This document shows, in pieces, positions 1 to 64,000 of a stretch of DNA of 64,000 nucleotides. Position numbers and translations under genes: made by a program. Origin of the DNA: an uncultured Microbacteriaceae bacterium. Its GTDB lineage: Bacteria; Actinomycetota; Actinomycetes; Actinomycetales; Microbacteriaceae. The stretch covers positions 74,895-138,894 of the forward strand of contig CAIOLM010000018.1 in the NCBI GenBank assembly GCA_903859205.1, given 5' to 3'. Every line of letters begins with the position of its first letter. Position 1 is the stretch's first letter. The notes beneath the pieces are model-generated. The model saw nothing but the letters and a program-made list of their open reading frames with translations, made no database searches and was not told the origin of the DNA.

Positions 1-48
1 CAGGCCCTCGCCGCTTTCGCTGACCACGTGGTCAGTCGCACCAACTAG
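1..48 (+). CDS. 3' end of an unidentified gene
   Basis: An open frame enters from the left edge and ends at a TAG at 46-48, nine bases before the TTG start of the next gene. Only 15 codons are visible (ending ...HVVSRTN), with codon use like the neighbours. That is too little to assign a family. It is probably the upstream member of the same operon as the ferredoxin reductase, judging from the tight spacing. Confidence 0.45.
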   Translation, partial: QALAAFADHVVSRTN

Positions 49-56
49 GAGAGACC

Positions 57-1409
57 TTGTCGAAACTTCGACTTGCCATCGTTGGAGCCGGCCCGGCCGG
101 TATCTACGCAGCCGACATTGCCCTCAAGGCCGAAAAGAACTTCGATATCTCAATCGATTTGTTTGAACACCTGCCGGCCCCCTACGGCCTGGTTCGATAC
201 GGCGTTGCACCCGATCACCCCCGCATCAAAGGCATCATCAACGCCCTTCGTGAGGTGCTCGACCGAGGTGACATCCGCATTTTTGGCAACGTGCACTACG
301 GCACCGACATCACCCTCGATGACCTCAAGAAGCACTACAACGCGGTCATCTTTGCCACTGGCGCAATCGAGGATGCCCCGCTGGTCGTCCCCGGAATTGA
401 ACTCGAGGGCAGCTACGGCGCAGCCAACTTCGTGAGCTGGTTCGACGGCCACCCCGATGTTCCACGCACCTGGCCCCTCACCGCCGCGTCGACCGCAGTG
501 ATCGGCAACGGAAACGTGGCTCTCGACGTAGCTCGCATGCTGGCCAAACACGCCGAAGATCTGCTGGTCACCGAGATTCCGGCCAATGTTTACGACGGCC
601 TCAAGGCTTCGCCCATCACCGACGTGCACGTTTTCGGTCGACGCGGTCCGGCACAGGCCAAGTTCAGCCCCCTCGAACTTCGCGAGCTCGGCGAGCTGCG
701 TGACGTTGACATGATCGTCTACGACGAGGACTTCGACCTTGATGCCGCGAGCCAGCAGGCCATCGAAACGAACAAACAGGTCTTTGTACTGATGAAGGTC
801 ATGAACGAGTGGCGCACCCGCCAAACGGGCAAGGCCAGCCGCCGCCTGCACCTGCACTTCTATGCCAAACCGACCGAGATTATCGACGACGGCAATGGAA
901 ACGTCGCCGCGATTCGTTACGAGCGCATGGCGCCCGATAACGCTGGCGGAGTCACCGGAACCGGCGAAATGCGCGAGATTGCGATTCAAAGCATCTACCG
1001 TGCGGTCGGCTATTACGGATCGCCCCTTGCTGACATTCCCTTCGACGAGAAGCGTGGCGTGATTCCGAACCACGAGGGCCAGGTTCAGGGCGACGACGGC
1101 AAGATCATCCCGGGCATTTATGCCACCGGCTGGATCAAGCGCGGCCCGGTCGGCCTCATTGGTCACACCAAGTCAGACGCCATGGAAACCGTGAAGCACC
1201 TGTTGCGCGATCAGGCACAGTGGTGGGGCCCGAGTTCTCCCGACGAGCAGTCAGTGGTCGACCTGTTGGATGAGCGCGGCGTCAAGTACACCGACGTTGC
1301 CGGCTGGGCTCGCCTCGACGAGCACGAGATTGCCCTCGGAGAGCCGCAGGGTCGCGCGCGCGTCAAGGTCGTTGACCGCGACGAGATGATCGACACCTCA
1401 CGCGGCTAG
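57..1409 (+). CDS. fprA: Ferredoxin/adrenodoxin-type NADP+ reductase
   Basis: This 450-residue flavoprotein should move electrons between NADPH and a ferredoxin in the cytoplasm. The FAD dinucleotide fold is at residues 9-19 (VGAGPAGIYAA). The NADP-binding loop is near 150-155 (GNGNVA). The C-terminal adrenodoxin-reductase signature ATGWIKRGPVGLIG lies near 356-370. Length and motif order match the actinobacterial FprA family (about 450 residues). The TTG start at 57 sits behind AGGAGAG at 48-54, and no better start follows. A plausible role here is to reduce ferredoxins or Rieske proteins used by the oxidative genes further along, but that link is inference. It could also serve general metabolism. 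Confidence 0.9.
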   Translation: MSKLRLAIVGAGPAGIYAADIALKAEKNFDISIDLFEHLPAPYGLVRYGVAPDHPRIKGIINALREVLDRGDIRIFGNVHYGTDITLDDLKKHYNAVIFATGAIEDAPLVVPGIELEGSYGAANFVSWFDGHPDVPRTWPLTAASTAVIGNGNVALDVARMLAKHAEDLLVTEIPANVYDGLKASPITDVHVFGRRGPAQAKFSPLELRELGELRDVDMIVYDEDFDLDAASQQAIETNKQVFVLMKVMNEWRTRQTGKASRRLHLHFYAKPTEIIDDGNGNVAAIRYERMAPDNAGGVTGTGEMREIAIQSIYRAVGYYGSPLADIPFDEKRGVIPNHEGQVQGDDGKIIPGIYATGWIKRGPVGLIGHTKSDAMETVKHLLRDQAQWWGPSSPDEQSVVDLLDERGVKYTDVAGWARLDEHEIALGEPQGRARVKVVDRDEMIDTSRG

Positions 1410-1532
1410 CCGCGCAGAGCGCGACTCCTTCGACGGCCACCTTGCCGCGGTGGCTAACGCCACAGAAAATGGTTGACTTTATCCATTATTTGGTTTCTCA
1501 TAGAAGCACATTTCTATTCTGAGAGGCCAATC

Positions 1533-2990
1533 ATGGCAAAGACTCCTACTCTTCGTCCGGGCAAGTTGTTCATCAACGGAGAATGGCGTGAGTCCTCCGA
1601 CGGTCAGCGTCGCGACGTCATCAACCCAGCGACGAACGTTGTTGTCTCGAGCATCGCCTGGGCGACCACGGCAGACGTCGACGCGGCAGTTGCTGCCGCC
1701 CGAGCCGCCTTCGACAGCGGTGAGTGGTCACGCCTCAGCGGCCGCGAGCGTTCACGCGTTCTGATGCGCATCTCGCAGCTCATCCGCGAAAACTCAGACG
1801 AGCTTGCGTACGCAGAGAGCGTCGACGTGGGCAAGCCCATCACGTTTGCAAACATCGTGGATGTCAACACTGCAGCGGACCAGTACGAATACGTTGCGAG
1901 CTTGGCACAGCACCTCGATGGCGCTACTCGCGAGACACCACTTCCGGCCTTCGCCTTTACTCGCCGCGAGCCTCTGGGTGTTGTGGGCGCCATCACGCCG
2001 TTCAACTTCCCGCTCATTCTTTCGAGCTCCAAGATTGCTCCGGCCCTGGCCGCCGGAAACACCGTGGTGCACAAGCCGGCTAGTGACACCCCGCTGACGG
2101 CTCTGTTGATGGCTGACATCTTCACCCAGGCTGGAGTTCCCGCTGGTGTTGTCAACGTTGTGACCGGGTCTGGATCAGCACTGGGCGACCACCTGGTCTC
2201 GCACCCCGACGTCAACAAGATCGCCTTCACCGGTTCGACCGAGGTCGGTCAGCACGTTGCCTCGCTCGCGGGCCAGACGCTCAAGCCCGTCACGGCCGAG
2301 CTCGGGGGAAACGCTGCCAACATCGTGTTCGCCGATGCCGACCTCGAGCAGGCAATCGGCGCTGTTATCAGCGCATTCGTCTTCAACACTGGTCAGTTCT
2401 GTATGGGCGGACCTCGCCTGCTGGTTGAGCGACCTGTTTACGAAACGGTTCTGGGCATTCTCGGGCAGGCCGTTCCTGGAGTTCCTTTCGGAGACCCGAT
2501 GAACCCGGAAACCGTGATTGGCCCGCTGGCAAGCCAGAACCAATTCGACAAGGTGTCGGGCATCGTCAGCGGCGCTATTGCTCGCGGCGCCCGCGTCGTT
2601 GCCGGCGGTTCGGCAATGGAGCTCAACGGCGGTTTCTACTTCCAGCCGACTGTTCTGGCCGACCTGCCCAGCGAAGACATCGCGGTTGCTGAAGAGACCT
2701 TTGGCCCCGTGCTCACCGTTGAGGTGTTCGACACCGAAGAAGAGGCAATTCGCCTCGCCAACGGCACCCCGTACGGACTCGCCGCAGGTCTGCAAACCGG
2801 CAACATCGCTCGTGCGCACCGCGTCTCGGCTGCCCTCGACGCCGGCATCGTCTGGGTCAACGCGTGGGGTCTGCTCGACCCAGCGGTTCCCTTCGGTGGT
2901 GTCAAGGCTTCCGGCTGGGGACGCGAGTACGGCCCCGAGTCGCTCGAGGCTTACACGCGCACAAAGTCAGTCGTTATTTCGACGCTCTGA
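1533..2990 (+). CDS. NAD(P)-dependent aldehyde dehydrogenase
   Basis: This 485-residue ALDH-superfamily enzyme oxidises an aldehyde to a carboxylate. The catalytic cysteine is at about residue 290, in the context FNTGQFCMGG, and the general-base Glu lies in TAELGGN. The cofactor-loop sequence ITPFNFPL and a GSTEVG turn are present. ATG 1533 was chosen because GAGAGG at 1521-1526 is well spaced; the frame also opens upstream at TTG 1473, but that stretch contains a TTGACT element and looks like promoter. The CMGGP context is unusual compared with the common CxAxxR, so the substrate cannot be named. It stands alone between two short intergenic stretches. Confidence 0.88.
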   Translation: MAKTPTLRPGKLFINGEWRESSDGQRRDVINPATNVVVSSIAWATTADVDAAVAAARAAFDSGEWSRLSGRERSRVLMRISQLIRENSDELAYAESVDVGKPITFANIVDVNTAADQYEYVASLAQHLDGATRETPLPAFAFTRREPLGVVGAITPFNFPLILSSSKIAPALAAGNTVVHKPASDTPLTALLMADIFTQAGVPAGVVNVVTGSGSALGDHLVSHPDVNKIAFTGSTEVGQHVASLAGQTLKPVTAELGGNAANIVFADADLEQAIGAVISAFVFNTGQFCMGGPRLLVERPVYETVLGILGQAVPGVPFGDPMNPETVIGPLASQNQFDKVSGIVSGAIARGARVVAGGSAMELNGGFYFQPTVLADLPSEDIAVAEETFGPVLTVEVFDTEEEAIRLANGTPYGLAAGLQTGNIARAHRVSAALDAGIVWVNAWGLLDPAVPFGGVKASGWGREYGPESLEAYTRTKSVVISTL

Positions 2991-3035
2991 GTTCGCTGAG
3001 TTCGCTGAGTTCGCTGAGTTCGCTGCGTTCGTTGC
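2991..3035. repeat. 9-bp tandem repeat, five copies
   Basis: GTTCGCTGA is repeated immediately after the ALDH stop codon: three perfect copies at 2991-2999, 3000-3008 and 3009-3017, followed by two diverged copies (GTTCGCTGC, GTTCGTTGC). The array fills the gap between two convergent genes. Each unit carries a TGA in one frame. The 9-bp period preserves the reading frame, so an older longer C-terminus is possible. No terminator-like stem is evident in the same gap. Confidence 0.8.
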
Positions 3036-3045
3036 GCGAGCTGAA

Positions 3046-4401
3046 CTAAGCGTTCACCAGTTCGCGCACGCAAGCTTCGAAGTGCAGCTGGTGTGCGTCG
3101 ACGTCTGCCTTGGTCGTTGTCGGGCACATCAGCGCCATGTTGTGGAACGGCGTAATCATGATTCCGCGGTTGGCCAAGTACAGGTGGATGTAGTCCTCGA
3201 GTTCGCCGTCCGCTGACTCGTGCGCGGCCGTGCCGGTGCGCGGGTATGGCTTGGCAAAGCGGTACTCGGCGCGTGCTCCGAGCTGGTTGATGGCCCAGGG
3301 CAGGTCGTATCGGTCGAAGATTGCCTGCACGCCATCCGTGAAGTAAGTGGCGGTAGCGATCATCTTCTCGAAGGCCTCATCGGTGAGCACCTTCTCGAGG
3401 GTGGCACGCATGGCGGCGACCTGCAGCGGGTTGCCCGCAAGGGTTCCGCCGACGCCGCCCATGTCGATGAGGTCGAGTTCAGTACGCTCGAGCACCCGCG
3501 CTGCGAACTCGGCACTCAGGCCGTAAGTGCCGGTCGGGATGCCTCCAGCAATGGACTTGCCGATGATGACCAGGTCGGGTTCGAGGTTGTCGCGCTTGGT
3601 CATGCCACCGGGGCCAGCCGAGAAGGTGTGCGTCTCATCGATGATGAGCAGCGTGCCGTACTTACGGGTGAGCTCGCGCACACCTTCTAGGTATCCGGGC
3701 TCGGGCAACACGATGCCGATGTTCGTCAGGGCCGGCTCGATGAGCACGGCAGCCACGTCGTTGTTGGCCAGCTCACGCTCGAGCATTTCAAGGTCGTTGA
3801 ACTCGGCAACGCGTGAGGTCTCGGTGACGTCAACCGGGGAGCCCACGTTTCCGGGGCGACTCATGCCGTGTCCGTCGGGGCCAACCACGATGAGGGCCTC
3901 ATCTACTGAGCCGTGGTAGCAGTACGCGTGGAACAGGATCTTGGGTCGGCCGGTGATGGCCCGGACCAAGCGGATGGCCCAGCGGTTGGCATCGGTTGCG
4001 GTCAGCGAGAAGCTCCACTTGTCCATGCCGAAGCGGCGGGTCAGTTCAGCGCCTACCCACTCGGCGTCTTCGGTGGGAAGCATGGTGGTCAGTCCACCCT
4101 GGTCGGCCACGCGCCTGACGATTGCCTCGACCACTGCTGGGGCGGAGTGCCCGGCCATCGAGCCGGTGTCACCGAGTGCGAAGTCGATGTATTCGTTTCC
4201 GTCGATGTCGGTGACGCGGTTTCCCTTGGCACCCTCGAGGTAGATCGGAAACCCGCCTGCCTTCTTGTTCATCCATGTCATCGGCACGCTGCCGAAGAGG
4301 TGAGTGGCGTTTTCGTAGGCGGCTTTTGACTTGGGATGCGTGCGCACGAACTCCGCGCGCTCGCGGTCAAAAAGTTCGGCAAGACGGTTGCGGTCAATCA
4401 T
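3046..4401 (-). CDS. Class III PLP aminotransferase (glutamate-1-semialdehyde aminomutase-like)
   Basis: This 451-residue fold-type I PLP enzyme transfers amino groups or isomerises an amino aldehyde. The PLP lysine is K282 in IGKSIAGGIPTG. A DETHTF segment supplies the cofactor Asp, and the GSAM-like FHAYCYHGS segment is present. The ATG at 4401 follows GAGAGAG on the minus strand. It is probably not the tetrapyrrole HemL, because no haem-biosynthesis genes are nearby. Standalone GSAM-like aminotransferases commonly act on beta- or omega-amino acids, so a catabolic transaminase is likely. It converges on the ALDH, which could consume its aldehyde product, though the two are not co-transcribed. 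Confidence 0.85.
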   Translation of the reverse strand: MIDRNRLAELFDRERAEFVRTHPKSKAAYENATHLFGSVPMTWMNKKAGGFPIYLEGAKGNRVTDIDGNEYIDFALGDTGSMAGHSAPAVVEAIVRRVADQGGLTTMLPTEDAEWVGAELTRRFGMDKWSFSLTATDANRWAIRLVRAITGRPKILFHAYCYHGSVDEALIVVGPDGHGMSRPGNVGSPVDVTETSRVAEFNDLEMLERELANNDVAAVLIEPALTNIGIVLPEPGYLEGVRELTRKYGTLLIIDETHTFSAGPGGMTKRDNLEPDLVIIGKSIAGGIPTGTYGLSAEFAARVLERTELDLIDMGGVGGTLAGNPLQVAAMRATLEKVLTDEAFEKMIATATYFTDGVQAIFDRYDLPWAINQLGARAEYRFAKPYPRTGTAAHESADGELEDYIHLYLANRGIMITPFHNMALMCPTTTKADVDAHQLHFEACVRELVNA

Positions 4402-4450
4402 GTCTTTACTCTCTCACGAGTGCCCGGGGCGTTTCACTAGGCTCAATAGC

Positions 4451-6013
4451 GTGAGCGCATTTACAGACGACAATCTGATTGTTGAGACCCGTGAGGGAAA
4501 GGTGCGTGGGGCACGCGCCGGAAACACTTACCGCTGGTTGGGCATCCCCTACGCGGCTCCGCCCGTGGGCGAGCTTCGCTATCGCGCGCCGCAGCCTCCG
4601 CTGAAGTGGAACGGCGTTCGAGACGCACTCGAGTTTGGTTCGGTTGCCCCGCAGGAAGCCACCAAGCTCATTCCGATTCCCGCCGGTCTCAAAATTGACG
4701 AAGACTGCCTGTCGCTCAACGTGTGGGTGCCCAAGGCTGCGGCGACCGACGGACGCAAACGCCCGGTCATGCTCTGGGTGCACGGCGGCGCATACTTCAT
4801 TGGCTTCTCCGCTCAGCCCGTCTACAACGGTCAGGCGCTCGCCGATCAGGGCGACGTGATCGTGGTCACCATTAACTACCGCCTGGGTGCCGTGGGCTTT
4901 CTCGACTTCCGTTCCTTCGGCGATGACAAGCACGTCTTCGAAGCAAACCTCGGACTTCGCGACATTATTGCCGCGCTGCAGTGGGTGCAATCAAACATCG
5001 AGGGCTTTGGCGGTGACCGCGACCAGGTCACACTTTTTGGCGAATCTGCAGGTGGCGGATGCGTTACTACGCTGATGGCCAGTCCCAAGGCCAAGGGCCT
5101 CTTCCATCGGGCCATCGCGGAGTCGTCGCCGGCGACAAGCGTTTACGGGCCAGAGCGCACGGCCATGATTGCCGGCGCGTACCTCGACCTCATGGGCATT
5201 GATCGTGCCGAGGCCAAGACCAAGCTGCGCGAGCTCTCGGCTTTCGAGCTTGCGTCAAAGACCACCGATCACCTCGACTACGTGGCCACGACCTGGCCCG
5301 GGCTGGTTGCGTTCGCGCCAGCGATCGACGGCGACATCATCACCGATTACCCGGTGAACATATTCAGGGCTGGTCAGCAGATGCGCATCCCGTTGATTAT
5401 CGGAACGAATCGTGATGAAGCAGCCCTGTTTAAGTTGATGAAGTCACCACTCATGCCGATTACCGGCGAGAGCCTGCACAAGATGTTCGCTGCCGTGGCG
5501 ACCGAGAACCCGAGCTTCGCTGGGGCCGAAGGGCGCATTACCGGCGCCTACCCGGGCTACCCCAAGCAATCGGCCTGCATGAAGGTTTCGCGCGATGCCG
5601 GTTTTCGCATGCCCTGCACGTGGGTGGCAGCTGCACACAGTCGCGTTGCACCCACGTGGATGTACCGCTTCGACCAGGCGCCACCCCTATTTAGGGTGAT
5701 CGGCATCGGGGCCTCGCACGGCACCGAGTTGCCTTACGTTTTCGGAACCCTTCCGGTCAAGGTCACCAAAAAGAACCCCGGGTTCTTGATGGGTGGGCTA
5801 CCCACGGCGCACAAGGTGAGTGCGCGCATGCAAGCGCGGTGGGCTGCGTTCGGTCGCACGGGTCACCCCGACGGCGACAGTTCACTTGTCTGGCCGAACT
5901 ACAACGGAGATGCGCGGGCGACTCTGCTCATCAACGCCAGCGACTCAGTTGCCAACGACCCTGACGGCAAAGTGCGTCAAGCGTGGGGCGAAGAGATTCT
6001 CGGCTTCAAATAG
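4451..6013 (+). CDS. Type-B carboxylesterase
   Basis: This 520-residue alpha/beta hydrolase cleaves carboxyl esters. The oxyanion-hole segment MLWVHGGAYFIG and the nucleophile elbow FGESAGGG (Ser199) are clear. A likely catalytic His sits in GASHGTELPY, and the acidic member is probably in the GTNRDEA region. GTG 4451 begins the conserved N-terminus (SAFTDDNLIVETREGKVRG); the frame remains open upstream but overlaps the 5' end of the opposite-strand aminotransferase, which is not credible coding. No signal peptide is seen, so it is cytoplasmic. It is divergent from the aminotransferase with about 50 bp between them. Confidence 0.88.
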   Translation: MSAFTDDNLIVETREGKVRGARAGNTYRWLGIPYAAPPVGELRYRAPQPPLKWNGVRDALEFGSVAPQEATKLIPIPAGLKIDEDCLSLNVWVPKAAATDGRKRPVMLWVHGGAYFIGFSAQPVYNGQALADQGDVIVVTINYRLGAVGFLDFRSFGDDKHVFEANLGLRDIIAALQWVQSNIEGFGGDRDQVTLFGESAGGGCVTTLMASPKAKGLFHRAIAESSPATSVYGPERTAMIAGAYLDLMGIDRAEAKTKLRELSAFELASKTTDHLDYVATTWPGLVAFAPAIDGDIITDYPVNIFRAGQQMRIPLIIGTNRDEAALFKLMKSPLMPITGESLHKMFAAVATENPSFAGAEGRITGAYPGYPKQSACMKVSRDAGFRMPCTWVAAAHSRVAPTWMYRFDQAPPLFRVIGIGASHGTELPYVFGTLPVKVTKKNPGFLMGGLPTAHKVSARMQARWAAFGRTGHPDGDSSLVWPNYNGDARATLLINASDSVANDPDGKVRQAWGEEILGFK

Positions 6014-6034
6014 AGGCGATTGAGCCTGTCGAAA

Positions 6035-6523
6035 TCAGCGGAAGTTCACGAACTGAAGCGCAACTTCGAAGTCTTCGTTCTTCAGCATCGCCATCGTCGC
6101 CTGCAGGTCGTCGCGGCTCTTCGAAGAAACGCGAATCTCGTCGCCTTGAATCTGCGACTTGACCGACTTGGGAGCCTTCTCGCGAATGGCGAGGTTCACC
6201 TTTTTGGCGTTGGGCTGGTCGATGCCCTCTTTCATTGACGCCTCGATGCGAAACTCTTTGCCGCTGGGGAACGGGGCGCCGGCATCCAGCTGACGCAGTG
6301 TGATTCCGCGCTTGATGAGCTTCGATTCGAACACCTCGAGAACGGCCTTGACGCGCTCCTCAGAGTTTGCCTTCATCAGGAACTTCTCGCCTGACTTCTC
6401 GAGGGATGCGCCGACACCTTTGAAGTCGTAGCGCTGTTCAATCTCTTTGGTCGCCTGGTTGTAGGCGTTGTCGACCTCCATGGGGTCAACCTTGCTTACG
6501 ATGTCGAATGATGAATCAGCCAT
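6035..6523 (-). CDS. YajQ-family nucleotide-binding protein
   Basis: This 162-residue protein contains the family's N-terminal MADSSFDIVSKVD and the KxxNxATKEIEQRYDFKG segment, then the C-terminal VSSKSRDDLQATMAML and FVNFR end. Length and both conserved blocks match YajQ (UPF0234), two ferredoxin-like domains that bind nucleic acid or, in some bacteria, cyclic di-GMP. Its physiological role in actinobacteria is not settled. It converges on the esterase with a 21-bp gap. The start is ATG 6523. Confidence 0.92.
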   Translation of the reverse strand: MADSSFDIVSKVDPMEVDNAYNQATKEIEQRYDFKGVGASLEKSGEKFLMKANSEERVKAVLEVFESKLIKRGITLRQLDAGAPFPSGKEFRIEASMKEGIDQPNAKKVNLAIREKAPKSVKSQIQGDEIRVSSKSRDDLQATMAMLKNEDFEVALQFVNFR

Positions 6524-6616
6524 GGCTTTAGTTTAGGCGACCGGCGATTTTCACTAAGCCCGTCTGCCGGGTATTGTTTAGGGGCACCTCAAAGCGTTCG
6601 CGCCGCGGGTGCAGCC

Positions 6617-6698
6617 GGCGAGTTACCCTAGCGGCCAAAGGGATCTGACTGTAAATCAGACGGCTCAGCCTTCGGGGGTTCGAATCCCTCACTCGCCA
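6617..6698 (+). tRNA. tRNA-Tyr (GTA)
   Basis: The acceptor stem pairs GGCGAGT (6617-6623) with ACTCGCC (6691-6697). The anticodon arm is TCTGA-CTGTAAA-TCAGA with anticodon GTA at 6651-6653. A long variable arm (around ACGGCTCAGCCTTCG) identifies the class II tRNA-Tyr, and the T-loop TTCGAAT is canonical. CCA is not encoded as such (ACA follows). A plausible -10 (TATTGT) lies about 40 bp upstream. Confidence 0.97.
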
Positions 6699-6699
6699 C

Positions 6700-6740
6700 A
6701 ACGAAGAAAGACCCCCGCTTGTCGGGGGTCTTTCTTCGTT
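6700..6740 (+). terminator. Intrinsic terminator of tRNA-Tyr
   Basis: AACGAAGAAAGACCCCCG (6700-6717) and CGGGGGTCTTTCTTCGTT (6723-6740) form a perfect 18-bp stem with the 5-nt loop CTTGT. It begins one base after the tRNA end. The stem contains its own U-rich 3' side, and no separate T-tail follows. Confidence 0.9.
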
Positions 6741-6898
6741 GCCGGCTCGCGTAGGGGATTCGAAGCCCGCAGGGGGCCCTCACTCGCCCCAGCTCGCTCC
6801 CATGCCCAACTGTCCACAATCCATTCCGTGTGCGCATCCGGCTAAATCCAGTGCTGGCACGCTCCCCCCATTAGCTGGACAATAGGAAGGTGCTCACA

Positions 6899-7123
6899 TT
6901 GAACGAACCGCAGATATGGACAATCATTGGCGTCTTCGCGTCCGCGCTGTTCGGAATGCTGGGTTTTCTTATGACCTCGTTCACACGAGCAATCAAGACC
7001 GAACTTTCGTCTCTGCGCTCCGAGATGAACGTGCGATTTGACGCATTGACGGGTCGCCTAGAGCACATCGATCGTGACGTACAGTTCTTGATGAAGCGCG
7101 AGTTCGGCGAGAGTCAGCCGTAG
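6899..7123 (+). CDS. Small single-pass membrane protein with C-terminal coiled coil
   Basis: This 74-residue protein is of unknown function. One hydrophobic segment near residues 6-26 (IWTIIGVFASALFGMLGF) is followed by an amphipathic, charged heptad-like region (RAIKTELSSLRSEMNVRF...HIDRDVQFLM) that probably forms a coiled coil. TTG 6899 was chosen because AGGAAGG (6884-6890) lies 8 nt upstream; the alternative GTG 6890 overlaps that site. Similar short TM-plus-coil proteins are common in actinobacteria without assigned roles. It stands alone and converges on the next gene. Confidence 0.65.
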   Translation: MNEPQIWTIIGVFASALFGMLGFLMTSFTRAIKTELSSLRSEMNVRFDALTGRLEHIDRDVQFLMKREFGESQP

Positions 7124-7126
7124 CGG

Positions 7127-7453
7127 TTAGCCCAGGTACGCCCGTAGCTCGACCTTGCGATTGCACGCATGGGATGCGCCCTGTGCGATGTCGAGAGCCT
7201 GAGCCTCGTCGTCGGCCTCGATGATCCAGAACCCTGTGTAGCGCTCGGGTTCTGAGTAGAGCGATCCCGGCGACACCACACCGCCGCCGCCACGATTGTC
7301 GATGATGTGGGCGTTGTCCCCAGAGTGGATGCCCTCGGCCATGACGAAGTGTCCGGCAGCTTTGAGCCCGTCGTTGAACGCGCCAATCGCATCCATCTCG
7401 ACTTCGCCGGCCGGGGCCAGGCCGTCATCGATGACAAAAATCATGAAGCGCAT
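7127..7453 (-). CDS. YCII/DGPF-domain protein
   Basis: This 108-residue single-domain protein has a ferredoxin-like alpha/beta dimeric fold, recognisable from the N-terminal RFMIFVIDD strand, the MAEGIHSGDNAHII middle and the GFWIIEADDEAQALDIAQ helix. DGPF/YCII proteins are often encoded near sigma factors, but none is here, so the function is unknown. ATG 7453 gives the usual family N-terminus; an upstream GTG/ATG extension to 7489 adds twelve unconserved residues. No strong ribosome site is visible. Confidence 0.75.
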   Translation of the reverse strand: MRFMIFVIDDGLAPAGEVEMDAIGAFNDGLKAAGHFVMAEGIHSGDNAHIIDNRGGGGVVSPGSLYSEPERYTGFWIIEADDEAQALDIAQGASHACNRKVELRAYLG

Positions 7454-7497
7454 GTGTTCAGTATTCCGCACAAGCGCTTGGCGTCCCACGTAGAAAA

Positions 7498-7515
7498 TAT
7501 CTTGATATCAAGATA
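7498..7515. promoter_or_regulatory. Perfect 18-bp palindrome upstream of icd
   Basis: TATCTTGATATCAAGATA is exactly its own reverse complement and ends 43 bp before the icd GTG start, the position expected for an operator or activator site. The flank also lies upstream of the divergent YCII gene. The binding protein is unknown; MarR-like dimers often recognise TTGATATCAA-type cores. The structure is seen directly; regulation of icd is inference. Confidence 0.6.
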
Positions 7516-7558
7516 CTTTTAACCTGCCGACATTTATTCAGACGAAAGACGTGCATCC

Positions 7559-9778
7559 GTGACCGATTCGACCATCTTCTACACCTACACCGATGAAGCC
7601 CCCGCACTTGCGACCGCTTCGTTCCTGCCCATCGTGCAGGCGTACGCCGGTGTGGCGAACGTTTCGATCGAGCTCCGCGACATCTCGCTTGCCGGGCGCA
7701 TCCTTTCGATTTTCCCCGAGCGCCTCAAGCCCGAACAGCAGGTACCGGATGCTCTCAAAGAGCTAGGCGACCTGGCCAAGACTCCGCAGGCCAACATCAT
7801 CAAGCTGCCGAACATCTCTGCCTCTATTCCGCAGCTCAAGGGAGCCATCGCTGAACTTCAGGCTCTCGGCTTCGACGTGCCCGATTTTCCTGACGAGGCC
7901 GTGACCCCCGAAGAGAAGGACGCCCGCGCCCGCTACGACAAGATCAAGGGAAGCGCCGTTAACCCGGTTTTGCGCGAGGGTAACTCTGACCGCCGTGCAC
8001 CTCTGTCGGTCAAGAGCTACGCGCGCAAGCACCCGCACGTGAACAAGCCGTTCGCTGCCGGCTCCAAGACCCGCGTTGCAACCATGGGCCACGACGACTT
8101 TTTCTCGAACGAGAAGTCGGTCGTTCTTCCCGCGGATGACAGCCTGACCATCCGTCACATCGATGCCAACGGAACCGAAACCGTTCTCAAGTCTGGACTC
8201 AAGGTTCTCGAGGGCGAGATTGTTGACGCCACCTTCCTGTCGGCCAAGGCTCTCGACGAGTTCCTCGCCGAGACACTCAAGCAGGCCAAGGCAGACAACG
8301 TTCTCTACTCGGTACACCTCAAGGCGACCATGATGAAGGTCAGCGACCCCATCATCTTCGGTCACGTCGTCAAGGCATTCTTTGCCAACGTCTTCGATAA
8401 GCACGGCGCGGCGCTGGCCGAGGCTGGCCTCACGGCTAACGACGGCTTGGGTTCAATCCTTGCGGGGCTTGCGACTGTCACCGGTGGCGACCAGATTGCC
8501 GCCGATTTCGATGCCGCTATCGCCAACGGCCCTCGCCTGAGCTACACGAACAGCGACAAGGGCATCACCAACTTGCACGTGCCTTCTGACGTCATCGTGG
8601 ATGCATCGATGCCGGCTCTCGTTCGCAACGGCGGCAAGCTGTGGGGCGTCGACGGCGGAGAAGATGACACCCTTGCAGTCATTCCCGACTCTTCCTACGC
8701 CGGCATCTATCAGGCCACCATCGATGACGTCATCGAGAACGGCCCGCTCGACCCGGCCACCATCGGAACTGTTCCGAACGTTGGCCTCATGGCGCAGGCA
8801 GCCGAGGAGTACGGCAGCCACGACAAAACCTTCGAGATTGCGTCTGCGGGTCGCGTTGAGGTTGTCAACGCTGCTGGCGAGGTTCTGCTGTCGCACAACG
8901 TCGACAAGGGTGACATCTGGCGCGGAACCCAGACCAAAGACGTGCCGGTTCGCGACTGGGTCAAGCTGGCCGTTACGCGCGCCCGCGCGACGGGCTCACC
9001 CGCAATCTTCTGGCTCGACGAGAAGCGCGCACACGACTCGCAGATCATCGCGAAGGTCAAGCGCTACCTCGGTGACCACGACACCACAGGCCTGACCATC
9101 GAGATTATGGCGCCGGCTGACGCAACGCGTTACTCGCTGGCGCGCATCCGCCAGGGCCTTGAGACCATCTCGGTCACCGGCAACGTGCTGCGTGACTACA
9201 ACACCGACCTGTTCCCGATTCTCGAGGTGGGCACGAGCGCCAAGATGCTCTCGATTGTTCCGCTGCTTGCAGGTGGCGGCCTGTTCGAAACCGGCGCCGG
9301 AGGCTCTGCTCCCAAGCACGTTCAGCAGCTCGTCGAAGAGAACTTCCTGCGCTGGGATTCACTCGGTGAGTTCTTCGCGCTGGCCGCGTCACTCGAGCAC
9401 GAGGCCACCACAACCGGTAACAAGCAGGCTCAGGTTCTGGCCGACACCCTCGACCGCGCGACCGGCACCTTCCTCGAAGAGGACCGCTCGCCCGGACGTA
9501 AGGTCGGCATGATTGACAACCGCGGAAGCCACTTCTACCTGGGGCTCTACTGGGCGCAGGAGCTGGCAAAGCAAACGGATGACGCGGCTCTGGCTGCGAC
9601 CTTCGCTCCGATTGCTGCTGCGCTCGCTGATAACGAGACGAAGATCGTCGAAGAGCTCATCGCCGTTCAGGGCAAGCACGCCGAGATCGGCGGCTACTAC
9701 CGCCCGGACGCCGCACTTGTTACTGGGGTAATGCGCCCGTCGGCCACGCTCAACGGCATCATCGACGCAATCAAGTAG
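7559..9778 (+). CDS. icd: Monomeric NADP-dependent isocitrate dehydrogenase
   Basis: This 739-residue enzyme converts isocitrate to 2-oxoglutarate with NADPH formation in the TCA cycle. Length and blocks such as [14 protein letters not shown] at the N-terminus, [28 protein letters not shown] and the C-terminal [11 protein letters not shown] mark the monomeric IDH-II class typical of actinobacteria, not the homodimeric type. GTG 7559 is the start; the upstream GAAAG is a modest ribosome site. It is a single-gene unit downstream of the 18-bp palindrome. Confidence 0.97.
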
Positions 9779-9894
9779 TTCTGACGCTCGGCAAGCGAAT
9801 GAAATCGTGCGCTCGGGGAACACATTTCAAGAAAAAATTCCTGCTTTTGCGACGCCGCTAACCTTAGTGTTGGCTTTCTAGAGGAGGTTCACCA

Positions 9895-11691
9895 ATGGCG
9901 GTGTTCAATGACGGAATGACTGAGACGGCTGTGCCTGAAAGCGCGGTTGCCGAAACTGACGTTGTGATTGTCGGCTCGGGGCCCGCCGGTGCAAGCATGG
10001 CCTTGGCGCTGTCTCGACTCGGTGTGAAGAACATCATGCTCACCAAATATCGCTGGACGGCGAACACTCCTCGAGCCCACATCACCAATCAACGAGCGAT
10101 GGAGTTCTTTCGCGAGCTCGGCATCGAAGATCAAGTCAATGCTGACGCGACCCCCCACCACATGATTGGTGACACAGTCTTTTGCACGTCTATTGCCGGT
10201 GAGGAACTCGGCCGCGTTTTGACCTGGGGAACTCGGCCCAATCGGCACGCCGATTATGAGGCAGCTTCGCCCACCCTCAACTGCGACATCCCGCAGACGT
10301 ATCTTGAGCCGATTCTGGTGAAGAACGCGATGCGTGAAGGAACGCTGGGGCGATTCTCGAGCGAATACCTCTCGCACGAACAGGACGCTGACGGCGTGAC
10401 CGTGCGAGTCCTCGACCGCGTCTCGGGTACCGAGTACTCCATTCGCGCCAAATACCTGTACGGGGCCGATGGAGCTCGGTCAAAAGTTGCCGAAGAAATT
10501 GGGCTGACCTACGAGGGCGCGATGGATATCGCAGGCTCGATGAACATCACGTTCAAGGCAGACATCGCAGCGCTTGTTGAGCACAGACCTTCCGTTCTGT
10601 ACTGGGTTGTTCAGCCTGGCGCCAACGTTGGAGGCATCGGAACAGGACTTGTTCGCATGGTTCGACCGTGGAACGAGTGGCTCATCGTCTGGGGATATGA
10701 CATCAACGAGCCTGCTCCCGAGATGAACGAGGAGGTTGCGAAAGACATCGTTCGCAACTTGCTGGGGATGCCCGATCTGGACTGTGAGATCACCGGCTAC
10801 TCGCTGTGGGGCGTCAACGAAATGTATGCCACCACGCTCCAGAAGGGCCGTGTCTTCTGCGGCGGCGATGCCATCCACCGACACCCGCCCAGCAACGGAC
10901 TCGGCTCGAACACGTCGGTTCAAGACTCGTACAACCTGGCCTGGAAGTTGGCCTCGGTCATCAAGGGGCATGCGGGACCCAAGCTTCTCGAGACCTACAC
11001 ACCTGAACGCGCGCCCGTGGCAAAGCAGATTGTCTTGCGGGCCAACAAATCGGCTCGAGAGTTCGCAGACATTTTCGCCGCGCTGGGCTTTGACAAGGCG
11101 AAGAACGTCAAGGAGATGGTCGAGGGCGTTCGTCGCCGGAAAGACAACTCTGCTGAAGGATTGGCCACTCGTAAGGCGCTAACTCGCGCACTCGAGCTCA
11201 AGGACTACGAGTTCAACTGTCACGGCATCGAGATGGGACAGTTTTATCGTTCGAGCGCGGTTGTGTCAGATGGTTCGAAAAAACCAAAACCCCAGCGCGA
11301 CCCCGAGCTTTACTACCAGGCGTCCACTGTTCCTGGTTCGCCCCTGCCACACGCGTGGGTGGGTGACAACGTGAACAAGTTCTCCACGCTCGACTTGTGC
11401 CCGAGTTCCCAATTCACCCTCATCACTGGCATCACCGGAGAAAAATGGGCAACCGCGGCCAAGAAGGTTGCCAAGAAAATGGGCACCCCACTCGAGACGG
11501 TCATCATTGGACCTGGACGTCAAGTTACCGACCTCTACTTCGACTGGGAGCGCCTTCGCGAGATCGATGAAGACGGAGTGATTCTTGTGCGTCCTGACAA
11601 AATCATTGCGTGGCGCTCGACGTCGATGGTGGCAGACCCTGAGGGAGCACTTCGCAACGTACTGTCGAAGATGCTCGACAAAGCCGTCTAA
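9895..11691 (+). CDS. Flavoprotein aromatic hydroxylase, TfdB-like
   Basis: This 598-residue class A FAD monooxygenase adds a hydroxyl to a phenolic ring using NAD(P)H and oxygen. The FAD fold is VIVGSGPAGASMALAL near residue 23, followed by YRWTANTPRAHITNQRAME, which closely resembles 2,4-dichlorophenol 6-monooxygenase (TfdB). The second FAD motif is GGDAIHRHPPSNGLG, and a C-terminal thioredoxin-like domain follows. ATG 9895 follows GAGGAGG. It heads a run with maleylacetate reductase and hydroxyquinol dioxygenase (gaps 15 and 24 bp), so its product is probably hydroxyquinol, made from resorcinol, hydroquinone or 4-nitrocatechol-like substrates. The substrate itself is inferred. Confidence 0.87.
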   Translation: MAVFNDGMTETAVPESAVAETDVVIVGSGPAGASMALALSRLGVKNIMLTKYRWTANTPRAHITNQRAMEFFRELGIEDQVNADATPHHMIGDTVFCTSIAGEELGRVLTWGTRPNRHADYEAASPTLNCDIPQTYLEPILVKNAMREGTLGRFSSEYLSHEQDADGVTVRVLDRVSGTEYSIRAKYLYGADGARSKVAEEIGLTYEGAMDIAGSMNITFKADIAALVEHRPSVLYWVVQPGANVGGIGTGLVRMVRPWNEWLIVWGYDINEPAPEMNEEVAKDIVRNLLGMPDLDCEITGYSLWGVNEMYATTLQKGRVFCGGDAIHRHPPSNGLGSNTSVQDSYNLAWKLASVIKGHAGPKLLETYTPERAPVAKQIVLRANKSAREFADIFAALGFDKAKNVKEMVEGVRRRKDNSAEGLATRKALTRALELKDYEFNCHGIEMGQFYRSSAVVSDGSKKPKPQRDPELYYQASTVPGSPLPHAWVGDNVNKFSTLDLCPSSQFTLITGITGEKWATAAKKVAKKMGTPLETVIIGPGRQVTDLYFDWERLREIDEDGVILVRPDKIIAWRSTSMVADPEGALRNVLSKMLDKAV

Positions 11692-11706
11692 CCCGAGGTC
11701 ACACAC

Positions 11707-12771
11707 ATGACACTGACATTTGCCCATGACACATTGGGGCAGCGTATTCTGTTCGGCTCTGGCCAGGCGGCACAACTGCTGGCCGACGAGGTTACCCGCC
11801 TAGGCAGCCAGCGCGTGATGCTCATTGCGGCGACCTACGAGGCAGAGATCGCTGACAAAGTCACAAGCGACATTTCCATCGCAGGCAGGTTCGATGACGT
11901 CGTGCAGCACGTTCCGATCGAGAAGGCCGAGCTCGCACGAGCCATGGCGGTCGCCGAGGGCATCGACCTCGTCGTTTGTGTCGGCGGAGGCTCCACCACG
12001 GGATTCGCCAAGGCAGTCGCCATGACAACCGGCATCCCGATTGTGGCTGTTCCGACCACCTATGCCGGCTCTGAGGCGACGCCTGTCTGGGGTCTCACGC
12101 AAGCCGCGCGCAAGACCACCGGCATTGACCCCCGCGTTCTGCCCACGACGGTCATCTACGACGCGTCGCTGACCTACTCGCTCCCCGTCGAGATGTCGGT
12201 TGCTTCGGGGCTCAACGCGCTGGCCCACTGCATCGACTCGATGTGGGCGCCGAAGGCCGACCCCATCAACCAAGCGTTCGCCGTTGAGGGCATCCGTGCG
12301 CTGGCGCAGGGCCTGCCTCTCATCGTGACCGACCCAGGCAGCGAGGAAGGCCGCGAGAAGAGCCTCTACGGCGCGTACCTGTCGGCGGTATCGTTCGGGT
12401 CAGCTGGGTCGGGTATCCACCACAAGATTTGTCACGTGCTCGGCGGTACATTCAACACGCCTCACGCCCAGACGCACGCGACCGTCCTGCCCTATGTTTT
12501 GGCCTTTAACTCGTCGGCAGCGCCCGAGGCCGAGCGCCGCATCGCCCAGGCCTTTGATGCTCCGACCGCTCTGGCTGGCTTGCAAGAACTGCGCGCAAAG
12601 CTTGACGCCCCCACGGCCCTCAAGGACTTTGGTTTCCACGAAAGCGACATTGCCGAGGCCGTGAGCATTGCCCTTCCGATCATTCCGGCTGATAACCCCC
12701 GTGCCGTGACAACCGAAAACTTGACTGCCCTGCTTTACGCGGCGTGGTCGGGATCTACTCCCACCGTTTAG
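11707..12771 (+). CDS. Maleylacetate reductase
   Basis: This 354-residue iron-type alcohol dehydrogenase-family protein reduces maleylacetate to 3-oxoadipate with NAD(P)H. The nucleotide loop VVCVGGGSTTGFAKA, followed by VPTTYAGSEATPVWG, and the GLNALAHCIDSMWAPKADP helix are characteristic of the MAR branch (TfdF/MacA). Length is typical (350-360). ATG 11707 has GAGGT upstream. It lies between the hydroxylase and the hydroxyquinol dioxygenase, exactly the enzyme needed after hydroxyquinol cleavage. Confidence 0.92.
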   Translation: MTLTFAHDTLGQRILFGSGQAAQLLADEVTRLGSQRVMLIAATYEAEIADKVTSDISIAGRFDDVVQHVPIEKAELARAMAVAEGIDLVVCVGGGSTTGFAKAVAMTTGIPIVAVPTTYAGSEATPVWGLTQAARKTTGIDPRVLPTTVIYDASLTYSLPVEMSVASGLNALAHCIDSMWAPKADPINQAFAVEGIRALAQGLPLIVTDPGSEEGREKSLYGAYLSAVSFGSAGSGIHHKICHVLGGTFNTPHAQTHATVLPYVLAFNSSAAPEAERRIAQAFDAPTALAGLQELRAKLDAPTALKDFGFHESDIAEAVSIALPIIPADNPRAVTTENLTALLYAAWSGSTPTV

Positions 12772-12795
12772 CGCTGAACGAATAAAGGAAAAGAA

Positions 12796-13698
12796 ATGAC
12801 AGACAAGAAAATTTCTGCCGAGCAGACGCGACGTGAAGAGGACCTCGTTCGTGAGGTCATCGCATCGTTCGACGGAACGCCAGATCCGCGTCTCAAAGAA
12901 ATCATGCAGTCACTCGTTCAGCACCTGCACAATTTCGTGCGTGAGGTTCGCCTGAGCGAGTCTGAGTGGGACAAGATGATTGAGTTCCTGACCGCGGTCG
13001 GTCACATCACCGATGATTGGCGCCAGGAGTTCATCCTGCTTTCTGACGTTCTGGGTGTTTCAATGCAGACCGTCGCGGTCAACAACGAGGCCTATAAAGA
13101 CGCCACCGAGGCCACCGTCTTCGGCCCTTTCTTTGTTCAGGATGCACCACTCATCGAGATTGGCGGCGACATCGCCGGCGGTGCCCCCGGCCAGGCCTGC
13201 TGGGTCGAGGGTCGCGTCACCGACACCGACGGCAACCCCATCGGCGGAGCCCGAATTGAGGTGTGGGAGGCTGACGACGACGGTTTCTACGACGTGCAGT
13301 ACAACGACGGCAGAATTGCGGCTCGTGCTCACCTCTTCTCAGACGCCGATGGAAACTACTCCTTCTGGGCTCTGACCCCTACGCCGTACCCGATTCCCTA
13401 CGACGGCCCGGTAGGCAAGATGTTGACTGCGACGAATCGCTCGCCCGTGCGTGCCAGTCATTTGCACTTCATGGTCACCGCGGCCAAGGCGCGAACGTTG
13501 GTCACCCACATCTTCGTGGACGGGTGCGAGTACATGCGTCGAGACAGTGTCTTTGGCGTAAAGGATTCGCTCATCAAGCAGTTCCATCTCCAAGCTGGTG
13601 ACACCCCCACGCCAGATGGTCGTGACCTCGGAGGCCAGCCATGGACTCGCGCGAAGTTCGACATCGTGCTTGCCCCCGAGGGTGTTGACGGTCACTAG
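12796..13698 (+). CDS. Hydroxyquinol 1,2-dioxygenase (intradiol)
   Basis: This 300-residue non-haem Fe(III) intradiol dioxygenase opens hydroxyquinol to maleylacetate. An N-terminal helical dimerisation domain (to about residue 100) precedes the beta-sandwich core. Iron ligands by family spacing are Tyr165 (DDGFYDVQ), Tyr198 (TPYPIPY), His222 and His224 (ASHLHFM). ATG 12796 follows AAAGGAAAAG. The close pairing with maleylacetate reductase favours hydroxyquinol over catechol. Catechol or chlorocatechol 1,2-dioxygenase is the alternative, less likely by context. Confidence 0.92.
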
Positions 13699-13717
13699 CT
13701 CGCCTAGTGTTTAGAGC

Positions 13718-14638
13718 GTGATTGGTGCACTGAGCGGATTCGCAGTCGTCGGATTCGCGATTCTCGTTGGCTACATCATCGGCCGCATCGGGCTACTGGG
13801 CGTCCAGGGGCGCGAGATTTTGAACAAGCTCGCTTTCTATGTCTGCTCTCCGCTGCTCCTATTCACCATCCTCGGAACGGCAGACGTGGGAACGCTTTTT
13901 AGTAGCCTGCTTCCGGTTTCGGTGATCGCTTCGGCGTCGATGTTTGTCGTGTTCTTGGCCTTCGCTCTCATTCGTAGACAGCCGTTTGGAACAGCGGTAG
14001 TGGGCGCGCTCGGTTCGGGATACGTCAACGCCAACAACATCGGCATCCCGATTGCGGTCTTCATGCTTGGCGGGGCAGCCTTCGCGGCGCCCATCATTCT
14101 GCTGCAGCTCATCTTTTGGGCACCACTTGCGCTCATCTGCCTTGATGTGTGGAAGACGGGCTCGCTTCAAATTCACAAGACGGTTTTTCGCACGTTCAAA
14201 AACCCTGTGATCCTCGGTTCACTGCTGGGTTTGCTGATTTCTGTCTTCCACGTGAGGCTTCCCGCGGTCGTCTGGGACGCCACGGGAACCGTTGGCCACG
14301 CCGCGGTGCCAGTCTTGTTGATCGCGTTCGGCATCTCCCTGCACGGAACCAAGATTTTGGAGACCAAAGACCAGCGGGTAAATGTCATTGCGGCCAGCAT
14401 TCTCAAACTGATTGCCATGCCTGTGCTTGCCTGGGCGCTGGCGACGTACGTATTTCACTTGGATGCGCACTCGATCTATGTGGTCACCGTACTTGCCGGC
14501 CTGCCTGTGGCGGCCAACGTATTCAACTACGCCAGTGAGTACAACACCGGGCTACTGCTCATACGTGATGTGATTTTCATCACCACGTTTGGAGCCGTAC
14601 CGGGACTGCTCATCATCACCCTGATGCTTGCTCACTAG
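13718..14638 (+). CDS. AEC-family transporter
   Basis: This 306-residue membrane protein has about ten hydrophobic segments in two five-helix halves. The first half includes GFAVVGFAILVGYIIG and GYVNANNIGIPIAVFMLGG, with the Asn-rich NANNIGIP motif characteristic of the auxin-efflux-carrier family. In bacteria these carriers move organic anions such as malonate or malate. GTG 13718 starts 19 bp after the dioxygenase stop, so it is probably the last gene of the hydroxyquinol operon and may take up or export the substrate or an acidic intermediate. The substrate is unknown. Confidence 0.85.
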   Translation: MIGALSGFAVVGFAILVGYIIGRIGLLGVQGREILNKLAFYVCSPLLLFTILGTADVGTLFSSLLPVSVIASASMFVVFLAFALIRRQPFGTAVVGALGSGYVNANNIGIPIAVFMLGGAAFAAPIILLQLIFWAPLALICLDVWKTGSLQIHKTVFRTFKNPVILGSLLGLLISVFHVRLPAVVWDATGTVGHAAVPVLLIAFGISLHGTKILETKDQRVNVIAASILKLIAMPVLAWALATYVFHLDAHSIYVVTVLAGLPVAANVFNYASEYNTGLLLIRDVIFITTFGAVPGLLIITLMLAH

Positions 14639-14664
14639 GGCGGGCGACGACTAACCCTGATGGA

Positions 14665-16560
14665 TTACTTCGCCGGCAGCATGTGCGCAGCAAAGAACTC
14701 AGCAACCTCTGAGTTCGCATCCAACGGGAAGATACCGGCGATGTACTGGTCGGGGCGAACCACGACAATGGCACCCTCTCGCGAAATCTCGCGCTCGCGG
14801 AAGATGTCGCGCCCGTGACCAGCACTGAAGATCTGGTTCACATCGATGAGCCCTAACGGAGCCTTGACGGGCTTGAACGCATCGGGAACCGGACCGGGCT
14901 CGACCTCGGTGTAGTCCTGTTGGTAGATGACCTTGGTGTCGAAGGTGGCGTCGGTGTCTCCACCGGCGGGAGTGTAGAGCACCTTCGGCGAAGTCGGGTC
15001 GTTCTGCCACCAGTTGGCGAACTCGGCGGTCGGCGTCCCGGTGAGGGCGGGGGCAGCAGCATCGGCGAACACGTACACGCGCCAGCGACCATCGGCTTCG
15101 TGCAAGTGACCGATGTGACGCCAACGCACGTCGGCGCGACGAATGACCTCAGCCGACTTGAACGCCTTTCCGATGGGCAGCCCCTTGGCCAGGTGCTGGT
15201 GCTTCATGCTCGTGGTGATCTGGTTCTCGGGGTACTGGGTCATGTAACCCATCGGGAACTCGAACGTGTCGTCATAGAACTTTGCGAGACCGGACGGGTC
15301 TTCCCACTCTTCAACGGGCTTAGCCACGAGGCTCGACCATTCTTTGTCGAAGTCGATGAGGTTCTGGGCGATGACCTTGCGCTCCGACGAGTAAGTGTCG
15401 AGTAGCGACTCTGGTGCACGACCCTCGAGCACGGCGGCGAGCTTCCACGCGAGGTTCCAGCCGTCTTGAATCGAGACGTTCATGCCCTGACCGGCCTTGG
15501 CGCTGTGCGTGTGGCAGGCGTCTCCCATGATGAAGGCGTGCGGATGCACGGTGCCGCGCAGCTCTTCGGGAACATCGTCGAATCCGTCGGTCACACGGTG
15601 AGCGACCTCGTAGACCGACCACCAGGCAACACCCTTCACATCGAGCGTGTAGGGGTGCAAGATTTCGTTTGCTCGATCGATGATGGCCTGCTGGGGAGTG
15701 TCGCGAACCTTGCCGGCATCGTCTTCGTCGGTCTCGCCGAGGTCGACGTAGAGCCGCGAAAGGTAGCCACCCTCGCGTGGAATGAGCAAGATGCTGCCGT
15801 TGTCGTGCGACTGGATCAGGCACTTGACCTGGTAGTCGGGAAAGTCGGTGTTGACCAGAAGATCGAGCACGCCCCAGGCGTGAAGCGCGGCGTCACCGTG
15901 CAGCTTGTGTCCCATCGCGGTGCGCACCTGGCTTCGCGCGCCATCGCCACCAACGAGGTACTTGGTGCGAACGGTACGCTCCTGCCCGGCGCGCGGGCCC
16001 GCAACGTAGCGCACTGTCACCGCAACCGGGTATTCCTGCGTGCGGTCGATCTCCATGTCGACAAACTCGATGCCGTAGTCGGGCGTGACCCTGCCGGGTG
16101 CACGCTCAGCATCGCGCAAGAAGTAATCGAGAACGCGAGATTGGTTCACGTAGATGTGCGGCCACTCGCTCAAGCCCTTGGCGTCGTCCGGCACTCGATC
16201 GACTCGCGCGATGTTTTTAGGGTTCTTCGGGTCGGGCGACCAGGTATTCATCTCGACGTTGCGGTACGACTCGTCTTGAATCTCACTTGCGAAGCCGAAG
16301 GCAGCGAAGGTCTCCACGGTGCGCGAGGCGATACCGTCTGCCTGACCCTGAGTCAGTCGGCCCTCGCGCTTTTCAATTGCGCGGATATTGATGCTGGGGA
16401 ATCTCGAGAGTTGAGCAATCACGGCAACGGCAGCGGGGCCAGTTCCCGCCACGAGGACGTCCATTTCTTCGGGCAGGTCGTCGGGGCGGTTGATGCCGTA
16501 CCCAGCGGCGGCCTTGATGCGCGGGTCTTCCGAAACGTAGCCGCGGTAGTGGAACTGCAC
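14665..16560 (-). CDS. Phenol-hydroxylase-type FAD monooxygenase (MobA-like)
   Basis: This 631-residue class A flavin monooxygenase opens with MQFHYRGYVSEDPR and has the FAD fold VLVAGTGPAAVAVIAQL near residue 36, VGGDGARSQVRTAMG, and MGDACHTHSAKAGQGMNVS. A C-terminal thioredoxin-like domain follows. This domain order and the longer N-terminus resemble 3-hydroxybenzoate 4-monooxygenase (MobA) and phenol 2-monooxygenase. A possible product is protocatechuate or a dihydroxybenzene. It is divergent from the IclR gene; the 130-bp gap contains inverted repeats, so IclR probably controls it. Confidence 0.87.
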   Translation of the reverse strand: MQFHYRGYVSEDPRIKAAAGYGINRPDDLPEEMDVLVAGTGPAAVAVIAQLSRFPSINIRAIEKREGRLTQGQADGIASRTVETFAAFGFASEIQDESYRNVEMNTWSPDPKNPKNIARVDRVPDDAKGLSEWPHIYVNQSRVLDYFLRDAERAPGRVTPDYGIEFVDMEIDRTQEYPVAVTVRYVAGPRAGQERTVRTKYLVGGDGARSQVRTAMGHKLHGDAALHAWGVLDLLVNTDFPDYQVKCLIQSHDNGSILLIPREGGYLSRLYVDLGETDEDDAGKVRDTPQQAIIDRANEILHPYTLDVKGVAWWSVYEVAHRVTDGFDDVPEELRGTVHPHAFIMGDACHTHSAKAGQGMNVSIQDGWNLAWKLAAVLEGRAPESLLDTYSSERKVIAQNLIDFDKEWSSLVAKPVEEWEDPSGLAKFYDDTFEFPMGYMTQYPENQITTSMKHQHLAKGLPIGKAFKSAEVIRRADVRWRHIGHLHEADGRWRVYVFADAAAPALTGTPTAEFANWWQNDPTSPKVLYTPAGGDTDATFDTKVIYQQDYTEVEPGPVPDAFKPVKAPLGLIDVNQIFSAGHGRDIFREREISREGAIVVVRPDQYIAGIFPLDANSEVAEFFAAHMLPAK

Positions 16561-16607
16561 GAGGTGCTCCTTCGTCGATGTTCGCGAGGTGTTACTGAAA
16601 TGCTTGC

Positions 16608-16640
16608 GTCTCTATAATTGAGACAGTATTCTAAATACTG
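16608..16640. promoter_or_regulatory. Two adjoining inverted repeats in a divergent promoter
   Basis: GTCTC-N7-GAGAC (16608-16624), with TATAAT inside the spacer, abuts CAGTATT-CTA-AATACTG (16624-16640), a perfect 7-bp inverted repeat with 3-nt centre. Both lie between the MobA-like gene and the IclR gene. TATAAT can serve as a plus-strand -10. The second repeat has the size of an IclR-dimer site. Binding is inferred. Confidence 0.55.
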
Positions 16641-16690
16641 AAACAAGGCTACGCGCCCGGAGTCACCGGGCGCAAGAGAAGGACATGTAA

Positions 16691-17353
16691 ATGAGTGCAG
16701 AGAAGACCGACTCTGGGTCACAGACCCTGTCGCGCGGGCTGTCGGCGCTCGAGCTCATCGGCGCATCAGACTCGCCGGTCTCTGTTGCCGCGCTCGGTGC
16801 ACAGTTGGGCATCCATCGATCGATGGCGTATCGCTTGGTGAAGACGCTCGAACGGCACGGTTTTGTTGAACGGGAGGTTTCCGGGGCGCTGGTACTGGGA
16901 ACGAAGCTTTCGACCCTGGCGCGCGGAGTTGCCAAGAGCCTGCAGGCTGCTTCTGCCCGTGAGCTCGAGGCAATTGCCGAGCAGCTTCAGATGACCGCGA
17001 TGCTTGTCACGTACGACGGCGAATCGGCCGTGACCCTCAGCACGGCCGAGCCCCAGAAGGCCGGAACTACCGTTGCCCGCAAGCCGGGTAGTCGGCACTC
17101 CATTGACCGGGGCGCTCCCGGCCGTGTGCTTCGTTCCCAGGTCGATCCTGCTGCCTTTCCGCCGAAGCCCTTCGAGGTCAGCCAAGATGAGGTCCTACCC
17201 GGTGTTGCCGCGGTCGCGGTTCCGCTTGTGATCGCCGGTGGTCAGCCAGCCGCGCTCGCCGTGCTTTTCTTTCCGCGCGAGGTGGATGCCGAGCAGATCG
17301 CACACGTGCTCAGCGCCGCCGCCGCACGTATCTCGGCCGCCGTCGGGGGCTAG
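16691..17353 (+). CDS. IclR-family transcription regulator
   Basis: This 220-residue regulator has an N-terminal winged helix (SRGLSALELIG...VSVAALGAQLGIHRSMAYRL, residues 15-60) and a shortened C-terminal IclR effector domain ending near AAARISAAVGG. It is about 30 residues shorter than usual family members (about 250). IclR proteins commonly sense aromatic acids or their ring-cleavage products. ATG 16691 has AGAAGGAC upstream. Divergent placement suggests control of the MobA-like hydroxylase and perhaps of the transketolase operon downstream. Confidence 0.87.
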   Translation: MSAEKTDSGSQTLSRGLSALELIGASDSPVSVAALGAQLGIHRSMAYRLVKTLERHGFVEREVSGALVLGTKLSTLARGVAKSLQAASARELEAIAEQLQMTAMLVTYDGESAVTLSTAEPQKAGTTVARKPGSRHSIDRGAPGRVLRSQVDPAAFPPKPFEVSQDEVLPGVAAVAVPLVIAGGQPAALAVLFFPREVDAEQIAHVLSAAAARISAAVGG

Positions 17354-17360
17354 CCCGGTC

Positions 17361-17386
17361 GTGCACGCATTGCCCATGCGCGTGCA
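17361..17386 (+). terminator. Hairpin after the IclR gene
   Basis: GTGCACGCAT (17361-17370) and ATGCGCGTGCAC (17375-17386) pair as a ten-base stem with a two-base bulge and 5-nt loop. It begins eight bases after the stop codon. No T-run follows, so termination efficiency is uncertain. Confidence 0.4.
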
Positions 17387-17469
17387 CACTGAGAAACAAG
17401 TTGCTCGGGTGAACTTTGTAACCTCGTAGTGCAGGCAACGATGCCCGCGTGGTTTTCAAGGAGATACCC

Positions 17470-18351
17470 ATGGGTCAGACCACTCTTGGTTCGCAGGGCC
17501 AGCGCCACTCGGTGGCCGAGCTCGAAGATCTAGCCTTCGAACTTCGCTCGAAGCTCTTGTACCTGTGCGGAACATACGAGGGCGCCGTTCACATCGGTGG
17601 CGACCTGTCGGTGGCCGACATTCTGATTGCGCTGTATCACTATGGCTTGAATATCGACCCGAGCAACATTGCTAACCCGGCTCGTGATCGCTTCATCCTG
17701 AGCAAGGGCCACGCAGCCGTCTGCATGTACATCGCGATGGCCATGCGGGGCTTCTTCGAATTCGACGAAATCGTCGAGACGTACGGTCAGCTCGACAGTG
17801 CGTTCGGCATGCACCCCTGCAAGGTTCAGCTGCCCGGCGTCGAAGCATCGACCGGCTCGCTCGGTCACGGTCTTCCTATCGCCGTCGGCATGGCCAAGAG
17901 TGCGCGCCAGCGCAACGAGCCGCATCGGGTGTTCTGCTTGCTGGGTGACGGCGAGACCGGTGAAGGTTCGGTGTGGGAGGCCGCCATGGCAGGCCGCAGC
18001 AGCGAGCTGGGCAACCTCGTCGCAATTGTCGACCGTAACCGTCAGCTCATGACCAGCTTCGGTGAAGACCGCATCGTGCTCGAACCGTATCCCGATAAGT
18101 GGGCTGCGTTCGGTTGGAACGTCGTCATGGTCGAGGGCCACGACATGGCAGACCTGGTCAAGGCACTCGACAACCTCCCCGCGCCAGACAGCAACCGCCC
18201 GACGGTTCTCATCTGCGAAACCATCAAGGGCAAGGGCGTCGACTTCATGGAGCGCAACCTGGCCTGGCACGCCGGCTCACTGGGTCAAGCAGACCTCGAA
18301 CGCGCCATGGCTTCGCTCGAAGCATCGCGCGCTGGTAAGGAGAAGAACTAA
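17470..18351 (+). CDS. Transketolase, N-terminal (ThDP-pyrophosphate) subunit
   Basis: This 293-residue protein is the pyrophosphate-binding half of a split transketolase. It shows KGHAAVCMYIAM, EASTGSLGHGLPIAVGMA, and the ThDP motif GDGETGEGSVWEAAMAG-to-DRN near residues 162-190. ATG 17470 is preceded by AAGGAG at 17458-17463, preferred over GTG 17449. The C-terminal half follows with a one-base overlap (TAATG). Split transketolases often belong to catabolic or antibiotic clusters, not the housekeeping pentose pathway, and can use non-standard ketoses or acyloins. Confidence 0.93.
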   Translation: MGQTTLGSQGQRHSVAELEDLAFELRSKLLYLCGTYEGAVHIGGDLSVADILIALYHYGLNIDPSNIANPARDRFILSKGHAAVCMYIAMAMRGFFEFDEIVETYGQLDSAFGMHPCKVQLPGVEASTGSLGHGLPIAVGMAKSARQRNEPHRVFCLLGDGETGEGSVWEAAMAGRSSELGNLVAIVDRNRQLMTSFGEDRIVLEPYPDKWAAFGWNVVMVEGHDMADLVKALDNLPAPDSNRPTVLICETIKGKGVDFMERNLAWHAGSLGQADLERAMASLEASRAGKEKN

Positions 18352-19316
18352 TGCCCGTTACCTTTACCTTCGGCGAGTGGTTCTCTGCTCGCACGGTCAT
18401 TGGTCAGACACTCGCCGACCTCGGTGAGGAGTATCCCAACCTCTGGGCGGTGACTCCCGACATCGGCATGACCCTGGTGGAGTTCCGCGAGAAATTCCCC
18501 GATCGCTTCCTCGACGTCGGTCTCGCTGAGCAAGTGGCCGTTGGCGTCGCAGCCGGCTTGGCCTACGAGGGCAACATCCCTGTGGTTTCGGGCATGCTTC
18601 CGTTCTTGAGCATGCGTGCTCTCGAGCAAATTCGAACGGATGTCTGCTACCCGAACCTCCCCGTCAAAATCATCGGCACGCACGGCGGTCTGGTCGGCAA
18701 CGGCGGCTCGACTCACTATGCGGTTGAAGACCTCTCGCTGATGTGCAGTCTCACGAACATGACTGTGACCTCGATTGGTGACCCGCTCATGGTCGGCGAG
18801 ATTCTGCGTCAGTCGATGAAGATGCAGGGACCGATTTACATTCGCCTTGCCGTGGGCAAGAGCGACATGGTCTTGTACGAGCCCGGTCAGCACGACATCC
18901 AAATCGGCAAGGGCATTGTCGCTCGCGAGGGTACCGACGTCACCATATTCACGCACGGCACCACCGTGGCTCAGACCTTCGAGGCCGCGGATGCCCTCGA
19001 GGCAAAGAGCCACTCGGTGCGCGTGGTTGACATGTTCACCCTGAAGCCGATCGATGCTGACCTGGTCGAGCGCTGCGCCAAAGAGACCGGCGGTCGGTTC
19101 GTTGTGGTCGAAGATCACCTCGCATACGGCGGCCTGGCTTCTCGCATCGCGGATGTCGTTGTCGACCGAGGCATCAACCTCACCGGTTTTGAGCGACTGG
19201 GAATTCCGCAGGTCTTCGCCGGCTTTGGTGACGACGAAGAGCTGCGTAACAAGTACGGTTACGGCCTCTCGGCAACCATCGAGGCCGCTGAACGCGTCAT
19301 CGCAGCTAAGAAGTAG
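18351..19316 (+). CDS. Transketolase, C-terminal (pyrimidine-binding) subunit
   Basis: This 321-residue partner supplies the ThDP-pyrimidine and C-terminal domains. The activating Glu is in FLDVGLAEQVAVGVAAGLA, and the pyrimidine-domain segment GTHGGLVGNGGSTHYAVEDL follows. ATG 18351 overlaps the previous stop by one base, so translation is coupled and a stable 1:1 complex is expected. Length agrees with split transketolase or DXS-like C halves. The next gene is a sugar-epimerase-like protein, suggesting a sugar or hydroxyketone route. Confidence 0.93.
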   Translation: MPVTFTFGEWFSARTVIGQTLADLGEEYPNLWAVTPDIGMTLVEFREKFPDRFLDVGLAEQVAVGVAAGLAYEGNIPVVSGMLPFLSMRALEQIRTDVCYPNLPVKIIGTHGGLVGNGGSTHYAVEDLSLMCSLTNMTVTSIGDPLMVGEILRQSMKMQGPIYIRLAVGKSDMVLYEPGQHDIQIGKGIVAREGTDVTIFTHGTTVAQTFEAADALEAKSHSVRVVDMFTLKPIDADLVERCAKETGGRFVVVEDHLAYGGLASRIADVVVDRGINLTGFERLGIPQVFAGFGDDEELRNKYGYGLSATIEAAERVIAAKK

Positions 19317-20195
19317 TTGGTCGCAGCCGTGGTGAATCCGCTTGCTTGTCTCGTCAACGTTGTCGAGGGTGATGTCGACCTCGCGACCATGCCGAAACTT
19401 CTCGATTCCTTGGCTGAGATCGGCTTTAGTCACGTAGGACTTCCGCCGCTTGATCCCAGTGCCACGGATGCCGCCGCGCTGGGCGCCCTCTTTCGGGAAC
19501 GCTCGCTGGCACCTATCACTATGTGCGGCGGACACACGCCGACAACGCTCGTGAGCTCGGCAGACCCCGAGGAGCGTAAAGCGGGAGCGCAAACCCTGAG
19601 GTCAGTTGTTGATCTTGCGTTGGCTTTGGGCAGCTCGCAGGTGAACGGCGTGCAGTACGGGGTGTTTGGTCACCCGACAGCACCGACGAGCCACGACGAG
19701 TTTGCGCGAGCAGCTCGCGAGGTTGGCGCCGCTGCTGACTACGCGCACGAGCGCGGCATCACGATGACGTTTGAGGTGCTCAACCGCTACGAGACTTCGG
19801 TCGTAAACACGGCCGCGCAAGCGATGGTCTTTGTCGCGGCGAGCGAGTCAGACCACTTGCGCGTTCACCTCGACACTTTTCACATGGCCATCGAAGAGGC
19901 CGACATGCTCGCGGCAATTGACCTCGCGCTGCCCAAGCTGGGTTACCTCGAACTCGGGCAGTCGGGTCGGGCGCTGCTGAGCACGGGCGTCGTTGACATC
20001 GTCGGAACCGTTCGCCATGCGGTGGCCGGTGGCTACACGGGTCTGATTGGCGTCGAAGCATTCAGTCGCGCCATTCTGCCTGCCCCGGTGGCGGGTGCTC
20101 TTTCGATTTGGCGCGAGCCATACTCCGACGGACTGGCGCTGGCGCGCGATGCCATTGCTCTGATGCGCCGAGGAATTGAGTTGGCGAAGGCCTAA
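19317..20195 (+). CDS. Sugar phosphate isomerase/epimerase-like TIM barrel
   Basis: This 292-residue xylose-isomerase-like TIM-barrel protein probably interconverts ketoses or hydroxypyruvate-type substrates using a divalent metal. The catalytic pattern of the tagatose-3-epimerase family is visible: a Glu in MTFEVLNRYET, then VHLDTFHMAIEEAD, and a terminal Glu in GLIGVEAFSR. The start is uncertain: TTG 19317 directly follows the transketolase stop, while GTG 19329 or 19332 would begin at NPLACLVNV. It is co-directional with the transketolase pair and probably co-transcribed. Confidence 0.8.
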   Translation: MVAAVVNPLACLVNVVEGDVDLATMPKLLDSLAEIGFSHVGLPPLDPSATDAAALGALFRERSLAPITMCGGHTPTTLVSSADPEERKAGAQTLRSVVDLALALGSSQVNGVQYGVFGHPTAPTSHDEFARAAREVGAAADYAHERGITMTFEVLNRYETSVVNTAAQAMVFVAASESDHLRVHLDTFHMAIEEADMLAAIDLALPKLGYLELGQSGRALLSTGVVDIVGTVRHAVAGGYTGLIGVEAFSRAILPAPVAGALSIWREPYSDGLALARDAIALMRRGIELAKA

Positions 20196-20266
20196 GTAGC
20201 TGCACTAGACCTGCGGTCCAGTAGGGTGGTACGTTGAGCACATCTACTGAACAGGGGAAAACCACA

Positions 20267-22003
20267 ATGTCCGATGCTTGTTGCACACCGAGCCCGCTGG
20301 CCCACTCTCACGTCGGAGGGGCTGTGAAGACGGCGGGCACGAACATCGACCCTGCGCACCACGCCAAGGCGAAGCCCACGGGCGCGGTGGCCGAGCTCCT
20401 CGTGGTCGGCAAGATTTCGACGGGCAATCCGGCGGCCCCCACCGCCGAAGCGATGGCCGTTTCGGGCGGGCAGATCATTGGGCTGGGCAAGCTCAGCGAT
20501 GTTGAGGGTCTGGCCAGTGCATCCACCACGGTCCTCAAGCCAGAAGGCATCGTCATCCCGGGCCTGATTGAGCCCCACATGCACATCTGGACGTCACTTC
20601 TGAACCTCACCTGGACCGACGTTTCGCACGACGCCTGCCCCACATTCGACTCGGCAGTAGCTCTCATCAAAGAGACCGCAGCCAAGACGCCCGATGGCGA
20701 ATACGTGCTCGGCAAGCTCTTCGACCCGAGCCTGTACCCCGGAGAGCCCGACCTCACCCGCGCGATTCTCGACCAGGTCGCACCGAACAACCCGGTCATG
20801 GTCTACAACGCCTCTCAGCACTACCTCTACGCAAACTCGCTCGCGCTAGCCAAGGCCGGCGTGGATGACAACACGCAAGACCCTGCCGGAGGTCACTTCG
20901 GTCGTGTTGACGGCAAGCTCAACGGCGTTATCGGTGAGGCCGGGGCCATCATGTTGGTCGCTGGCAGCCTGCCACGACCAACTCCGGAGGCAGCAGCAGC
21001 GGGCGTTCTTGAGATTCTGAACTCATGTGCGAGCCAGGGCGTCACCTCGGTTCGTGAAGCGGTTACCGGCGCCCTCGCTGGTGTGTCTGAAGTCGCCATG
21101 TTGCACCAGCTGAACGGCGCCAAGCGCCTGCCGGTGCGAGTTTCGACGGCCCAGTTCTCCATCATGGCCGGCAAGACATCGGCCCAGACGGCAGCCGCCT
21201 GGAAAGACGCCGGCGTCACTCCGTTTAGCGGTGACGAAATGGTTCGCGCTGACGCGTGGAAGGTCGTCACCGACGGCTCCAACCAGGGTCGCTCTGGCTA
21301 CTTTATGCAGCCCTACCTCGGCGAGGTCACCGGAGGCCAGGCGAACTGGACTCCCGACGGATTGCACGACGTGCTCAAGGCCGGCCTCGACAGTGGTTGG
21401 CAGATCATGGCTCACACCAACGGTGATGCTGCGGTTGAGTTTGCCCTGAGCACCCTCGAGGGACTACTGCCCACGTACGGCAAGACCGATCTGCGTCACC
21501 GTTTCGAGCACTGCTCGGTTACGACTGACGACCAGCTCGAGCGCATGGCCGCTGCCGGTATCTCGCCCAGCTTCCTGATGAACCACGTGTACTACTGGGG
21601 AGCCGCATTCCGCGACACCATCCTGGGTGAAGAGCGGGCTAACCACCTCGATCGCGTCGCGTCTGCTTACAAGGCCGGTCTTCGCCCGAGCCTGCACTCC
21701 GACTACAACGTGAGCAAGGTGCATCCTTTGCAGAGTGCTCGCACCGCGGTGCTGCGAGAGTTGCAGGCTGACGGCACGATCCTGAACCCCGCAGAGTGCG
21801 CAACACCCGAGCAGGCGTTGGCAGCAATCACCACGAACGCCGCCTGGCAGATTCACGCGGATGACCGCGGCAGCCTCGAGGTGGGCAAGCGCGCCGACTT
21901 CGCCGTCGTTGACATCGACCCCTGGACGAGTGCGGCCGCAGGCTGGGACGAGATTAAGGTCAACGAGACCTACATCGACGGAACTCTGGCCTACCAGGCC
22001 TAA
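20267..22003 (+). CDS. Amidohydrolase-3 family metal hydrolase (YtcJ-like)
   Basis: This 578-residue metallohydrolase has the small composite beta domain first (VVGKISTGNPAAPTAEAMAVSG). The metal-binding HMHIW motif follows near residue 105, then MAHTNGDAAVEFAL, RFEHCSV, HSDYNVS and a C-terminal DRGSLEVGKRADFAVVD. These fit amidohydrolase-3 enzymes acting on amides, formamides or cyclic imides; the substrate is unknown. ATG 20267 follows AGGGGAAA, preferred over TTG 20234. The 71-bp gap contains an imperfect stem around 20204-20221. It may form one unit with the transketolase-epimerase genes. Confidence 0.85.
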   Translation: MSDACCTPSPLAHSHVGGAVKTAGTNIDPAHHAKAKPTGAVAELLVVGKISTGNPAAPTAEAMAVSGGQIIGLGKLSDVEGLASASTTVLKPEGIVIPGLIEPHMHIWTSLLNLTWTDVSHDACPTFDSAVALIKETAAKTPDGEYVLGKLFDPSLYPGEPDLTRAILDQVAPNNPVMVYNASQHYLYANSLALAKAGVDDNTQDPAGGHFGRVDGKLNGVIGEAGAIMLVAGSLPRPTPEAAAAGVLEILNSCASQGVTSVREAVTGALAGVSEVAMLHQLNGAKRLPVRVSTAQFSIMAGKTSAQTAAAWKDAGVTPFSGDEMVRADAWKVVTDGSNQGRSGYFMQPYLGEVTGGQANWTPDGLHDVLKAGLDSGWQIMAHTNGDAAVEFALSTLEGLLPTYGKTDLRHRFEHCSVTTDDQLERMAAAGISPSFLMNHVYYWGAAFRDTILGEERANHLDRVASAYKAGLRPSLHSDYNVSKVHPLQSARTAVLRELQADGTILNPAECATPEQALAAITTNAAWQIHADDRGSLEVGKRADFAVVDIDPWTSAAAGWDEIKVNETYIDGTLAYQA

Positions 22004-22012
22004 GGTTACGAA

Positions 22013-22432
22013 CTAGTCGCCGTCGACTTCGGGGGCGTTATCGCCGAAGCGCACTTTGAGCAACAGGGCGTAGCCCAGGTATCCGCTCGCTGCAGCAAGC
22101 CAGAGCACCAGAATGAAGTCGACGATCGTGAGAATCATGATGAGGGCGTCGTTCGGGCCGTGCGTTTCGAAGTCGGTCTGCAACTCAGGCACGGTTGCAA
22201 GCAGAACGGCAATGGTGACCGCCGCCGCCGCAAGCACTCCCGTCAAAAGCAGGACGCGCGGATTGAGGAGCTTGGCATTCTTTGAAGTCGAGCGCAGTTC
22301 GGCGAACGCCATGCCCAGCACAATGAGACCGACCGGGATGAGCAACTGAAACAGAAGCGCACCAAGCAAGATGATGCCCATGCCGATGAGCAAGAGTCGG
22401 CGCGCGCGCGTCCCTAGTAGTCTCGAAATCAT
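22013..22432 (-). CDS. Small four-helix membrane protein, unknown
   Basis: This 139-residue protein has about four hydrophobic segments (GMGIILLGALLFQLLIPVGLIVLG, VLLLTGVLAAAAVTIAVLL, ALIMILTIVDFILVLWLAA and a shorter C-terminal one) and a charged tail. I do not recognise the family. ATG 22432 overlaps the ATG of the divergent IMPase gene in a shared CATG. A later ATG at 22381 would leave a 50-bp intergenic region, and is a serious alternative start. It converges on the amidohydrolase with a 9-bp gap. Confidence 0.6.
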   Translation of the reverse strand: MISRLLGTRARRLLLIGMGIILLGALLFQLLIPVGLIVLGMAFAELRSTSKNAKLLNPRVLLLTGVLAAAAVTIAVLLATVPELQTDFETHGPNDALIMILTIVDFILVLWLAAASGYLGYALLLKVRFGDNAPEVDGD

Positions 22433-23243
22433 GGAACAACCGTACCCTGCTGACCTGTTGAACATCGCTCGGTCGATTGCTCAGAAGGCGGGGGAGCTCG
22501 CTTTGACCACCCGCCGCGTGGGCGTTGAGGTTGCCGCCACGAAGTCGACCCAGACTGACATTGTCACTTTTGCAGATCAGGCCGTGCAGGACTTCGTGCG
22601 CTCGCGTTTGGCCGAGCTTCGTCCCAACGACGGCTTTTTCGGCGAAGAAGACGGAGGCGCGCACTCCTCGAGCGGTCTTACCTGGGTGGTCGACCCCATC
22701 GACGGCACAGTCAACTACCTTTACGACGTCCCAGCCTGGGCAGTCAGCATCGCTGTCGTTGAGGGTGAACCTGACCCCAGCACCTGGACGGCGCTTGCCG
22801 GTGCCGTGGTGAACCCGAGCATTGGCGAGATGTACACGGCCACCCGAGGCGGGGGAGCTTTCCTCGGTGACCAGCAAATCTTCACCGCACAGCAGCACGA
22901 CCTAGCTCTCGCGCTCGTAGGGACAGGTTTCGGCTACTCGGCAGAGAAACGTGGCCGGCAAGCCAAGATGCTCGCCGAGGTCCTGCCGCGAGTGCGAGAC
23001 ATTCGTCGGGCCGGGGCCTGCTCGCTCGATCTGTGCGCTGTTGCATCCGGCCGCAACGATGCTTACTTTGAGCACGGCGTAAAGCCCTGGGATCACGCCG
23101 CGGGTGCTCTGATCGCGCGCGAGTCGGGTGCTCAAGTGGGCGGATTCCGCGGCGCGCGCGAGGGCGAAGCGCTCACGCTGGCGGCAAATCCGACTCTTTT
23201 TGTCGCACTCGAAGAACTGCTCAACGACCACAGAATCGAGTAG
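22431..23243 (+). CDS. Inositol-monophosphatase-family phosphatase
   Basis: This 270-residue Mg-dependent phosphatase has the family motifs TDIVTFADQAVQDF, FFGEEDG (metal-binding Glu) and WVVDPIDGTVNYLYDVP near residues 85-100, and the second metal motif KPWDHAAGALIARESG near 220. Substrates in this family include inositol phosphate, histidinol phosphate and fructose bisphosphate. Actinobacterial members are often either SuhB or the HisN histidinol-phosphatase, which cannot be separated here. No ribosome site precedes ATG 22431, but TAGTCT lies about ten bases upstream, consistent with a leaderless transcript. Confidence 0.88.
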   Translation: MEQPYPADLLNIARSIAQKAGELALTTRRVGVEVAATKSTQTDIVTFADQAVQDFVRSRLAELRPNDGFFGEEDGGAHSSSGLTWVVDPIDGTVNYLYDVPAWAVSIAVVEGEPDPSTWTALAGAVVNPSIGEMYTATRGGGAFLGDQQIFTAQQHDLALALVGTGFGYSAEKRGRQAKMLAEVLPRVRDIRRAGACSLDLCAVASGRNDAYFEHGVKPWDHAAGALIARESGAQVGGFRGAREGEALTLAANPTLFVALEELLNDHRIE

Positions 23244-23376
23244 TACGACCCTGTGATTTGACTCCACACGGGTCTTCTGGGGTGGATATCTACCCCCACA
23301 CTTCGGTAGCCTTGAATTTCCGTTACTAATCTGTTCCGGCTGACCCGGTCGGCTGACACGTACCGTGAGGTTTTCT

Positions 23377-24885
23377 GTGGGTTCGCACGAAGATGAATTT
23401 GGCGTAGATTCGCCAGAGGATTCGGTGACCCAGAACGCGCTGCCCGCGCAGGTACACGAAATCAATCGCTTTGCCCCGCCGACTGCCGTCCCCGTGAGGC
23501 CGGCGATGGCGCCCATCGATGTGAATTCGATACTGGCTCAGACGCTCGCTCCACTGTTGCCTGAGGGTTACACCCCAGAGGTCTCAAACGGTGGTCACCA
23601 ATCGCGTCACGCGGCGGTCGTGCCAAGCAGCCTTCCCGCCGAGGTCGCGGAGATTCTTTCCCCTGAGTTGCGAGAGAAACTCGAACGCGAGGAGCGCGCG
23701 CGAGCCGCAGCTACGCTGCAAGCAGCGTCGACCAAAGCTGCTCCCGTGGATGCCCCGACCGTTCTTGCGCCGGTAGCTACCGTTGTTCCGCAGGTCTCCT
23801 TGCCGGCCGCTCCGCCAGCTCCTGTCACGGCGCCTTCTCCCGCGGCTCCTTTCGCCACGCCCGCCGATCTTCCGTCGACACCGCCCGCACCGCCCGCAGT
23901 TCGCCCCGTGGTCGAAGTTGTCGCCGCCGCTTCGCAGGCAGCCCCGCTACTCACTCGGCGCGAGGCACGAGAGCTCGCCGAGAAGGCTGAGCGCCAGGCG
24001 GCCAAGCTTGAGAAGAAGGCCGAGAGGGTAGAGAAGAAGACCGAGAAACTCGAAGCTCCCGCCGAGCCCAAGGTTGCCAAGTCACCGCGACAGTCCAGCA
24101 AGCCAGTTGTGCTCGCTCGGAAAGCCAAGGAAAGCGCATCCACCCGCCCGGCCACCAAACCGACTGCGAAGCCCGATGAATCGCCCAAACGTCGCACGGG
24201 CCGAATGGTCACTCTTGTTTCAATGGCGTTCATCGCAGGTCTGGCCGTTGCGACGAGCGTGCCGGCCAACGCTCTCTTGACGCCTGATGAACTTCGCGCC
24301 ATGAACTTGGGCATTAGCACCGGCTACGTCGAGAGCCAGGCGGTTCAGGCCGGAGCAGGTGAGGCCATCACGGGCCGTGACAAGGTGTCGGCGACCCTAT
24401 ACGACGGTCGCACAGGTTTTATCTCTGGCGTGACCTACGTCAACGACCCGAATGGCAAGATTCAGTGGCCGATTCGAGTTACCGTTCCCATGAGCGACCT
24501 CTACGGACCTCGTGAAGACCCGTTCGGCGGCGGCGGGACCGTGTTCCACCACGGTATTGACTTCAACCCGGGTATCGGTTTCCCGATTCAATCCATCGCT
24601 GACGGCGTGGTTGTGGGCATCTTCCAAGAGGAATACAGCTCGCTTGGTTACCACGTCATCGTTGAGCACAACATCAAGGGCCAGAAGGTCTGGAGCGTTT
24701 ACGCCCACCTCAAGGAGGGCTCGATTCAGGTCAAGCTCGGCCAGCGCGTTCAGGTCACCGACATCATTGGTCAGTGTGGTGACTCGGGATACTCCACCGG
24801 CGCGCACCTGCACTTCGAGATTCGGGTTGACGAGATCAACGGTTACACCGACCCGCTCGCCTGGCTACGCGCCAACGCCAAGTAG
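23377..24885 (+). CDS. Membrane-anchored M23 (LytM-like) peptidase
   Basis: This 502-residue cell-wall endopeptidase has four parts: a long Pro/Ala-rich cytoplasmic N-terminus, a charged Glu/Lys coiled-coil-like stretch (about residues 200-240), a hydrophobic anchor near 285-305 (MVTLVSMAFIAGLAVATSVP), and an extracellular M23 domain. Zn ligands are in FHHGIDF and GAHLHFEIRV. It should cut peptidoglycan cross-bridges. GTG 23377 is preferred over GTG 23365 because GTGAGG at 23365-23370 then becomes its ribosome site. Upstream, 23279-23296 is a near-palindrome (GGGGTGGATATCTACCCC) and TAATCT (23325-23330) can serve as -10. Confidence 0.87.
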   Translation: MGSHEDEFGVDSPEDSVTQNALPAQVHEINRFAPPTAVPVRPAMAPIDVNSILAQTLAPLLPEGYTPEVSNGGHQSRHAAVVPSSLPAEVAEILSPELREKLEREERARAAATLQAASTKAAPVDAPTVLAPVATVVPQVSLPAAPPAPVTAPSPAAPFATPADLPSTPPAPPAVRPVVEVVAAASQAAPLLTRREARELAEKAERQAAKLEKKAERVEKKTEKLEAPAEPKVAKSPRQSSKPVVLARKAKESASTRPATKPTAKPDESPKRRTGRMVTLVSMAFIAGLAVATSVPANALLTPDELRAMNLGISTGYVESQAVQAGAGEAITGRDKVSATLYDGRTGFISGVTYVNDPNGKIQWPIRVTVPMSDLYGPREDPFGGGGTVFHHGIDFNPGIGFPIQSIADGVVVGIFQEEYSSLGYHVIVEHNIKGQKVWSVYAHLKEGSIQVKLGQRVQVTDIIGQCGDSGYSTGAHLHFEIRVDEINGYTDPLAWLRANAK

Positions 24886-25031
24886 CGCTTAATTCGGCGG
24901 GGCGATCGCAACTTTCACGACCTCATGGCTGGCCTGGCTGGTCGACTCATCGCCCATGCAAATGAGCCGATGGGATAGTGCTATTCTCGTACGGTGCAAT
25001 TAACGGCGCTCGTCGTCGTGATTGCCGGAAC

Positions 25032-25103
<72 letters not shown>

Positions 25104-25148
25104 CGATTCGGATGTTCGCCGCGCTTGTCGCGTGGGCTTTCGATTCGT

Positions 25149-25222
25149 GGCTGGGTAGCTCAGTTGGTTAGAGCGCACGACTCATAATCGTGAGGTCGCG
25201 GGATCGTGCCCCGCTCCAGCTA
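25149..25222 (+). tRNA. Elongator tRNA-Met (CAT)
   Basis: GGCTGGG (25149-25155) pairs with TCCAGCT (25215-25221) with terminal wobbles. The anticodon stem CACGA/TCGTG encloses CTCATAA, giving CAT. The D-arm is normal. The T-loop reads ATCGTGC where TTCGAxx is usual, so positions 54 and 58 are A and T, which could still pair in reversed orientation. It lies 45 bp after tRNA-Thr and probably shares its transcript. Confidence 0.93.
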
Positions 25223-25225
25223 CTC

Positions 25226-25264
25226 AACAAAAAACGCGCCCCTTTATGGGGCGCTTTTTTGTTG
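25226..25264 (+). terminator. Intrinsic terminator of the Thr-Met tRNA pair
   Basis: AACAAAAAACGCGCCCC and GGGGCGCTTTTTTGTT pair around a short TTTAT loop with one bulged C. The GC core is followed by a run of six T, the standard Rho-independent form. Confidence 0.9.
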
Positions 25265-25338
25265 GCTGGTTGAGTGTGGTGCTCGCAGGTCGCGAAGCGG
25301 GTTTGAAGGGGCACGGGACCGCTCCAATTTCGCTCGAA

Positions 25339-25737
25339 CTATCGCGGTGCGTGAACCTCCACACCCTGCGCCTGAGCAACCTCGGCGAGACGAGCATCCG
25401 TGGTCGCTAGCGAGGCCGAGTTCTCGAGTGCGGTTGCGAGCACTACGGCATCGGGCATTCGAAGTTTGGTTTCTGCGCGAACCCGAGCGACCCGCACGGC
25501 GCCATCGGCAGTGAGGTCAATCACGTTCAGCCCAAACCCACGAATGTTGTCGAGAAACGCGTTGACCAGGTCGACCTGCGTCGGTCGAACCAGGCACTCG
25601 CCATACGTGAGCGCCGGCATGACGAACTCGGCATCGGCCGAATCCATCAGAATCTCAGTCGCCCAATTGTGATGCGCATCGCGCTCGTTGAGCATGGCGA
25701 TGAGCACTCCGGCATCCAGGGTGATTACTCGGGCCAT
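25339..25737 (-). CDS. PIN-domain ribonuclease toxin, VapC-like
   Basis: This 132-residue PIN-domain protein is a probable Mg-dependent RNase. The four expected acidic residues are present: D8 (ITLDAGVL), E47 (TYGECL), D96 (RMPDAVVLATA) and D114 (ATTDARL). Its ATG at 25737 lies 13 bp inside the upstream gene's 3' end, so the pair is translationally coupled as in toxin-antitoxin modules. RNA target unknown. Type II VapC is the natural reading; the possibility that the toxin is inactive cannot be judged from sequence, as all active-site residues look intact. Confidence 0.85.
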   Translation of the reverse strand: MARVITLDAGVLIAMLNERDAHHNWATEILMDSADAEFVMPALTYGECLVRPTQVDLVNAFLDNIRGFGLNVIDLTADGAVRVARVRAETKLRMPDAVVLATALENSASLATTDARLAEVAQAQGVEVHAPR

Positions 25738-25994
25738 TCGTTGCGCAGTTCTCGCAGCCAGCCTTCGGGCCAGAGTCCGGTCATGGATCCTGCCGCTTCG
25801 AGAATCGCTTCGCGCTTGAGTTCACGCCGGCGTACTTCTTGCGCCTGCATGTCAGCCAGCCCGGAACCGATGAGCCTGCGCAGCAACTCGGCTCGTTCAC
25901 CCGCAATCTCAGGCCAGCGAACCGCAGCCGCGTCGATGGCCGCAGCGATCTCATCTGTCTCGGTGATCATGTGACGAGCGCGGGCGGTAGGCAT
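25725..25994 (-). CDS. Antitoxin partner of the PIN toxin
   Basis: This 89-residue, helix-rich, charged protein is encoded directly upstream of, and overlapping, the PIN gene. A repetitive Ala/Glu/Arg composition (EIAAAIDAAAVRWPEIAGER) and a Trp-containing tail (LWPEGWLRELRNEWPE) fit an antitoxin that wraps its toxin. I do not recognise a named VapB DNA-binding fold. The assignment rests on gene order. ATG 25994 lies just downstream of an inverted repeat that may be its own operator. Confidence 0.7.
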   Translation of the reverse strand: MPTARARHMITETDEIAAAIDAAAVRWPEIAGERAELLRRLIGSGLADMQAQEVRRRELKREAILEAAGSMTGLWPEGWLRELRNEWPE

Positions 25995-26000
25995 GTCCCA

Positions 26001-26011
26001 AGTGTAACACT
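26001..26011. promoter_or_regulatory. Inverted repeat before the toxin-antitoxin operon
   Basis: AGTGT-A-ACACT is a perfect 5-bp inverted repeat with one central base, six bases upstream of the antitoxin ATG. Toxin-antitoxin operons are usually autoregulated at such sites. The element is short, so chance occurrence is possible. Confidence 0.4.
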
Positions 26012-26029
26012 AGGGAAAGAAGTGCAGCA

Positions 26030-27040
26030 CTACTTCGTCTTGAGTCCCTTGAGCCGATCAATGTCGCCGACGACCTCAAGGCCGGTGGCTAGGGCGGTGC
26101 CTTCAAGGAGGACTCGGCCCTGTGCATCCGAGTGCTTCACGTGCACGCGGGCGTCGAGCGTCTCTTCAACTCGCTCGAGCATGGCGTGACGCTGGGGAGC
26201 CATGAGCAGCCCACCGCGAACGCGCGTTGCCTCGAGCTCGAGCGTGCCGTCTTTGCCCGTGAGCGACCACCGCACGTGGGTGTCATCAACTTCGAGCCGC
26301 ACTTCGCGCGCTCGGTTGTAGGTGCTCCAGCGGTAGAGCTTGCCGCCGTGTTTGAGCCCAAACAGGAATCCTCGGAACGCTCCACCGAGCCACGGGATGA
26401 CCGCGACGGAGCCAATGAGTGACGCATCGGGCGCGGTGTCGATGTGATTGCTCGCGAGCCAGATGTACGCATCGGGAAAAGCTTGACCCCAGTCCTTTTC
26501 GATGTAACCCCGGCCGCCGGCAAACGACTGCTTGGTCCCCTCGACTTCGAGCGTGCCATCAAGTCCGTGCCCGAACGAAACCACCGCGTGAAAGCACTCC
26601 ATGAACGGAACGTGCCCGTACCAGCCCATTGCGCCCGGTGCACTCAGGGTGACCGGCCACGGGTCGAGTTCAGTGGTGAAGTTGATGTCACCGGTGAGCT
26701 GCGGTGTCTCGAGGTGAGCGCCCGCAGCCGAGAACCGGTTGGGGCCGACCCGCACCTCGAAGTGATCATCCGATGCTTCAAACTCACTCACGTCGTAGCG
26801 GTGGTACCAGGCCCGACCGGTGATGCCGTCGAGTACCTGCACGAAAGCTTCATCGCGGGTGTCAGTGCCGGATGCGCTGCCGAGCCCGCGAAAGATGCCG
26901 GGGATCACCGCCCACCGCTGGCTGAGGTCAGCCGAGACGATCTTGATGTACCAGCCTTCGAAGAATTCCTTCGTCACACCGACGCCGTGGAACGCTTCGG
27001 GGTGGCGCACTCCGCGGCACCACGCAGCTGGTGTTCTCAT
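26030..27040 (-). CDS. Tocopherol-cyclase-like beta-barrel protein
   Basis: This 336-residue protein resembles the tocopherol-cyclase-like family: EFFEGWYIKIVS near the N-terminus, a central AGGRGYIEKDWGQAFPDAYIWLASNH block and repeated beta strands. Bacteria with this domain mostly lack tocopherol, and the bacterial members have unknown substrates, perhaps lipid or prenyl-quinone related. The ATG at 27040 is 12 bp after the alcohol dehydrogenase stop, so it is the third gene of an MFS-ADH-cyclase-like operon. No ribosome site is evident; translational coupling may suffice. Confidence 0.75.
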   Translation of the reverse strand: MRTPAAWCRGVRHPEAFHGVGVTKEFFEGWYIKIVSADLSQRWAVIPGIFRGLGSASGTDTRDEAFVQVLDGITGRAWYHRYDVSEFEASDDHFEVRVGPNRFSAAGAHLETPQLTGDINFTTELDPWPVTLSAPGAMGWYGHVPFMECFHAVVSFGHGLDGTLEVEGTKQSFAGGRGYIEKDWGQAFPDAYIWLASNHIDTAPDASLIGSVAVIPWLGGAFRGFLFGLKHGGKLYRWSTYNRAREVRLEVDDTHVRWSLTGKDGTLELEATRVRGGLLMAPQRHAMLERVEETLDARVHVKHSDAQGRVLLEGTALATGLEVVGDIDRLKGLKTK

Positions 27041-27052
27041 GGAGTCATTCTG

Positions 27053-28003
27053 TTACTCAGGCAGAAGCGCAACAAGGCGACCGACGACTTCGCCGCGTGA
27101 GAGTCGAGCAAGACCGTCGGCAATGCGATCGAAACTGATCGTCGAGACTTCGGGCTTCAACTCGCCGGAGGCCAGATATTTGTAGACACTCTCGAGGTCG
27201 GAGCGCCATCCTCCCATGGTGCCGAGCAGGCTAATTCGCCTAGTGACGACGTCGTAAGTGCTTATCTCGGCGGTTCGCTTGCTCATCCCAACCTGCACGA
27301 CCCGCCCGCCCGCGCGAACTGTTTCTATGGCTGCGGTGGTGCTCGAGCCAACGCCGGCGAAGTCGATGATGACGTCGAGGTTTTCGTCAGCGAACTCCGA
27401 GATGTCTTTTGCAACCCGCACGGCCCCGAGTTCACGAGCCATCTGCCAGACATCTTCGCGGGGTTCAGCGACAAAAACGTCGGCACCGGCAAGCACCGCG
27501 ATGCGGGCGCCCATTTGACCGAGCCCGCCAACGCCCATGATTCCGACTTTGGTTCCGGCAGTAACCCCTCCGACGACAATCACGGCATGGTGCGGGGCAA
27601 CGCCCGAGTCTGTGGCCGCGGCGGCAATCGAGAAGGGAAGGTTGTCGGGAACCTTGACCAGAAAATCGGCAGAGGTAGCGACCTTTGCGGCGAATCCGCC
27701 GTGTTCCGAGAGCCCAGGGGCCGGATCGTTGGTCATGCAGATGCCGACCCGGTCTCCAATTTTCCAGCCAGTCACGCCTTCGCCGATTGCGCTGATGACA
27801 CCGGCGATCTCGTGTCCGAGGGTCATTGGTCGGGGGCCGCCCGGAGGAAAGGGAAACTCTGGGTCTTCGAGCATCCCCACATCGGAGTGGCACAGTCCGG
27901 ATGCCCTGACATCAACCACAACATAGCCGGGCCCGGCAACGGGCTCCGCCACATCATTTAGTTCGAGCGGCTGGTGAACTCCGGTGAATTGCCATGCCTT
28001 CAT
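27053..28003 (-). CDS. Zinc-type alcohol dehydrogenase, MDR family
   Basis: This 316-residue MDR enzyme reduces or oxidises an alcohol/aldehyde pair with NAD(P). The catalytic-zinc Cys38 is in ASGLCHSDVG with the paired LGHE motif. The structural-zinc four-Cys lobe is absent (DRVGICMTNDPAPG instead), so only one zinc is expected. The nucleotide fold is GIMGVGGLGQMGARIA. The protein is shorter than typical 340-residue members because of that missing lobe. ATG 28003 follows AAGGAG and overlaps the upstream MFS stop by four bases (ATGA). Confidence 0.88.
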   Translation of the reverse strand: MKAWQFTGVHQPLELNDVAEPVAGPGYVVVDVRASGLCHSDVGMLEDPEFPFPPGGPRPMTLGHEIAGVISAIGEGVTGWKIGDRVGICMTNDPAPGLSEHGGFAAKVATSADFLVKVPDNLPFSIAAAATDSGVAPHHAVIVVGGVTAGTKVGIMGVGGLGQMGARIAVLAGADVFVAEPREDVWQMARELGAVRVAKDISEFADENLDVIIDFAGVGSSTTAAIETVRAGGRVVQVGMSKRTAEISTYDVVTRRISLLGTMGGWRSDLESVYKYLASGELKPEVSTISFDRIADGLARLSRGEVVGRLVALLPE

Positions 28004-29274
28004 TGTTCGACTCCTTCGTCGTGAGGGTCATCCAAACTCTTCATTCCCCTGGTTGGGATGACATACATCAGTACCAGTGCTATCAACATAAGGATTCCTG
28101 CCCCGAGAAGGAAGACCTGAACCCCGACATGGTCAGCTATGTATCCGGCCGTCATCGCGCCAATGGGAATGGCCCCCATGAACATCATCTGCCGCACAGA
28201 GAGTACGCGACCTCGCATGTCGTTTCGAACAATCATCTGCACGACCGTTGCCGAGCCCGCCATAATCAGAATTAACGCAGCGCCCGTGAAGAAGAACAAG
28301 AACGACGCCACATAGTAGTTGCTGGTCAACGTCAGCCCGATGAAACCCACGGCAGTACCGGCAACACCCCAGCTCATCGCTCTCGACAGCGGAAACCAGC
28401 TGAGCTTGCCCGCAAGCAGCGGAATCACCGAGATGGCACCCAGGCTGAGATACATATTGAGCAGCCCGAGCTCCATCGCCCCGACGTGATACACCTTGTG
28501 CGCGAGCACAATCGACATGCTGAAGATGGGCTGTCCGAGAAGGCCGCCAATGACCGAACCGATAATGGCCAGCTCGATGCCCGAGGCGCCCTTGATGTAT
28601 CGCAGAGCCGAGCCGAATTGCTTCAGGATGCGCTGCGCTGACTTGACCAAGACCTGAGGCTCGTTCAGGCGAACGAAAATCAAAACCAGAATCAACGGAA
28701 TGAAGCTCAAGCAGTTCACTGCGAGAGCCCACCCCGGGCCAGAGGTGGCCAGGATGAATCCAGCGCTGACGGGGCCGAGGGCGCGGGCAAGGTTGAACTG
28801 AATCGAGTTGTAGTTCACGGCCGATCGCAGAAGTTCGCGTGGAACAAGGTCGTGAACGAACGCCAGAAAGGCGGGTGTGTTGACGGCAGAGAGGGCCCCG
28901 TTCACGAGAACAGGAATCATGATGAGCCAGGGACTGTCGACTCCGCCGAGCCACATGAGCAACAGGCCGATAGAGGTGGCGAGCATCCCGATCTGTGAGA
29001 GCAGGAGCACGTGACGGCGGTCAAAGCGGTCGGCGATGACGCCCGCTATCGGTCCGAGCACAATGGTCGGCAAAAAGTTGAACAGAGTAAAGGCGCCTAC
29101 CCATACGGCTGACCCGGTGATTGCGTAGAGAATGACCGGAACCGTCAGGTTGCTCATCCACATTCCAGTGTTTGAAATTAGCGCGGTCAGCCAAAATGCA
29201 AAGTAACTGCGTCGGCGCATGACAGCAAAGCGGGGGCGCCGGGGCGCCTGCTCTGACACGACTTCATCAGTCAT
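28000..29274 (-). CDS. MFS exporter (EntS/MFS_3 type)
   Basis: This 424-residue transporter has about twelve hydrophobic segments. The first-loop signature VIADRFDRRHVLLLSQIG is that of the MFS_3 (enterobactin exporter-like) branch, normally drug or metabolite efflux. The cytoplasmic N-terminus is Arg-rich. ATG 29274 follows GAGGAC. It is the first gene of an operon with ADH and the cyclase-like protein and diverges from the amidohydrolase operon at 29425. The substrate may be a hydrophobic product of its two partners, which is inference. Confidence 0.87.
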   Translation of the reverse strand: MTDEVVSEQAPRRPRFAVMRRRSYFAFWLTALISNTGMWMSNLTVPVILYAITGSAVWVGAFTLFNFLPTIVLGPIAGVIADRFDRRHVLLLSQIGMLATSIGLLLMWLGGVDSPWLIMIPVLVNGALSAVNTPAFLAFVHDLVPRELLRSAVNYNSIQFNLARALGPVSAGFILATSGPGWALAVNCLSFIPLILVLIFVRLNEPQVLVKSAQRILKQFGSALRYIKGASGIELAIIGSVIGGLLGQPIFSMSIVLAHKVYHVGAMELGLLNMYLSLGAISVIPLLAGKLSWFPLSRAMSWGVAGTAVGFIGLTLTSNYYVASFLFFFTGAALILIMAGSATVVQMIVRNDMRGRVLSVRQMMFMGAIPIGAMTAGYIADHVGVQVFLLGAGILMLIALVLMYVIPTRGMKSLDDPHDEGVEQ

Positions 29275-29351
29275 GCTGTTGTCCTCGCGTCGGAAAGTGG
29301 TGTGAGAAGCTCATTATCGCAGGGGCTCTTAACAGACCCTAGACCAAAATT

Positions 29352-29367
29352 AGTATTGTTATATACT
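29352..29367. promoter_or_regulatory. Inverted repeat overlapping a -10 element
   Basis: AGTAT-TGTTAT-ATACT is a perfect 5-bp inverted repeat whose right half contains TATACT, a good -10, 58 bp before the amidohydrolase ATG. No convincing -35 is present, suggesting activator dependence. TGTTATA recurs upstream of other catabolic genes in the window. A small stem, GGGTG/CACCC (29390-29404), sits just before the ribosome site. Confidence 0.5.
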
Positions 29368-29424
29368 TAGGCTCAGACAGTCAGCCGTGGGGTGTATTTC
29401 ACCCGGCGAGAGGGTAGGAAAGCA

Positions 29425-30681
29425 ATGACACAGACACCTGACGACACTCCTGTCATCAAGGAGCTTGCAGAGATTGGGCGTCGCTCCGACACCCGTGACG
29501 TTCTCAACCACGCCACCAAGCACGCCCTCAACAAGTTTGAGGACTACTTCATCGTCGACGTCGACGCGCACGTCTCTGAAGACCAGTTCTGGGAAGAAGT
29601 ACTCGAACTCATTGACAACGATGTCTGGAAGCAGATTGGCCTGCACCAGTTCGGCTCATTCGGCGGCGGCAATGCCCTCCTGAACCTTGCGCCCGGACTC
29701 TCCCAGCAGAGTGTTGGTGGTCGCATTGGACACCAGGGCCGACGCGAGCCCGTTGAGGGCACCGAGGGTCACCCATTTGTCACTTCGGCTCGCCGCGGCA
29801 TGGACGCCCTCGGCCTCGATTACCAGGTTGTTTTTCCCAGCGCCATGCTCGTTCTCGGAATGCACCCGCAAGACGAGGTCGAAGTTGTTTTGGCACGTGC
29901 GTTCAACCGCTGGATGACCGAGGTTGTCTTGCCCAAAGACGATCGCCTCAAGGGCCTTCTCTACCTCCCGTTCAACACTCCTGAGGTCTGTGAAGAGCTC
30001 GTCGAGAAGTACAAAGACGATGAAAACATCATCGGATTCACGGTGTGCTCGACTCGAAACAACCCGGTTCACTCAGATGTGTACACCAAGCTCTACTCGA
30101 TGATCGAAGAGACCGGCAAGCCGTTGGCCTTCCACTCCGGGTACCACTGGGGTGACCCGTCATTCGCTCAGCTCAACCGCTTCCTTTCGATGCACGCGCT
30201 CTCATTCACGCACTACAACCAGATTCACGTCACCAACTGGATCATCAACGCAATGCCCGAGCGCTTCCCGAAGATCAAGATGCTCTGGGTTGAGAGCGGC
30301 CTGGCCTGGATCCCGTTCCTCGCTCAGCGTCTTGACCACGAAGTGCTGATGCGCCCGAGTGAGGCTCCGGGTCTGACCAGACTCCCCAGTGAATACATGC
30401 GTGAGATGTGGTACACCTCGCAACCCATGGAACGCACCGACTTGGGCATGCTTGAGGCCACGATGAAGTTCTTCAACGCTGAGACTCAGCTGCTCTACTC
30501 GTCCGACTGGCCCCACTGGGACTGGGATGCACCATCGACCATTACTGACCTGCCGTTCCTTTCTGACCAGGCAAAGCGCAACATTCTTGGGCTGAACGCA
30601 GCCAAGTTGTTCAACCTTCCCGTCAAGCGCACTCGTCCTGACTCGGAGCAGACGCTCAAAGAACGGCCGGGTGTCTCCTAA
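29425..30681 (+). CDS. Amidohydrolase-2 family protein (decarboxylase/hydrolase)
   Basis: This 418-residue metal-dependent TIM-barrel enzyme belongs to the ACMSD / gamma-resorcylate-decarboxylase clade. DVDAH near residue 44 supplies the N-terminal metal ligands, FHSGYHWGD the mid-barrel His, ESGLAWIPFLAQRLDHE the next catalytic region and YSSDWPHWDWD the C-terminal Asp. Members decarboxylate or hydrate aromatic acids. ATG 29425 follows AGGAAAGC. Its stop shares a base with the next ATG, and a Rieske ferredoxin follows, an uncommon pairing for a non-redox hydrolase. Confidence 0.87.
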   Translation: MTQTPDDTPVIKELAEIGRRSDTRDVLNHATKHALNKFEDYFIVDVDAHVSEDQFWEEVLELIDNDVWKQIGLHQFGSFGGGNALLNLAPGLSQQSVGGRIGHQGRREPVEGTEGHPFVTSARRGMDALGLDYQVVFPSAMLVLGMHPQDEVEVVLARAFNRWMTEVVLPKDDRLKGLLYLPFNTPEVCEELVEKYKDDENIIGFTVCSTRNNPVHSDVYTKLYSMIEETGKPLAFHSGYHWGDPSFAQLNRFLSMHALSFTHYNQIHVTNWIINAMPERFPKIKMLWVESGLAWIPFLAQRLDHEVLMRPSEAPGLTRLPSEYMREMWYTSQPMERTDLGMLEATMKFFNAETQLLYSSDWPHWDWDAPSTITDLPFLSDQAKRNILGLNAAKLFNLPVKRTRPDSEQTLKERPGVS

Positions 30682-30983
30682 TGTCGGCAGAACTCTCGCC
30701 TGAAGTGCAGGCATACAACGACCTCGTCGAGCAGCTGTCAAAAGCCGCAAAAAAGGTGATGGATGCAGGTCTCGCCGGTCAGGTCACGGACGAAGCTCTG
30801 ACCGAGCCGCTGTATGTCGCTGCTCGCATGTTCTCAAACAAGACCGATCGCGTCGGCAAGACCGAGTGGCCCGTGAGTGCCGACGCTCTCAACGCAACCG
30901 ACACTGTCGTGCTTGTAACCGCTCTTCTTGAGGCGGCAGACGTCAACCTCTTCGATATGGCAATTTGGTACAGGAGAATCTAG
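30681..30983 (+). CDS. Orphan 100-residue protein between amidohydrolase and Rieske genes
   Basis: This 100-residue, mostly helical, acidic protein is of unknown family. It runs from SAELSPEVQAYNDLVEQLSK, through a middle with VAARMFSNKTDRVGKTEWPV, to a tail ALLEAADVNLFDMAIWYRRI. There is no signal peptide, cysteine cluster or transmembrane segment. One-base overlaps with both neighbours (TAATG at its start, TAGTG at its end) make tight translational coupling and fixed stoichiometry likely, as for a subunit or chaperone. I recognise no homologue. Confidence 0.75.
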   Translation: MSAELSPEVQAYNDLVEQLSKAAKKVMDAGLAGQVTDEALTEPLYVAARMFSNKTDRVGKTEWPVSADALNATDTVVLVTALLEAADVNLFDMAIWYRRI

Positions 30984-31372
30984 TGGCAGCTCAAAACATC
31001 AAACCACTGCGTGACGTCAACATCGGCAAGTACGACGAGTTGAGCACGCGCGAACGCATCGTGCTCGATATCGACGGTAAAGAGGTAGGCGTCTACTTCG
31101 AGGCTGGCGAGATTCGCGCCTGGCTCAATGTATGCCCCCACGGTGGCGGGCCAGTTTGCCAAGGTCAGATCATGCCACGCACCGTTCAGGACGTGCGCCC
31201 CGGCGGCAAGAGTGGCGGTCTCGGCCATCACCCGACGGAACGCAACATCGTGTGCCCCTGGCACGGATATGAATTCGGCATTCTCTCTGGAGAGCACCCG
31301 ATCAAGGGAGACGTCAAGTTGATCCCGGTCGCCGTGCGTGTTGTCGATGGTGACGTCGTCCTCTCGGTCTAA
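30983..31372 (+). CDS. Rieske-type [2Fe-2S] ferredoxin
   Basis: This 129-residue protein has a single Rieske domain with cluster ligands C51-x-H53 (NVCPHGGG) and C91-x2-H94 (IVCPWHGYEF). The insert between ligand pairs is 37 residues, longer than in most small ferredoxins, with a Gly/His-rich loop (GGKSGGLGHHPTE). GTG 30983 overlaps the previous stop; CAGGAGA is upstream. It should carry electrons to an oxygenase, but no Rieske oxygenase subunit is nearby, so its partner is unclear. Confidence 0.88.
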   Translation: MAAQNIKPLRDVNIGKYDELSTRERIVLDIDGKEVGVYFEAGEIRAWLNVCPHGGGPVCQGQIMPRTVQDVRPGGKSGGLGHHPTERNIVCPWHGYEFGILSGEHPIKGDVKLIPVAVRVVDGDVVLSV

Positions 31373-31377
31373 ACGTT

Positions 31378-31427
31378 CACTAATAAGAAGGAGCCCCTCA
31401 GTGATGAGGGGCTCCTTCTTATTAGTG
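31378..31427. terminator. Bidirectional terminator
   Basis: A perfect 23-bp stem (31378-31400 with 31405-31427) encloses the tetraloop GTGA. The stem has a GC core AGCCCCTCA and AT-rich outer ends, so either strand gives a T-rich tail. It separates the Rieske operon from the convergent aldehyde dehydrogenase. Confidence 0.9.
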
Positions 31428-31435
31428 CTTGAAAG

Positions 31436-32869
31436 CTACTTACTCACGGGTGCGCCCTGCAGCGATTTGATTTCGAAGTACTCTTCAAGGCCGTAGCGGC
31501 CGTACTCGCGACCGAGACCCGACTGACCATAGCCACCAAACGGTGCCTGAAGGTTGAGCGGCTCACCGTTGATGACGACTTGACCCGTGCGAAGCTGGCG
31601 AGCAATTGCAACAGCTCGCTCACCGCTGGATGACCAAACGCCACCGGAGAGGCCATAGACAGCCGAGTTGGCTTGAGCCACCGCATCGGCTTCATCGTCA
31701 TAGGGCATGATTGCGAGAACCGGTCCGAAAATTTCTTCTTGGGCGATGGTCATGTTGGGCGTGACATCGCTGAAGACTGTCGGCTCAACAAAGGCTCCCG
31801 TTTCACGCGGTGGCGTGGTGCCGCCCACCAGAAGGCGAGCTCCCTCGTCGATGCCCTTCTGGATGTAACCGAGAACACTCTTCTGCTGCGCAGGCGAGGC
31901 CATTGGGCCGACCTTGGTGTCGAGGTCATCAGGAAGTCCCACAGTCCATCCGGCGACAGCGTCGATGACGAGCTTCTCTACTTCGGCCAGCTTGGAGCGA
32001 GGAACAAGTAGGCGCGAAAGTGCCGCGCAAGCCTGGCCGTTGTTGGCGAAGCACTGCTTGACTGCGGTCGGGATGGCCTTGGCCATGTCGGCGTCATCGA
32101 GAACCACGTTGGCGCTCTTACCGCCAAGCTCAAGAGTGACCTTCTTGAGCGTGAGGGCTGCCGCTGCAGCGATCTTTTTGCCGGCGCCGGTTGAACCCGT
32201 GAAGCTGATCATGTTGACGTCGGGGTGGTTGACGATGGCATCACCCACAGCGGCGGCGTCACCGGCAACGAGGTTGAAGACACCGGCAGGAAGGCCAGCC
32301 TTTTCAAACATTTCGGCAAGGATGTACGCGTTCAGAGGCGAAACCTTGCTGGGCTTGAGAACCACCGTGCAGCCGGCAGCAATTGCGGGCGCAACCTTTG
32401 CCGAGATCTGGTGCAGGGGGAAGTTCCAGGGTGTGATCGCGCCAACGACGCCAATCGGGTCGCGAACGACCAAGCTTGAGCCCATCATCTCTTCGCCCTC
32501 TTCGAGGATCTCTTCCATGGCTCGAGCGGCGAAGTCGAAGTTCTTGATGGCCAGGCTGACCTGAGCCATGCGTGCAAAGGCGCGAGGCGAGCCCATCTCG
32601 TCGCTGATGAGGTCAGCGACCTCGTCGTTGCGTTCTTTGAGCTGGTCGCGCACGCTGTCAAGAATCGCGATGCGCTTCTTGGCGTCGGTGGCCGCCCAGC
32701 CAGGGAAGGCTTTGCGAGCAGCCTTGACAGCGAGGTCGACATCGGCAGCGTTGCCGGCAGCGATTTTTCCGACGAGTTCTCCCGTGGCGGGGTTGCGAAC
32801 TTCGATGGCGCCGGTTCCCGATGACGGGACCCATGCTCCGTCGACATAAATGTCCATGCGTTCGATCAT
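31436..32869 (-). CDS. Aldehyde dehydrogenase
   Basis: This 477-residue NAD(P)-dependent ALDH has catalytic C281 (NNGQACAALSR) and E247 (VTLELGGKSAN). The substrate-tunnel segment GAITPWNFPLHQI is standard. ATG 32869 follows AAGGAG. It lies 16 bp after the ThDP-enzyme gene on the same strand, so it probably oxidises the aldehyde released by that decarboxylase, as in benzoylformate-to-benzoate conversion. Substrate range is inferred from context only. Confidence 0.9.
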   Translation of the reverse strand: MIERMDIYVDGAWVPSSGTGAIEVRNPATGELVGKIAAGNAADVDLAVKAARKAFPGWAATDAKKRIAILDSVRDQLKERNDEVADLISDEMGSPRAFARMAQVSLAIKNFDFAARAMEEILEEGEEMMGSSLVVRDPIGVVGAITPWNFPLHQISAKVAPAIAAGCTVVLKPSKVSPLNAYILAEMFEKAGLPAGVFNLVAGDAAAVGDAIVNHPDVNMISFTGSTGAGKKIAAAAALTLKKVTLELGGKSANVVLDDADMAKAIPTAVKQCFANNGQACAALSRLLVPRSKLAEVEKLVIDAVAGWTVGLPDDLDTKVGPMASPAQQKSVLGYIQKGIDEGARLLVGGTTPPRETGAFVEPTVFSDVTPNMTIAQEEIFGPVLAIMPYDDEADAVAQANSAVYGLSGGVWSSSGERAVAIARQLRTGQVVINGEPLNLQAPFGGYGQSGLGREYGRYGLEEYFEIKSLQGAPVSK

Positions 32870-32885
32870 GTGTTGTTACTCCTTG

Positions 32886-34514
32886 TTAGCGAGTTGGCTG
32901 GGGAAGGAAATCGTGGATGAGGTGCCATGCGCTTGGCAACTCGGGAACAGGAACCTCAAGCAGCAGAGGCTCATTGGCCTTCTCGGCATTCTTGATTGCC
33001 GAAACGAGTGCCTCTGGGCTGCCGATACGCTCACTGGCGATGCCGAAGGCCTCACCGAGTTTCACGAAGTCAGGGTTGACCAGGTCGGTTGCCAGGGTGC
33101 GGTTGAAGCGGTTCTTCTGCATGCGGCGCACGTTACCGAACGCGTTGTCTGCGAAAACAACCGTGACGAGACCGATGCTGTACTTGCGGGCTGTTGCGAG
33201 CTCCTGAAGATTCCAGCCAAAGCCACCGTCGCCGTTGATTGAGACGGTGACCTTGTCGGGGTTACCCGCCTTGGCGCCGAGGGCGGTTGCAAAGCCATAG
33301 CCGAGCGTGCCCTGGTAACCGGGGGTGATGTATGTGTTCGGACCGTACACAGGGAAGCCAACCTCGCTGAGGTAGCCGACCTGGGTCAGTTCGTTGACCA
33401 AGATGCCGTCATCGGGAATGGCCTGGCGAAGTGCACGAACCCACGCGGCCTGCGGCATGACCGCGTCAACTTGAGCCTGTGCATCTGCACGAACCTCGTC
33501 GAGAGTCAGCAGGATGCCCGAGCGCTCCTGAGGCGCGAGTGCCTCGTGCAAGGCGAGAAGTCCGAGGCGGGCATCCGAGTGGATGGCGACGTCGGCTCGG
33601 CGAGGTGCGCCAAGGTCGCGCTCTTCGGTGTTGAGGAAGATGAGCTTCGTCGATGGGTTGGTCTTCATCACGTGTGCGTGACCGTCGAGGAAGCGGCTAC
33701 CAACAACGAGGATGACGTCGGCATCGGGCAGAAGGCGACGGCCTCCGAGGCTTGTGATGGCCAGCGGGTGACGGTTGTCGAGAGCACCACGACCGTGCAA
33801 GCTCATGACGACGGGAACATTGATTCGCTCGGCAAGCTGACGAAGTTCTTCGCTGGCCTTACCCGCGAGAACACCTCCGCCAACGTAGATCAGGGGGCGT
33901 TCGGCAGAAGCCAGCAGCGCGGCAGCTTCGCTAATGCGCTTCGGGTCAGGTTCGACGACATCGCGGCTGAAATCAGCGTCGATAAGTGTGACTTCTTCGC
34001 GTGCTTCAAGAACATCCGGTGGAATTTCGATACCGACCGGAGCGGGTCGACCACTTCGAACCTGGTGCAGAGCATCGTGAACAAGCTGCGGAATCTCGCT
34101 GGGCTTGAGGGCCATGCCGGTCCACTTGGTGACGGTGCCGAGAGTGTGAGTCTGGTCGTTCACCTCGTGAAGGGCACCGAGCCCCTTGCCGATGTGCTCG
34201 GAGGGAACTTGGCCCACGATGGCCAATACGGGGGACGAGCAAGCGTAGGCGGTGGAAAGTGCCGCGGTCGCATTGAGCATGCCCGGGCCGGGAACGATCA
34301 TGCAGACGCCGGGCTCACCTGTGGTGCGAGCGTATCCATCTGCCATATAGGCCGCGCCCTGCTCGTGACGAGTGTTCCAGAATGCCAGGTCGTCTTGCAC
34401 CTGAGCCAGACCATCGACGGCAAAGTCGAGTTGAACTCCGGGGACGCCGAACACCTGATTGATACCTTCACGCACAAGCTGTTGAGCAAGCGCTTCACCA
34501 CCGGAGAGCTCCAC
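32886..34514 (-). CDS. ThDP-dependent enzyme (benzoylformate decarboxylase / acetolactate synthase-like)
   Basis: This 542-residue three-domain ThDP enzyme has catalytic Glu in RHEQGAAYMADGYAR near residue 48, a central Rossmann-like domain, and the ThDP-Mg motif SINGDGGFGWNLQELATA followed by ADNAFGN. It probably decarboxylates a 2-oxo acid or ligates aldehydes. No regulatory subunit is nearby, arguing against biosynthetic acetolactate synthase. GTG 34514 is preferred over TTG 34523 because GAAAGG then has proper spacing. Pairing with an ALDH suggests 2-oxo acid to aldehyde to acid. Confidence 0.87.
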   Translation of the reverse strand: MELSGGEALAQQLVREGINQVFGVPGVQLDFAVDGLAQVQDDLAFWNTRHEQGAAYMADGYARTTGEPGVCMIVPGPGMLNATAALSTAYACSSPVLAIVGQVPSEHIGKGLGALHEVNDQTHTLGTVTKWTGMALKPSEIPQLVHDALHQVRSGRPAPVGIEIPPDVLEAREEVTLIDADFSRDVVEPDPKRISEAAALLASAERPLIYVGGGVLAGKASEELRQLAERINVPVVMSLHGRGALDNRHPLAITSLGGRRLLPDADVILVVGSRFLDGHAHVMKTNPSTKLIFLNTEERDLGAPRRADVAIHSDARLGLLALHEALAPQERSGILLTLDEVRADAQAQVDAVMPQAAWVRALRQAIPDDGILVNELTQVGYLSEVGFPVYGPNTYITPGYQGTLGYGFATALGAKAGNPDKVTVSINGDGGFGWNLQELATARKYSIGLVTVVFADNAFGNVRRMQKNRFNRTLATDLVNPDFVKLGEAFGIASERIGSPEALVSAIKNAEKANEPLLLEVPVPELPSAWHLIHDFLPQPTR

Positions 34515-34568
34515 TGGACACAACCTTTCCCTAAGAGGCCCACAGAGCCATCGTCTAAATATATGACT

Positions 34569-34597
34569 ATTCTAGGTTTTAGGGAAGAACAAGTTAA
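34569..34597 (-). promoter_or_regulatory. Promoter of the ThDP-enzyme / ALDH operon
   Basis: On the minus strand, TTAACT (34597-34592) and TAGAAT (34574-34569) are separated by exactly 17 bp, a good sigma-A-type promoter, between the PucR gene stop and the GTG at 34514. It would let the operon be transcribed independently of the upstream regulator. Confidence 0.55.
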
Positions 34598-34607
34598 ATC
34601 GTGGCTT

Positions 34608-35783
34608 TTACCAGAGCCCCGCGAGGTGCGCGATGCGCAATCCGGTGTGCAGGTCTCGACGAATTTCACCATCGGCCAGATTGAGTTCGGTGACTTCGCG
34701 GATCTTGTCGAGGCGGTAGTAGAACGTGCTTCGGTGAATATGCAGATTCTTGGCTGTTGCCTGAGCGTCACCACCAAAATCGAGGTACGCGTTCAGGGTC
34801 TGGGCCAAGTCAATGCCCGACTGGGCTTCAAGGATCTGCGCAACACCAGCTGGAAGATCGGCCATGGTGATCTGGTCGAGCGGTAGTTGCAGTAGTAGCC
34901 GGTCGAGCCCGAGGTTATTCCAGTCAGCCAGGTGTCCAGAGCGCGCTCTATCCCGACGCAGCGACTCGAGGGCAATCGCTCCTTCACGGTGGGATGAGGC
35001 GAGATCAGACAACGAAGGTTTTGATCCGCCCATTCCTCCGACTGTGTCGCCGGTGGATAAGCCAGCCAGCGCCGCGGAGACTTTCTTGTGATTTACCGCT
35101 CCTGCCAGAACGACAATGCCCGCATCCTCAGTCGTAACGCCAAATGACTGGAAGGGGGTAGCCCGAATGACCGCCCGGGTTGCTTCTTCGATTTCGAGGG
35201 CGATCAGCGCCGGGTCGCCGTGCGATCGTGATCGCGCGTGAAGAACAAGAACTCGATACTCGGATGACGCGGGAAGCAGACGCAAAGCCGTGATCGATTC
35301 GGCGCCACGGGTTCGCGTCTTGGGGCTGCCCGAAAGCACGTCGGCCATCACGCTCTGTCGAAGATCGACTTCGTCTTCGTCGGCAATTGTTCGCACGGCA
35401 ACCAGCGGAGCAATGCGTGCCGCTGCAGCATCCAATGCCCGGGAGAATTCTTTGCTGAGGTCGCCGATTGACGAGGCACCTGGCTCAGAGAAGGTCAGGA
35501 AGCCGTACAGCAGATTCTTGTATCTCAGCGGCATCACAACTCGGGCTGGCACATCGTCGTGAGCGGCTAAGAGAACGGGAGTCTCGGAGGAGCGCACCTT
35601 CGATGCGGCAATCATTTCGGCTGCCTGCGGAGTGGCCTTTCTGCCCAGGATAACCGCGAGGCGACCGCGGTCAACGGTTTCGTCGTGCTCGCTGAAGGTG
35701 AGAACGCGCAAGTCAACATCAAAGATGACGAGCGCGCGATCGAGCGACTCAGCAGTGAGTTGCACAACCTCATGCAGGTCCAC
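34608..35783 (-). CDS. PucR/CdaR-family transcription regulator
   Basis: This 391-residue regulator has an N-terminal sensory region (GAF-like, residues 1-130), a central GGDEF-like/CdaR domain and a C-terminal PucR HTH with the diagnostic LNAYLDFGGDAQATAKNL followed by HRSTFYYRLDKIREV. PucR-type proteins activate catabolic operons in response to purine, sugar-acid or aromatic ligands. GTG 35783 follows GAGAGGAG at ideal spacing. It sits between the ThDP/ALDH operon (same strand) and a divergent vanillin-dehydrogenase-like ALDH, and probably regulates one or both. Confidence 0.88.
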   Translation of the reverse strand: MDLHEVVQLTAESLDRALVIFDVDLRVLTFSEHDETVDRGRLAVILGRKATPQAAEMIAASKVRSSETPVLLAAHDDVPARVVMPLRYKNLLYGFLTFSEPGASSIGDLSKEFSRALDAAAARIAPLVAVRTIADEDEVDLRQSVMADVLSGSPKTRTRGAESITALRLLPASSEYRVLVLHARSRSHGDPALIALEIEEATRAVIRATPFQSFGVTTEDAGIVVLAGAVNHKKVSAALAGLSTGDTVGGMGGSKPSLSDLASSHREGAIALESLRRDRARSGHLADWNNLGLDRLLLQLPLDQITMADLPAGVAQILEAQSGIDLAQTLNAYLDFGGDAQATAKNLHIHRSTFYYRLDKIREVTELNLADGEIRRDLHTGLRIAHLAGLW

Positions 35784-35830
35784 GTGAGTCTCCTCTCAGT
35801 ACTGACTTCAGCAGACGCTATCAGGCGTTG

Positions 35831-35847
35831 TGTCGCATGGCGCGACA
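35831..35847. promoter_or_regulatory. Inverted repeat in the PucR / ALDH divergent region
   Basis: TGTCGC-ATGGC-GCGACA is a perfect 6-bp inverted repeat, 48 bp from the regulator start and 84 bp from the ALDH start. A looser GACAC-N11-GTGTC pair lies nearer the ALDH. Its size suits a dimeric regulator, and PucR is the nearest candidate. Not verified. Confidence 0.45.
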
Positions 35848-35930
35848 TGACTTTAGTTGCGTTGTGCGAGGGGAGCGTGACACGGTGGCAAGTAGTGTCT
35901 GGTTCATAGGTATAAAAAGCGAGGCGTGAA

Positions 35931-37376
35931 GTGTCAGAAAAATGGAAGAGTGCCGACGTCGAAGGCAAGCTGTTTTCAGATGGGTGGCGCACCGGTAACG
36001 GTGGCGCCTTTGAAATTCTTTCGCCCATCGACGGCCACAGCGTGGGCACCGTCGCCCTCGCCGATGCATCTGATGTAGAGCGTGCTGGAAAGCTAGCCGC
36101 CGAAGCTCAGGTGGCATGGGCGGAGACAAGTTTCACCGCCCGAGGTGAGCTCATGCTTCGAGCCGCTGAGGCAATGGAAGAGATGCGCGACGAGGTCTTT
36201 CGTTTGCTCGCTGTTGAGAGCGGCTCGGGCCCGATCAAGGCCAATAGCGAAATCGAAAAAGCGATTGATGAACTTCGCACCGCTGCTGCCCTCCCCTCGG
36301 CACCACAGGGTGAGGTGCTTGCCCACGACAAGAATTTTGCACTGAGCATCGCTCGCCGTGTTCCGGTCGGCGTTGTGGGTGTTATCTCGCCCTGGAACGC
36401 TCCTCTCATGCTGGCTATTCGCTCGATTGCCCCGGCCATTGCGCTCGGCAACGCGGTCATTTTGAAACCAGATGTAAAGACCGCATTCTCGGGTGGTCAT
36501 GTCATCGCCGCGGTTTTTGAAAAAGCTGGCCTGCCCGCGAATGTCTTCCACGTTTTGCCCGGCGGTCCAGAGACCGGTGAAGCGTTGGTCAAGTCACCAC
36601 ACACCAAGATGATTTCGTTCACGGGCTCGACCGCCGCCGGTCGTCGAGTTGGCGAAGTTGCCGGCGGGCTGATGAAGCGCGTCGTTCTTGAACTCGGTGG
36701 CAAGAACGCAATCATCGTCTTTGAAGATGCCGACATCGATAAGGCAGTTGACGCCGCGGCAAAGAGCTCGTTCGGCCACCAAGGTCAGATCTGCATGGCC
36801 ACCGGGCGCCACCTCGTTCACGAAAGCATCGCCGACGAGTACATGGCGAAGCTCACCGCGCGGGTCGATTCAATGAGAATGGGCGACCCACGCGAAAAAG
36901 GCGTTCAGGTCGGCCCGCTGATCAGTGAACTTCAAGCAGAACGAGTACAGGCCATCGTCGATGCATCCGTTGCCAATGGAGCAACCGTTGTTCGCGGAGG
37001 AACGCACGACGGTGTCTACTTCTCACCAACGATCCTCGATGGTGTCGCGGTCGACAACCCCGCTTTTCAATCGGAGATTTTTGGCCCCGTCGCGCCCGTC
37101 ACGCGATTCTCAACCGATGCCGAGGCCCTCGAGTTGGCACAGGCAACCACCTATGGTCTCTCGGCTGCCATCCACACCCGCAACATTGCTCGGGCCCTCG
37201 AGATGGCAGGAAAACTGCGCACGGGAATGGTGCACATCAACGGCACCACCGTCAACGACAACGCTCAGGTACCCATGGGTGGCATGGGGGACTCGGGCAA
37301 CGGCGGGCGTTACGGCGGTCACTGGAGCGTCGATGAGTTCACCTACTGGCAGTGGGTCTCGGTCGCGCCGTCGTAG
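35931..37376 (+). CDS. Vanillin/benzaldehyde-dehydrogenase-like ALDH
   Basis: This 481-residue aldehyde dehydrogenase has catalytic C288 in FGHQGQICMATGRHLV and E254 in VVLELGGKNA. The HQGQICM context is characteristic of the aromatic branch (vanillin dehydrogenase, benzaldehyde dehydrogenase), so an aromatic aldehyde is the likely substrate. GTG 35931 follows GAGG with six-base spacing; TATAAA and other AT-rich sequence lie upstream. It could take the aldehyde produced by the hydroxycinnamoyl-CoA hydratase/lyase encoded at 51.8-52.6 kb. Confidence 0.9.
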   Translation: MSEKWKSADVEGKLFSDGWRTGNGGAFEILSPIDGHSVGTVALADASDVERAGKLAAEAQVAWAETSFTARGELMLRAAEAMEEMRDEVFRLLAVESGSGPIKANSEIEKAIDELRTAAALPSAPQGEVLAHDKNFALSIARRVPVGVVGVISPWNAPLMLAIRSIAPAIALGNAVILKPDVKTAFSGGHVIAAVFEKAGLPANVFHVLPGGPETGEALVKSPHTKMISFTGSTAAGRRVGEVAGGLMKRVVLELGGKNAIIVFEDADIDKAVDAAAKSSFGHQGQICMATGRHLVHESIADEYMAKLTARVDSMRMGDPREKGVQVGPLISELQAERVQAIVDASVANGATVVRGGTHDGVYFSPTILDGVAVDNPAFQSEIFGPVAPVTRFSTDAEALELAQATTYGLSAAIHTRNIARALEMAGKLRTGMVHINGTTVNDNAQVPMGGMGDSGNGGRYGGHWSVDEFTYWQWVSVAPS

Positions 37377-37428
37377 GGACGAGCCCGCAACAGCTCGCTT
37401 CGCAATTCAGACATTGTGTCGGATGACC

Positions 37429-37465
37429 GGGGCGGAGTTTCGCTCAAAAGTTTGAGAGACGCCCC
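37429..37465 (+). promoter_or_regulatory. Nested hairpin upstream of the LigJ-like gene
   Basis: GGGGCG (37429-37434) pairs with CGCCCC (37460-37465), enclosing CTCAA-AAGT-TTGAG (37443-37456). It could terminate the ALDH transcript or act in the leader of the following gene, whose ATG is 42 bp beyond. No T-run follows directly. Confidence 0.45.
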
Positions 37466-37507
37466 TCGGCGCTCTTCTAACCTGAAATGAATTGAAAGGG
37501 AGCACAA

Positions 37508-38512
37508 ATGATTATTGATGTCCACGGACACATGTCCGCGCCATCCGACTTCTACGCATGGAAGGCAGGCTTGCTTGCTCACCGTGGATCGCACGGCGGT
37601 AAGCCACCAGTAATCACCGACGACGCACTTCGCGCCTCGTACTTCGCTCCGAACCACAACTTCGGTGACATCTCTCACATGCAGCACCTCGACGATGCCG
37701 GCATTGATCTGCAGATGCTCTCTCCTCGTCCGTACCAGATGATGCACTCTGAGCGCCCCGCCAAGCTCGTCGAGTGGTTCACCGCTGAAGCCAACAACCT
37801 CATTCACCGCGCGACCGAATTGTTCCCCGGTCGTTTCGCTGGAATTGCCGGCCTGCCCCAGAGCCCAGACCTCGACCCCGCACAGTGGGTGGGCGAGCTG
37901 CGCCGCACGGTTACCGAGCTTGGTTTCGTTGGCGCCATGCTGAACTCCGACCCGCACGAGGGTACTCAGACTCCGCCGGCTCTCGGTGAGCGTTATTGGT
38001 ACCCGGTCTACGAGGCGCTGTGTGAGCTTGATGTACCCGTTCTGCTTCACTCGGCCGGGTGCAAGCCTCCGGCGCGTGAGCCGTACAGCCTGCACTTCAT
38101 TCAGGAAGAAACCATCGCCGTCTGGTCGCTGGTCAACTCCGATGTGCTCAAGGACTTCCCCGATCTCAAGGTCATCGTCTCGCACGGTGGCGGCGCGATT
38201 CCCTACCAGGTCGGTCGCTTCCTGCCCTCAGTCGTTCGCACCGGTGTCTCGTACATCGACAAGTTGCGCAAGCTGTACTTCGACTCCTGCCTCTACACGC
38301 AAGAGGGCCTCGAGTTGCTGTTCAAGGTCGTCGGAACAGACCGGGTTCTTTTCGGTTCCGAGAAGCCGGGAACGGGTTCACAGATTGACCCCTCGACTGG
38401 TCGTTGGTTCGATGACATCCACTTGCTCATCGATGACATCGAGTGGTTGCCGGCCGATGAGCGTGAAGCAGTGATGAGCGGCAACGCTAAGAAGCTCTTC
38501 AAGGGCCTCTAA
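37508..38512 (+). CDS. LigJ-like 4-oxalomesaconate hydratase (amidohydrolase-2 family)
   Basis: This 334-residue metal-dependent TIM-barrel enzyme starts with MIIDVHGHMSAP, a metal-binding HxH. LLHSAGCKPP, IVSHGGGAIPYQVGR and a C-terminal VLFGSEKPGTGSQIDPSTGR follow. The last motif (FGSE with PGxGSxxDPxTG) resembles LigJ, which hydrates 4-oxalomesaconate to 4-carboxy-4-hydroxy-2-oxoadipate in the protocatechuate 4,5-cleavage / gallate pathway. The following RraA-family genes include the LigK aldolase fold, supporting this. No LigAB dioxygenase is in the window. ATG 37508 follows AAAGGGAG. Confidence 0.8.
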   Translation: MIIDVHGHMSAPSDFYAWKAGLLAHRGSHGGKPPVITDDALRASYFAPNHNFGDISHMQHLDDAGIDLQMLSPRPYQMMHSERPAKLVEWFTAEANNLIHRATELFPGRFAGIAGLPQSPDLDPAQWVGELRRTVTELGFVGAMLNSDPHEGTQTPPALGERYWYPVYEALCELDVPVLLHSAGCKPPAREPYSLHFIQEETIAVWSLVNSDVLKDFPDLKVIVSHGGGAIPYQVGRFLPSVVRTGVSYIDKLRKLYFDSCLYTQEGLELLFKVVGTDRVLFGSEKPGTGSQIDPSTGRWFDDIHLLIDDIEWLPADEREAVMSGNAKKLFKGL

Positions 38513-38545
38513 AGGCAGCTCGGGTCTCGAAGGGTATAGACGAAG

Positions 38546-39229
38546 ATGACTGAGAACACCACGAGCCCGGCCGAACGAGCACGGATCATTGCCGCGCTTC
38601 GCACGCTGGACTCCTGTGCCATTTCGGACGCGCTCGACTCGTACGGACTTCCCGGCGCGGTGACCGCGTTGCAGGCCATGTGGCCTGTCGGCAAGGTCGT
38701 TGCGGGGCGAGTACGCACGGTTACCGCGGCGGCTAAAACCGCAGATGGACCTTCCACTCACATTGCGACTCCGCTTGTTGTGATTTCAGAGCCCGACGAT
38801 GTTGTCGTTATCGACAACAACGGTCGCATTGATGTTTCGTGCTGGGGCGGCTTGCTCGCTGAGGCTGCTGTTAAGCAGGGCATCGCTGGAGTCATCGTCG
38901 ACGGCGCATGCCGAGACGTTCAGGAGTGCGAGGCTCTCGCCCTTCCCCTCTATGCTCGTCGCGCAGTGCCGGTGAGCGCTCGCGGCCGAATCGTTCAACA
39001 AGCAATGGATACGCCGATCACGGTTGACGGCATTGCAGTCGAAACGTTCGATTATGTCGTCGCCGATCGCAATGGCATCGCCTTCATCAAGCAAGCGGAT
39101 GCCTCTCGCATCGTTGAGTTCGCTCAGCGCATCGCCGAGCGAGAAGAGCGAATGTCGGCCGAAGTGCGAGGCGGTCGCCCCGTGGTCGAAGTCATGCATG
39201 ACAACCAGTTCCCGAGTGTGGAGAAGTAA
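38546..39229 (+). CDS. RraA/LigK-family protein 1
   Basis: This 227-residue RraA-like fold protein has LDSCAISDALDSYGLPG near the N-terminus and the aldolase motif VIVDGACRDVQECEAL with the Arg-Asp pair that binds pyruvate enolate and metal in 4-hydroxy-4-methyl-2-oxoglutarate / CHA aldolases. The canonical aldolase tail motif is less clear. Likely a class II aldolase or decarboxylase. ATG 38546; GAAGGG lies some 11 bases upstream. First of three tandem paralogues, directly after the LigJ-like gene whose product is the LigK substrate. Confidence 0.82.
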   Translation: MTENTTSPAERARIIAALRTLDSCAISDALDSYGLPGAVTALQAMWPVGKVVAGRVRTVTAAAKTADGPSTHIATPLVVISEPDDVVVIDNNGRIDVSCWGGLLAEAAVKQGIAGVIVDGACRDVQECEALALPLYARRAVPVSARGRIVQQAMDTPITVDGIAVETFDYVVADRNGIAFIKQADASRIVEFAQRIAEREERMSAEVRGGRPVVEVMHDNQFPSVEK

Positions 39230-39883
39230 ATGAGCACGATTGAAGAACGCTTCGGCGTATTGGGCACGGCAACCATCTCGGATGCGCTCGACAAGATCAA
39301 GCGTCCGGGAAGCATGCACGGACTTGCCCCTTTGAAAGACGGCCAGCAGATGGTTGGTCGGGCTTTCACGGTTCGCTATGTAGCTGCGGGAAACCCTCCC
39401 GGAACCGTCGGTGACTTCATCGACGACGTCAAGCCCGGTCAGGTTGTCGTCATAGACAACGACAGCCGCACCGATTGCACAGTCTGGGGCGACATCCTGA
39501 CCGCTACCGCACACAACCGCGGTATTGCCGGAACGGTAATTGAAGGTGTGTGCCGCGACACGATTCGTGCGCTCACCCTCGGTTACTCGATTTACAGCCG
39601 TGGTCGCTTCATGCGCACGGGCAAAGACCGCGTTGAAGTAGCCGAGGTTGAAGGTCCGGTCACCATCGGTGGCGTCAAGGTTCAGCCCGGCGACATGATC
39701 GTGGGCGACTCGGATGGCGTCGTTGCCATCCCGCAGGATTGCGAACTCGAAGTGCTCGAGATTGCCGAAATGATCGAAGAGCGCGAAGAGGGAATTCTTC
39801 AGGCTGTTCTGGCCGGCTCGACCATTGCCGAGGCCCGGGCCAAATTTGGCTACCACTTGCTGCAGCGCGGAGACTCCAAATGA
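39230..39883 (+). CDS. RraA/LigK-family protein 2
   Basis: This 217-residue paralogue begins at ATG 39230 immediately after the previous TAA. It retains GTATISDALDKIKRPG and VIEGVCRDTIRAL. Here the usual first Asp of the DGxxRD motif is Glu (EGVCRD), and the following loop (YSRGRFMRTGKDRVEV) differs from its neighbours. The metal and Arg-Asp residues remain, so it may be an active enzyme with altered specificity, or a non-catalytic partner subunit. Confidence 0.8.
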   Translation: MSTIEERFGVLGTATISDALDKIKRPGSMHGLAPLKDGQQMVGRAFTVRYVAAGNPPGTVGDFIDDVKPGQVVVIDNDSRTDCTVWGDILTATAHNRGIAGTVIEGVCRDTIRALTLGYSIYSRGRFMRTGKDRVEVAEVEGPVTIGGVKVQPGDMIVGDSDGVVAIPQDCELEVLEIAEMIEEREEGILQAVLAGSTIAEARAKFGYHLLQRGDSK

Positions 39884-40515
39884 GCGACTCATACGACGAG
39901 AAAGAGCTCCTGACGCTCGGTACTGCGACGCTCTATGAAGCATCCGGCATGGACTGCTTTCTTGACCCGGCGATTCGGCCGGCCTGGGATGGCGCTCAAA
40001 TTGTGGGTCGAGCATTCCCAGTACTTGCAGCGCACGGTGACAACCTCGCACTCCACCACGGAATTGAAGCCGCCGGCCCTGGTGACGTTCTCATCGTGGA
40101 TGCCGGAGCCGGCCTGCACGGATACTGGGGCGAGGTCATGACCGTCGCCGCACAGGCCCGCGGCATCAAAGGTCTCATCATCGACGGCGGAGTTCGCGAC
40201 ACCGTGCAGATGGCGAACCTGGGTTTCCCTGCTTTTAGCTCGAGCATTTCAATCCGAGGCACCATCAAGAAGTGGGCGGGCACGGTCGGCCTTCCGATCA
40301 CTATTCGTGGTCGAGTCATTACCAAGGGTGACCTCGTGGTCGCAGACCGTGACGGCATTGCTGTAATTCCAGCTGATGCTGTCGACGCAGTCATTGCGTC
40401 TTCACGTGAGCGCGCAACTAAAGAAGAGGCGTACATGAAACGCCTCGCTGCCGGAGAGCTGACCCTGGACGTCTACAACTTCCGCCCTCTAGGTACGCCC
40501 GAGTCGTCGCGCTAG
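39880..40515 (+). CDS. RraA/LigK-family protein 3
   Basis: This 211-residue paralogue starts at ATG 39880, overlapping the preceding stop by four bases (ATGA). It has GTATLYEASGMDCFLD, LIIDGGVRDTVQMANLGFPAF and the SxxIxxxGTxKxxxG pattern closest to genuine 4-carboxy-4-hydroxy-2-oxoadipate aldolase. Of the three it is the best LigK candidate, cleaving the LigJ product to pyruvate and oxaloacetate. Two further paralogues in one operon are unusual. Confidence 0.82.
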   Translation: MSDSYDEKELLTLGTATLYEASGMDCFLDPAIRPAWDGAQIVGRAFPVLAAHGDNLALHHGIEAAGPGDVLIVDAGAGLHGYWGEVMTVAAQARGIKGLIIDGGVRDTVQMANLGFPAFSSSISIRGTIKKWAGTVGLPITIRGRVITKGDLVVADRDGIAVIPADAVDAVIASSRERATKEEAYMKRLAAGELTLDVYNFRPLGTPESSR

Positions 40516-40545
40516 CCCAACATCCGAAAACAGTTAGGAAGCACC

Positions 40546-42186
40546 ATGTCGAAAGTTTTTGAAACCGACGTTGTCATCGTCGGCGGTGGACCAGTTGGTC
40601 TCGTCGCTGCCATGGATCTGAATGCCCGTGGCATCCGATGCGTCGTGATCGAGTCCCGAGTCTTCATGGCTGCCCCTAACGTGAAGTGCAACCACATCTC
40701 CTCGCGCACGATGGAGCGCTTCCGCCAGCTCGGTATTGCCGACAAGGTTCGAGCTTCGGGCCTCCCCCAGGACTACCCACAGGATGTCGCCTTCTTTACG
40801 ACGATGACCGGCACCGAGATTGCCCGCATCCTCATTCCGTCGGCTAAGGCACGAAAGAACAACCCGGTCGGCCCGGATGCCAACTGGCCCACGCCAGAGC
40901 CCCCTCACCGGGTTAACCAGCGCTACCTCGAGCCGATCCTGATGGAGCACGCAAACTCGTTGGAGCTCGTCACCTTGCTGACTGAGACTGACTTCGTCGA
41001 CTTTACTCAGGATGCTGACGGTGTTACGACTCGAGCAACGGGCAAAGACGGCGAGGCAATTGAGATCCGTGCTAAGTACATGATTGGCGCCGATGGCGGT
41101 CGCTCTGTCGTGCGAAAGATGATCGGCTCGAGCCTCTCGGGAGATCCCGTGCTCAGCTACGTGCAGTCGACTCTGATCAAGGCTCCGGGTCTCTACGACA
41201 AAATGGGCGGACCAGCCTGGGCGTACTACCTGCTGAACCCCCGTCGCAACGGTCACGTTTATTCAATTGACGGCAAAGACGAGTTCCTGGTTCACAACTA
41301 CGTCAAGCCAGACGAGGGCCAGGGCGAAGACCTCGACCGCGACTACTTCATCCGCACGTTCCTCGGGGTCGACGAGTCATTCGAATACTCTGTCTTGTCG
41401 ATTCAGGACTGGGTTGCTCGTCGTCTCGTTGCCGACCGATTCCGCAAAGATCGCGTCTTCATCGCCGGAGACGCCTCACACCTGTGGGTGCCCTACGCCG
41501 GATACGGCATGAACGCCGGCATTGCCGACGGACTCAACCTCACCTTCGTGTTGGCGGCCCACCTCAACGGTTGGGCAAGTGAGGGAATTCTCGATGCCTA
41601 CGAGCTCGAGCGCCAGCCCATTACCGAGCAGGTATCTCGCTTTGCGATGGCTCACCAAAAGAAGATTGCCGCCTTTGACGTGCCCGACACGATTGAAGAC
41701 GACACTCCCGAAGGTGAAGAGGCTCGCAAGGTCCTCGGACAAAAGGCCTACGACCTCAACGTGCAGCAATTTGCGGCGGCCGGTCTCAATTACGGATACT
41801 CCTACTCGGGTTCGAACATCATCAGCTACGACGGCGAAGAGCCGCCGGCGTACACGATGGGCTCTTTCACAGCTTCGACAGTCCCCGGATGTCGCATCCC
41901 CCACTTCTGGGTTGCTGACGGCGTCTCCCTCTATGACCAGCTCGGTCTCGGCTATACGCTCATCGCGCGAGCAGACCTTGGCCGGGTCGCGTCATTGACC
42001 GAGGCTTTTGCGGCTGCCAAGGTGCCACTCACGGTTTTGAGCTTTGCCCCCGGTCAAACACCTGCTGAGTACACGCACGACTTCTTCATCGTTCGCGACG
42101 ACCAGCATGTTGCGTGGCGTGGAGATGAAGCCCCGGCAGACGCGGCGGGACTCGTTGACCTGCTTACCGGCAAGGTCTCTGTTTAG
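40546..42186 (+). CDS. FAD-dependent aromatic monooxygenase
   Basis: This 546-residue class A flavin monooxygenase has VIVGGGPVGLVAAMDL (FAD fold, residue 9 on), MIGADGGRSVVRKMIG, and the second FAD motif IAGDASHLWVPYAGYGMNAG near 310. It ends with a short thioredoxin-like region. It resembles the MhpA / PgaE-type branch that hydroxylates phenolic acids. ATG 40546 follows AGGAAG. As the gene after the RraA triplet it may feed that pathway with a hydroxylated ring, but the substrate cannot be read from sequence. Confidence 0.87.
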   Translation: MSKVFETDVVIVGGGPVGLVAAMDLNARGIRCVVIESRVFMAAPNVKCNHISSRTMERFRQLGIADKVRASGLPQDYPQDVAFFTTMTGTEIARILIPSAKARKNNPVGPDANWPTPEPPHRVNQRYLEPILMEHANSLELVTLLTETDFVDFTQDADGVTTRATGKDGEAIEIRAKYMIGADGGRSVVRKMIGSSLSGDPVLSYVQSTLIKAPGLYDKMGGPAWAYYLLNPRRNGHVYSIDGKDEFLVHNYVKPDEGQGEDLDRDYFIRTFLGVDESFEYSVLSIQDWVARRLVADRFRKDRVFIAGDASHLWVPYAGYGMNAGIADGLNLTFVLAAHLNGWASEGILDAYELERQPITEQVSRFAMAHQKKIAAFDVPDTIEDDTPEGEEARKVLGQKAYDLNVQQFAAAGLNYGYSYSGSNIISYDGEEPPAYTMGSFTASTVPGCRIPHFWVADGVSLYDQLGLGYTLIARADLGRVASLTEAFAAAKVPLTVLSFAPGQTPAEYTHDFFIVRDDQHVAWRGDEAPADAAGLVDLLTGKVSV

Positions 42187-42212
42187 CCACTCCAGAAGCG
42201 AGTAATACGCTG

Positions 42213-43265
42213 ATGGGCGTGAGTTCGCAATTTAGCCTGCAGGGCAAGCGGCGTACGTCGCTGCGGCAACTGGTTAAAACGATTATTGCCACGGTAAGTG
42301 CGTGGTTCGTTGCGTTGCTCATATTTCCGCACGAGCGACCCATTTTCGCTGCCATTGCCGCGATCATCATCATTCAGCCGAGCGTCAACCAATCTCTGGG
42401 CAAGGCATTCGAGCGCAGCACGGGTGTCTTCATTGGTGTTGGTCTCGCCTCCGTGGCGACCATCATCTTTGGTCTTCAGCCGTGGCTGGTGCTCGTTGCG
42501 ATGGTGATGGCGTTCGTCAGTGGATGGGTCTTGAAGTTCACGTCGACCACGGCCAGTCAGATCGCGATCAGCTCGATGCTGGTGCTGGCACTCGGCGCCG
42601 TCACCCCAGAACGAGCACTCAGCCGCATTGCAGAGACTCTGATCGGTGCCTGCATAGCTCTGATTGTGAACATGGCGGTCTCACCACCCATTCCAGTGAA
42701 ACCAGCTCGCGAGGCCATTGGCCAACTCGGTTTGCATATCGCAGCCATTTTTGAAGACATCGGTAGTGTTTTGCGTCGCAGCACGAGTGACGTGGTTCTC
42801 GAAGACATCTATGCACGTGCTCGAGCATTGCGTTTTGAATACAGCGAGGTTGAGGCCAAGCTCACCCGAGCACACGAGGCGTTGCGGTTCAACCTGCTCA
42901 AGGGAAAGCATCAACCCGAATTGGATGCGCAAGCCAAAACTTTGTTGCAGCTGTCGATTCTCTCAACCCGAGTTGTTGGTGTGGCTCGAGGAGTTCGTGA
43001 TCACTACGATCAGTCCGTGATTGACGAGCCAGGAATTTCAGACATCGCATTGGAATTTATCCGAGCCGGTCATGACTTGCGCTTGCGTATGCGGGATGCG
43101 GGTCTTGCCGATGATGGCGTTCTTGCTGGACACGATGTTGACCCCGCGCTGACGACACCCATTGAGCTGCCGCGCCCGTCAAGCAAGAACTGGGTGCTGG
43201 TGGGTTTCCTCATGGAGAACCTTCGTCGAATTCGTGACGAAGTAGCTGGCACGTCTTCCGACTAA
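42213..43265 (+). CDS. FUSC / aromatic-acid-exporter-like membrane protein
   Basis: This 350-residue protein has five or six N-terminal hydrophobic helices (TIIATVSAWFVALLIF, IFAAIAAIIIIQPSV, GVFIGVGLASVATIIF and others to about residue 150), then a soluble helical domain. This is the half-size architecture of FUSC/ArAE exporters, which elsewhere extrude hydroxybenzoates. ATG 42213 or GTG 42219; TAATAC at 42203-42208 suits a leaderless start. It ends the LigJ-RraA-monooxygenase run and may relieve toxicity of aromatic acids. Confidence 0.82.
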   Translation: MGVSSQFSLQGKRRTSLRQLVKTIIATVSAWFVALLIFPHERPIFAAIAAIIIIQPSVNQSLGKAFERSTGVFIGVGLASVATIIFGLQPWLVLVAMVMAFVSGWVLKFTSTTASQIAISSMLVLALGAVTPERALSRIAETLIGACIALIVNMAVSPPIPVKPAREAIGQLGLHIAAIFEDIGSVLRRSTSDVVLEDIYARARALRFEYSEVEAKLTRAHEALRFNLLKGKHQPELDAQAKTLLQLSILSTRVVGVARGVRDHYDQSVIDEPGISDIALEFIRAGHDLRLRMRDAGLADDGVLAGHDVDPALTTPIELPRPSSKNWVLVGFLMENLRRIRDEVAGTSSD

Positions 43266-43342
43266 GCCACGCTGTCACTCAACGATTTGCCGTCCGTTTA
43301 CTGGACTTTCGAAAAAATTCACCACAAATATGGGCTGAGGGC

Positions 43343-43385
43343 TTGGAAAATGTATAACAACTCAATAACATTCAAACTGTTATAT
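43343..43385 (+). promoter_or_regulatory. Promoter and repeated half-sites before the ABC operon
   Basis: TTGGAA (43343-43348) and TAACAT (43366-43371) are 17 bp apart. Overlapping them are half-sites TATAACA (43353-43359), AATAACA (43364-43370, one helical turn later) and an inverted TGTTATAT (43378-43385). The arrangement looks like an operator for a multimeric regulator at the promoter of the ABC importer operon. Confidence 0.5.
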
Positions 43386-43396
43386 GTTTTACATAT

Positions 43397-43550
43397 TGTC
43401 TTTCGAGCAGTCGAAAGACAGTATGGCTCTTAGTAGGGCAGTTGACTACTAACGAAGTCCGCATCGGCGGGGCAAAACGCTCAACTCGCAATGTAGCGAG
43501 ATGGGCGGGTCGTCTTTTCCGGGGCGACAAGTGACCTGAGTTATCTCGGG
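43397..43550 (+). ncRNA. Hairpin-rich 5' leader, candidate cis-regulatory RNA
   Basis: Most of the 349-bp gap before the binding-protein gene is explained here. Five stems lie in order. 43397-43420: TGTCTTTCGA/TCGAAAGACA, loop GCAG. 43430-43452: TTAGTAG/CTACTAA. 43485-43500: CTCGC/GCGAG. 43509-43528: GTCGTC/GGCGAC with one G-U. 43535-43550: CCTGAG/CTCGGG, loop TTAT. No known riboswitch class is recognised. Double-strand operators are an alternative for the first two repeats. Confidence 0.5.
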
Positions 43551-43614
43551 CCGCTGGCTTCACAACCAAGATGCTCGGGTAGTTCACCTAACCGACGGAA
43601 AGAAAAAGGATCAT

Positions 43615-44850
43615 ATGAAAAAGTCAGTGCAAAGAGGCCTGGCTGTAGTAGCAACGGTTGGTTTGGCCGTAGCTCTCGCAGCTTGTTCCACCCCTAAGCC
43701 AGTAGCAACCGGTTCTGAGTTGCACATCTGGACCATGTTCCCCGTTACCCCGATGGCTGACGTTTCGCAGGTCGGTGCTGGTGTTAAAGCCGGCGCTGCT
43801 GCAATCAACGCAGCTGGTGGTCTCGGCAAGGGAAACCACAAGATCGTTGTCAAGGAGTGCAAGACCGACTTCTCGCCCCAGAGCGAAATTCAGTGTGCAC
43901 AGCAGGCTGCTGACGACACGCTTTCAATCGCTTTCGTAAGCCCGCTCCAGATCTCCGGTGGAGACGCAGTTGATAAGGTAGCTCAGGATGCTGGTCTGCC
44001 CGTTATCAACTCGAACCCCAACACCCCCGGTGCTCTTCAGAGCCCCGTTCAGTTCCCCATCGCGCAAGACGTTTTCAACATCGCGATGTGTACTGTCATG
44101 GGTGCTAAGGCAACCGGTGCAAAGAGCGTTGCATACGGCATCGTTACCAACCCCGGTACCGTTGCTTCGGCAGACCGCGCAGCTGCACTTGCTGGCAAGA
44201 ACGGCGTAACCAACCTCGGAATCGTTCAGGCTCCTCTGTCGACCACCGACATCGCTCCCTTCCTGCAGCAGGCTGTTGACCTGAAGCCTGAGCTTCTCGT
44301 CGCGTCGCTTTCGCCCATGCTAATGGCCGGATGGCTCTCGGGCATTCCGAACAGTGGCTACAAGGGTGCTTCGTGTGTCACCGATGAGCTCGCTCCTTAC
44401 CAGGTTCTCGTTGGTCTGGGCGCAGCAGCTAAGGACCTCTACATGGTCGGCTCGTACCCCGAGACCACCTGGGACTACCCGCTGCTGAAGCAGTTCAACG
44501 CTGACGCTAAGGCAGAGGCAGCTACGGGCGACAAGGCAGCAAGCACCGCTCCGGGTAACAACCCTCAGAGCATCCTTCGTGGATGGCTTGGAACCTACGT
44601 TCTGCAGCAGGCAGTGGCCAACGTTGATGGTGACCTCACCCGCGCATCGTTGCTCGCCGCTCTGAACAAGACCACGGTCAACTTCGGTGAGGGTAACCCC
44701 ATCGTTCCGATCGACTTCTCGAAGCCGAACCCTGACCCGACGATCGCTCGCCTGTTCAACACGAGCACGATCCTCAAGGTCTGGAACGTGGACACCAAGT
44801 CCATCGACAAGTCCAAGGTCGAGCCCATGGATGCGAGCCAGCTCAAGTAA
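43615..44850 (+). CDS. ABC importer substrate-binding lipoprotein (LivJ-like)
   Basis: This 411-residue periplasmic-binding-protein-like lipoprotein has an n-region MKKSVQR, a hydrophobic core and lipobox ALAAC, giving lipidated Cys24. The mature part is the two-lobe Leu/Ile/Val-binding fold (for example VKAGAAAINAAGGLGKG near residue 60). Such proteins also bind aromatic acids in catabolic clusters. ATG 43615 follows AAGAAAAAGG. It begins the importer operon and is separated from the permease fusion by a strong hairpin, which would favour excess binding protein. Confidence 0.92.
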   Translation: MKKSVQRGLAVVATVGLAVALAACSTPKPVATGSELHIWTMFPVTPMADVSQVGAGVKAGAAAINAAGGLGKGNHKIVVKECKTDFSPQSEIQCAQQAADDTLSIAFVSPLQISGGDAVDKVAQDAGLPVINSNPNTPGALQSPVQFPIAQDVFNIAMCTVMGAKATGAKSVAYGIVTNPGTVASADRAAALAGKNGVTNLGIVQAPLSTTDIAPFLQQAVDLKPELLVASLSPMLMAGWLSGIPNSGYKGASCVTDELAPYQVLVGLGAAAKDLYMVGSYPETTWDYPLLKQFNADAKAEAATGDKAASTAPGNNPQSILRGWLGTYVLQQAVANVDGDLTRASLLAALNKTTVNFGEGNPIVPIDFSKPNPDPTIARLFNTSTILKVWNVDTKSIDKSKVEPMDASQLK

Positions 44851-44887
44851 CTTGAGCCCTCGCACCATCTAGCAATTCAGCAATAAA

Positions 44888-44924
44888 GTTCGGGGCCGTT
44901 GCAGGCAACTGCACGGCCCCGAAC
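44888..44924 (+). terminator. Intercistronic hairpin / attenuator
   Basis: GTTCGGGGCCGT (44888-44899) pairs perfectly with ACGGCCCCGAAC (44913-44924), with an additional GCA/TGC stem above a bulge. There is no T-run. Located between the binding-protein and permease genes, it probably causes partial termination or protects the upstream mRNA, raising the binding-protein ratio. Confidence 0.7.
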
Positions 44925-44949
44925 TCCTCAACGGAGAGAGAACTCATCA

Positions 44950-47748
44950 ATGATTGACGTAATTCGATACGGCCTCCTCGGCCTCGGACTCGGCGCGATT
45001 TACGTCATGCTCGGGCAGGGCATGCTCCTCATCTACCGCGGCTCGGGCGTCATCAACATCGCCCAAGGCGCATTCGCCATGTTCGGTGCGTACACGTACC
45101 TTCAGCTGCACGCTCCCGAGAGCCTCGACCCCACGATTGAGCCTGGTCACGGCCTGCCCATCTGGCTGTCCATCATTCTTGCGGTCGTCATCACCGCTGT
45201 TATCGGTCTCATCGTTGACCGACTTATTCTTCAAAAGATGAAGAAAGCGTCACCATTGACGCGTCTCATCGCAACCGTCATCGTCCTACTTTTGCTCCAG
45301 GCCATTGCCTCGAAGATTTGGGGTAGTACTGCCCCCTTCGTTGAGCCCATCTTCCCCAACAAGCTCATTGATCTCGGTGGCGGCATCTCCGTTCCGGAAA
45401 CCTACATCTGGCTTCTTGCTGTGGCAATTGTGCTCACCGTTGTCCTCACCATCATCTGGCGTTACACGCGCGTAGGTTGGGTCACCGCAGCTGTGGCTCA
45501 GAACGAACGCGGTGCTGCTGCACTCGGTATTTCGCCCAACTTTGTTTCGACAATGACCTGGATGGTCGGAACCGGCCTTGCCGCACTCGCGGGTATTTTC
45601 GTGACTCCGATCACGCAGGTATCTGTTTCGGGCCTCAGCCTTCTCATCGTTCCGGTGCTGGCCGCACTCGTCTTCGCAGGCTTCAAGAACTACTTCGCTG
45701 TTCTCGGTGCCGGCATGTTCATCGGCGTTGTCCAGACGATCCTCATTCGTTACAACCACGATGTTCAGGAAGCCACGGGCATCGCCGCAATCGCGAACGC
45801 GTTCCCGGTACTCGTTTTGATCATTGTGCTGTGGGCGCGCGGTAGTGCGCTTCCTGTGCGTGGTCAAGCCGGTGAGCGTCTGCCCGATCTGGGTAACGGC
45901 CGCTTCCGCTGGGGTATTGTCATCCCGCTGGTTGTCATTCTTTTGGCGCTCATCTTCACAGTCTTCTCGACAAACAACGTCGTGCTCGGAGCGCTGACTG
46001 TCACCTTCGCGCTGACGATTCTGTTGCTCTCGCTCATCGTCGTCATCGGATACAACGGCCAGGTTTCACTTGCCCAATACGCCATTGCAGGCACGGGTGG
46101 TTTGATCGCTGCTCAGTTGACGGTTCACCTTGGTGCTCCGTTCCTGGTCTCGCTCATCGTCGGTGCGGTGGCCGCATCAGCTGTCGGTGTTCTCTTCGCG
46201 CTTCCCGCGCTTCGTACTCGTGGTGTAAACCTCGCGGTTATCACCCTCGCCGCAGCGTGGGCGGTTTACGACATGGTCTTCACCAACGACAAGTTCGTCG
46301 GTGGCTCGGGTGGTATGCCCGTGGGCATCCCGTCGATTTTCGGGTTCGAAATCGGTGGAAGCGCGCACCCTGAGCGCTATGCAGCCTTCTCGTTGATCAT
46401 CATGGTTCTTGCCATGTTGCTGGTGACCAACGTTCGTAAGGGCCGCATGGGACGAAGCATGATCGCAGTTCGTTCGAACGAGCGAGCAGCTGCCGCTTCC
46501 GGTGTCAATGTGCAGCAGACGAAAATCATGGCATTCGCCATTTCGGGTGCACTGGCTGGTCTCGGTGGAATTCTGCTGACGTACCAGTATGAGCTCGCAG
46601 TATTCACGTACTACGACTCGTTCAACTCACTGTTGGCCGTTGCCTGGATCATCATCGGTGGTGTCGGCTTCGTCGTCGGCGCAATCTTTGCCGCCGTTGG
46701 TGCCCCCGGTGCTCTGTCCTCACTGATCGGTCTCAACTGGGATGGCTTCGTTTCTTGGCTGCCACTCATTGCTGGCGTCGGTTCGCTCGGTGCGGTTATC
46801 TTCAACCCGCACGGTATCGTTCAAGACCTTGCTATGCGCTTCGGCAAGCTCGACAAGAAGATTTCGGCCAACCTTCCCTGGGTCAAGCCGGTCAAGCAGT
46901 ACTCGCTGCCCACCGATGCAATTGAAGTCACGCGGGTTGAGCCGAAGACTCTGACGATCGATCACCTCTCGGTTCGCTACGGCGGCGTTGTCGCTGTGAA
47001 CGACCTCAGCTTTGAGGTCAAACCGGGCCAGGTCATTGGTCTCATCGGTCCCAACGGTGCGGGTAAGACTTCGCTGATGGATGCTGTTACCGGATTCACG
47101 CCTTACTCGGGCAAGGTCTTGATCGATGGCAAGAGCGTCAATGGAAAGCAAGCCCACCAGCGCGCTGACCGCGGTCTGGTTCGTTCTTTCCAGGGTGTTG
47201 AGCTCTTCCCCGAGATGACGGTTCTCGAGAACCTTCAGGTTCCGCAAGACCACCAGGGTGGTTTCGGCGGTCTCGTCGAGCTCATCAAGCCTGCAAAGAC
47301 CAAGCTTCACCCGGTCACCATTGCAGCCGTGCGCGACTTCGGCCTTGAAGATCTGCTCAACCGCACTCCGGATGACATCTCGTTCGGCCAGCGTCGTCTG
47401 GTTGCCATCGCGCGTGCTGTTGCCGCTCGTCCTTCGATTCTTCTGCTGGACGAGCCGGTGGCAGGTCTGAGCGAGCACGAGTCAGAGGAATTCGGACAGC
47501 TGGTTCGCCGTCTCGCCGACAACTGGGGCATGGCTATCTTGGTCATCGAACACGACATGAACTTCGTGATGACCATCTGTGATGAGATCAATGTCATCGA
47601 CTTCGGCACATACGTCACCTCCGGTACCCCACAAGAGGTTCGCGAAAGCCCCGCAGCTATCGCGGCCTACTTGGGCGATGACACCGAAGAGCAGGGTGCT
47701 GATGCTGACGAAGCAGCAGCCAACGAGTCGAAGGGCGTGAAGAACTAA
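44950..47748 (+). CDS. Fused ABC importer: LivH-like + LivM-like permeases + LivG-like ATPase
   Basis: This 932-residue single polypeptide carries three domains that are usually separate. Residues 1-295 are a LivH-type permease (MLGQGMLLIYRGSGVINIAQG). About 315-615 is a LivM-type permease (IGYNGQVSLAQYAIAGTGG). About 660-920 is an ATPase with Walker A GPNGAGKT (700-707), signature SFGQRR (near 810), Walker B ILLLDEP (near 830) and the His switch VIEHDMNF. ATG 44950 follows GGAGAGAG. No frameshift was needed, and linkers are short and in frame. With the downstream LivF-like ATPase it forms a complete branched-chain/aromatic-acid-type importer. Confidence 0.93.
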   Translation: MIDVIRYGLLGLGLGAIYVMLGQGMLLIYRGSGVINIAQGAFAMFGAYTYLQLHAPESLDPTIEPGHGLPIWLSIILAVVITAVIGLIVDRLILQKMKKASPLTRLIATVIVLLLLQAIASKIWGSTAPFVEPIFPNKLIDLGGGISVPETYIWLLAVAIVLTVVLTIIWRYTRVGWVTAAVAQNERGAAALGISPNFVSTMTWMVGTGLAALAGIFVTPITQVSVSGLSLLIVPVLAALVFAGFKNYFAVLGAGMFIGVVQTILIRYNHDVQEATGIAAIANAFPVLVLIIVLWARGSALPVRGQAGERLPDLGNGRFRWGIVIPLVVILLALIFTVFSTNNVVLGALTVTFALTILLLSLIVVIGYNGQVSLAQYAIAGTGGLIAAQLTVHLGAPFLVSLIVGAVAASAVGVLFALPALRTRGVNLAVITLAAAWAVYDMVFTNDKFVGGSGGMPVGIPSIFGFEIGGSAHPERYAAFSLIIMVLAMLLVTNVRKGRMGRSMIAVRSNERAAAASGVNVQQTKIMAFAISGALAGLGGILLTYQYELAVFTYYDSFNSLLAVAWIIIGGVGFVVGAIFAAVGAPGALSSLIGLNWDGFVSWLPLIAGVGSLGAVIFNPHGIVQDLAMRFGKLDKKISANLPWVKPVKQYSLPTDAIEVTRVEPKTLTIDHLSVRYGGVVAVNDLSFEVKPGQVIGLIGPNGAGKTSLMDAVTGFTPYSGKVLIDGKSVNGKQAHQRADRGLVRSFQGVELFPEMTVLENLQVPQDHQGGFGGLVELIKPAKTKLHPVTIAAVRDFGLEDLLNRTPDDISFGQRRLVAIARAVAARPSILLLDEPVAGLSEHESEEFGQLVRRLADNWGMAILVIEHDMNFVMTICDEINVIDFGTYVTSGTPQEVRESPAAIAAYLGDDTEEQGADADEAAANESKGVKN

Positions 47749-48437
47749 TGTCTGAAGTTCTCATCAAAACCACTGATCTCCACTGCGGTTACGGTGGCAT
47801 CGACATCGTCAAGGGCATCAACATCGAGGTTCGAGCCGGAGAGGTCGTTGCTCTCCTGGGAGCAAACGGCGCCGGTAAGACGACGACCATGTTGACACTC
47901 GCAGGCGAGCTCGCCCCCATCAGCGGTGAGGCTTCCGTCCTCGACCTGCCTCGAAACCGCGCTCTGTACAAGCGTGCGCGCAAGGGCCTGTCGTTCGTCA
48001 CTGAAGAGCGCTCGATATTTCCGCACCTCACGACCAAGCAGAACCTTGCTGTCGGTCGCGTGAACATCGAAGAAGCAACCGAGATCTTCCCGGAGCTCGT
48101 TCCGCTGCTTAACCGACGCGCTGGTCTTCTCTCCGGTGGTGAGCAGCAAATGCTGACGCTGAGCCGCGCCATTTCTCGCAGCCCCAAGCTTCTGCTCGCA
48201 GATGAGCTCTCACTGGGTCTTGCTCCCAAGACGGTCGGCCGCTTGCTTCGCGCAGTTCGTGCAGCCGCTGACCAGGGCGTCGGTGCGCTGCTCATCGAAC
48301 AGCACGTCAATCGTGTTCTCGACATTGCCGACCGCGTGTACTTGCTGCACCACGGTGTCATCGAGTTTGAAGGCACTGCCGACGAGGCTCGAGCAAACAT
48401 GGATCGCATCCAGGCCACGTACCTGGCTGCTGGCTAA
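47748..48437 (+). CDS. ABC importer ATPase (LivF-like)
   Basis: This 229-residue second nucleotide-binding subunit has Walker A GANGAGKT (37-44), signature LSGGEQQM near 128, Walker B LLLADELSLG (Asp-Glu retained, with A before D) and a His switch (LIEQHVNRVL). Typical length for LivF is about 235. Its ATG overlaps the fusion gene's stop by one base, ensuring coupled translation with the ATPase domain it pairs with. It should act at the cytoplasmic face of the membrane. Confidence 0.93.
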   Translation: MSEVLIKTTDLHCGYGGIDIVKGINIEVRAGEVVALLGANGAGKTTTMLTLAGELAPISGEASVLDLPRNRALYKRARKGLSFVTEERSIFPHLTTKQNLAVGRVNIEEATEIFPELVPLLNRRAGLLSGGEQQMLTLSRAISRSPKLLLADELSLGLAPKTVGRLLRAVRAAADQGVGALLIEQHVNRVLDIADRVYLLHHGVIEFEGTADEARANMDRIQATYLAAG

Positions 48438-48472
48438 AGAACTTCTGTACGAAGAGAAAAGGAAGGACGACG

Positions 48473-49567
48473 ATGTCTGAACAGAAAACAATGAGGGCTC
48501 ACCGCCTACAGACCCGCAAGGCGAAGTGGACGATTGAAACCGTACCGGTTCCCACTCCCGGTCCAGACGAAGTCCTCGTTAAGGTCGCCTACTGCGGCAT
48601 TTGCCACTCTGACCTGAGCTTCAACTTTGGTGAGTTTGAGACATCGAATGACCAGACATCTGGTTCTCCCATGCACCGTGTTCCTGACGTGGTGACGTCC
48701 GGTCACGAAATCTCAGGAACCATCGCTGGTCTCGGTGAGGGAGTCACCAACTGGAAAATTGGCGACCGCGTCATCGTTCCCATCGGACAGCCCGACCACA
48801 CCTGTGAGGTCTGCCGCACCGGAATTTTCGAAGACTGTCCCAATCTTCGTGTCATGGCCGTGACGGCTGACGGTGGATGGGCTGAGTACACGCTCGCTCG
48901 CGCAATCAGCCCGATTCGCATCCCTGACTCGCTGCCTCTTGACCACGCAGCCATCATTCCCGACGCGCTATCAACCCCGTACGCCGCTGTTGTCAACACC
49001 GGCCAGGTTCAGGTGGGCGAGGCTGTTGGTATTTGGGGTGTCGGTGGCGTTGGAACGCACATGGTGCAGGTTGCGCGCCTCGTTGGTGCCAGCCCCATCA
49101 TCGCCTTTGATATCAGCGAGGCCACTCGTCAGCGTGCGCTCGACCGTGGCGCTGACTTTGCGTTTGACTCGCGCGACCCCGACCTTCTTGAAAAGGTCAA
49201 GGCCGCAACAGGTGGACACATGTTCGATGTGACTCTTGACGCTGTCGGCCTCAAGGTGACCTTCGAACAGGCGCTCGCTTTCACGCGCCCGCGTGGTCGT
49301 TGTATCGCCGTCGGCGAGACCGAGCAGGAAGTCACCATCGGTACCACTCTGCGTTTCGGCATCTCGCGCAAGCAGGTTCGCGCGCACCTCGGTTGCCCGA
49401 ACGAAGATGTCGAAAAGCTCGTCAAGCTGGTTGCAGCTGGTCGCCTCGACGTCAGTCAGTCGATCTCGAACGTCGTTTCACTCGAGAACCTAGAAGAAGG
49501 CATCCACCAGCTGCATTCGCACGAGGGTGACCCGATCCGTATTCTCGTCAAGCCCGGTAAGGACTAA
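48473..49567 (+). CDS. Zinc-dependent alcohol dehydrogenase, MDR family
   Basis: This 364-residue MDR dehydrogenase has a catalytic-zinc Cys in AYCGICHSDLSF, and GHE in VVTSGHEISG. A structural-zinc segment HTCEVCRTGIFEDC contains three Cys rather than four, so structural zinc may be weak. The Rossmann loop is GIWGVGGVGTHMVQ. ATG 48473 follows AAGGAAGGACG. It closes the importer operon, ahead of a strong terminator. An aromatic or side-chain alcohol such as vanillyl or coniferyl alcohol is a reasonable but unproven substrate. Confidence 0.88.
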   Translation: MSEQKTMRAHRLQTRKAKWTIETVPVPTPGPDEVLVKVAYCGICHSDLSFNFGEFETSNDQTSGSPMHRVPDVVTSGHEISGTIAGLGEGVTNWKIGDRVIVPIGQPDHTCEVCRTGIFEDCPNLRVMAVTADGGWAEYTLARAISPIRIPDSLPLDHAAIIPDALSTPYAAVVNTGQVQVGEAVGIWGVGGVGTHMVQVARLVGASPIIAFDISEATRQRALDRGADFAFDSRDPDLLEKVKAATGGHMFDVTLDAVGLKVTFEQALAFTRPRGRCIAVGETEQEVTIGTTLRFGISRKQVRAHLGCPNEDVEKLVKLVAAGRLDVSQSISNVVSLENLEEGIHQLHSHEGDPIRILVKPGKD

Positions 49568-49578
49568 CCCTTACCTAG

Positions 49579-49620
49579 ACAAAAGCCCCGAACCTGATGC
49601 GGAAGGTTTGGGGCTTTTGT
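49579..49620 (+). terminator. Terminator of the ABC importer operon
   Basis: ACAAAAGCCCCGAACCT and AGGTTTGGGGCTTTTGT pair over 17 bp with one G-U, around an 8-nt loop, ending in TTTTGT. It starts 11 bp after the dehydrogenase stop. Confidence 0.9.
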
Positions 49621-49711
49621 TATGTCGCGTGTGGTGTGAGCGCGACCATGCTCACGATGTCGCGGCAGAGCACCAGAAGGCCGGAAGGCGCCCAGGAGCG
49701 CCCCAGCCAGA

Positions 49712-51820
49712 CTAGGATTCCGCGAGGTAGAGTGCCGCATCGAGAACGACGATCTCGCCGTCTTCGGTCACGGCAACCGGGTTGAGATCGAGCCCACCCA
49801 AGGCGTCACCATGATCGGCCACGATGCGAGCGAGCGCGTCAATGAGACCTGCGAGTGACTTTTTGTTGACGGGAGTGCGACCCCGGGCACCGCGCAATAG
49901 GGCTGCACCCTGGAGCTCATCGACCATGCGCTCGGCAGCGTCGGGACCCAGGGGCAGACCGCGCATCGTGACGTCACCGAGAATTTCAGCCCAAATGCCT
50001 CCGAGTCCCAGCAGGATCACGTGCCCGAAGGTGTCGTCTTTGTGAATGCCCGAAATGAGCTCGAGGACGGGCTTGACCATGCGGCTCACCGTAACGCCTT
50101 CAAGGGCAGCGTGAGGAGTTGCTGCGGCGGCGTTTGCCATGACTCGGGCTGTAGCCTCTGCGACCTCTTCTGCAGAGGTGAGACCCAGGACGACGCCACC
50201 AACCTCGGTCTTGTGGGCGATGTCGGGTGAAGAAATCTTCACGGCGACCGGATAGCCGACTTCATCAGCTGCTGCCACTGCCTCTTGGGCGTTCGCGGCC
50301 AGTCGCTGCGAGGCAACGGGAACGCCATATTCTGCAAGCCAGTTGAGGGTGGTGTTCTCTGTGATGACCGTGGGAAGCGGAATTTTTGGCGTGCTCGACG
50401 ATGATTTCACTGCAGCTATCTGGGCACTTGTGGGAGCGCTGACAAACCTGTGCAGCAAAGAGATTGCTTCGACGGCCTCTCCGGGAGACGACAATACGGG
50501 AACGTTCCCGTCACGAAGTCGGTTGCGCAGGTGGTCTGACTCGCGGCCCGAAAGTATGACGCCGACGACAGGCTTGGTCGCGTTGTGCGAAAGCCCGCAG
50601 TATTTGTCTACCCACTGCCCACCTTCAGGGCCACCTGAACTGGGAACGGCATGGATGACCGCACCGACTCCGTCGTCCTCGAGAAGCGCCTCGACGATAT
50701 CGACCAGAGCAAAACGCTTCTGCATGCTCTGCGCGGTCACATCGATGGGGTTGTGAACGGGCTGCTCTTGAGCAAAGTCGGGAAGGTTTTCTTTGACCTT
50801 GACTTGAGTCGCCGGGCTGAGTTCGGCAAGTGTAACGCCGAGCTCATCGGCGCGGTCTGCCGAGATGGCGGCAGCGCCGCCCGAGTTCGTCACGACGGCG
50901 ATGCTATTTGACGTCGGCAGCTTTCCGAGAGCGGCAACGGCAACCATCGGGGGAATCTGGTCGAGGTCAGTAACCTCAAGAACTCCGTACTGTCGCATGA
51001 GAGCTTGCAGGGTCGGATACGAACCGGCTAGCGCTCCGGTGTGGGATTTGACCATGGCAGAGCCGCTTTCGGTGCGGCCAACCTTCATCGCGATGAGTGG
51101 TTTGCCGAGGTCACGCAGACGCTGGCAGACCTTGAGGAACCTCTCGCCCTCACGAATCTCTTCAAAGACAGTGGCAATAACTTTGACCTTGGGGTCTTCA
51201 GCCAGGTGTTCGAGGATGTCGACGATCGTCACGTCGGCCTCGTTGCCGGTTGCGACACCGTAACCAAGAGGTATTCCGGCATCCAGCATGCGATCGCACA
51301 GCGATGTCATACCCGAGCCGCTTTGCGAAACGACGGCAACACTACCCACGTCACTGACAGCTTTACGACCGTACCAAACAAAGGAAAGGGGCAATCCACG
51401 TACATAGTCGTGCACGCCAAGTGTGTTCGGTCCGAGAAGAAGCATGCCGTGTTCGCGGGCGATGTCACGCATGCGATCCTGTGCATCGGCGCCTTCGGCA
51501 CGGTCGCCTTCGCCGAAACCCGAAGAGATAACGACGGCAACCTTGCACCCGCGCTTGGCGAGACCTTCAATGGCTTCGACAACGGCGGCGGCCGGAACCA
51601 CGACAAGTCCGACGTCGGGGGCCTCGGGCAAGGATGCCGGGTCGGGGTAGACCTTGAATCCGCCGATTTCGTCGCGGGTCGGATTGACGGGGTAGACGGC
51701 GATATCGAGACCGGACTCACTCAGGTACGCAATCGGGCGACCGGCCAGACCCATGAGATTGCTCGACGCACCCACGACAGCAATACTGCGTGGGGCGAAG
51801 AGAGGAGTGAGATTGCGCAC
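49712..51820 (-). CDS. NDP-forming acyl-CoA ligase (FerA-like)
   Basis: This 702-residue ADP-forming acyl-CoA synthetase superfamily protein has, in order: CoA-binding domain (RSIAVVGASSNLMG, residues 12-25), a succinyl-CoA-synthetase-like region containing the phospho-His motif KSHTGALAGS near 260, and a C-terminal ATP-grasp (PVAVKISSPDIAHKTEVGG). FerA of Sphingobium belongs, to my knowledge, to this superfamily and activates ferulate. The one-base overlap with a hydroxycinnamoyl-CoA hydratase/lyase makes hydroxycinnamate the likely substrate. GTG 51820. Acetate or propionate ligase is the alternative on sequence alone. Confidence 0.85.
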   Translation of the reverse strand: MRNLTPLFAPRSIAVVGASSNLMGLAGRPIAYLSESGLDIAVYPVNPTRDEIGGFKVYPDPASLPEAPDVGLVVVPAAAVVEAIEGLAKRGCKVAVVISSGFGEGDRAEGADAQDRMRDIAREHGMLLLGPNTLGVHDYVRGLPLSFVWYGRKAVSDVGSVAVVSQSGSGMTSLCDRMLDAGIPLGYGVATGNEADVTIVDILEHLAEDPKVKVIATVFEEIREGERFLKVCQRLRDLGKPLIAMKVGRTESGSAMVKSHTGALAGSYPTLQALMRQYGVLEVTDLDQIPPMVAVAALGKLPTSNSIAVVTNSGGAAAISADRADELGVTLAELSPATQVKVKENLPDFAQEQPVHNPIDVTAQSMQKRFALVDIVEALLEDDGVGAVIHAVPSSGGPEGGQWVDKYCGLSHNATKPVVGVILSGRESDHLRNRLRDGNVPVLSSPGEAVEAISLLHRFVSAPTSAQIAAVKSSSSTPKIPLPTVITENTTLNWLAEYGVPVASQRLAANAQEAVAAADEVGYPVAVKISSPDIAHKTEVGGVVLGLTSAEEVAEATARVMANAAAATPHAALEGVTVSRMVKPVLELISGIHKDDTFGHVILLGLGGIWAEILGDVTMRGLPLGPDAAERMVDELQGAALLRGARGRTPVNKKSLAGLIDALARIVADHGDALGGLDLNPVAVTEDGEIVVLDAALYLAES

Positions 51821-52644
51821 TATTTCTTGTCTCGGTCGTATGCGCCCAGGCCTGGCTTGAACGTCTTCTTGTCGAGGAACTGTTCGAGGCCCTTGACGCG
51901 GCCACGCTCGGGGTCACGCATCGTCAGTTGAGCCGATTTTGCGGCAAGGTAGTCGGCTGACTGCTCGTAGTTCATGTCGGTCGACATGCGCAGAGCCTCT
52001 TTGGTCGAGCGAAGAGTCACCGGGTTGAGCTTGAGGAGGGTCTCGGTGAGCTCGCGGACAGCGCCGTCGAGCTCGGCGCGGGGCACAGAATCATTGACCA
52101 GGCCAATCTCTTTCGCGCGCTGACCGTCGAACGTTTTACCCGTGAGGGCGTAGTACATCGCATCGCGGTACCCCAGAGCCACGGTGACATCTTTTGTAAC
52201 CAGGCCACCGGGCAAGATGCCCCAGTTAACCTCGGAGAGCCCAAACTGAGCTTCGTCAGCGGCGATTGCGAGGTCGCACGAGACCAGTGGCATGAAGCCT
52301 CCGCCGAAGCACCAGCCATTGACTGCGGCAATCGTGACGCGCGGGAAGAAACGCAGTTTGTTATACGACCACTCACGCATGACGTACTTTGCTCGCTCCG
52401 ACAGCACGGGGTCATGTTCGGTATCGCGGAAGTACTCCTGCAGGTCCATGCCTGCGGTGAACGACTCGCCAGCACCGGTGAGCACCAGGACATCCGTTTG
52501 CGGATCGACCGCCAGGCGAGTGAGGGCATCGAGCATCTCTTCATTGAGCTGTGGGCTCATCGCGTTGCGCTTATTGGGTCTGTTGAGGGTGACCGTTGTG
52601 ACGCGGTTCTCGTTCTCTACCTTGATGCATTCGTAGTTGGGCAC
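51820..52644 (-). CDS. p-Hydroxycinnamoyl-CoA hydratase/lyase
   Basis: This 274-residue crotonase-fold enzyme hydrates feruloyl- or coumaroyl-CoA and splits it to acetyl-CoA and the benzaldehyde. Recognition rests on the RPNKRNAMSPQL, TAGMDLQEYF, NGWCFGGGF and FGLSEVNWGI blocks shared with Pseudomonas HCHL (Ech), including the expected Tyr71 and Glu138. The C-terminal KGLEQFLDKKTFKPGLGAY tail also matches. GTG 52644 was chosen because AAGGAG is five bases upstream; ATG 52689 lies within the promoter. It overlaps the CoA ligase, giving a complete ferulate-to-vanillin pair. Confidence 0.9.
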   Translation of the reverse strand: MPNYECIKVENENRVTTVTLNRPNKRNAMSPQLNEEMLDALTRLAVDPQTDVLVLTGAGESFTAGMDLQEYFRDTEHDPVLSERAKYVMREWSYNKLRFFPRVTIAAVNGWCFGGGFMPLVSCDLAIAADEAQFGLSEVNWGILPGGLVTKDVTVALGYRDAMYYALTGKTFDGQRAKEIGLVNDSVPRAELDGAVRELTETLLKLNPVTLRSTKEALRMSTDMNYEQSADYLAAKSAQLTMRDPERGRVKGLEQFLDKKTFKPGLGAYDRDKK

Positions 52645-52685
52645 CGTTGCTCCTTGAAGTAATGCGCCAATCGCGCTTGAGTCAA

Positions 52686-52714
52686 ACATATAACCAAATA
52701 ATGATTGCCGTCAA
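52686..52714 (-). promoter_or_regulatory. Promoter of the hydratase/lyase - CoA ligase operon
   Basis: On the minus strand TTGACG (52714-52709) is followed after 16 bp by TATATG (52692-52687), leaving a leader of about 35-40 bases before GTG 52644. The -10 lies in GGTTATATGTTT, similar to the CTGTTATATGTTT before the ABC operon. Confidence 0.5.
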
Positions 52715-52730
52715 CGCGTTGATATATGAG

Positions 52731-53543
52731 TTAGATAAACATCTCTCCGTAGAGGTCGCCTGATTTGGCAGAAAGCGCCGAGTGGGCCCTTTCGAACAGC
52801 TCACGTGCTTTCTCGCCACTCCAGCCGGTGGGCTGCAATTCAGCAGGAAGGTGCGGGTCGCGTTTGCCAAACTCGCGGTAAGAATGGACTAGTTCAATTC
52901 GGTGGCGAAGGGACTGTCGGGGGTCTTCGCACGCCTCTTTATACGTGGGTGTTTTGGCTGTCACCCACGCGACGAATGCCTCATACTCTTGACGCAGCGA
53001 GTTCATGTCCCAGCATCGTTCAACCAGATTGCGGTCAGCTTCGAGGCCCGTGGAGCGTGTCGTAAGCAGTGTGAGCTTGGCTGATTTCAAATGCGATGTC
53101 GCTGCGGCGATGTCGTCGAGCTGGCCCTGAGGCCGAATCCAGGTCGCCGGTGCCAGCGGGCCAAACCCTAACCACATGAGCTGCTTTCGCAATTCATCAC
53201 GTGTTTGTCGGTCGCTCTCGGGCACGGTGTAAATCACCATCGACCAGTTACCACTCCATGGCGCAACCGAAGCTTGGTGCATGCGCTGCGCTGCCTCGTG
53301 GATGTTCTCAACGGCTGTTGAACTGATCGTGTAGATCGACTCACGGCCCTCGTGTCTTACATCGAACCAACCGCGCTCACGAAGGCGAGCAAGCGTCACG
53401 CGCATGGTGGGGCCGGGAATGCCCAGCTCTTCACCAAGCTCAACGAGCGACTTGAGACGCAGTGTCCGGCCACCGCTTCGTCGAATGTCTCCGAGCAGGT
53501 CCAAGACCAGCGCACCGGGTCGCGTTGTCATGTCTGTGCTCAC
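52731..53543 (-). CDS. PaaX-family transcription regulator
   Basis: This 270-residue regulator has an N-terminal winged helix (GDIRRSGGRTLRLKSLVELG and GIPGPTMRVTLARLRERGWF, residues 18-60) and a C-terminal PaaX domain. PaaX represses phenylacetate genes by sensing an aryl-CoA; this paralogue sits between the hydroxycinnamoyl-CoA genes and a divergent acyl-CoA dehydrogenase operon, so a hydroxycinnamoyl-CoA or related thioester may be its effector. GTG 53543 has no ribosome site but TAGTAT six bases upstream, suggesting a leaderless transcript; ATG 53531 is the alternative. Confidence 0.85.
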   Translation of the reverse strand: MSTDMTTRPGALVLDLLGDIRRSGGRTLRLKSLVELGEELGIPGPTMRVTLARLRERGWFDVRHEGRESIYTISSTAVENIHEAAQRMHQASVAPWSGNWSMVIYTVPESDRQTRDELRKQLMWLGFGPLAPATWIRPQGQLDDIAAATSHLKSAKLTLLTTRSTGLEADRNLVERCWDMNSLRQEYEAFVAWVTAKTPTYKEACEDPRQSLRHRIELVHSYREFGKRDPHLPAELQPTGWSGEKARELFERAHSALSAKSGDLYGEMFI

Positions 53544-53545
53544 GA

Positions 53546-53560
53546 TTGGATACTATCCAA
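53546..53560. promoter_or_regulatory. Palindromic operator overlapping the PaaX-gene -10
   Basis: TTGGATA-C-TATCCAA is a perfect 7-bp inverted repeat around one base. On the minus strand it contains TAGTAT, the probable -10, and ends three bases before the GTG. A regulator bound here would block its own transcription. A second palindrome, AGATATATCT (53601-53610), lies near the acyl-CoA dehydrogenase start. Confidence 0.6.
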
Positions 53561-53640
53561 AGTCATTCTGTAACAACAGCACGTCAGGGTGTAGAGTTTT
53601 AGATATATCTTTTTTCAACGTGAGTTAGAGGAACGCGAGC

Positions 53641-55800
53641 ATGAGCAACATTGAGCTTCCGAATGGCGCACCCGGCCTCGATGCCGAGGAGCTCGAAGCA
53701 CTCGTCGATTCAGTTCGAGGAGTTTGTGCTGGGCTGTGGCCCGACGCAACCGCATCGGCAACCGGTGACCTCGCTGAACTCTGGACGGCAGCAGTGCGAC
53801 AAGGATGGACCGAGCTCGGCAGCCCGGAGCTGCTGACCGCCGCCATTGCGATCCAGGCCGAGCTCGGGCGTCACGCAGCACCACTTCCGATCGTCGATAT
53901 CTTTCTCGCTTCGCTTGTCGCGCAGCTCCATGGCGATGACGCGCTGGTGGCTGCCATCGCTGATGGAAGCGTGCGCCCTGTTGTCGCTCATCCGCTTAAC
54001 GCGGGTAATGCGCAGCGCGGCGTCGTACGCCACGTCGAGGCGGCGACGGTTGCAACGCACATCCTCATTGCACACCCGGGCAACGATTCTTTGGGCTGGC
54101 ACAGTCTGAGCGATGCCGAGGTCACCCCGCTTGGGGGAATGGCCGTGCCGTCCTGGTCACAGGTGCGCGTCACATCTGAGCCAGAGTGGAGCGTCCCGCT
54201 CAGTGATTTCCCTGATTTCTTACGCATCCGTCGTATCGGTCTGGCTGCTCGAGCCACTGCCGCAGTTGCGCGCACTCACGAGTACGCGCTTGAGCACGCG
54301 AATCAGCGCAAACAATTCGGCAAGCTCATTGGCTCTTTCCAGGCTGTCTCACATCGACTCGTCAACTCCGCGATCACGCTCACTGCCGCTGAAGAACTCC
54401 TGGGTCACATTGGCGAGTTGTATGCGGCACAGGATCCCGCCTGGGTTCTCGCCAGTGAGATTTACATCGAGTACATCGAAGAGAAGCTGCCGAGCATCCA
54501 ATTCGACTCGCACCACACCCTTGCCGCGATCGGATACTTCGATGAGAGCGCCGCACCATGGTTGTTCCGTCGAGCTCATGCTGACCTGGCCCAGCTTGCG
54601 GCAATCACATCAGATCACAGCGTTGGCGAGTACCTCCTGGATTCCGGCCTGAGCCTGCCCGAGTACGACCGCGGACCCGCTGCGGCGGCGATTCGTAACG
54701 AAGTCTTCGAGGCATTTGGCCCGTGGATGAATGGCGCACCTCCACACCTGCACACCTGGAAAGACGACGCGCGTCAGGTTTTGCGTGATCGAAACTGGAT
54801 CGGCGTGGGCTGGCCGAAAGAGTTCGGCGGCGGCGGTTGGGACGTGAGCTCGGTCATGGCGTTCTCAGAGGCCATCGCGTATGCCGCGCCTCCAGTTGGA
54901 AACATTTGGATGGGCATCAACTCAATTGCTCCCATGGTGATGAAGGTCGGCACACACGAGTTGCAGGAACTCGTCATCGCCGAGGTCAAAAAGGGTGACC
55001 TGTCGATTGCACTCGGCTACTCGGAGCCCGAGGCGGGCTCCGACCTTGCATCGCTGACCACGCGCGCCGAGCGTGTTGACGGAGGGTGGCGCATCAACGG
55101 CCAAAAGATGTGGGGAACCTGCTTCCCTGATTCTCGCTGGGTCGTGCTGGCAGCTCGCACCGACCCCGATGCCTCACCTCGCCACGCGGGTATCAGCATG
55201 TTCTTGGTCGATACCGACTCCGAGGGAATTACTGTCAGCCCGCACACCTCACTCGGTGGAGACGTTTCAGCAACCACGTTCTGGGACAACGTTTTCGTTC
55301 CAGAAAGCCGCCTCATCGGAAAAGAGAACGAAGGCTGGGCGGCTCTCATGACCGCCCTGGCAAGCGAGCGGGTGCTCATTGGAGCAGCGGTGATGCGAAC
55401 ACACCGCGCCTTTGATCGTTTACTCACGCTCTTGCGCGCTAATCCTGAAGCGGTGACTCCTCGCCGTCGAGGTTCCTACTCGAGTGAAATTGGCCGGCTT
55501 GCCGTTGGGCTCCAGGCTGCCCGCGCCTTGGTCAACCGTGCCGTGCGCGAGATTGCCTCCGGCGAAAGTGGATCGGCGCCCATGGCAAAGATCGCGGCGA
55601 CAGAGATGTCTGAAGACCTGAATGCGACAGCGGTGAGCCTTCTGGGGCCTGACTCCTTGTACGAGTGGGGTGTTGACGGCGCCTCGGGCGACGGATATTT
55701 CGAAGACGGCTTGCGCGTATCCATGATGGGCGTCATTGCCGGTGGAACTGGTGACATTCAGAGAAACATGGTTGCTCGCACGATTGGGTTGCCCAAGTAA
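53641..55800 (+). CDS. Double-length acyl-CoA dehydrogenase
   Basis: This 719-residue protein is two acyl-CoA-dehydrogenase units in tandem. The N-terminal unit (to about 340) retains the C-terminal helical part (EHANQRKQFGKLIGSFQAV) but lacks a clear FAD/substrate loop. The C-terminal unit (about 355-719) has GWPKEFGGGGWD, GYSEPEAGSDLASL, INGQKMWGT and a final GGTGDIQRNM. Only the second unit is likely catalytic. ATG 53641 follows GAGGAACG. It is followed by ETF genes, its expected electron acceptor. The substrate is an aryl- or acyl-CoA, unidentified. Confidence 0.88.
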   Translation: MSNIELPNGAPGLDAEELEALVDSVRGVCAGLWPDATASATGDLAELWTAAVRQGWTELGSPELLTAAIAIQAELGRHAAPLPIVDIFLASLVAQLHGDDALVAAIADGSVRPVVAHPLNAGNAQRGVVRHVEAATVATHILIAHPGNDSLGWHSLSDAEVTPLGGMAVPSWSQVRVTSEPEWSVPLSDFPDFLRIRRIGLAARATAAVARTHEYALEHANQRKQFGKLIGSFQAVSHRLVNSAITLTAAEELLGHIGELYAAQDPAWVLASEIYIEYIEEKLPSIQFDSHHTLAAIGYFDESAAPWLFRRAHADLAQLAAITSDHSVGEYLLDSGLSLPEYDRGPAAAAIRNEVFEAFGPWMNGAPPHLHTWKDDARQVLRDRNWIGVGWPKEFGGGGWDVSSVMAFSEAIAYAAPPVGNIWMGINSIAPMVMKVGTHELQELVIAEVKKGDLSIALGYSEPEAGSDLASLTTRAERVDGGWRINGQKMWGTCFPDSRWVVLAARTDPDASPRHAGISMFLVDTDSEGITVSPHTSLGGDVSATTFWDNVFVPESRLIGKENEGWAALMTALASERVLIGAAVMRTHRAFDRLLTLLRANPEAVTPRRRGSYSSEIGRLAVGLQAARALVNRAVREIASGESGSAPMAKIAATEMSEDLNATAVSLLGPDSLYEWGVDGASGDGYFEDGLRVSMMGVIAGGTGDIQRNMVARTIGLPK

Positions 55801-55839
55801 ACACGCGCGCGAGCGTTGGTGAGAGTGAAAAGGGATGCG

Positions 55840-56613
55840 ATGAAGATTCTTGTACTGGTTAAAGAGGTTCCCGACACTTACGGAGACCGCAAACTCAACC
55901 TGATCACAGGCCTTGCTGAACGAGACGCAAGCGACAAAGTTCTCGATGAAATCGGTGAACGCGCGATTGAAGCGGCTGTTTCTCACGCCGAATCGAACGC
56001 GGGCACCGAGGTTGTGGTGCTTTCCGTCGGGCCCGATTCGGTCCCCAACTCACTGCGCAAGGGGCTAGCCATGGGTGCCGACAAGGCGGTTCATGTGCTT
56101 GACGAAAAAATGCGCGGAGCCGACCTGACACTGACTGCCGAGGTGCTTGCCGCTGCCGCTGCACAGGTCGGCTACGACCTCATCCTCACCGGAGACCTGT
56201 CAACCGATGGTGTCGGGGGAGTCATCCCGTCGATGCTCGCCGAACACCTGGGTCTTCCGCACGTGACCAACCTCACGTCTCTGGCTATTGCCAACTCGGA
56301 AGTTCGTGGCACACGCGATTCTGACTCCGGCACTATGACGGTGAGCGCACCACTTCCTGCCGTGGTTTCGATCACAGACCGCCTGCCCGATCCGCGTTTT
56401 CCCAACTTCAAAGGCATCATGGCGGCGAAGAAAAAACCGTTCGAGACCGTAACGCTCGCCGACCTCGGGGTCGACCCTGCCTCCGAAGCACCGCGCTCGA
56501 TCATCATTGCGATCAGTGAAAAGCCAGCGCGTGGAGCGGGAATCAAGATCGTTGACGAAGGTGACGCGGGTAACCAGCTCGCTGACTTTCTTGTTCAGAA
56601 CCGACTGGTCTAA
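55840..56613 (+). CDS. etfB: Electron transfer flavoprotein beta subunit
   Basis: This 257-residue ETF beta subunit binds AMP and docks to acyl-CoA dehydrogenases. [15 protein letters not shown] opens the fold, and [25 protein letters not shown] and [22 protein letters not shown] match the family signature. ATG 55840 follows AAAAGGGA; an in-frame GTG at 55816 is less likely. The 11-bp gap to the alpha subunit and adjacency to the acyl-CoA dehydrogenase indicate a dedicated ETF in addition to any housekeeping copy. Confidence 0.93.
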
Positions 56614-56624
56614 GGAGAGAGAAC

Positions 56625-57599
56625 ATGACGCAGTTTCCTCAAGATTCAATTCTCGTTCTCGCTGACGTGACGCCTTCGGGTGAGCTGGCATCGAGTGTTC
56701 CCGCACTTATTGGTGCCGCGAGCACCGTGGGCACACCCGTCGTCCTCCTCGTGACGGCGGCGGGTCAGGGTCAGGCAGCCGCTGCGGCCGTCGGTGTGGC
56801 GGGAGCCGCACACGTGCTGGTGACAGAGTCGGCTTCGCAAGCTCTGACGGTGCCAACTGTGGATGCCCTAGTCGCAGCGACCGCTCTGGTGAGCCCCGGC
56901 GCCATTCTCATTTCACACTCGGTCGAAGGAAAAGACGTTGCTGGTCGATTCGCAGCACGCACCAAGAACGCGATTGCGATCGATGCAGTGTCGGTTGGAC
57001 GTGACGCGGAGGGCATCTTTGCACACCACTCCGTTTACGGAGGCGCGTACGAGGTTGACTCGGCCACAACATTTGGTACACCAGTCATCACCGTGCGCCA
57101 GGGAGCAATCGAAGAGAGGGTTGCAGCAACAACGCCAGCCGTTCAGGCTCTCGAAGTGACCTTCTCGAACACCCCCTCGGCCACGGTGGAATCCTTTGAG
57201 GCAGCCACGGTTACTTCTTCGCGCCCTGACCTGCGAGGGGCGGCAAAAGTTGTCGCTGGGGGTCGAGGCCTCGGGTCGGCCGAGAAATTTGCCTTGACCG
57301 AGCAGCTCGCCGACGCGCTTGGGGCAGCTGTTGGCGCCTCGCGAGCAGCCGTCGACGCAGGTTACATCGGAGCAAGTCACCAGGTCGGACAAACCGGTGT
57401 TTCCGTTGCACCACAGCTCTATGTGGCGCTTGGAATCTCAGGGGCTATTCAGCACCGTGCGGGCATGCAAACGTCTAAAACGATCGTTGCCATTAATAAA
57501 GATGCTGACGCACCGATTTTTGAGGTTGCCGACTTCGGCGTCGTTGGAGATGTCTTCACCGTTGTTCCGCAATTGATTGCCGCACTCGAGGCGCGATAA
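56625..57599 (+). CDS. etfA: Electron transfer flavoprotein alpha subunit
   Basis: This 324-residue ETF alpha subunit carries the FAD. The C-terminal FAD domain is clear: [33 protein letters not shown] and the [20 protein letters not shown] signature, then [23 protein letters not shown] 56625 follows AAGGAGAG. It is co-transcribed with etfB and is followed, two bases after its stop, by a cytochrome b-like gene rather than a known ETF-quinone oxidoreductase. Confidence 0.93.
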
Positions 57600-57601
57600 C
57601 A

Positions 57602-58669
57602 ATGACCGATTCAGGCACTCCATCGCGCCGCCAGGGCCTGCCTCGGCAGGCGGATGCCGTGCAGCCTGAAGTCTCGGAACCGACACCTGAAACTTCGGTG
57701 ACGGCACCGGCCTCCGACGTACCGGCCCCCGGCGTGCCGGGCCTCTCTGCGCCGCCTGTTGTAACTTCGGTTGCCCGGCCGGCATCCAAGGTGAACCGCA
57801 AGCGCGTTGCCTGGGCTATCGGAATCGTCATCGTCGCTGCGATTATCGTCGCCATCGCAAAAGTCCTCATGACTACGAGTGCAGTTCAGAGTTTCGTGCA
57901 GACCTACCCGGGTGCAACCGAACTCCCCGCCGGAGCTCCCGTGGGAATACCGGCCTGGCTCGGCTGGCAGCACTTCTTCAATGTCTTTTTGATGGTCCTG
58001 ATCGTGCGCACCGGCTGGAGAGTTCGCACCGAGCAACGGCCACAGGTGTTCTGGACGCCACGATGGCGCTGGATGGGAACGACCAAAGTATCGCTCAACA
58101 TCTGGTTTCACCAGGGTCTTGATGTGCTCTGGCTGATCAACGGTGTTGTGTTCATCGTCTTGCTCTTCGTGAAGGGCCAGTGGATGCGCATTGTGCCTAC
58201 CAGCTGGGAGATTTTTCCAAACGCAGTCTCTGCCGCCCTGCAGTATGCGAGCTTTGATTGGCCGACCGAAAACGGCTGGGTCAACTACAACAGCCTGCAA
58301 GTGCTGGCTTATTTCGTCACGGTCTTTATTGCAGCTCCACTCGCGATTGTGACTGGCGTACGGATGTCTGGAGTGTGGCCACAGCGCGCTGCGAAGCTCA
58401 ACCGGGTCTACCCGATTGAGGTGGCTCGCGCGATTCACCTTCCGGTGATGTTCTATTTTGTCGCCTTCATCATTGTTCACGTCGTGCTGGTTCTGACCAC
58501 GGGCGCATTGCGCAACCTCAACCACATGTATGCCGGTCAAGACGACGTCAGCTGGCTAGGGTTCGGTATTTTTGTGGTTTCACTTGTGGTTATTGTCGGT
58601 GCCTGGTTCGCCGCGCGTCCGCTTGTGATTGCCCCGATAGCCCGCTTGTTCGGCAAAGTCGGGCGTTAG
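57602..58669 (+). CDS. Cytochrome b561-like membrane protein
   Basis: This 355-residue membrane protein has a Pro-rich cytoplasmic N-terminus (residues 1-60), an anchor helix (VAWAIGIVIVAAIIVAIA) and about five further helices. Four His in or near helices (H124, H170, H279, H293) could ligate two b hemes, as in b561-type or thiosulfate/formate-reductase cytochrome subunits. It should pass electrons to or from quinone. ATG 57602 is two bases after the etfA stop. This context suggests an ETF- or flavin-linked quinone reductase, which is inference. Confidence 0.8.
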   Translation: MTDSGTPSRRQGLPRQADAVQPEVSEPTPETSVTAPASDVPAPGVPGLSAPPVVTSVARPASKVNRKRVAWAIGIVIVAAIIVAIAKVLMTTSAVQSFVQTYPGATELPAGAPVGIPAWLGWQHFFNVFLMVLIVRTGWRVRTEQRPQVFWTPRWRWMGTTKVSLNIWFHQGLDVLWLINGVVFIVLLFVKGQWMRIVPTSWEIFPNAVSAALQYASFDWPTENGWVNYNSLQVLAYFVTVFIAAPLAIVTGVRMSGVWPQRAAKLNRVYPIEVARAIHLPVMFYFVAFIIVHVVLVLTTGALRNLNHMYAGQDDVSWLGFGIFVVSLVVIVGAWFAARPLVIAPIARLFGKVGR

Positions 58670-58678
58670 GGCAGCACC

Positions 58679-59881
58679 GTGAAGCTCACAGAGATCGTTG
58701 CACTCGTCAAATTTCAAAAACCGGATTTTTCACCGGTGCGACGCCGGCTTGCCAGCAGTCACGACATTCACGCGCTGAGGCTGGCTGCCCGAAAAGCGAG
58801 TCCACGACCGGTCTTTGACTACGTCGATGGAGGTGCTGATGACGAAATCAGCATGGCGGCAAACGAACATGCATTTACCCGACGTCGCTTTATTCCCTTT
58901 GCACTAACCGGAGTCGCAAAGGTCGACCCCTCGACCACGATCTTCGGTCAGTCGCTGGCACTTCCTCTGGTGCTTGCTCCTACTGGCTTGACCCAGATGA
59001 TGCACTCCGCTGGAGAAAAATCTGTCGCGACAGCTGCTAAAAAGCATGGGCTTCCCTACACGCTCTCGACCTTGGGTACGACCTCTATTGCTGACCTAGC
59101 TGCGGCTGAGCACGGCGATCTCTGGTTCCAGCTCTATGTGGGCAAAGACCGTGAGCGCTCGCTCGCGCTGGTCGATGAGGCAGCCGATCACGGATACAAG
59201 GTGCTCGTCATCGCGGTTGACACGCCTGTCTCGGGGCGCCGTCTTCGAGACATGCGCAACGGGTTGACTCTGCCCCCTGCACTCAATTTCAAGAGCATCG
59301 CCGGAATCGCAATTCGCCCAGGGTATTGGCTGCGCATGCTCACCAGCCCAGGAATGTCTTTCGAAAATCTCAAGATCAAAGGGTCAACCGTTCGCGAGCT
59401 CAAGGGTGCTGCCGCCTGGTTTGACCCCGACATTAGCTGGGAAGACATTGAAGTGATCCGCAAGCGGTGGAAGGGCAAACTCATCCTGAAGGGTCCCCTC
59501 GGAGTAGCGGATGCACGTCGCGCGGTCGACCTGGGCGTCGACGGTATTCAGCTCTCGAACCACGGCGGTCGTCAACTCGATCGCACGGTTGCCCCACTCG
59601 ATCTCGTGGCAGCGGTTCGTGCAGAGATCGGGCCGAACGTGACCCTCATTGTCGATTCGGGGATTCGAAGCGGTGCCGACATCGCAATGGCGCTCGCTCT
59701 CGGTGCTGATGCGGCGGCAATTGGTCGCGCTTACCTGTTTGGCCTCATGGCTGGCGGTGAGGCAGGTGTTGACCGCGCTCTGACGATTCTGAGCACGGAG
59801 TTCACTCGCACGATGCAGCTCCTCGGAGTCACGAGCATCAAGGCGTTACGTGACGAAGGCCCCAACCTTCTCACTGACTAG
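58679..59881 (+). CDS. FMN-dependent alpha-hydroxy-acid dehydrogenase (LldD/MftD-like)
   Basis: This 400-residue FMN TIM-barrel enzyme has an N-terminal PVFDYVDGGADDEISMAAN, phosphate-binding VDSGIRSGADIAMALALGA, and the catalytic SNHGGRQLD with His295. Such enzymes oxidise lactate, mandelate or glycolate, passing electrons to a quinone or a carrier; MftD of mycofactocin clusters is related, but no mycofactocin genes are here. GTG 58679. It follows the cytochrome b gene by 9 bp, so electrons may go to that protein. The aromatic setting makes mandelate-type substrates plausible. Confidence 0.88.
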   Translation: MKLTEIVALVKFQKPDFSPVRRRLASSHDIHALRLAARKASPRPVFDYVDGGADDEISMAANEHAFTRRRFIPFALTGVAKVDPSTTIFGQSLALPLVLAPTGLTQMMHSAGEKSVATAAKKHGLPYTLSTLGTTSIADLAAAEHGDLWFQLYVGKDRERSLALVDEAADHGYKVLVIAVDTPVSGRRLRDMRNGLTLPPALNFKSIAGIAIRPGYWLRMLTSPGMSFENLKIKGSTVRELKGAAAWFDPDISWEDIEVIRKRWKGKLILKGPLGVADARRAVDLGVDGIQLSNHGGRQLDRTVAPLDLVAAVRAEIGPNVTLIVDSGIRSGADIAMALALGADAAAIGRAYLFGLMAGGEAGVDRALTILSTEFTRTMQLLGVTSIKALRDEGPNLLTD

Positions 59882-59901
59882 TAAGAGGGCCGGGGCCTTC
59901 G
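59854..59901 (+). terminator. Inverted repeat spanning the end of the FMN dehydrogenase gene
   Basis: CGAAGGCCCC (59854-59863, inside the coding end) pairs perfectly with GGGGCCTTCG (59892-59901), with a 28-nt loop that includes the stop codon. It may terminate the operon or stabilise its 3' end. No T-tail follows. Confidence 0.45.
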
Positions 59902-59922
59902 AAAACGACTCTCGCCGTTGTG

Positions 59923-61122
59923 TTAGTTGACGACCAACGAGCTGTAGTCGGGCAGGTCGACAGTCGGGGGAGCAGGGCGCTCCTTGCCGGCTAGTAGTTC
60001 GGGGTTGCGGAACACAGCGTTGCGCTTGGCAACATCTTCGTCTGTGCGCGGTGCCAGCTGGAAGATCATGCCCGGAACGCTCGCTTGAGTGGCGGTGATG
60101 AACGGGCGGTAGATGCGCTCGTACTCAGCAAACGCCGTCTCGTGGTCAGCGTGCTTGGCGAGTTCGCCGCCAAGGATGTATGCGCCGATCATCGAGACCG
60201 TTGCGCCCTGACCAGTGAACAGTGAGGGGCAGTATCCGGCGTCCCCAACAAGGCCAACCCGGCCCTTCGACCAGTGTGGAAGGTCAATGTAGTTGGCAGT
60301 GTCAAAGTAGACGTCATCGCTCGAGCGGAGAAGCTCAATCATCTTGGGTACTTCCCAGCCGTAGCCTTCAAAGGCCTTGGTGAAGAAATCCATCGCCTTC
60401 GAGTTCTCGCCGAAGATGTCTTTTGGCGGCTCGTCAGTGAGCACGGCGAACATTCCGTGAACCATGCCGGGGTCTTCGGTGGGGAGCATGACGGCCATCT
60501 TGCCGCCGATGTTCCACGAAAGGTTCTCGCCCTTCAGGCCCAGGTAGTTCGGCATAGCAAATAGCGCGAATGCGTAGCCGGTGTATTTCTTGCCCTCGTC
60601 AGCGTCGCCAAACACGATGCGGCGTGTGCGCGAGCTCGAACCGTCAGCACCGATCACGATGTCGAAGGTGCGCTTTGCGCCACTGTTGAAGGTGACATGT
60701 ACACCATCGGCCTGATCATCAATCGCAGTGATGTAGTCGTCGTAAATCCACTCAGCTTTGTCGCCGGTGAGCTTGATGAGCTCGCGGACGAGGTCACCGC
60801 GAGGGAGTTCAATGTCGCGACCCTCTTCGTCGCCGACCATCATGCCGATGTTGAGGCTTCCGACAGTTTCACCGGCTTCGTCAACCACGGTGAGCTTGTC
60901 GATTTGCACATCACATTGCTTAACGAAGTCGAGAATGCCCATTTTCTTGGCGACGTCGACTGTGCTGCCTCGCAGGTCAACCGAGTGCCCACCGTTTCGC
61001 CAGGACTTTGCTCGCTCAACAACGGTGACCTTGAACCCGTACTTCGTCAGCCAGTAGGCCAGCGACGGGCCGGCAAGGCTTGCCCCCGCAATCAAAACTG
61101 AACGGTTATTGGCATTGCTCAT
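59923..61122 (-). CDS. FAD-dependent monooxygenase (TetX/PHBH-like)
   Basis: This 399-residue single-component flavin monooxygenase has an N-terminal FAD fold SVLIAGASLAGPSLAYWL, the DG motif VIGADGSSSRTRRIVFG and GDAGYCPSLFTGQGATVSM. The length and lack of a thioredoxin-like tail resemble TetX and small-aromatic hydroxylases. ATG 61122 follows AAGGAG at good spacing; an upstream extension to 61242 covers a hairpin-rich leader and is rejected. It faces the FMN-dehydrogenase gene convergently. The substrate is not determined. Confidence 0.86.
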   Translation of the reverse strand: MSNANNRSVLIAGASLAGPSLAYWLTKYGFKVTVVERAKSWRNGGHSVDLRGSTVDVAKKMGILDFVKQCDVQIDKLTVVDEAGETVGSLNIGMMVGDEEGRDIELPRGDLVRELIKLTGDKAEWIYDDYITAIDDQADGVHVTFNSGAKRTFDIVIGADGSSSRTRRIVFGDADEGKKYTGYAFALFAMPNYLGLKGENLSWNIGGKMAVMLPTEDPGMVHGMFAVLTDEPPKDIFGENSKAMDFFTKAFEGYGWEVPKMIELLRSSDDVYFDTANYIDLPHWSKGRVGLVGDAGYCPSLFTGQGATVSMIGAYILGGELAKHADHETAFAEYERIYRPFITATQASVPGMIFQLAPRTDEDVAKRNAVFRNPELLAGKERPAPPTVDLPDYSSLVVN

Positions 61123-61198
61123 GGCGTTCTCCTTACGATGACGCCTGAGCCCACAGCGTGTGCTGAGTGACTGGTGCAGGCAATCGACATTGATTAGG

Positions 61199-61215
61199 GC
61201 CCGCTTCAGGCGGGC
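61199..61215 (-). promoter_or_regulatory. Hairpin in the leader of the monooxygenase gene
   Basis: GCCCGC-TTCAG-GCGGGC is a perfect 6-bp stem lying between a minus-strand -10-like TATTAT (around 61227-61232) and the ATG at 61122. The roughly 100-nt leader also contains a CACA/TGTG stem. Whether it regulates translation is not known. Confidence 0.4.
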
Positions 61216-61248
61216 TGCTCTTAAGATAATACATTCAGTCACTTACGC

Positions 61249-61281
61249 AAAGAAAAAAATCCGGCGGTCTCGTTCTGCGAG
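61249..61281 (-). terminator. Terminator of the BBE-type oxidase gene
   Basis: ATCCGGCGGTCTCG and CGAGACCGCCGGAT form a perfect 14-bp stem with a 5-nt loop. The plus-strand A-run just before 61249 becomes a U-tract on the minus strand, as expected for the gene ending at 61310. Confidence 0.9.
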
Positions 61282-61309
61282 ACCGCCGGATAACTGGTTG
61301 GCCTTTTCC

Positions 61310-62632
61310 TTAGGCCGGTGTGATGTTGTGATTCACCGTCAAGAGGTTCTTCGGGTCGTAAATCGACTTGATCGAACGCAGTCGGGCGAGGGTGGCAGGC
61401 GGGTAAATGCGGTTGAGCATGCCTTCTCGCTTGTCGAATGCCCAGTTGCCATACATGCCGTTTGTGTATGGAGTCAGCCATTCCCAGCGCTCGGCTACCG
61501 GAGCTGTCGCTTCGTCAGGAGCGTCGCCGGGGAACAGCACCGCCGCCACAATCAGCAGTGACGCGTTCCGGTAGCCCACTGAGGTGGCCTCGGCAGAAAC
61601 ACGATTGACCGCGCCCTGGATCCAGCGAATCATGAGCACCGACATGTCGGCCGCCTTGTTCATCGCGACAATCTTGCCGATGAGCTCGTCGCTCAATTCG
61701 TCGGCGAAGCTGTTGTTGTCGACGATTCGCAAGCCAACGGGCAGGTGCTCGTCGGTGAGGACCTCGGCGTAGCTCTTGGCCGCGTATTCGTGGCTGATCA
61801 CTGTTGGTAGGGCAAGCAGAGGAGCGATAGCTGCGTCTGCTTCATCACCTGCCGGGCCCCCATAGCAGAACACGATGACGATGCTCGCGGGCATCACGTC
61901 TCCGACGGCTGGCCTGGCCATGAGAGTTGTGTTCAGCTTTTCAGGGGCAGCAACCATGACATCGCGAAGGCCGGTCAGCGCCGCGGTGAGGTCTGTTGCG
62001 TCAAGGTTTATCGTCCCTGAGACAACGCCTTCCACGTGCTGGGCCTGGTACGTAAAGTGCGTGATGATGCCGAAATTTCCGCCGCCGCCACGAATAGCCC
62101 AGAAAAGGTCAGGGTGCGATGTCGCGGATGCGGTCACAACCTCGCCCGACACCAGTACGACCTCAGCCTCGAGCAGGCTGTCGATCGTGAGGCCGTACTG
62201 ACGTACCATCCAGCCGATGCCGCCGCCCAGCGTGAGGCCGCCAACTCCGACCTTGATGTTGTCGCCTGAGCTGATGGCAAGGTTGTGTGGGCGCAGGGCT
62301 AGAGCAACTTCGCCCCAGCGCGCAGCGGTTCCGATGCGGACGCGACCGACTTCGAGGACCTCGATGGAGTTGAAGTTTGCCATGTCGATGACCAGGCCGT
62401 CTTCAACGCTTGAGTACGCCGTGTGCCCACCTGAGCGCACGGCCAAGGTAAGGCCGCGGTCTTCCGCAAAAGCGATCGCCGCGGCGACATCCGCACTCGA
62501 GGTGGGACGTACCAGGTAGGCCGGAGCAACACCATGCGAAGAGTGGGTCTCGATGACCTCGGCAAAATCAGGGTGGTCGTGCGTGAAAACTTCGCCGTCG
62601 AAGTTAAAAATTTCAGACAAAGGACTATCCAA
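61310..62632 (-). CDS. FAD-linked oxidase, BBE / 6-hydroxynicotine-oxidase type
   Basis: This 440-residue flavoprotein oxidase has a PP-loop region AVRSGGHTAYS whose His (residue 70) is the usual site of covalent FAD. GVGGLTLGGGIGWM, FWAIRGGGGNFGIIT and a C-terminal BBE segment IKSIYDPKNLL complete the pattern. The second covalent Cys of berberine-bridge enzymes is absent. It probably oxidises an amine, alcohol or carbohydrate with oxygen. The start is uncertain: TTG 62632 is used here because the extension to TTG 62662 overlaps a TATACA-like promoter; TTG 62620 is also possible. Confidence 0.83.
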   Translation of the reverse strand: MDSPLSEIFNFDGEVFTHDHPDFAEVIETHSSHGVAPAYLVRPTSSADVAAAIAFAEDRGLTLAVRSGGHTAYSSVEDGLVIDMANFNSIEVLEVGRVRIGTAARWGEVALALRPHNLAISSGDNIKVGVGGLTLGGGIGWMVRQYGLTIDSLLEAEVVLVSGEVVTASATSHPDLFWAIRGGGGNFGIITHFTYQAQHVEGVVSGTINLDATDLTAALTGLRDVMVAAPEKLNTTLMARPAVGDVMPASIVIVFCYGGPAGDEADAAIAPLLALPTVISHEYAAKSYAEVLTDEHLPVGLRIVDNNSFADELSDELIGKIVAMNKAADMSVLMIRWIQGAVNRVSAEATSVGYRNASLLIVAAVLFPGDAPDEATAPVAERWEWLTPYTNGMYGNWAFDKREGMLNRIYPPATLARLRSIKSIYDPKNLLTVNHNITPA

Positions 62633-62737
62633 TCGATTGTGATTGTGTATATCGTATGACAATAACGAGTTCGCTGACTAGACTTTGTTATAGAAAAGCT
62701 TGCTCGTGGCTTGCACGGTGTCAGAGAGGACAAAACA

Positions 62738-63817
62738 ATGCTCGGAGATTACTTCATCGCAGATGGCGTCATCCACGGTTACAACTGGACCCAGGAGAAC
62801 TTCAACATTCCTGAGGCTCGTTTTGCCGCGATGGGCGGATTCGGTGGGCACCGCCACCTGAGCCCGAACCCGGCATGGCAGCTCCCCTTTGACGACTGGC
62901 AGCACGACTGGCAGATCTCCGAAATCGAAGAAGCCGCCTTCCTCGAGGCAGGCAGCGACATCGTCGCGTACCACGGCACCCCGATTCGTGACCTCTGGAA
63001 AGACGGCCACTCGGCAGACTGGAAGGGTGCCGAGTGGAAGGCTCGCGAACCTGACCGCGTGATCTACTACGGTGGCGCCAACCCTCTCGATGGCAAGAAA
63101 TCATTTGACGAACTCAAGCGCAACCGTGACAACGGAGCAGAGGCCGTCAAGATCTACCCTGCTTGGTACGAGGGACACGGTGTCACTCACCGCATCTCGC
63201 TTGATGACCCAGAGTTTGGTTACCCCTTCATCGAGAAGGCAATCGAGCTCGGTTACAAGACCATCGCGACGCACAAGGCCATTCCGTTCGGCCCGGTTGA
63301 CATTCGCTCGTTCGACCTCATGGATATCCCCGCAGCTGCTGGTCGCTATCCCGAAGTCAACTTCGAGATCTTGCACGCCGGCTTCGCGTTCGTTGAAGAA
63401 ACCGTGCTCGTTCTGCAGTCGTTCCCCGAGAACACCTATGTGAACTTCGAGGGTTCGAACAGCCTGCTGCTGGCTCAGCCCAAGCGTTTCGCTCACTTCC
63501 TCGGTCAGTTCTACAACTCGGGCGCTGAAGATCGCATGATCATCTCGAGCGGTATGACCATGGTTCACTCACGCCCCGTCTTCGACGCGATCATCAATTT
63601 CGAGATGCCAGAAGACCTCGTGCGCGACTACGGCTACCCCGTTGTTACCAAAGAGATGAAGCAGAAGCTTCTCGGCGGAAACCTCATGAAGCTGCACGGT
63701 CGCGACATCCCGACGTTCATGAAGTCGGTCGAGGGCGACTACTGGGACAAGCGTCAAAAGGCTGAGGGTACTGACCACGAACTGTGGTCGCACTACTACG
63801 CACGCAAGAACGCCTAA
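62738..63817 (+). CDS. Amidohydrolase-2 family protein
   Basis: This 359-residue amidohydrolase-like TIM-barrel protein has candidate metal or active-site residues in GGHRHLSP, ATHKAIPFGP and FEILHAGFAFVEE, and a long C-terminal tail (DIPTFMKSVEGDYWDKRQ). The standard N-terminal HxH is replaced by a divergent FIADGVIHGYNW, so catalysis cannot be assumed to follow the usual scheme. ATG 62738 follows AGAGAGGA, with TGTTATAG upstream as possible -10. The next gene, five bases on, encodes a MIP18-like protein, suggesting a shared function. Confidence 0.8.
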   Translation: MLGDYFIADGVIHGYNWTQENFNIPEARFAAMGGFGGHRHLSPNPAWQLPFDDWQHDWQISEIEEAAFLEAGSDIVAYHGTPIRDLWKDGHSADWKGAEWKAREPDRVIYYGGANPLDGKKSFDELKRNRDNGAEAVKIYPAWYEGHGVTHRISLDDPEFGYPFIEKAIELGYKTIATHKAIPFGPVDIRSFDLMDIPAAAGRYPEVNFEILHAGFAFVEETVLVLQSFPENTYVNFEGSNSLLLAQPKRFAHFLGQFYNSGAEDRMIISSGMTMVHSRPVFDAIINFEMPEDLVRDYGYPVVTKEMKQKLLGGNLMKLHGRDIPTFMKSVEGDYWDKRQKAEGTDHELWSHYYARKNA

Positions 63818-63822
63818 TCGCG

Positions 63823-64000
63823 GTGACGATCATGAAGGCCTCGGAAGAAGCAATCAAAGAGTCGGTCGTCGAAGCCCTGGGCACCGTTCTTGACCCGTGT
63901 GGTCTCTACAACGGTTCGATGACCACCATCGGTGACCTTGGAATGTATCGCGACATTTTTGTCACGGATGACAAGGTTCTCATCGAGGTGTTCCTTGACG
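63823..64000 (+). CDS. MIP18/DUF59-family protein, 5' part only
   Basis: The frame runs off the window edge; 59 codons are visible. Features of the MIP18 (PaaD/SufT-like) family are SVVEALGTVLDPCGLYNGSM near the N-terminus and LGMYRDIFVTDDKVLIEV, matching the E-x-L-x3-xDP and G-xx-DI-x-V pattern. These proteins aid iron-sulfur assembly or act as oxygenase accessory proteins. The start is GTG 63823 or ATG 63832, five or fourteen bases after the amidohydrolase stop. Gene identity is moderate because the rest is unseen. Confidence 0.6.
   Translation, partial: MTIMKASEEAIKESVVEALGTVLDPCGLYNGSMTTIGDLGMYRDIFVTDDKVLIEVFLD

Follow-up and report, generated by a model that had tools for sequence, protein, structure and literature searches.

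The sequence at 43386-43614 (+ strand) of the window, which is the whole 64,000-nucleotide stretch of DNA analysed here, lies upstream of a gene encoding a LivJ-like lipoprotein and on balance appears to be an undescribed structured RNA leader at the 5′ end of an operon, with a cis-regulatory role in that operon. The leader proper comprises approximately 223 nt (43392-43614). Comparison with a second species of the same genus shows that its predicted RNA structure is conserved, best on the + strand, and linked to the same operon in both species. That a complex fold has been kept through matched base changes in a related species argues that this is probably a real regulatory RNA. Its existence as a genus-restricted structured leader is considered likely, regulation of the operon is probable by analogy, and ligand binding by the RNA is possible; two sequences do not separate a ligand-binding element from a protein-binding or stability element.

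Gene context of the leader

The window derives from a genome of 1.70 Mb in 44 contigs. The first gene of the operon encodes a LivJ-like substrate-binding protein (43615-44850, +; Peripla_BP_6, E 2.3e-26) that is 90% identical in the second species, was recognised as a lipoprotein by reading its LAAC lipobox, and had no match among PDB chains by phmmer at E 0.001. It is followed by a fused LivH-LivM-LivG protein (44944-47748, +), a 934-aa frame with BPD_transp_2 in two stretches plus ABC_tran, for which the start at 44944 was chosen here (the open reading frame list begins at a TTG at 44899), and then by a LivF-like ATPase (47748-48437, +), taken from the same list and named by reading its translation. 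In the second species a 932-aa open reading frame occupies the position matching the fused gene (44899-47748). A very stable hairpin of 17 pairs (44887-44925, z -6.7) lies between livJ and the permease gene; only its last base is changed in the second species, and it is likely to be an intercistronic stability or differential-expression element.

Upstream, on the same strand, are genes for an aldehyde dehydrogenase, an amidohydrolase, three RraA/LigK-type proteins, an FAD hydroxylase and an aromatic-acid-exporter-like membrane protein, the last of which ends at 43265, leaving 349 bases to the lipoprotein start. One of the three RraA/LigK-type proteins scores above the NCBI cut-off for 4-carboxy-4-hydroxy-2-oxoadipate aldolase, and the C-terminal domain of the FAD hydroxylase is that of an aromatic-ring hydroxylase. 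Given the LigK-type aldolase, the FAD hydroxylase and the exporter-like gene just upstream, import of aromatic compounds is plausible, and judged by this gene context it is probably the function of the operon (LivJ-like, fused LivHMG and LivF-like). The designation of aromatic-acid importer in the preliminary description is plausible in the light of these neighbouring catabolic-type genes. A comparable arrangement is CouPSTU of Rhodopseudomonas, where a LivK-family binding protein is clustered with aromatic catabolism genes (PMC3610893); the likeness concerns the importer itself and not the leader, and the word 'riboswitch' is absent from the text consulted. Genes for PucR-type and PaaX-type regulators (34608-35783 and 52731-53543) flank the aromatic and importer genes and are candidates for controlling the promoter block described below.

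Conservation, folding and paired base changes in two species

In the second species (G001) the leader is found with 77% identity across 299 bases of the query. It sits there between the same pair of genes, ahead of the orthologous lipoprotein gene, within a collinear region that spans 27063-63998 of the window. A public metagenome-assembled actinobacterial contig (CANFSP010000002.1) also carries the leader; it equals G001 in the aligned part, so only two independent leader sequences are available. Identity between the two species is 51% (43/84) from the end of the upstream gene to 43349, 90% (38/42) in the promoter-like block (43350-43391) and 74% (164/223) in the leader (43392-43614); the two flanking genes are 42% and 66% identical at their third codon positions. 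The leader is therefore held more tightly than the upstream spacer and third codon positions. Equal conservation is seen in other intergenic stretches (83% at 44851-44943, the stretch holding the stable hairpin of 17 pairs; 80% at 52690-52730; 72% at 29275-29391), and by itself it is therefore no proof.

The stems reported in the preliminary description are present in the sequence. The minimum free energy (MFE) calculated for 43386-43614, -88 kcal/mol, compares with a mean of -65.4 for shuffled sequences (z -5.21), and none of 200 shuffles was as good; the leader of the second species gives z -5.17, and folding of the opposite strand is weaker (z -3.83, with 1/200 shuffles as good). In a coarser run with 20 shuffles per segment on both strands, 10 of 400 window segments reached the leader's z of -4.44 or lower, one of which (43201, +) overlaps the leader, and an energy as low as the leader's was found in 102 of 400. 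Since ten of these 400 segments reach its z, folding energy alone is not decisive.

Paired base changes supply the strong evidence. Structures predicted from one species were scored on the other, in both directions. The 73 pairs of the window MFE fold, transferred to G001, comprised 43 that were the same, 11 with a one-sided change, 6 compensatory and 13 broken, where permutation gave an expectation of 23 broken and 2.4 compensatory. The 71 pairs of the G001 MFE fold, transferred to the window, comprised 47, 9, 8 and 7, respectively, against an expectation of 21.8 broken and 2.2 compensatory. As the two-way mean, 0.64 of changed pairs were kept in the leader vs 0.28 (sd 0.063) in a background of 310 collinear segments (155 places, both strands; BLAST alignments for the background, MAFFT for the leader). 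None of the 310 segments reached 0.64, and of the three with the highest values two overlap the leader. Counted by themselves, compensatory changes gave a two-way figure of 7.0 for the leader; in the background the mean was 1.8 (sd 1.3) and the highest value 6.5, reached by four of the 310 segments, and the leader exceeds all 310 narrowly. Its reverse strand keeps approximately 0.54 of changed pairs, which is below the + strand and yet high against the background, as expected of a complement. The consensus score of the two-sequence alignment was -156, compared with -102 ± 6 after 100 column shuffles. The preliminary description had named compensatory changes in the stems as support for an RNA structure, and paired changes beyond background, which mark a conserved structured cis-leader, are what this comparison of just two sequences yields.

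No known family accounts for the structure. Rfam 15 at the gathering cut-off found three tRNAs in the whole window and no family at the leader, and when the two leader regions were scanned permissively, one and four matches appeared below threshold, with no family common to both. The earlier reading, that no recognisable riboswitch class is present, agrees with the Rfam 15 result, and the absence of a match together with the compensatory changes in the second species upholds its suggestion of an undescribed structured leader. The livK RNA motif (RF01744) resembles the leader in being a candidate cis-regulatory RNA whose name comes from a gene of this transporter type, and PMC2864571 lists it, for Pseudomonadales, as probable both as an RNA and as a cis-regulator; it differs in having 84 positions vs approximately 223 nt. 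It matched neither leader, and had no match above the cut-off in the three genus genomes (3/3), where its single sub-cut-off match (16.2 bits, E 6.1) lies on a different contig from the leader.

A combined model with stems P1 to P6 has 61 pairs, 40 of them unchanged, 10 one-sided, 8 compensatory and 3 broken, a tally that is descriptive because the model was chosen with both sequences in view. P1, the 5′ hairpin (43392-43425), has 11 pairs (8 same, 2 one-sided, 1 compensatory, none broken) and a loop that is not conserved (5/12 identical). P2 (43430-43452) has 7 pairs (6 same, 1 compensatory, none broken) and a loop, GGCAnnTGA, with 7/9 bases identical. P3 (43454-43459 / 43556-43561; 6 pairs, 4 same, 2 one-sided, none broken) closes a three-way junction with the long arm P4 (43460-43526) and the hairpin P5 (43530-43555). 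P4 has 21 pairs (13 same, 3 one-sided, 4 compensatory, 1 broken), three of the four compensatory pairs falling in its apical hairpin (43478-43507), which has the hexaloop AAYGUA; P5 has 9 (5 same, 1 one-sided, 2 compensatory, 1 broken). A 16-nt tract, CTTCACAACCAAGATG (43558-43573), is identical in both species, its first four bases forming the 3′ side of P3 and the remainder being unpaired in the model. Ahead of the ribosome-binding site is a weak hairpin, P6 (43575-43595), with 7 pairs (4 same, 2 one-sided, 0 compensatory, 1 broken) and a loop that is not conserved.

This architecture departs in part from the five consecutive hairpins of the preliminary description. The first stem is present as a hairpin, with 15 pairs in the MFE fold and not the 10 reported, and the hairpin with a UUAU loop is present as P5, its loop being unconserved (1/6 columns identical in the second species). 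The apical hairpin at 43478-43507 is common to both readings, and the middle part of the earlier one is, on modest evidence, probably wrong. With this shared hairpin set aside, the two separate hairpins (43458-43471 and 43509-43528) have 13 pairs, 7 of them the same, 3 one-sided, 0 compensatory and 3 broken, and the alternative, P3 with lower and middle P4, has 16 (9 same, 5 one-sided, 1 compensatory, 1 broken). The second species is matched somewhat less well by the separate hairpins than by a long arm in a three-way junction, and the long arm is modestly favoured on this alignment; the two folds could also alternate. The MFE folds of the two species differ in the middle region, and as long as only two independent sequences inform it, the fold is provisional in its details.

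In a 58-pair version that omits the broken pairs, 90/116 paired columns are identical vs 53/82 unpaired, so exposed bases overall are not better kept than stems. Several unpaired stretches are nonetheless conserved (P4 internal loop 5/6, hexaloop AAYGUA 5/6, junction ACA 3/3, ACAACCAAGAUGN 12/13), although these were picked post hoc, since unpaired columns as a whole are less conserved. The stems have changed pairwise while the P2 loop, AAYGUA, the junction ACA and ACAACCAAGAUG stayed nearly fixed, which suggests that the shape of the RNA and its exposed bases may be recognised by some partner. Inspection by eye found no pseudoknot of the 3′ strand, or pairing of it to the Shine-Dalgarno sequence, in a register kept in both species.

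Promoter-like block, 3′ end and candidate modes of control

The promoter-like block (43350-43391, +) gave no sigma-70 site in a consensus scan; by reading, TATATG at 43381-43386 is a possible -10 element, which would place the transcription start near 43391-43394. The block and its 3′ edge hold two dyads, ATAACA-N7-TGTTAT at 43365-43383 and ATATGT-TTT-ACATAT at 43382-43396. Each occurs once in the window (0.3 occurrences of the second are expected by chance) and both are identical in the two species, so a DNA-binding repressor may act too, with the dyads as possible regulator sites. A reading in which control is at the DNA level only, the inverted repeats being operator sites and the remainder spacer, could draw on these dyads and on P1 being itself a dyad; it leaves the paired changes in P2-P5 and the + strand preference unexplained and is very improbable, and DNA-level control may instead act additionally, at the promoter block.

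For the structured leader RNA favoured here, transcription would start just before P1, and the RNA would fold into P1, P2, the three-way junction of P3, P4 and P5, the conserved single strand and P6, before running into an open ribosome-binding site. A sequence scan found no terminator-like site within the leader, and an intrinsic terminator was set aside on this result. The Shine-Dalgarno sequence of the lipoprotein gene, AAGGA (43606-43610, by reading), has its GGA unpaired at a probability of at least 0.80 in the window fold and at least 0.92 in that of the second species, where the flanking bases pair in a small hairpin. As the GGA is mostly unpaired in both predicted folds, the default state looks ON, and the open Shine-Dalgarno sequence reveals no OFF state in the folds computed. 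Control would presumably fall on translation initiation or mRNA decay and not on an intrinsic terminator; it could act via translation initiation, decay or Rho, with a ligand, a protein or an antisense RNA as the effector.

The only leader open reading frame with start and stop common to both species is a possible three-codon frame, ATG-NTC-GGN-stop (43571-43582, +), reading MLG* in the window and MIG* in the second species, with TAG as the stop in one and TGA in the other and no clear Shine-Dalgarno sequence; it may be due to chance. A longer leader peptide was discarded, given that four start codons are common to both species and their stops differ.

The ligand-binding leader proposed in the preliminary description would be a riboswitch whose junction binds an aromatic acid or catabolite and alters translation of the importer. 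The junction model with some conserved unpaired stretches and the adjoining genes of aromatic catabolism type are consistent with it, but the folds computed have neither a terminator-like site nor sequestration of the Shine-Dalgarno sequence, no Rfam family matches and a single gene context is available, which makes this mode rather unlikely. A bolder version posits a new riboswitch class in which the three-way junction and the ACAACCAAGAUG strand bind an aromatic acid from lignin, or the CoA ester of such an acid; it would control translation of a high-affinity aromatic importer, possibly via the three-codon frame at 43571-43582, and is decidedly speculative. If the leader does sense a ligand, it would tie RNA-based control to the way in which small-genome actinobacteria take up aromatics of plant origin. 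Should it sense none, it is still a good candidate structured leader that Rfam families do not match, and it offers defined stems and loops as targets for mutation.

Stabilisers of mRNA typically have a stable 5′-terminal hairpin. The leader's own stable 5′-terminal hairpin fits this pattern, and the second strong hairpin after livJ (44887-44925) is consistent with segmental stabilisation, so the folded 5′ end might be a passive or constitutive element that protects the mRNA of an abundant binding protein, or sets its decay or translation, without sensing. However, conservation of loop and junction bases is not required of a stabiliser, yet several such stretches are kept here, and this passive role is judged rather unlikely.

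The leader might also be the RNA target of an ANTAR antiterminator protein. In PMC8164766, such targets are described as two hairpins with hexaloops, A1 and G4, joined by a linker of 2-25 nt, and are reported in transporter mRNAs of actinobacteria. The apical hairpin of P4 has a hexaloop with A1 and G4 (AAYGUA) in both species, all three genus genomes (3/3) encode an ANTAR domain that scores above the cut-off, and the window has a second A1/G4 candidate at 43435, of five pairs with no G-C. This second candidate is confined to the window, competes with P2, and lies 39 nt from the first stem vs the published linker of 2-25 nt, so that the two species share no second hairpin of this type, and the leader fails the dual-hexaloop definition as given there. 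The one ANTAR gene found in the window's genome, moreover, has an equally strong counterpart in a species without the lipoprotein, and ANTAR control of the leader is highly unlikely. As regards ANTAR matches themselves, the window's genome gave a single one; in G001 two additional ANTAR-like matches lie next to each other, of which one exceeds the cut-off and the other falls below it.

Distribution of the leader and of the lipoprotein gene

A covariance model (R1) was built from the two leader sequences (window and G001). It scored strongly only at the two known places (201 and 194 bits), with reverse-strand shadows falling inside the same two places, and gave strong matches in 2/398 family genomes at E 1. 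At E 0.05 it matched 1/346 genomes of a phylum draw and 1/337 of an order draw, the own genome in each case; these draws overlap the family draw and were searched with stricter filters. No strong leader match outside the genus was thus found in overlapping draws of 398, 346 and 337 genomes. Weak matches (14.5-20.8 bits, per-genome E 0.03-0.99) occurred in 11 other family genomes of the 398, and tblastn of four window proteins against these loci (approximately 3 kb each) found none of them. With laxer filters at E 1, one of ten relatives matched (E 0.58).

DNA similarity searches agree with this range. Among 99 genomes including the own genome, 42 matched at E ≤1, and the matches in the own genome and G001 were real; for the other 40, the matches listed were pieces of at most 40 bases with E 0.016 or worse. 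Plasmids and phages, searched at a sensitivity for distant matches, returned only 36-base pieces (E 0.2 and 0.9), and viral contigs scanned for patterns of two conserved leader stretches gave 0 and 0 matches. Neither the leader nor the lipoprotein was found in G002, the third genome of the genus, for which a completeness of 94% is listed. The leader has been seen in two species of one genus and is likely genus-restricted; this narrow range, with two genomes found to carry it, illustrates how such RNAs get missed.

Orthologues of the LivJ-like lipoprotein are similarly rare. At E 1e-15 matches were found in 3/398 family genomes, the third being only 24% identical; its genome, the sole one in the family outside the genus at this threshold, had no R1 match at E 1. 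The phylum draw (396 genomes, E 1e-20) returned the own genome only, viral contigs returned none, genome contigs gave one relative, which was G001 again, and plasmids gave one match, 29% identical over 51% of the query. The rarity of the lipoprotein (3/398 in the family, 1/396 in the phylum) parallels that of the leader.
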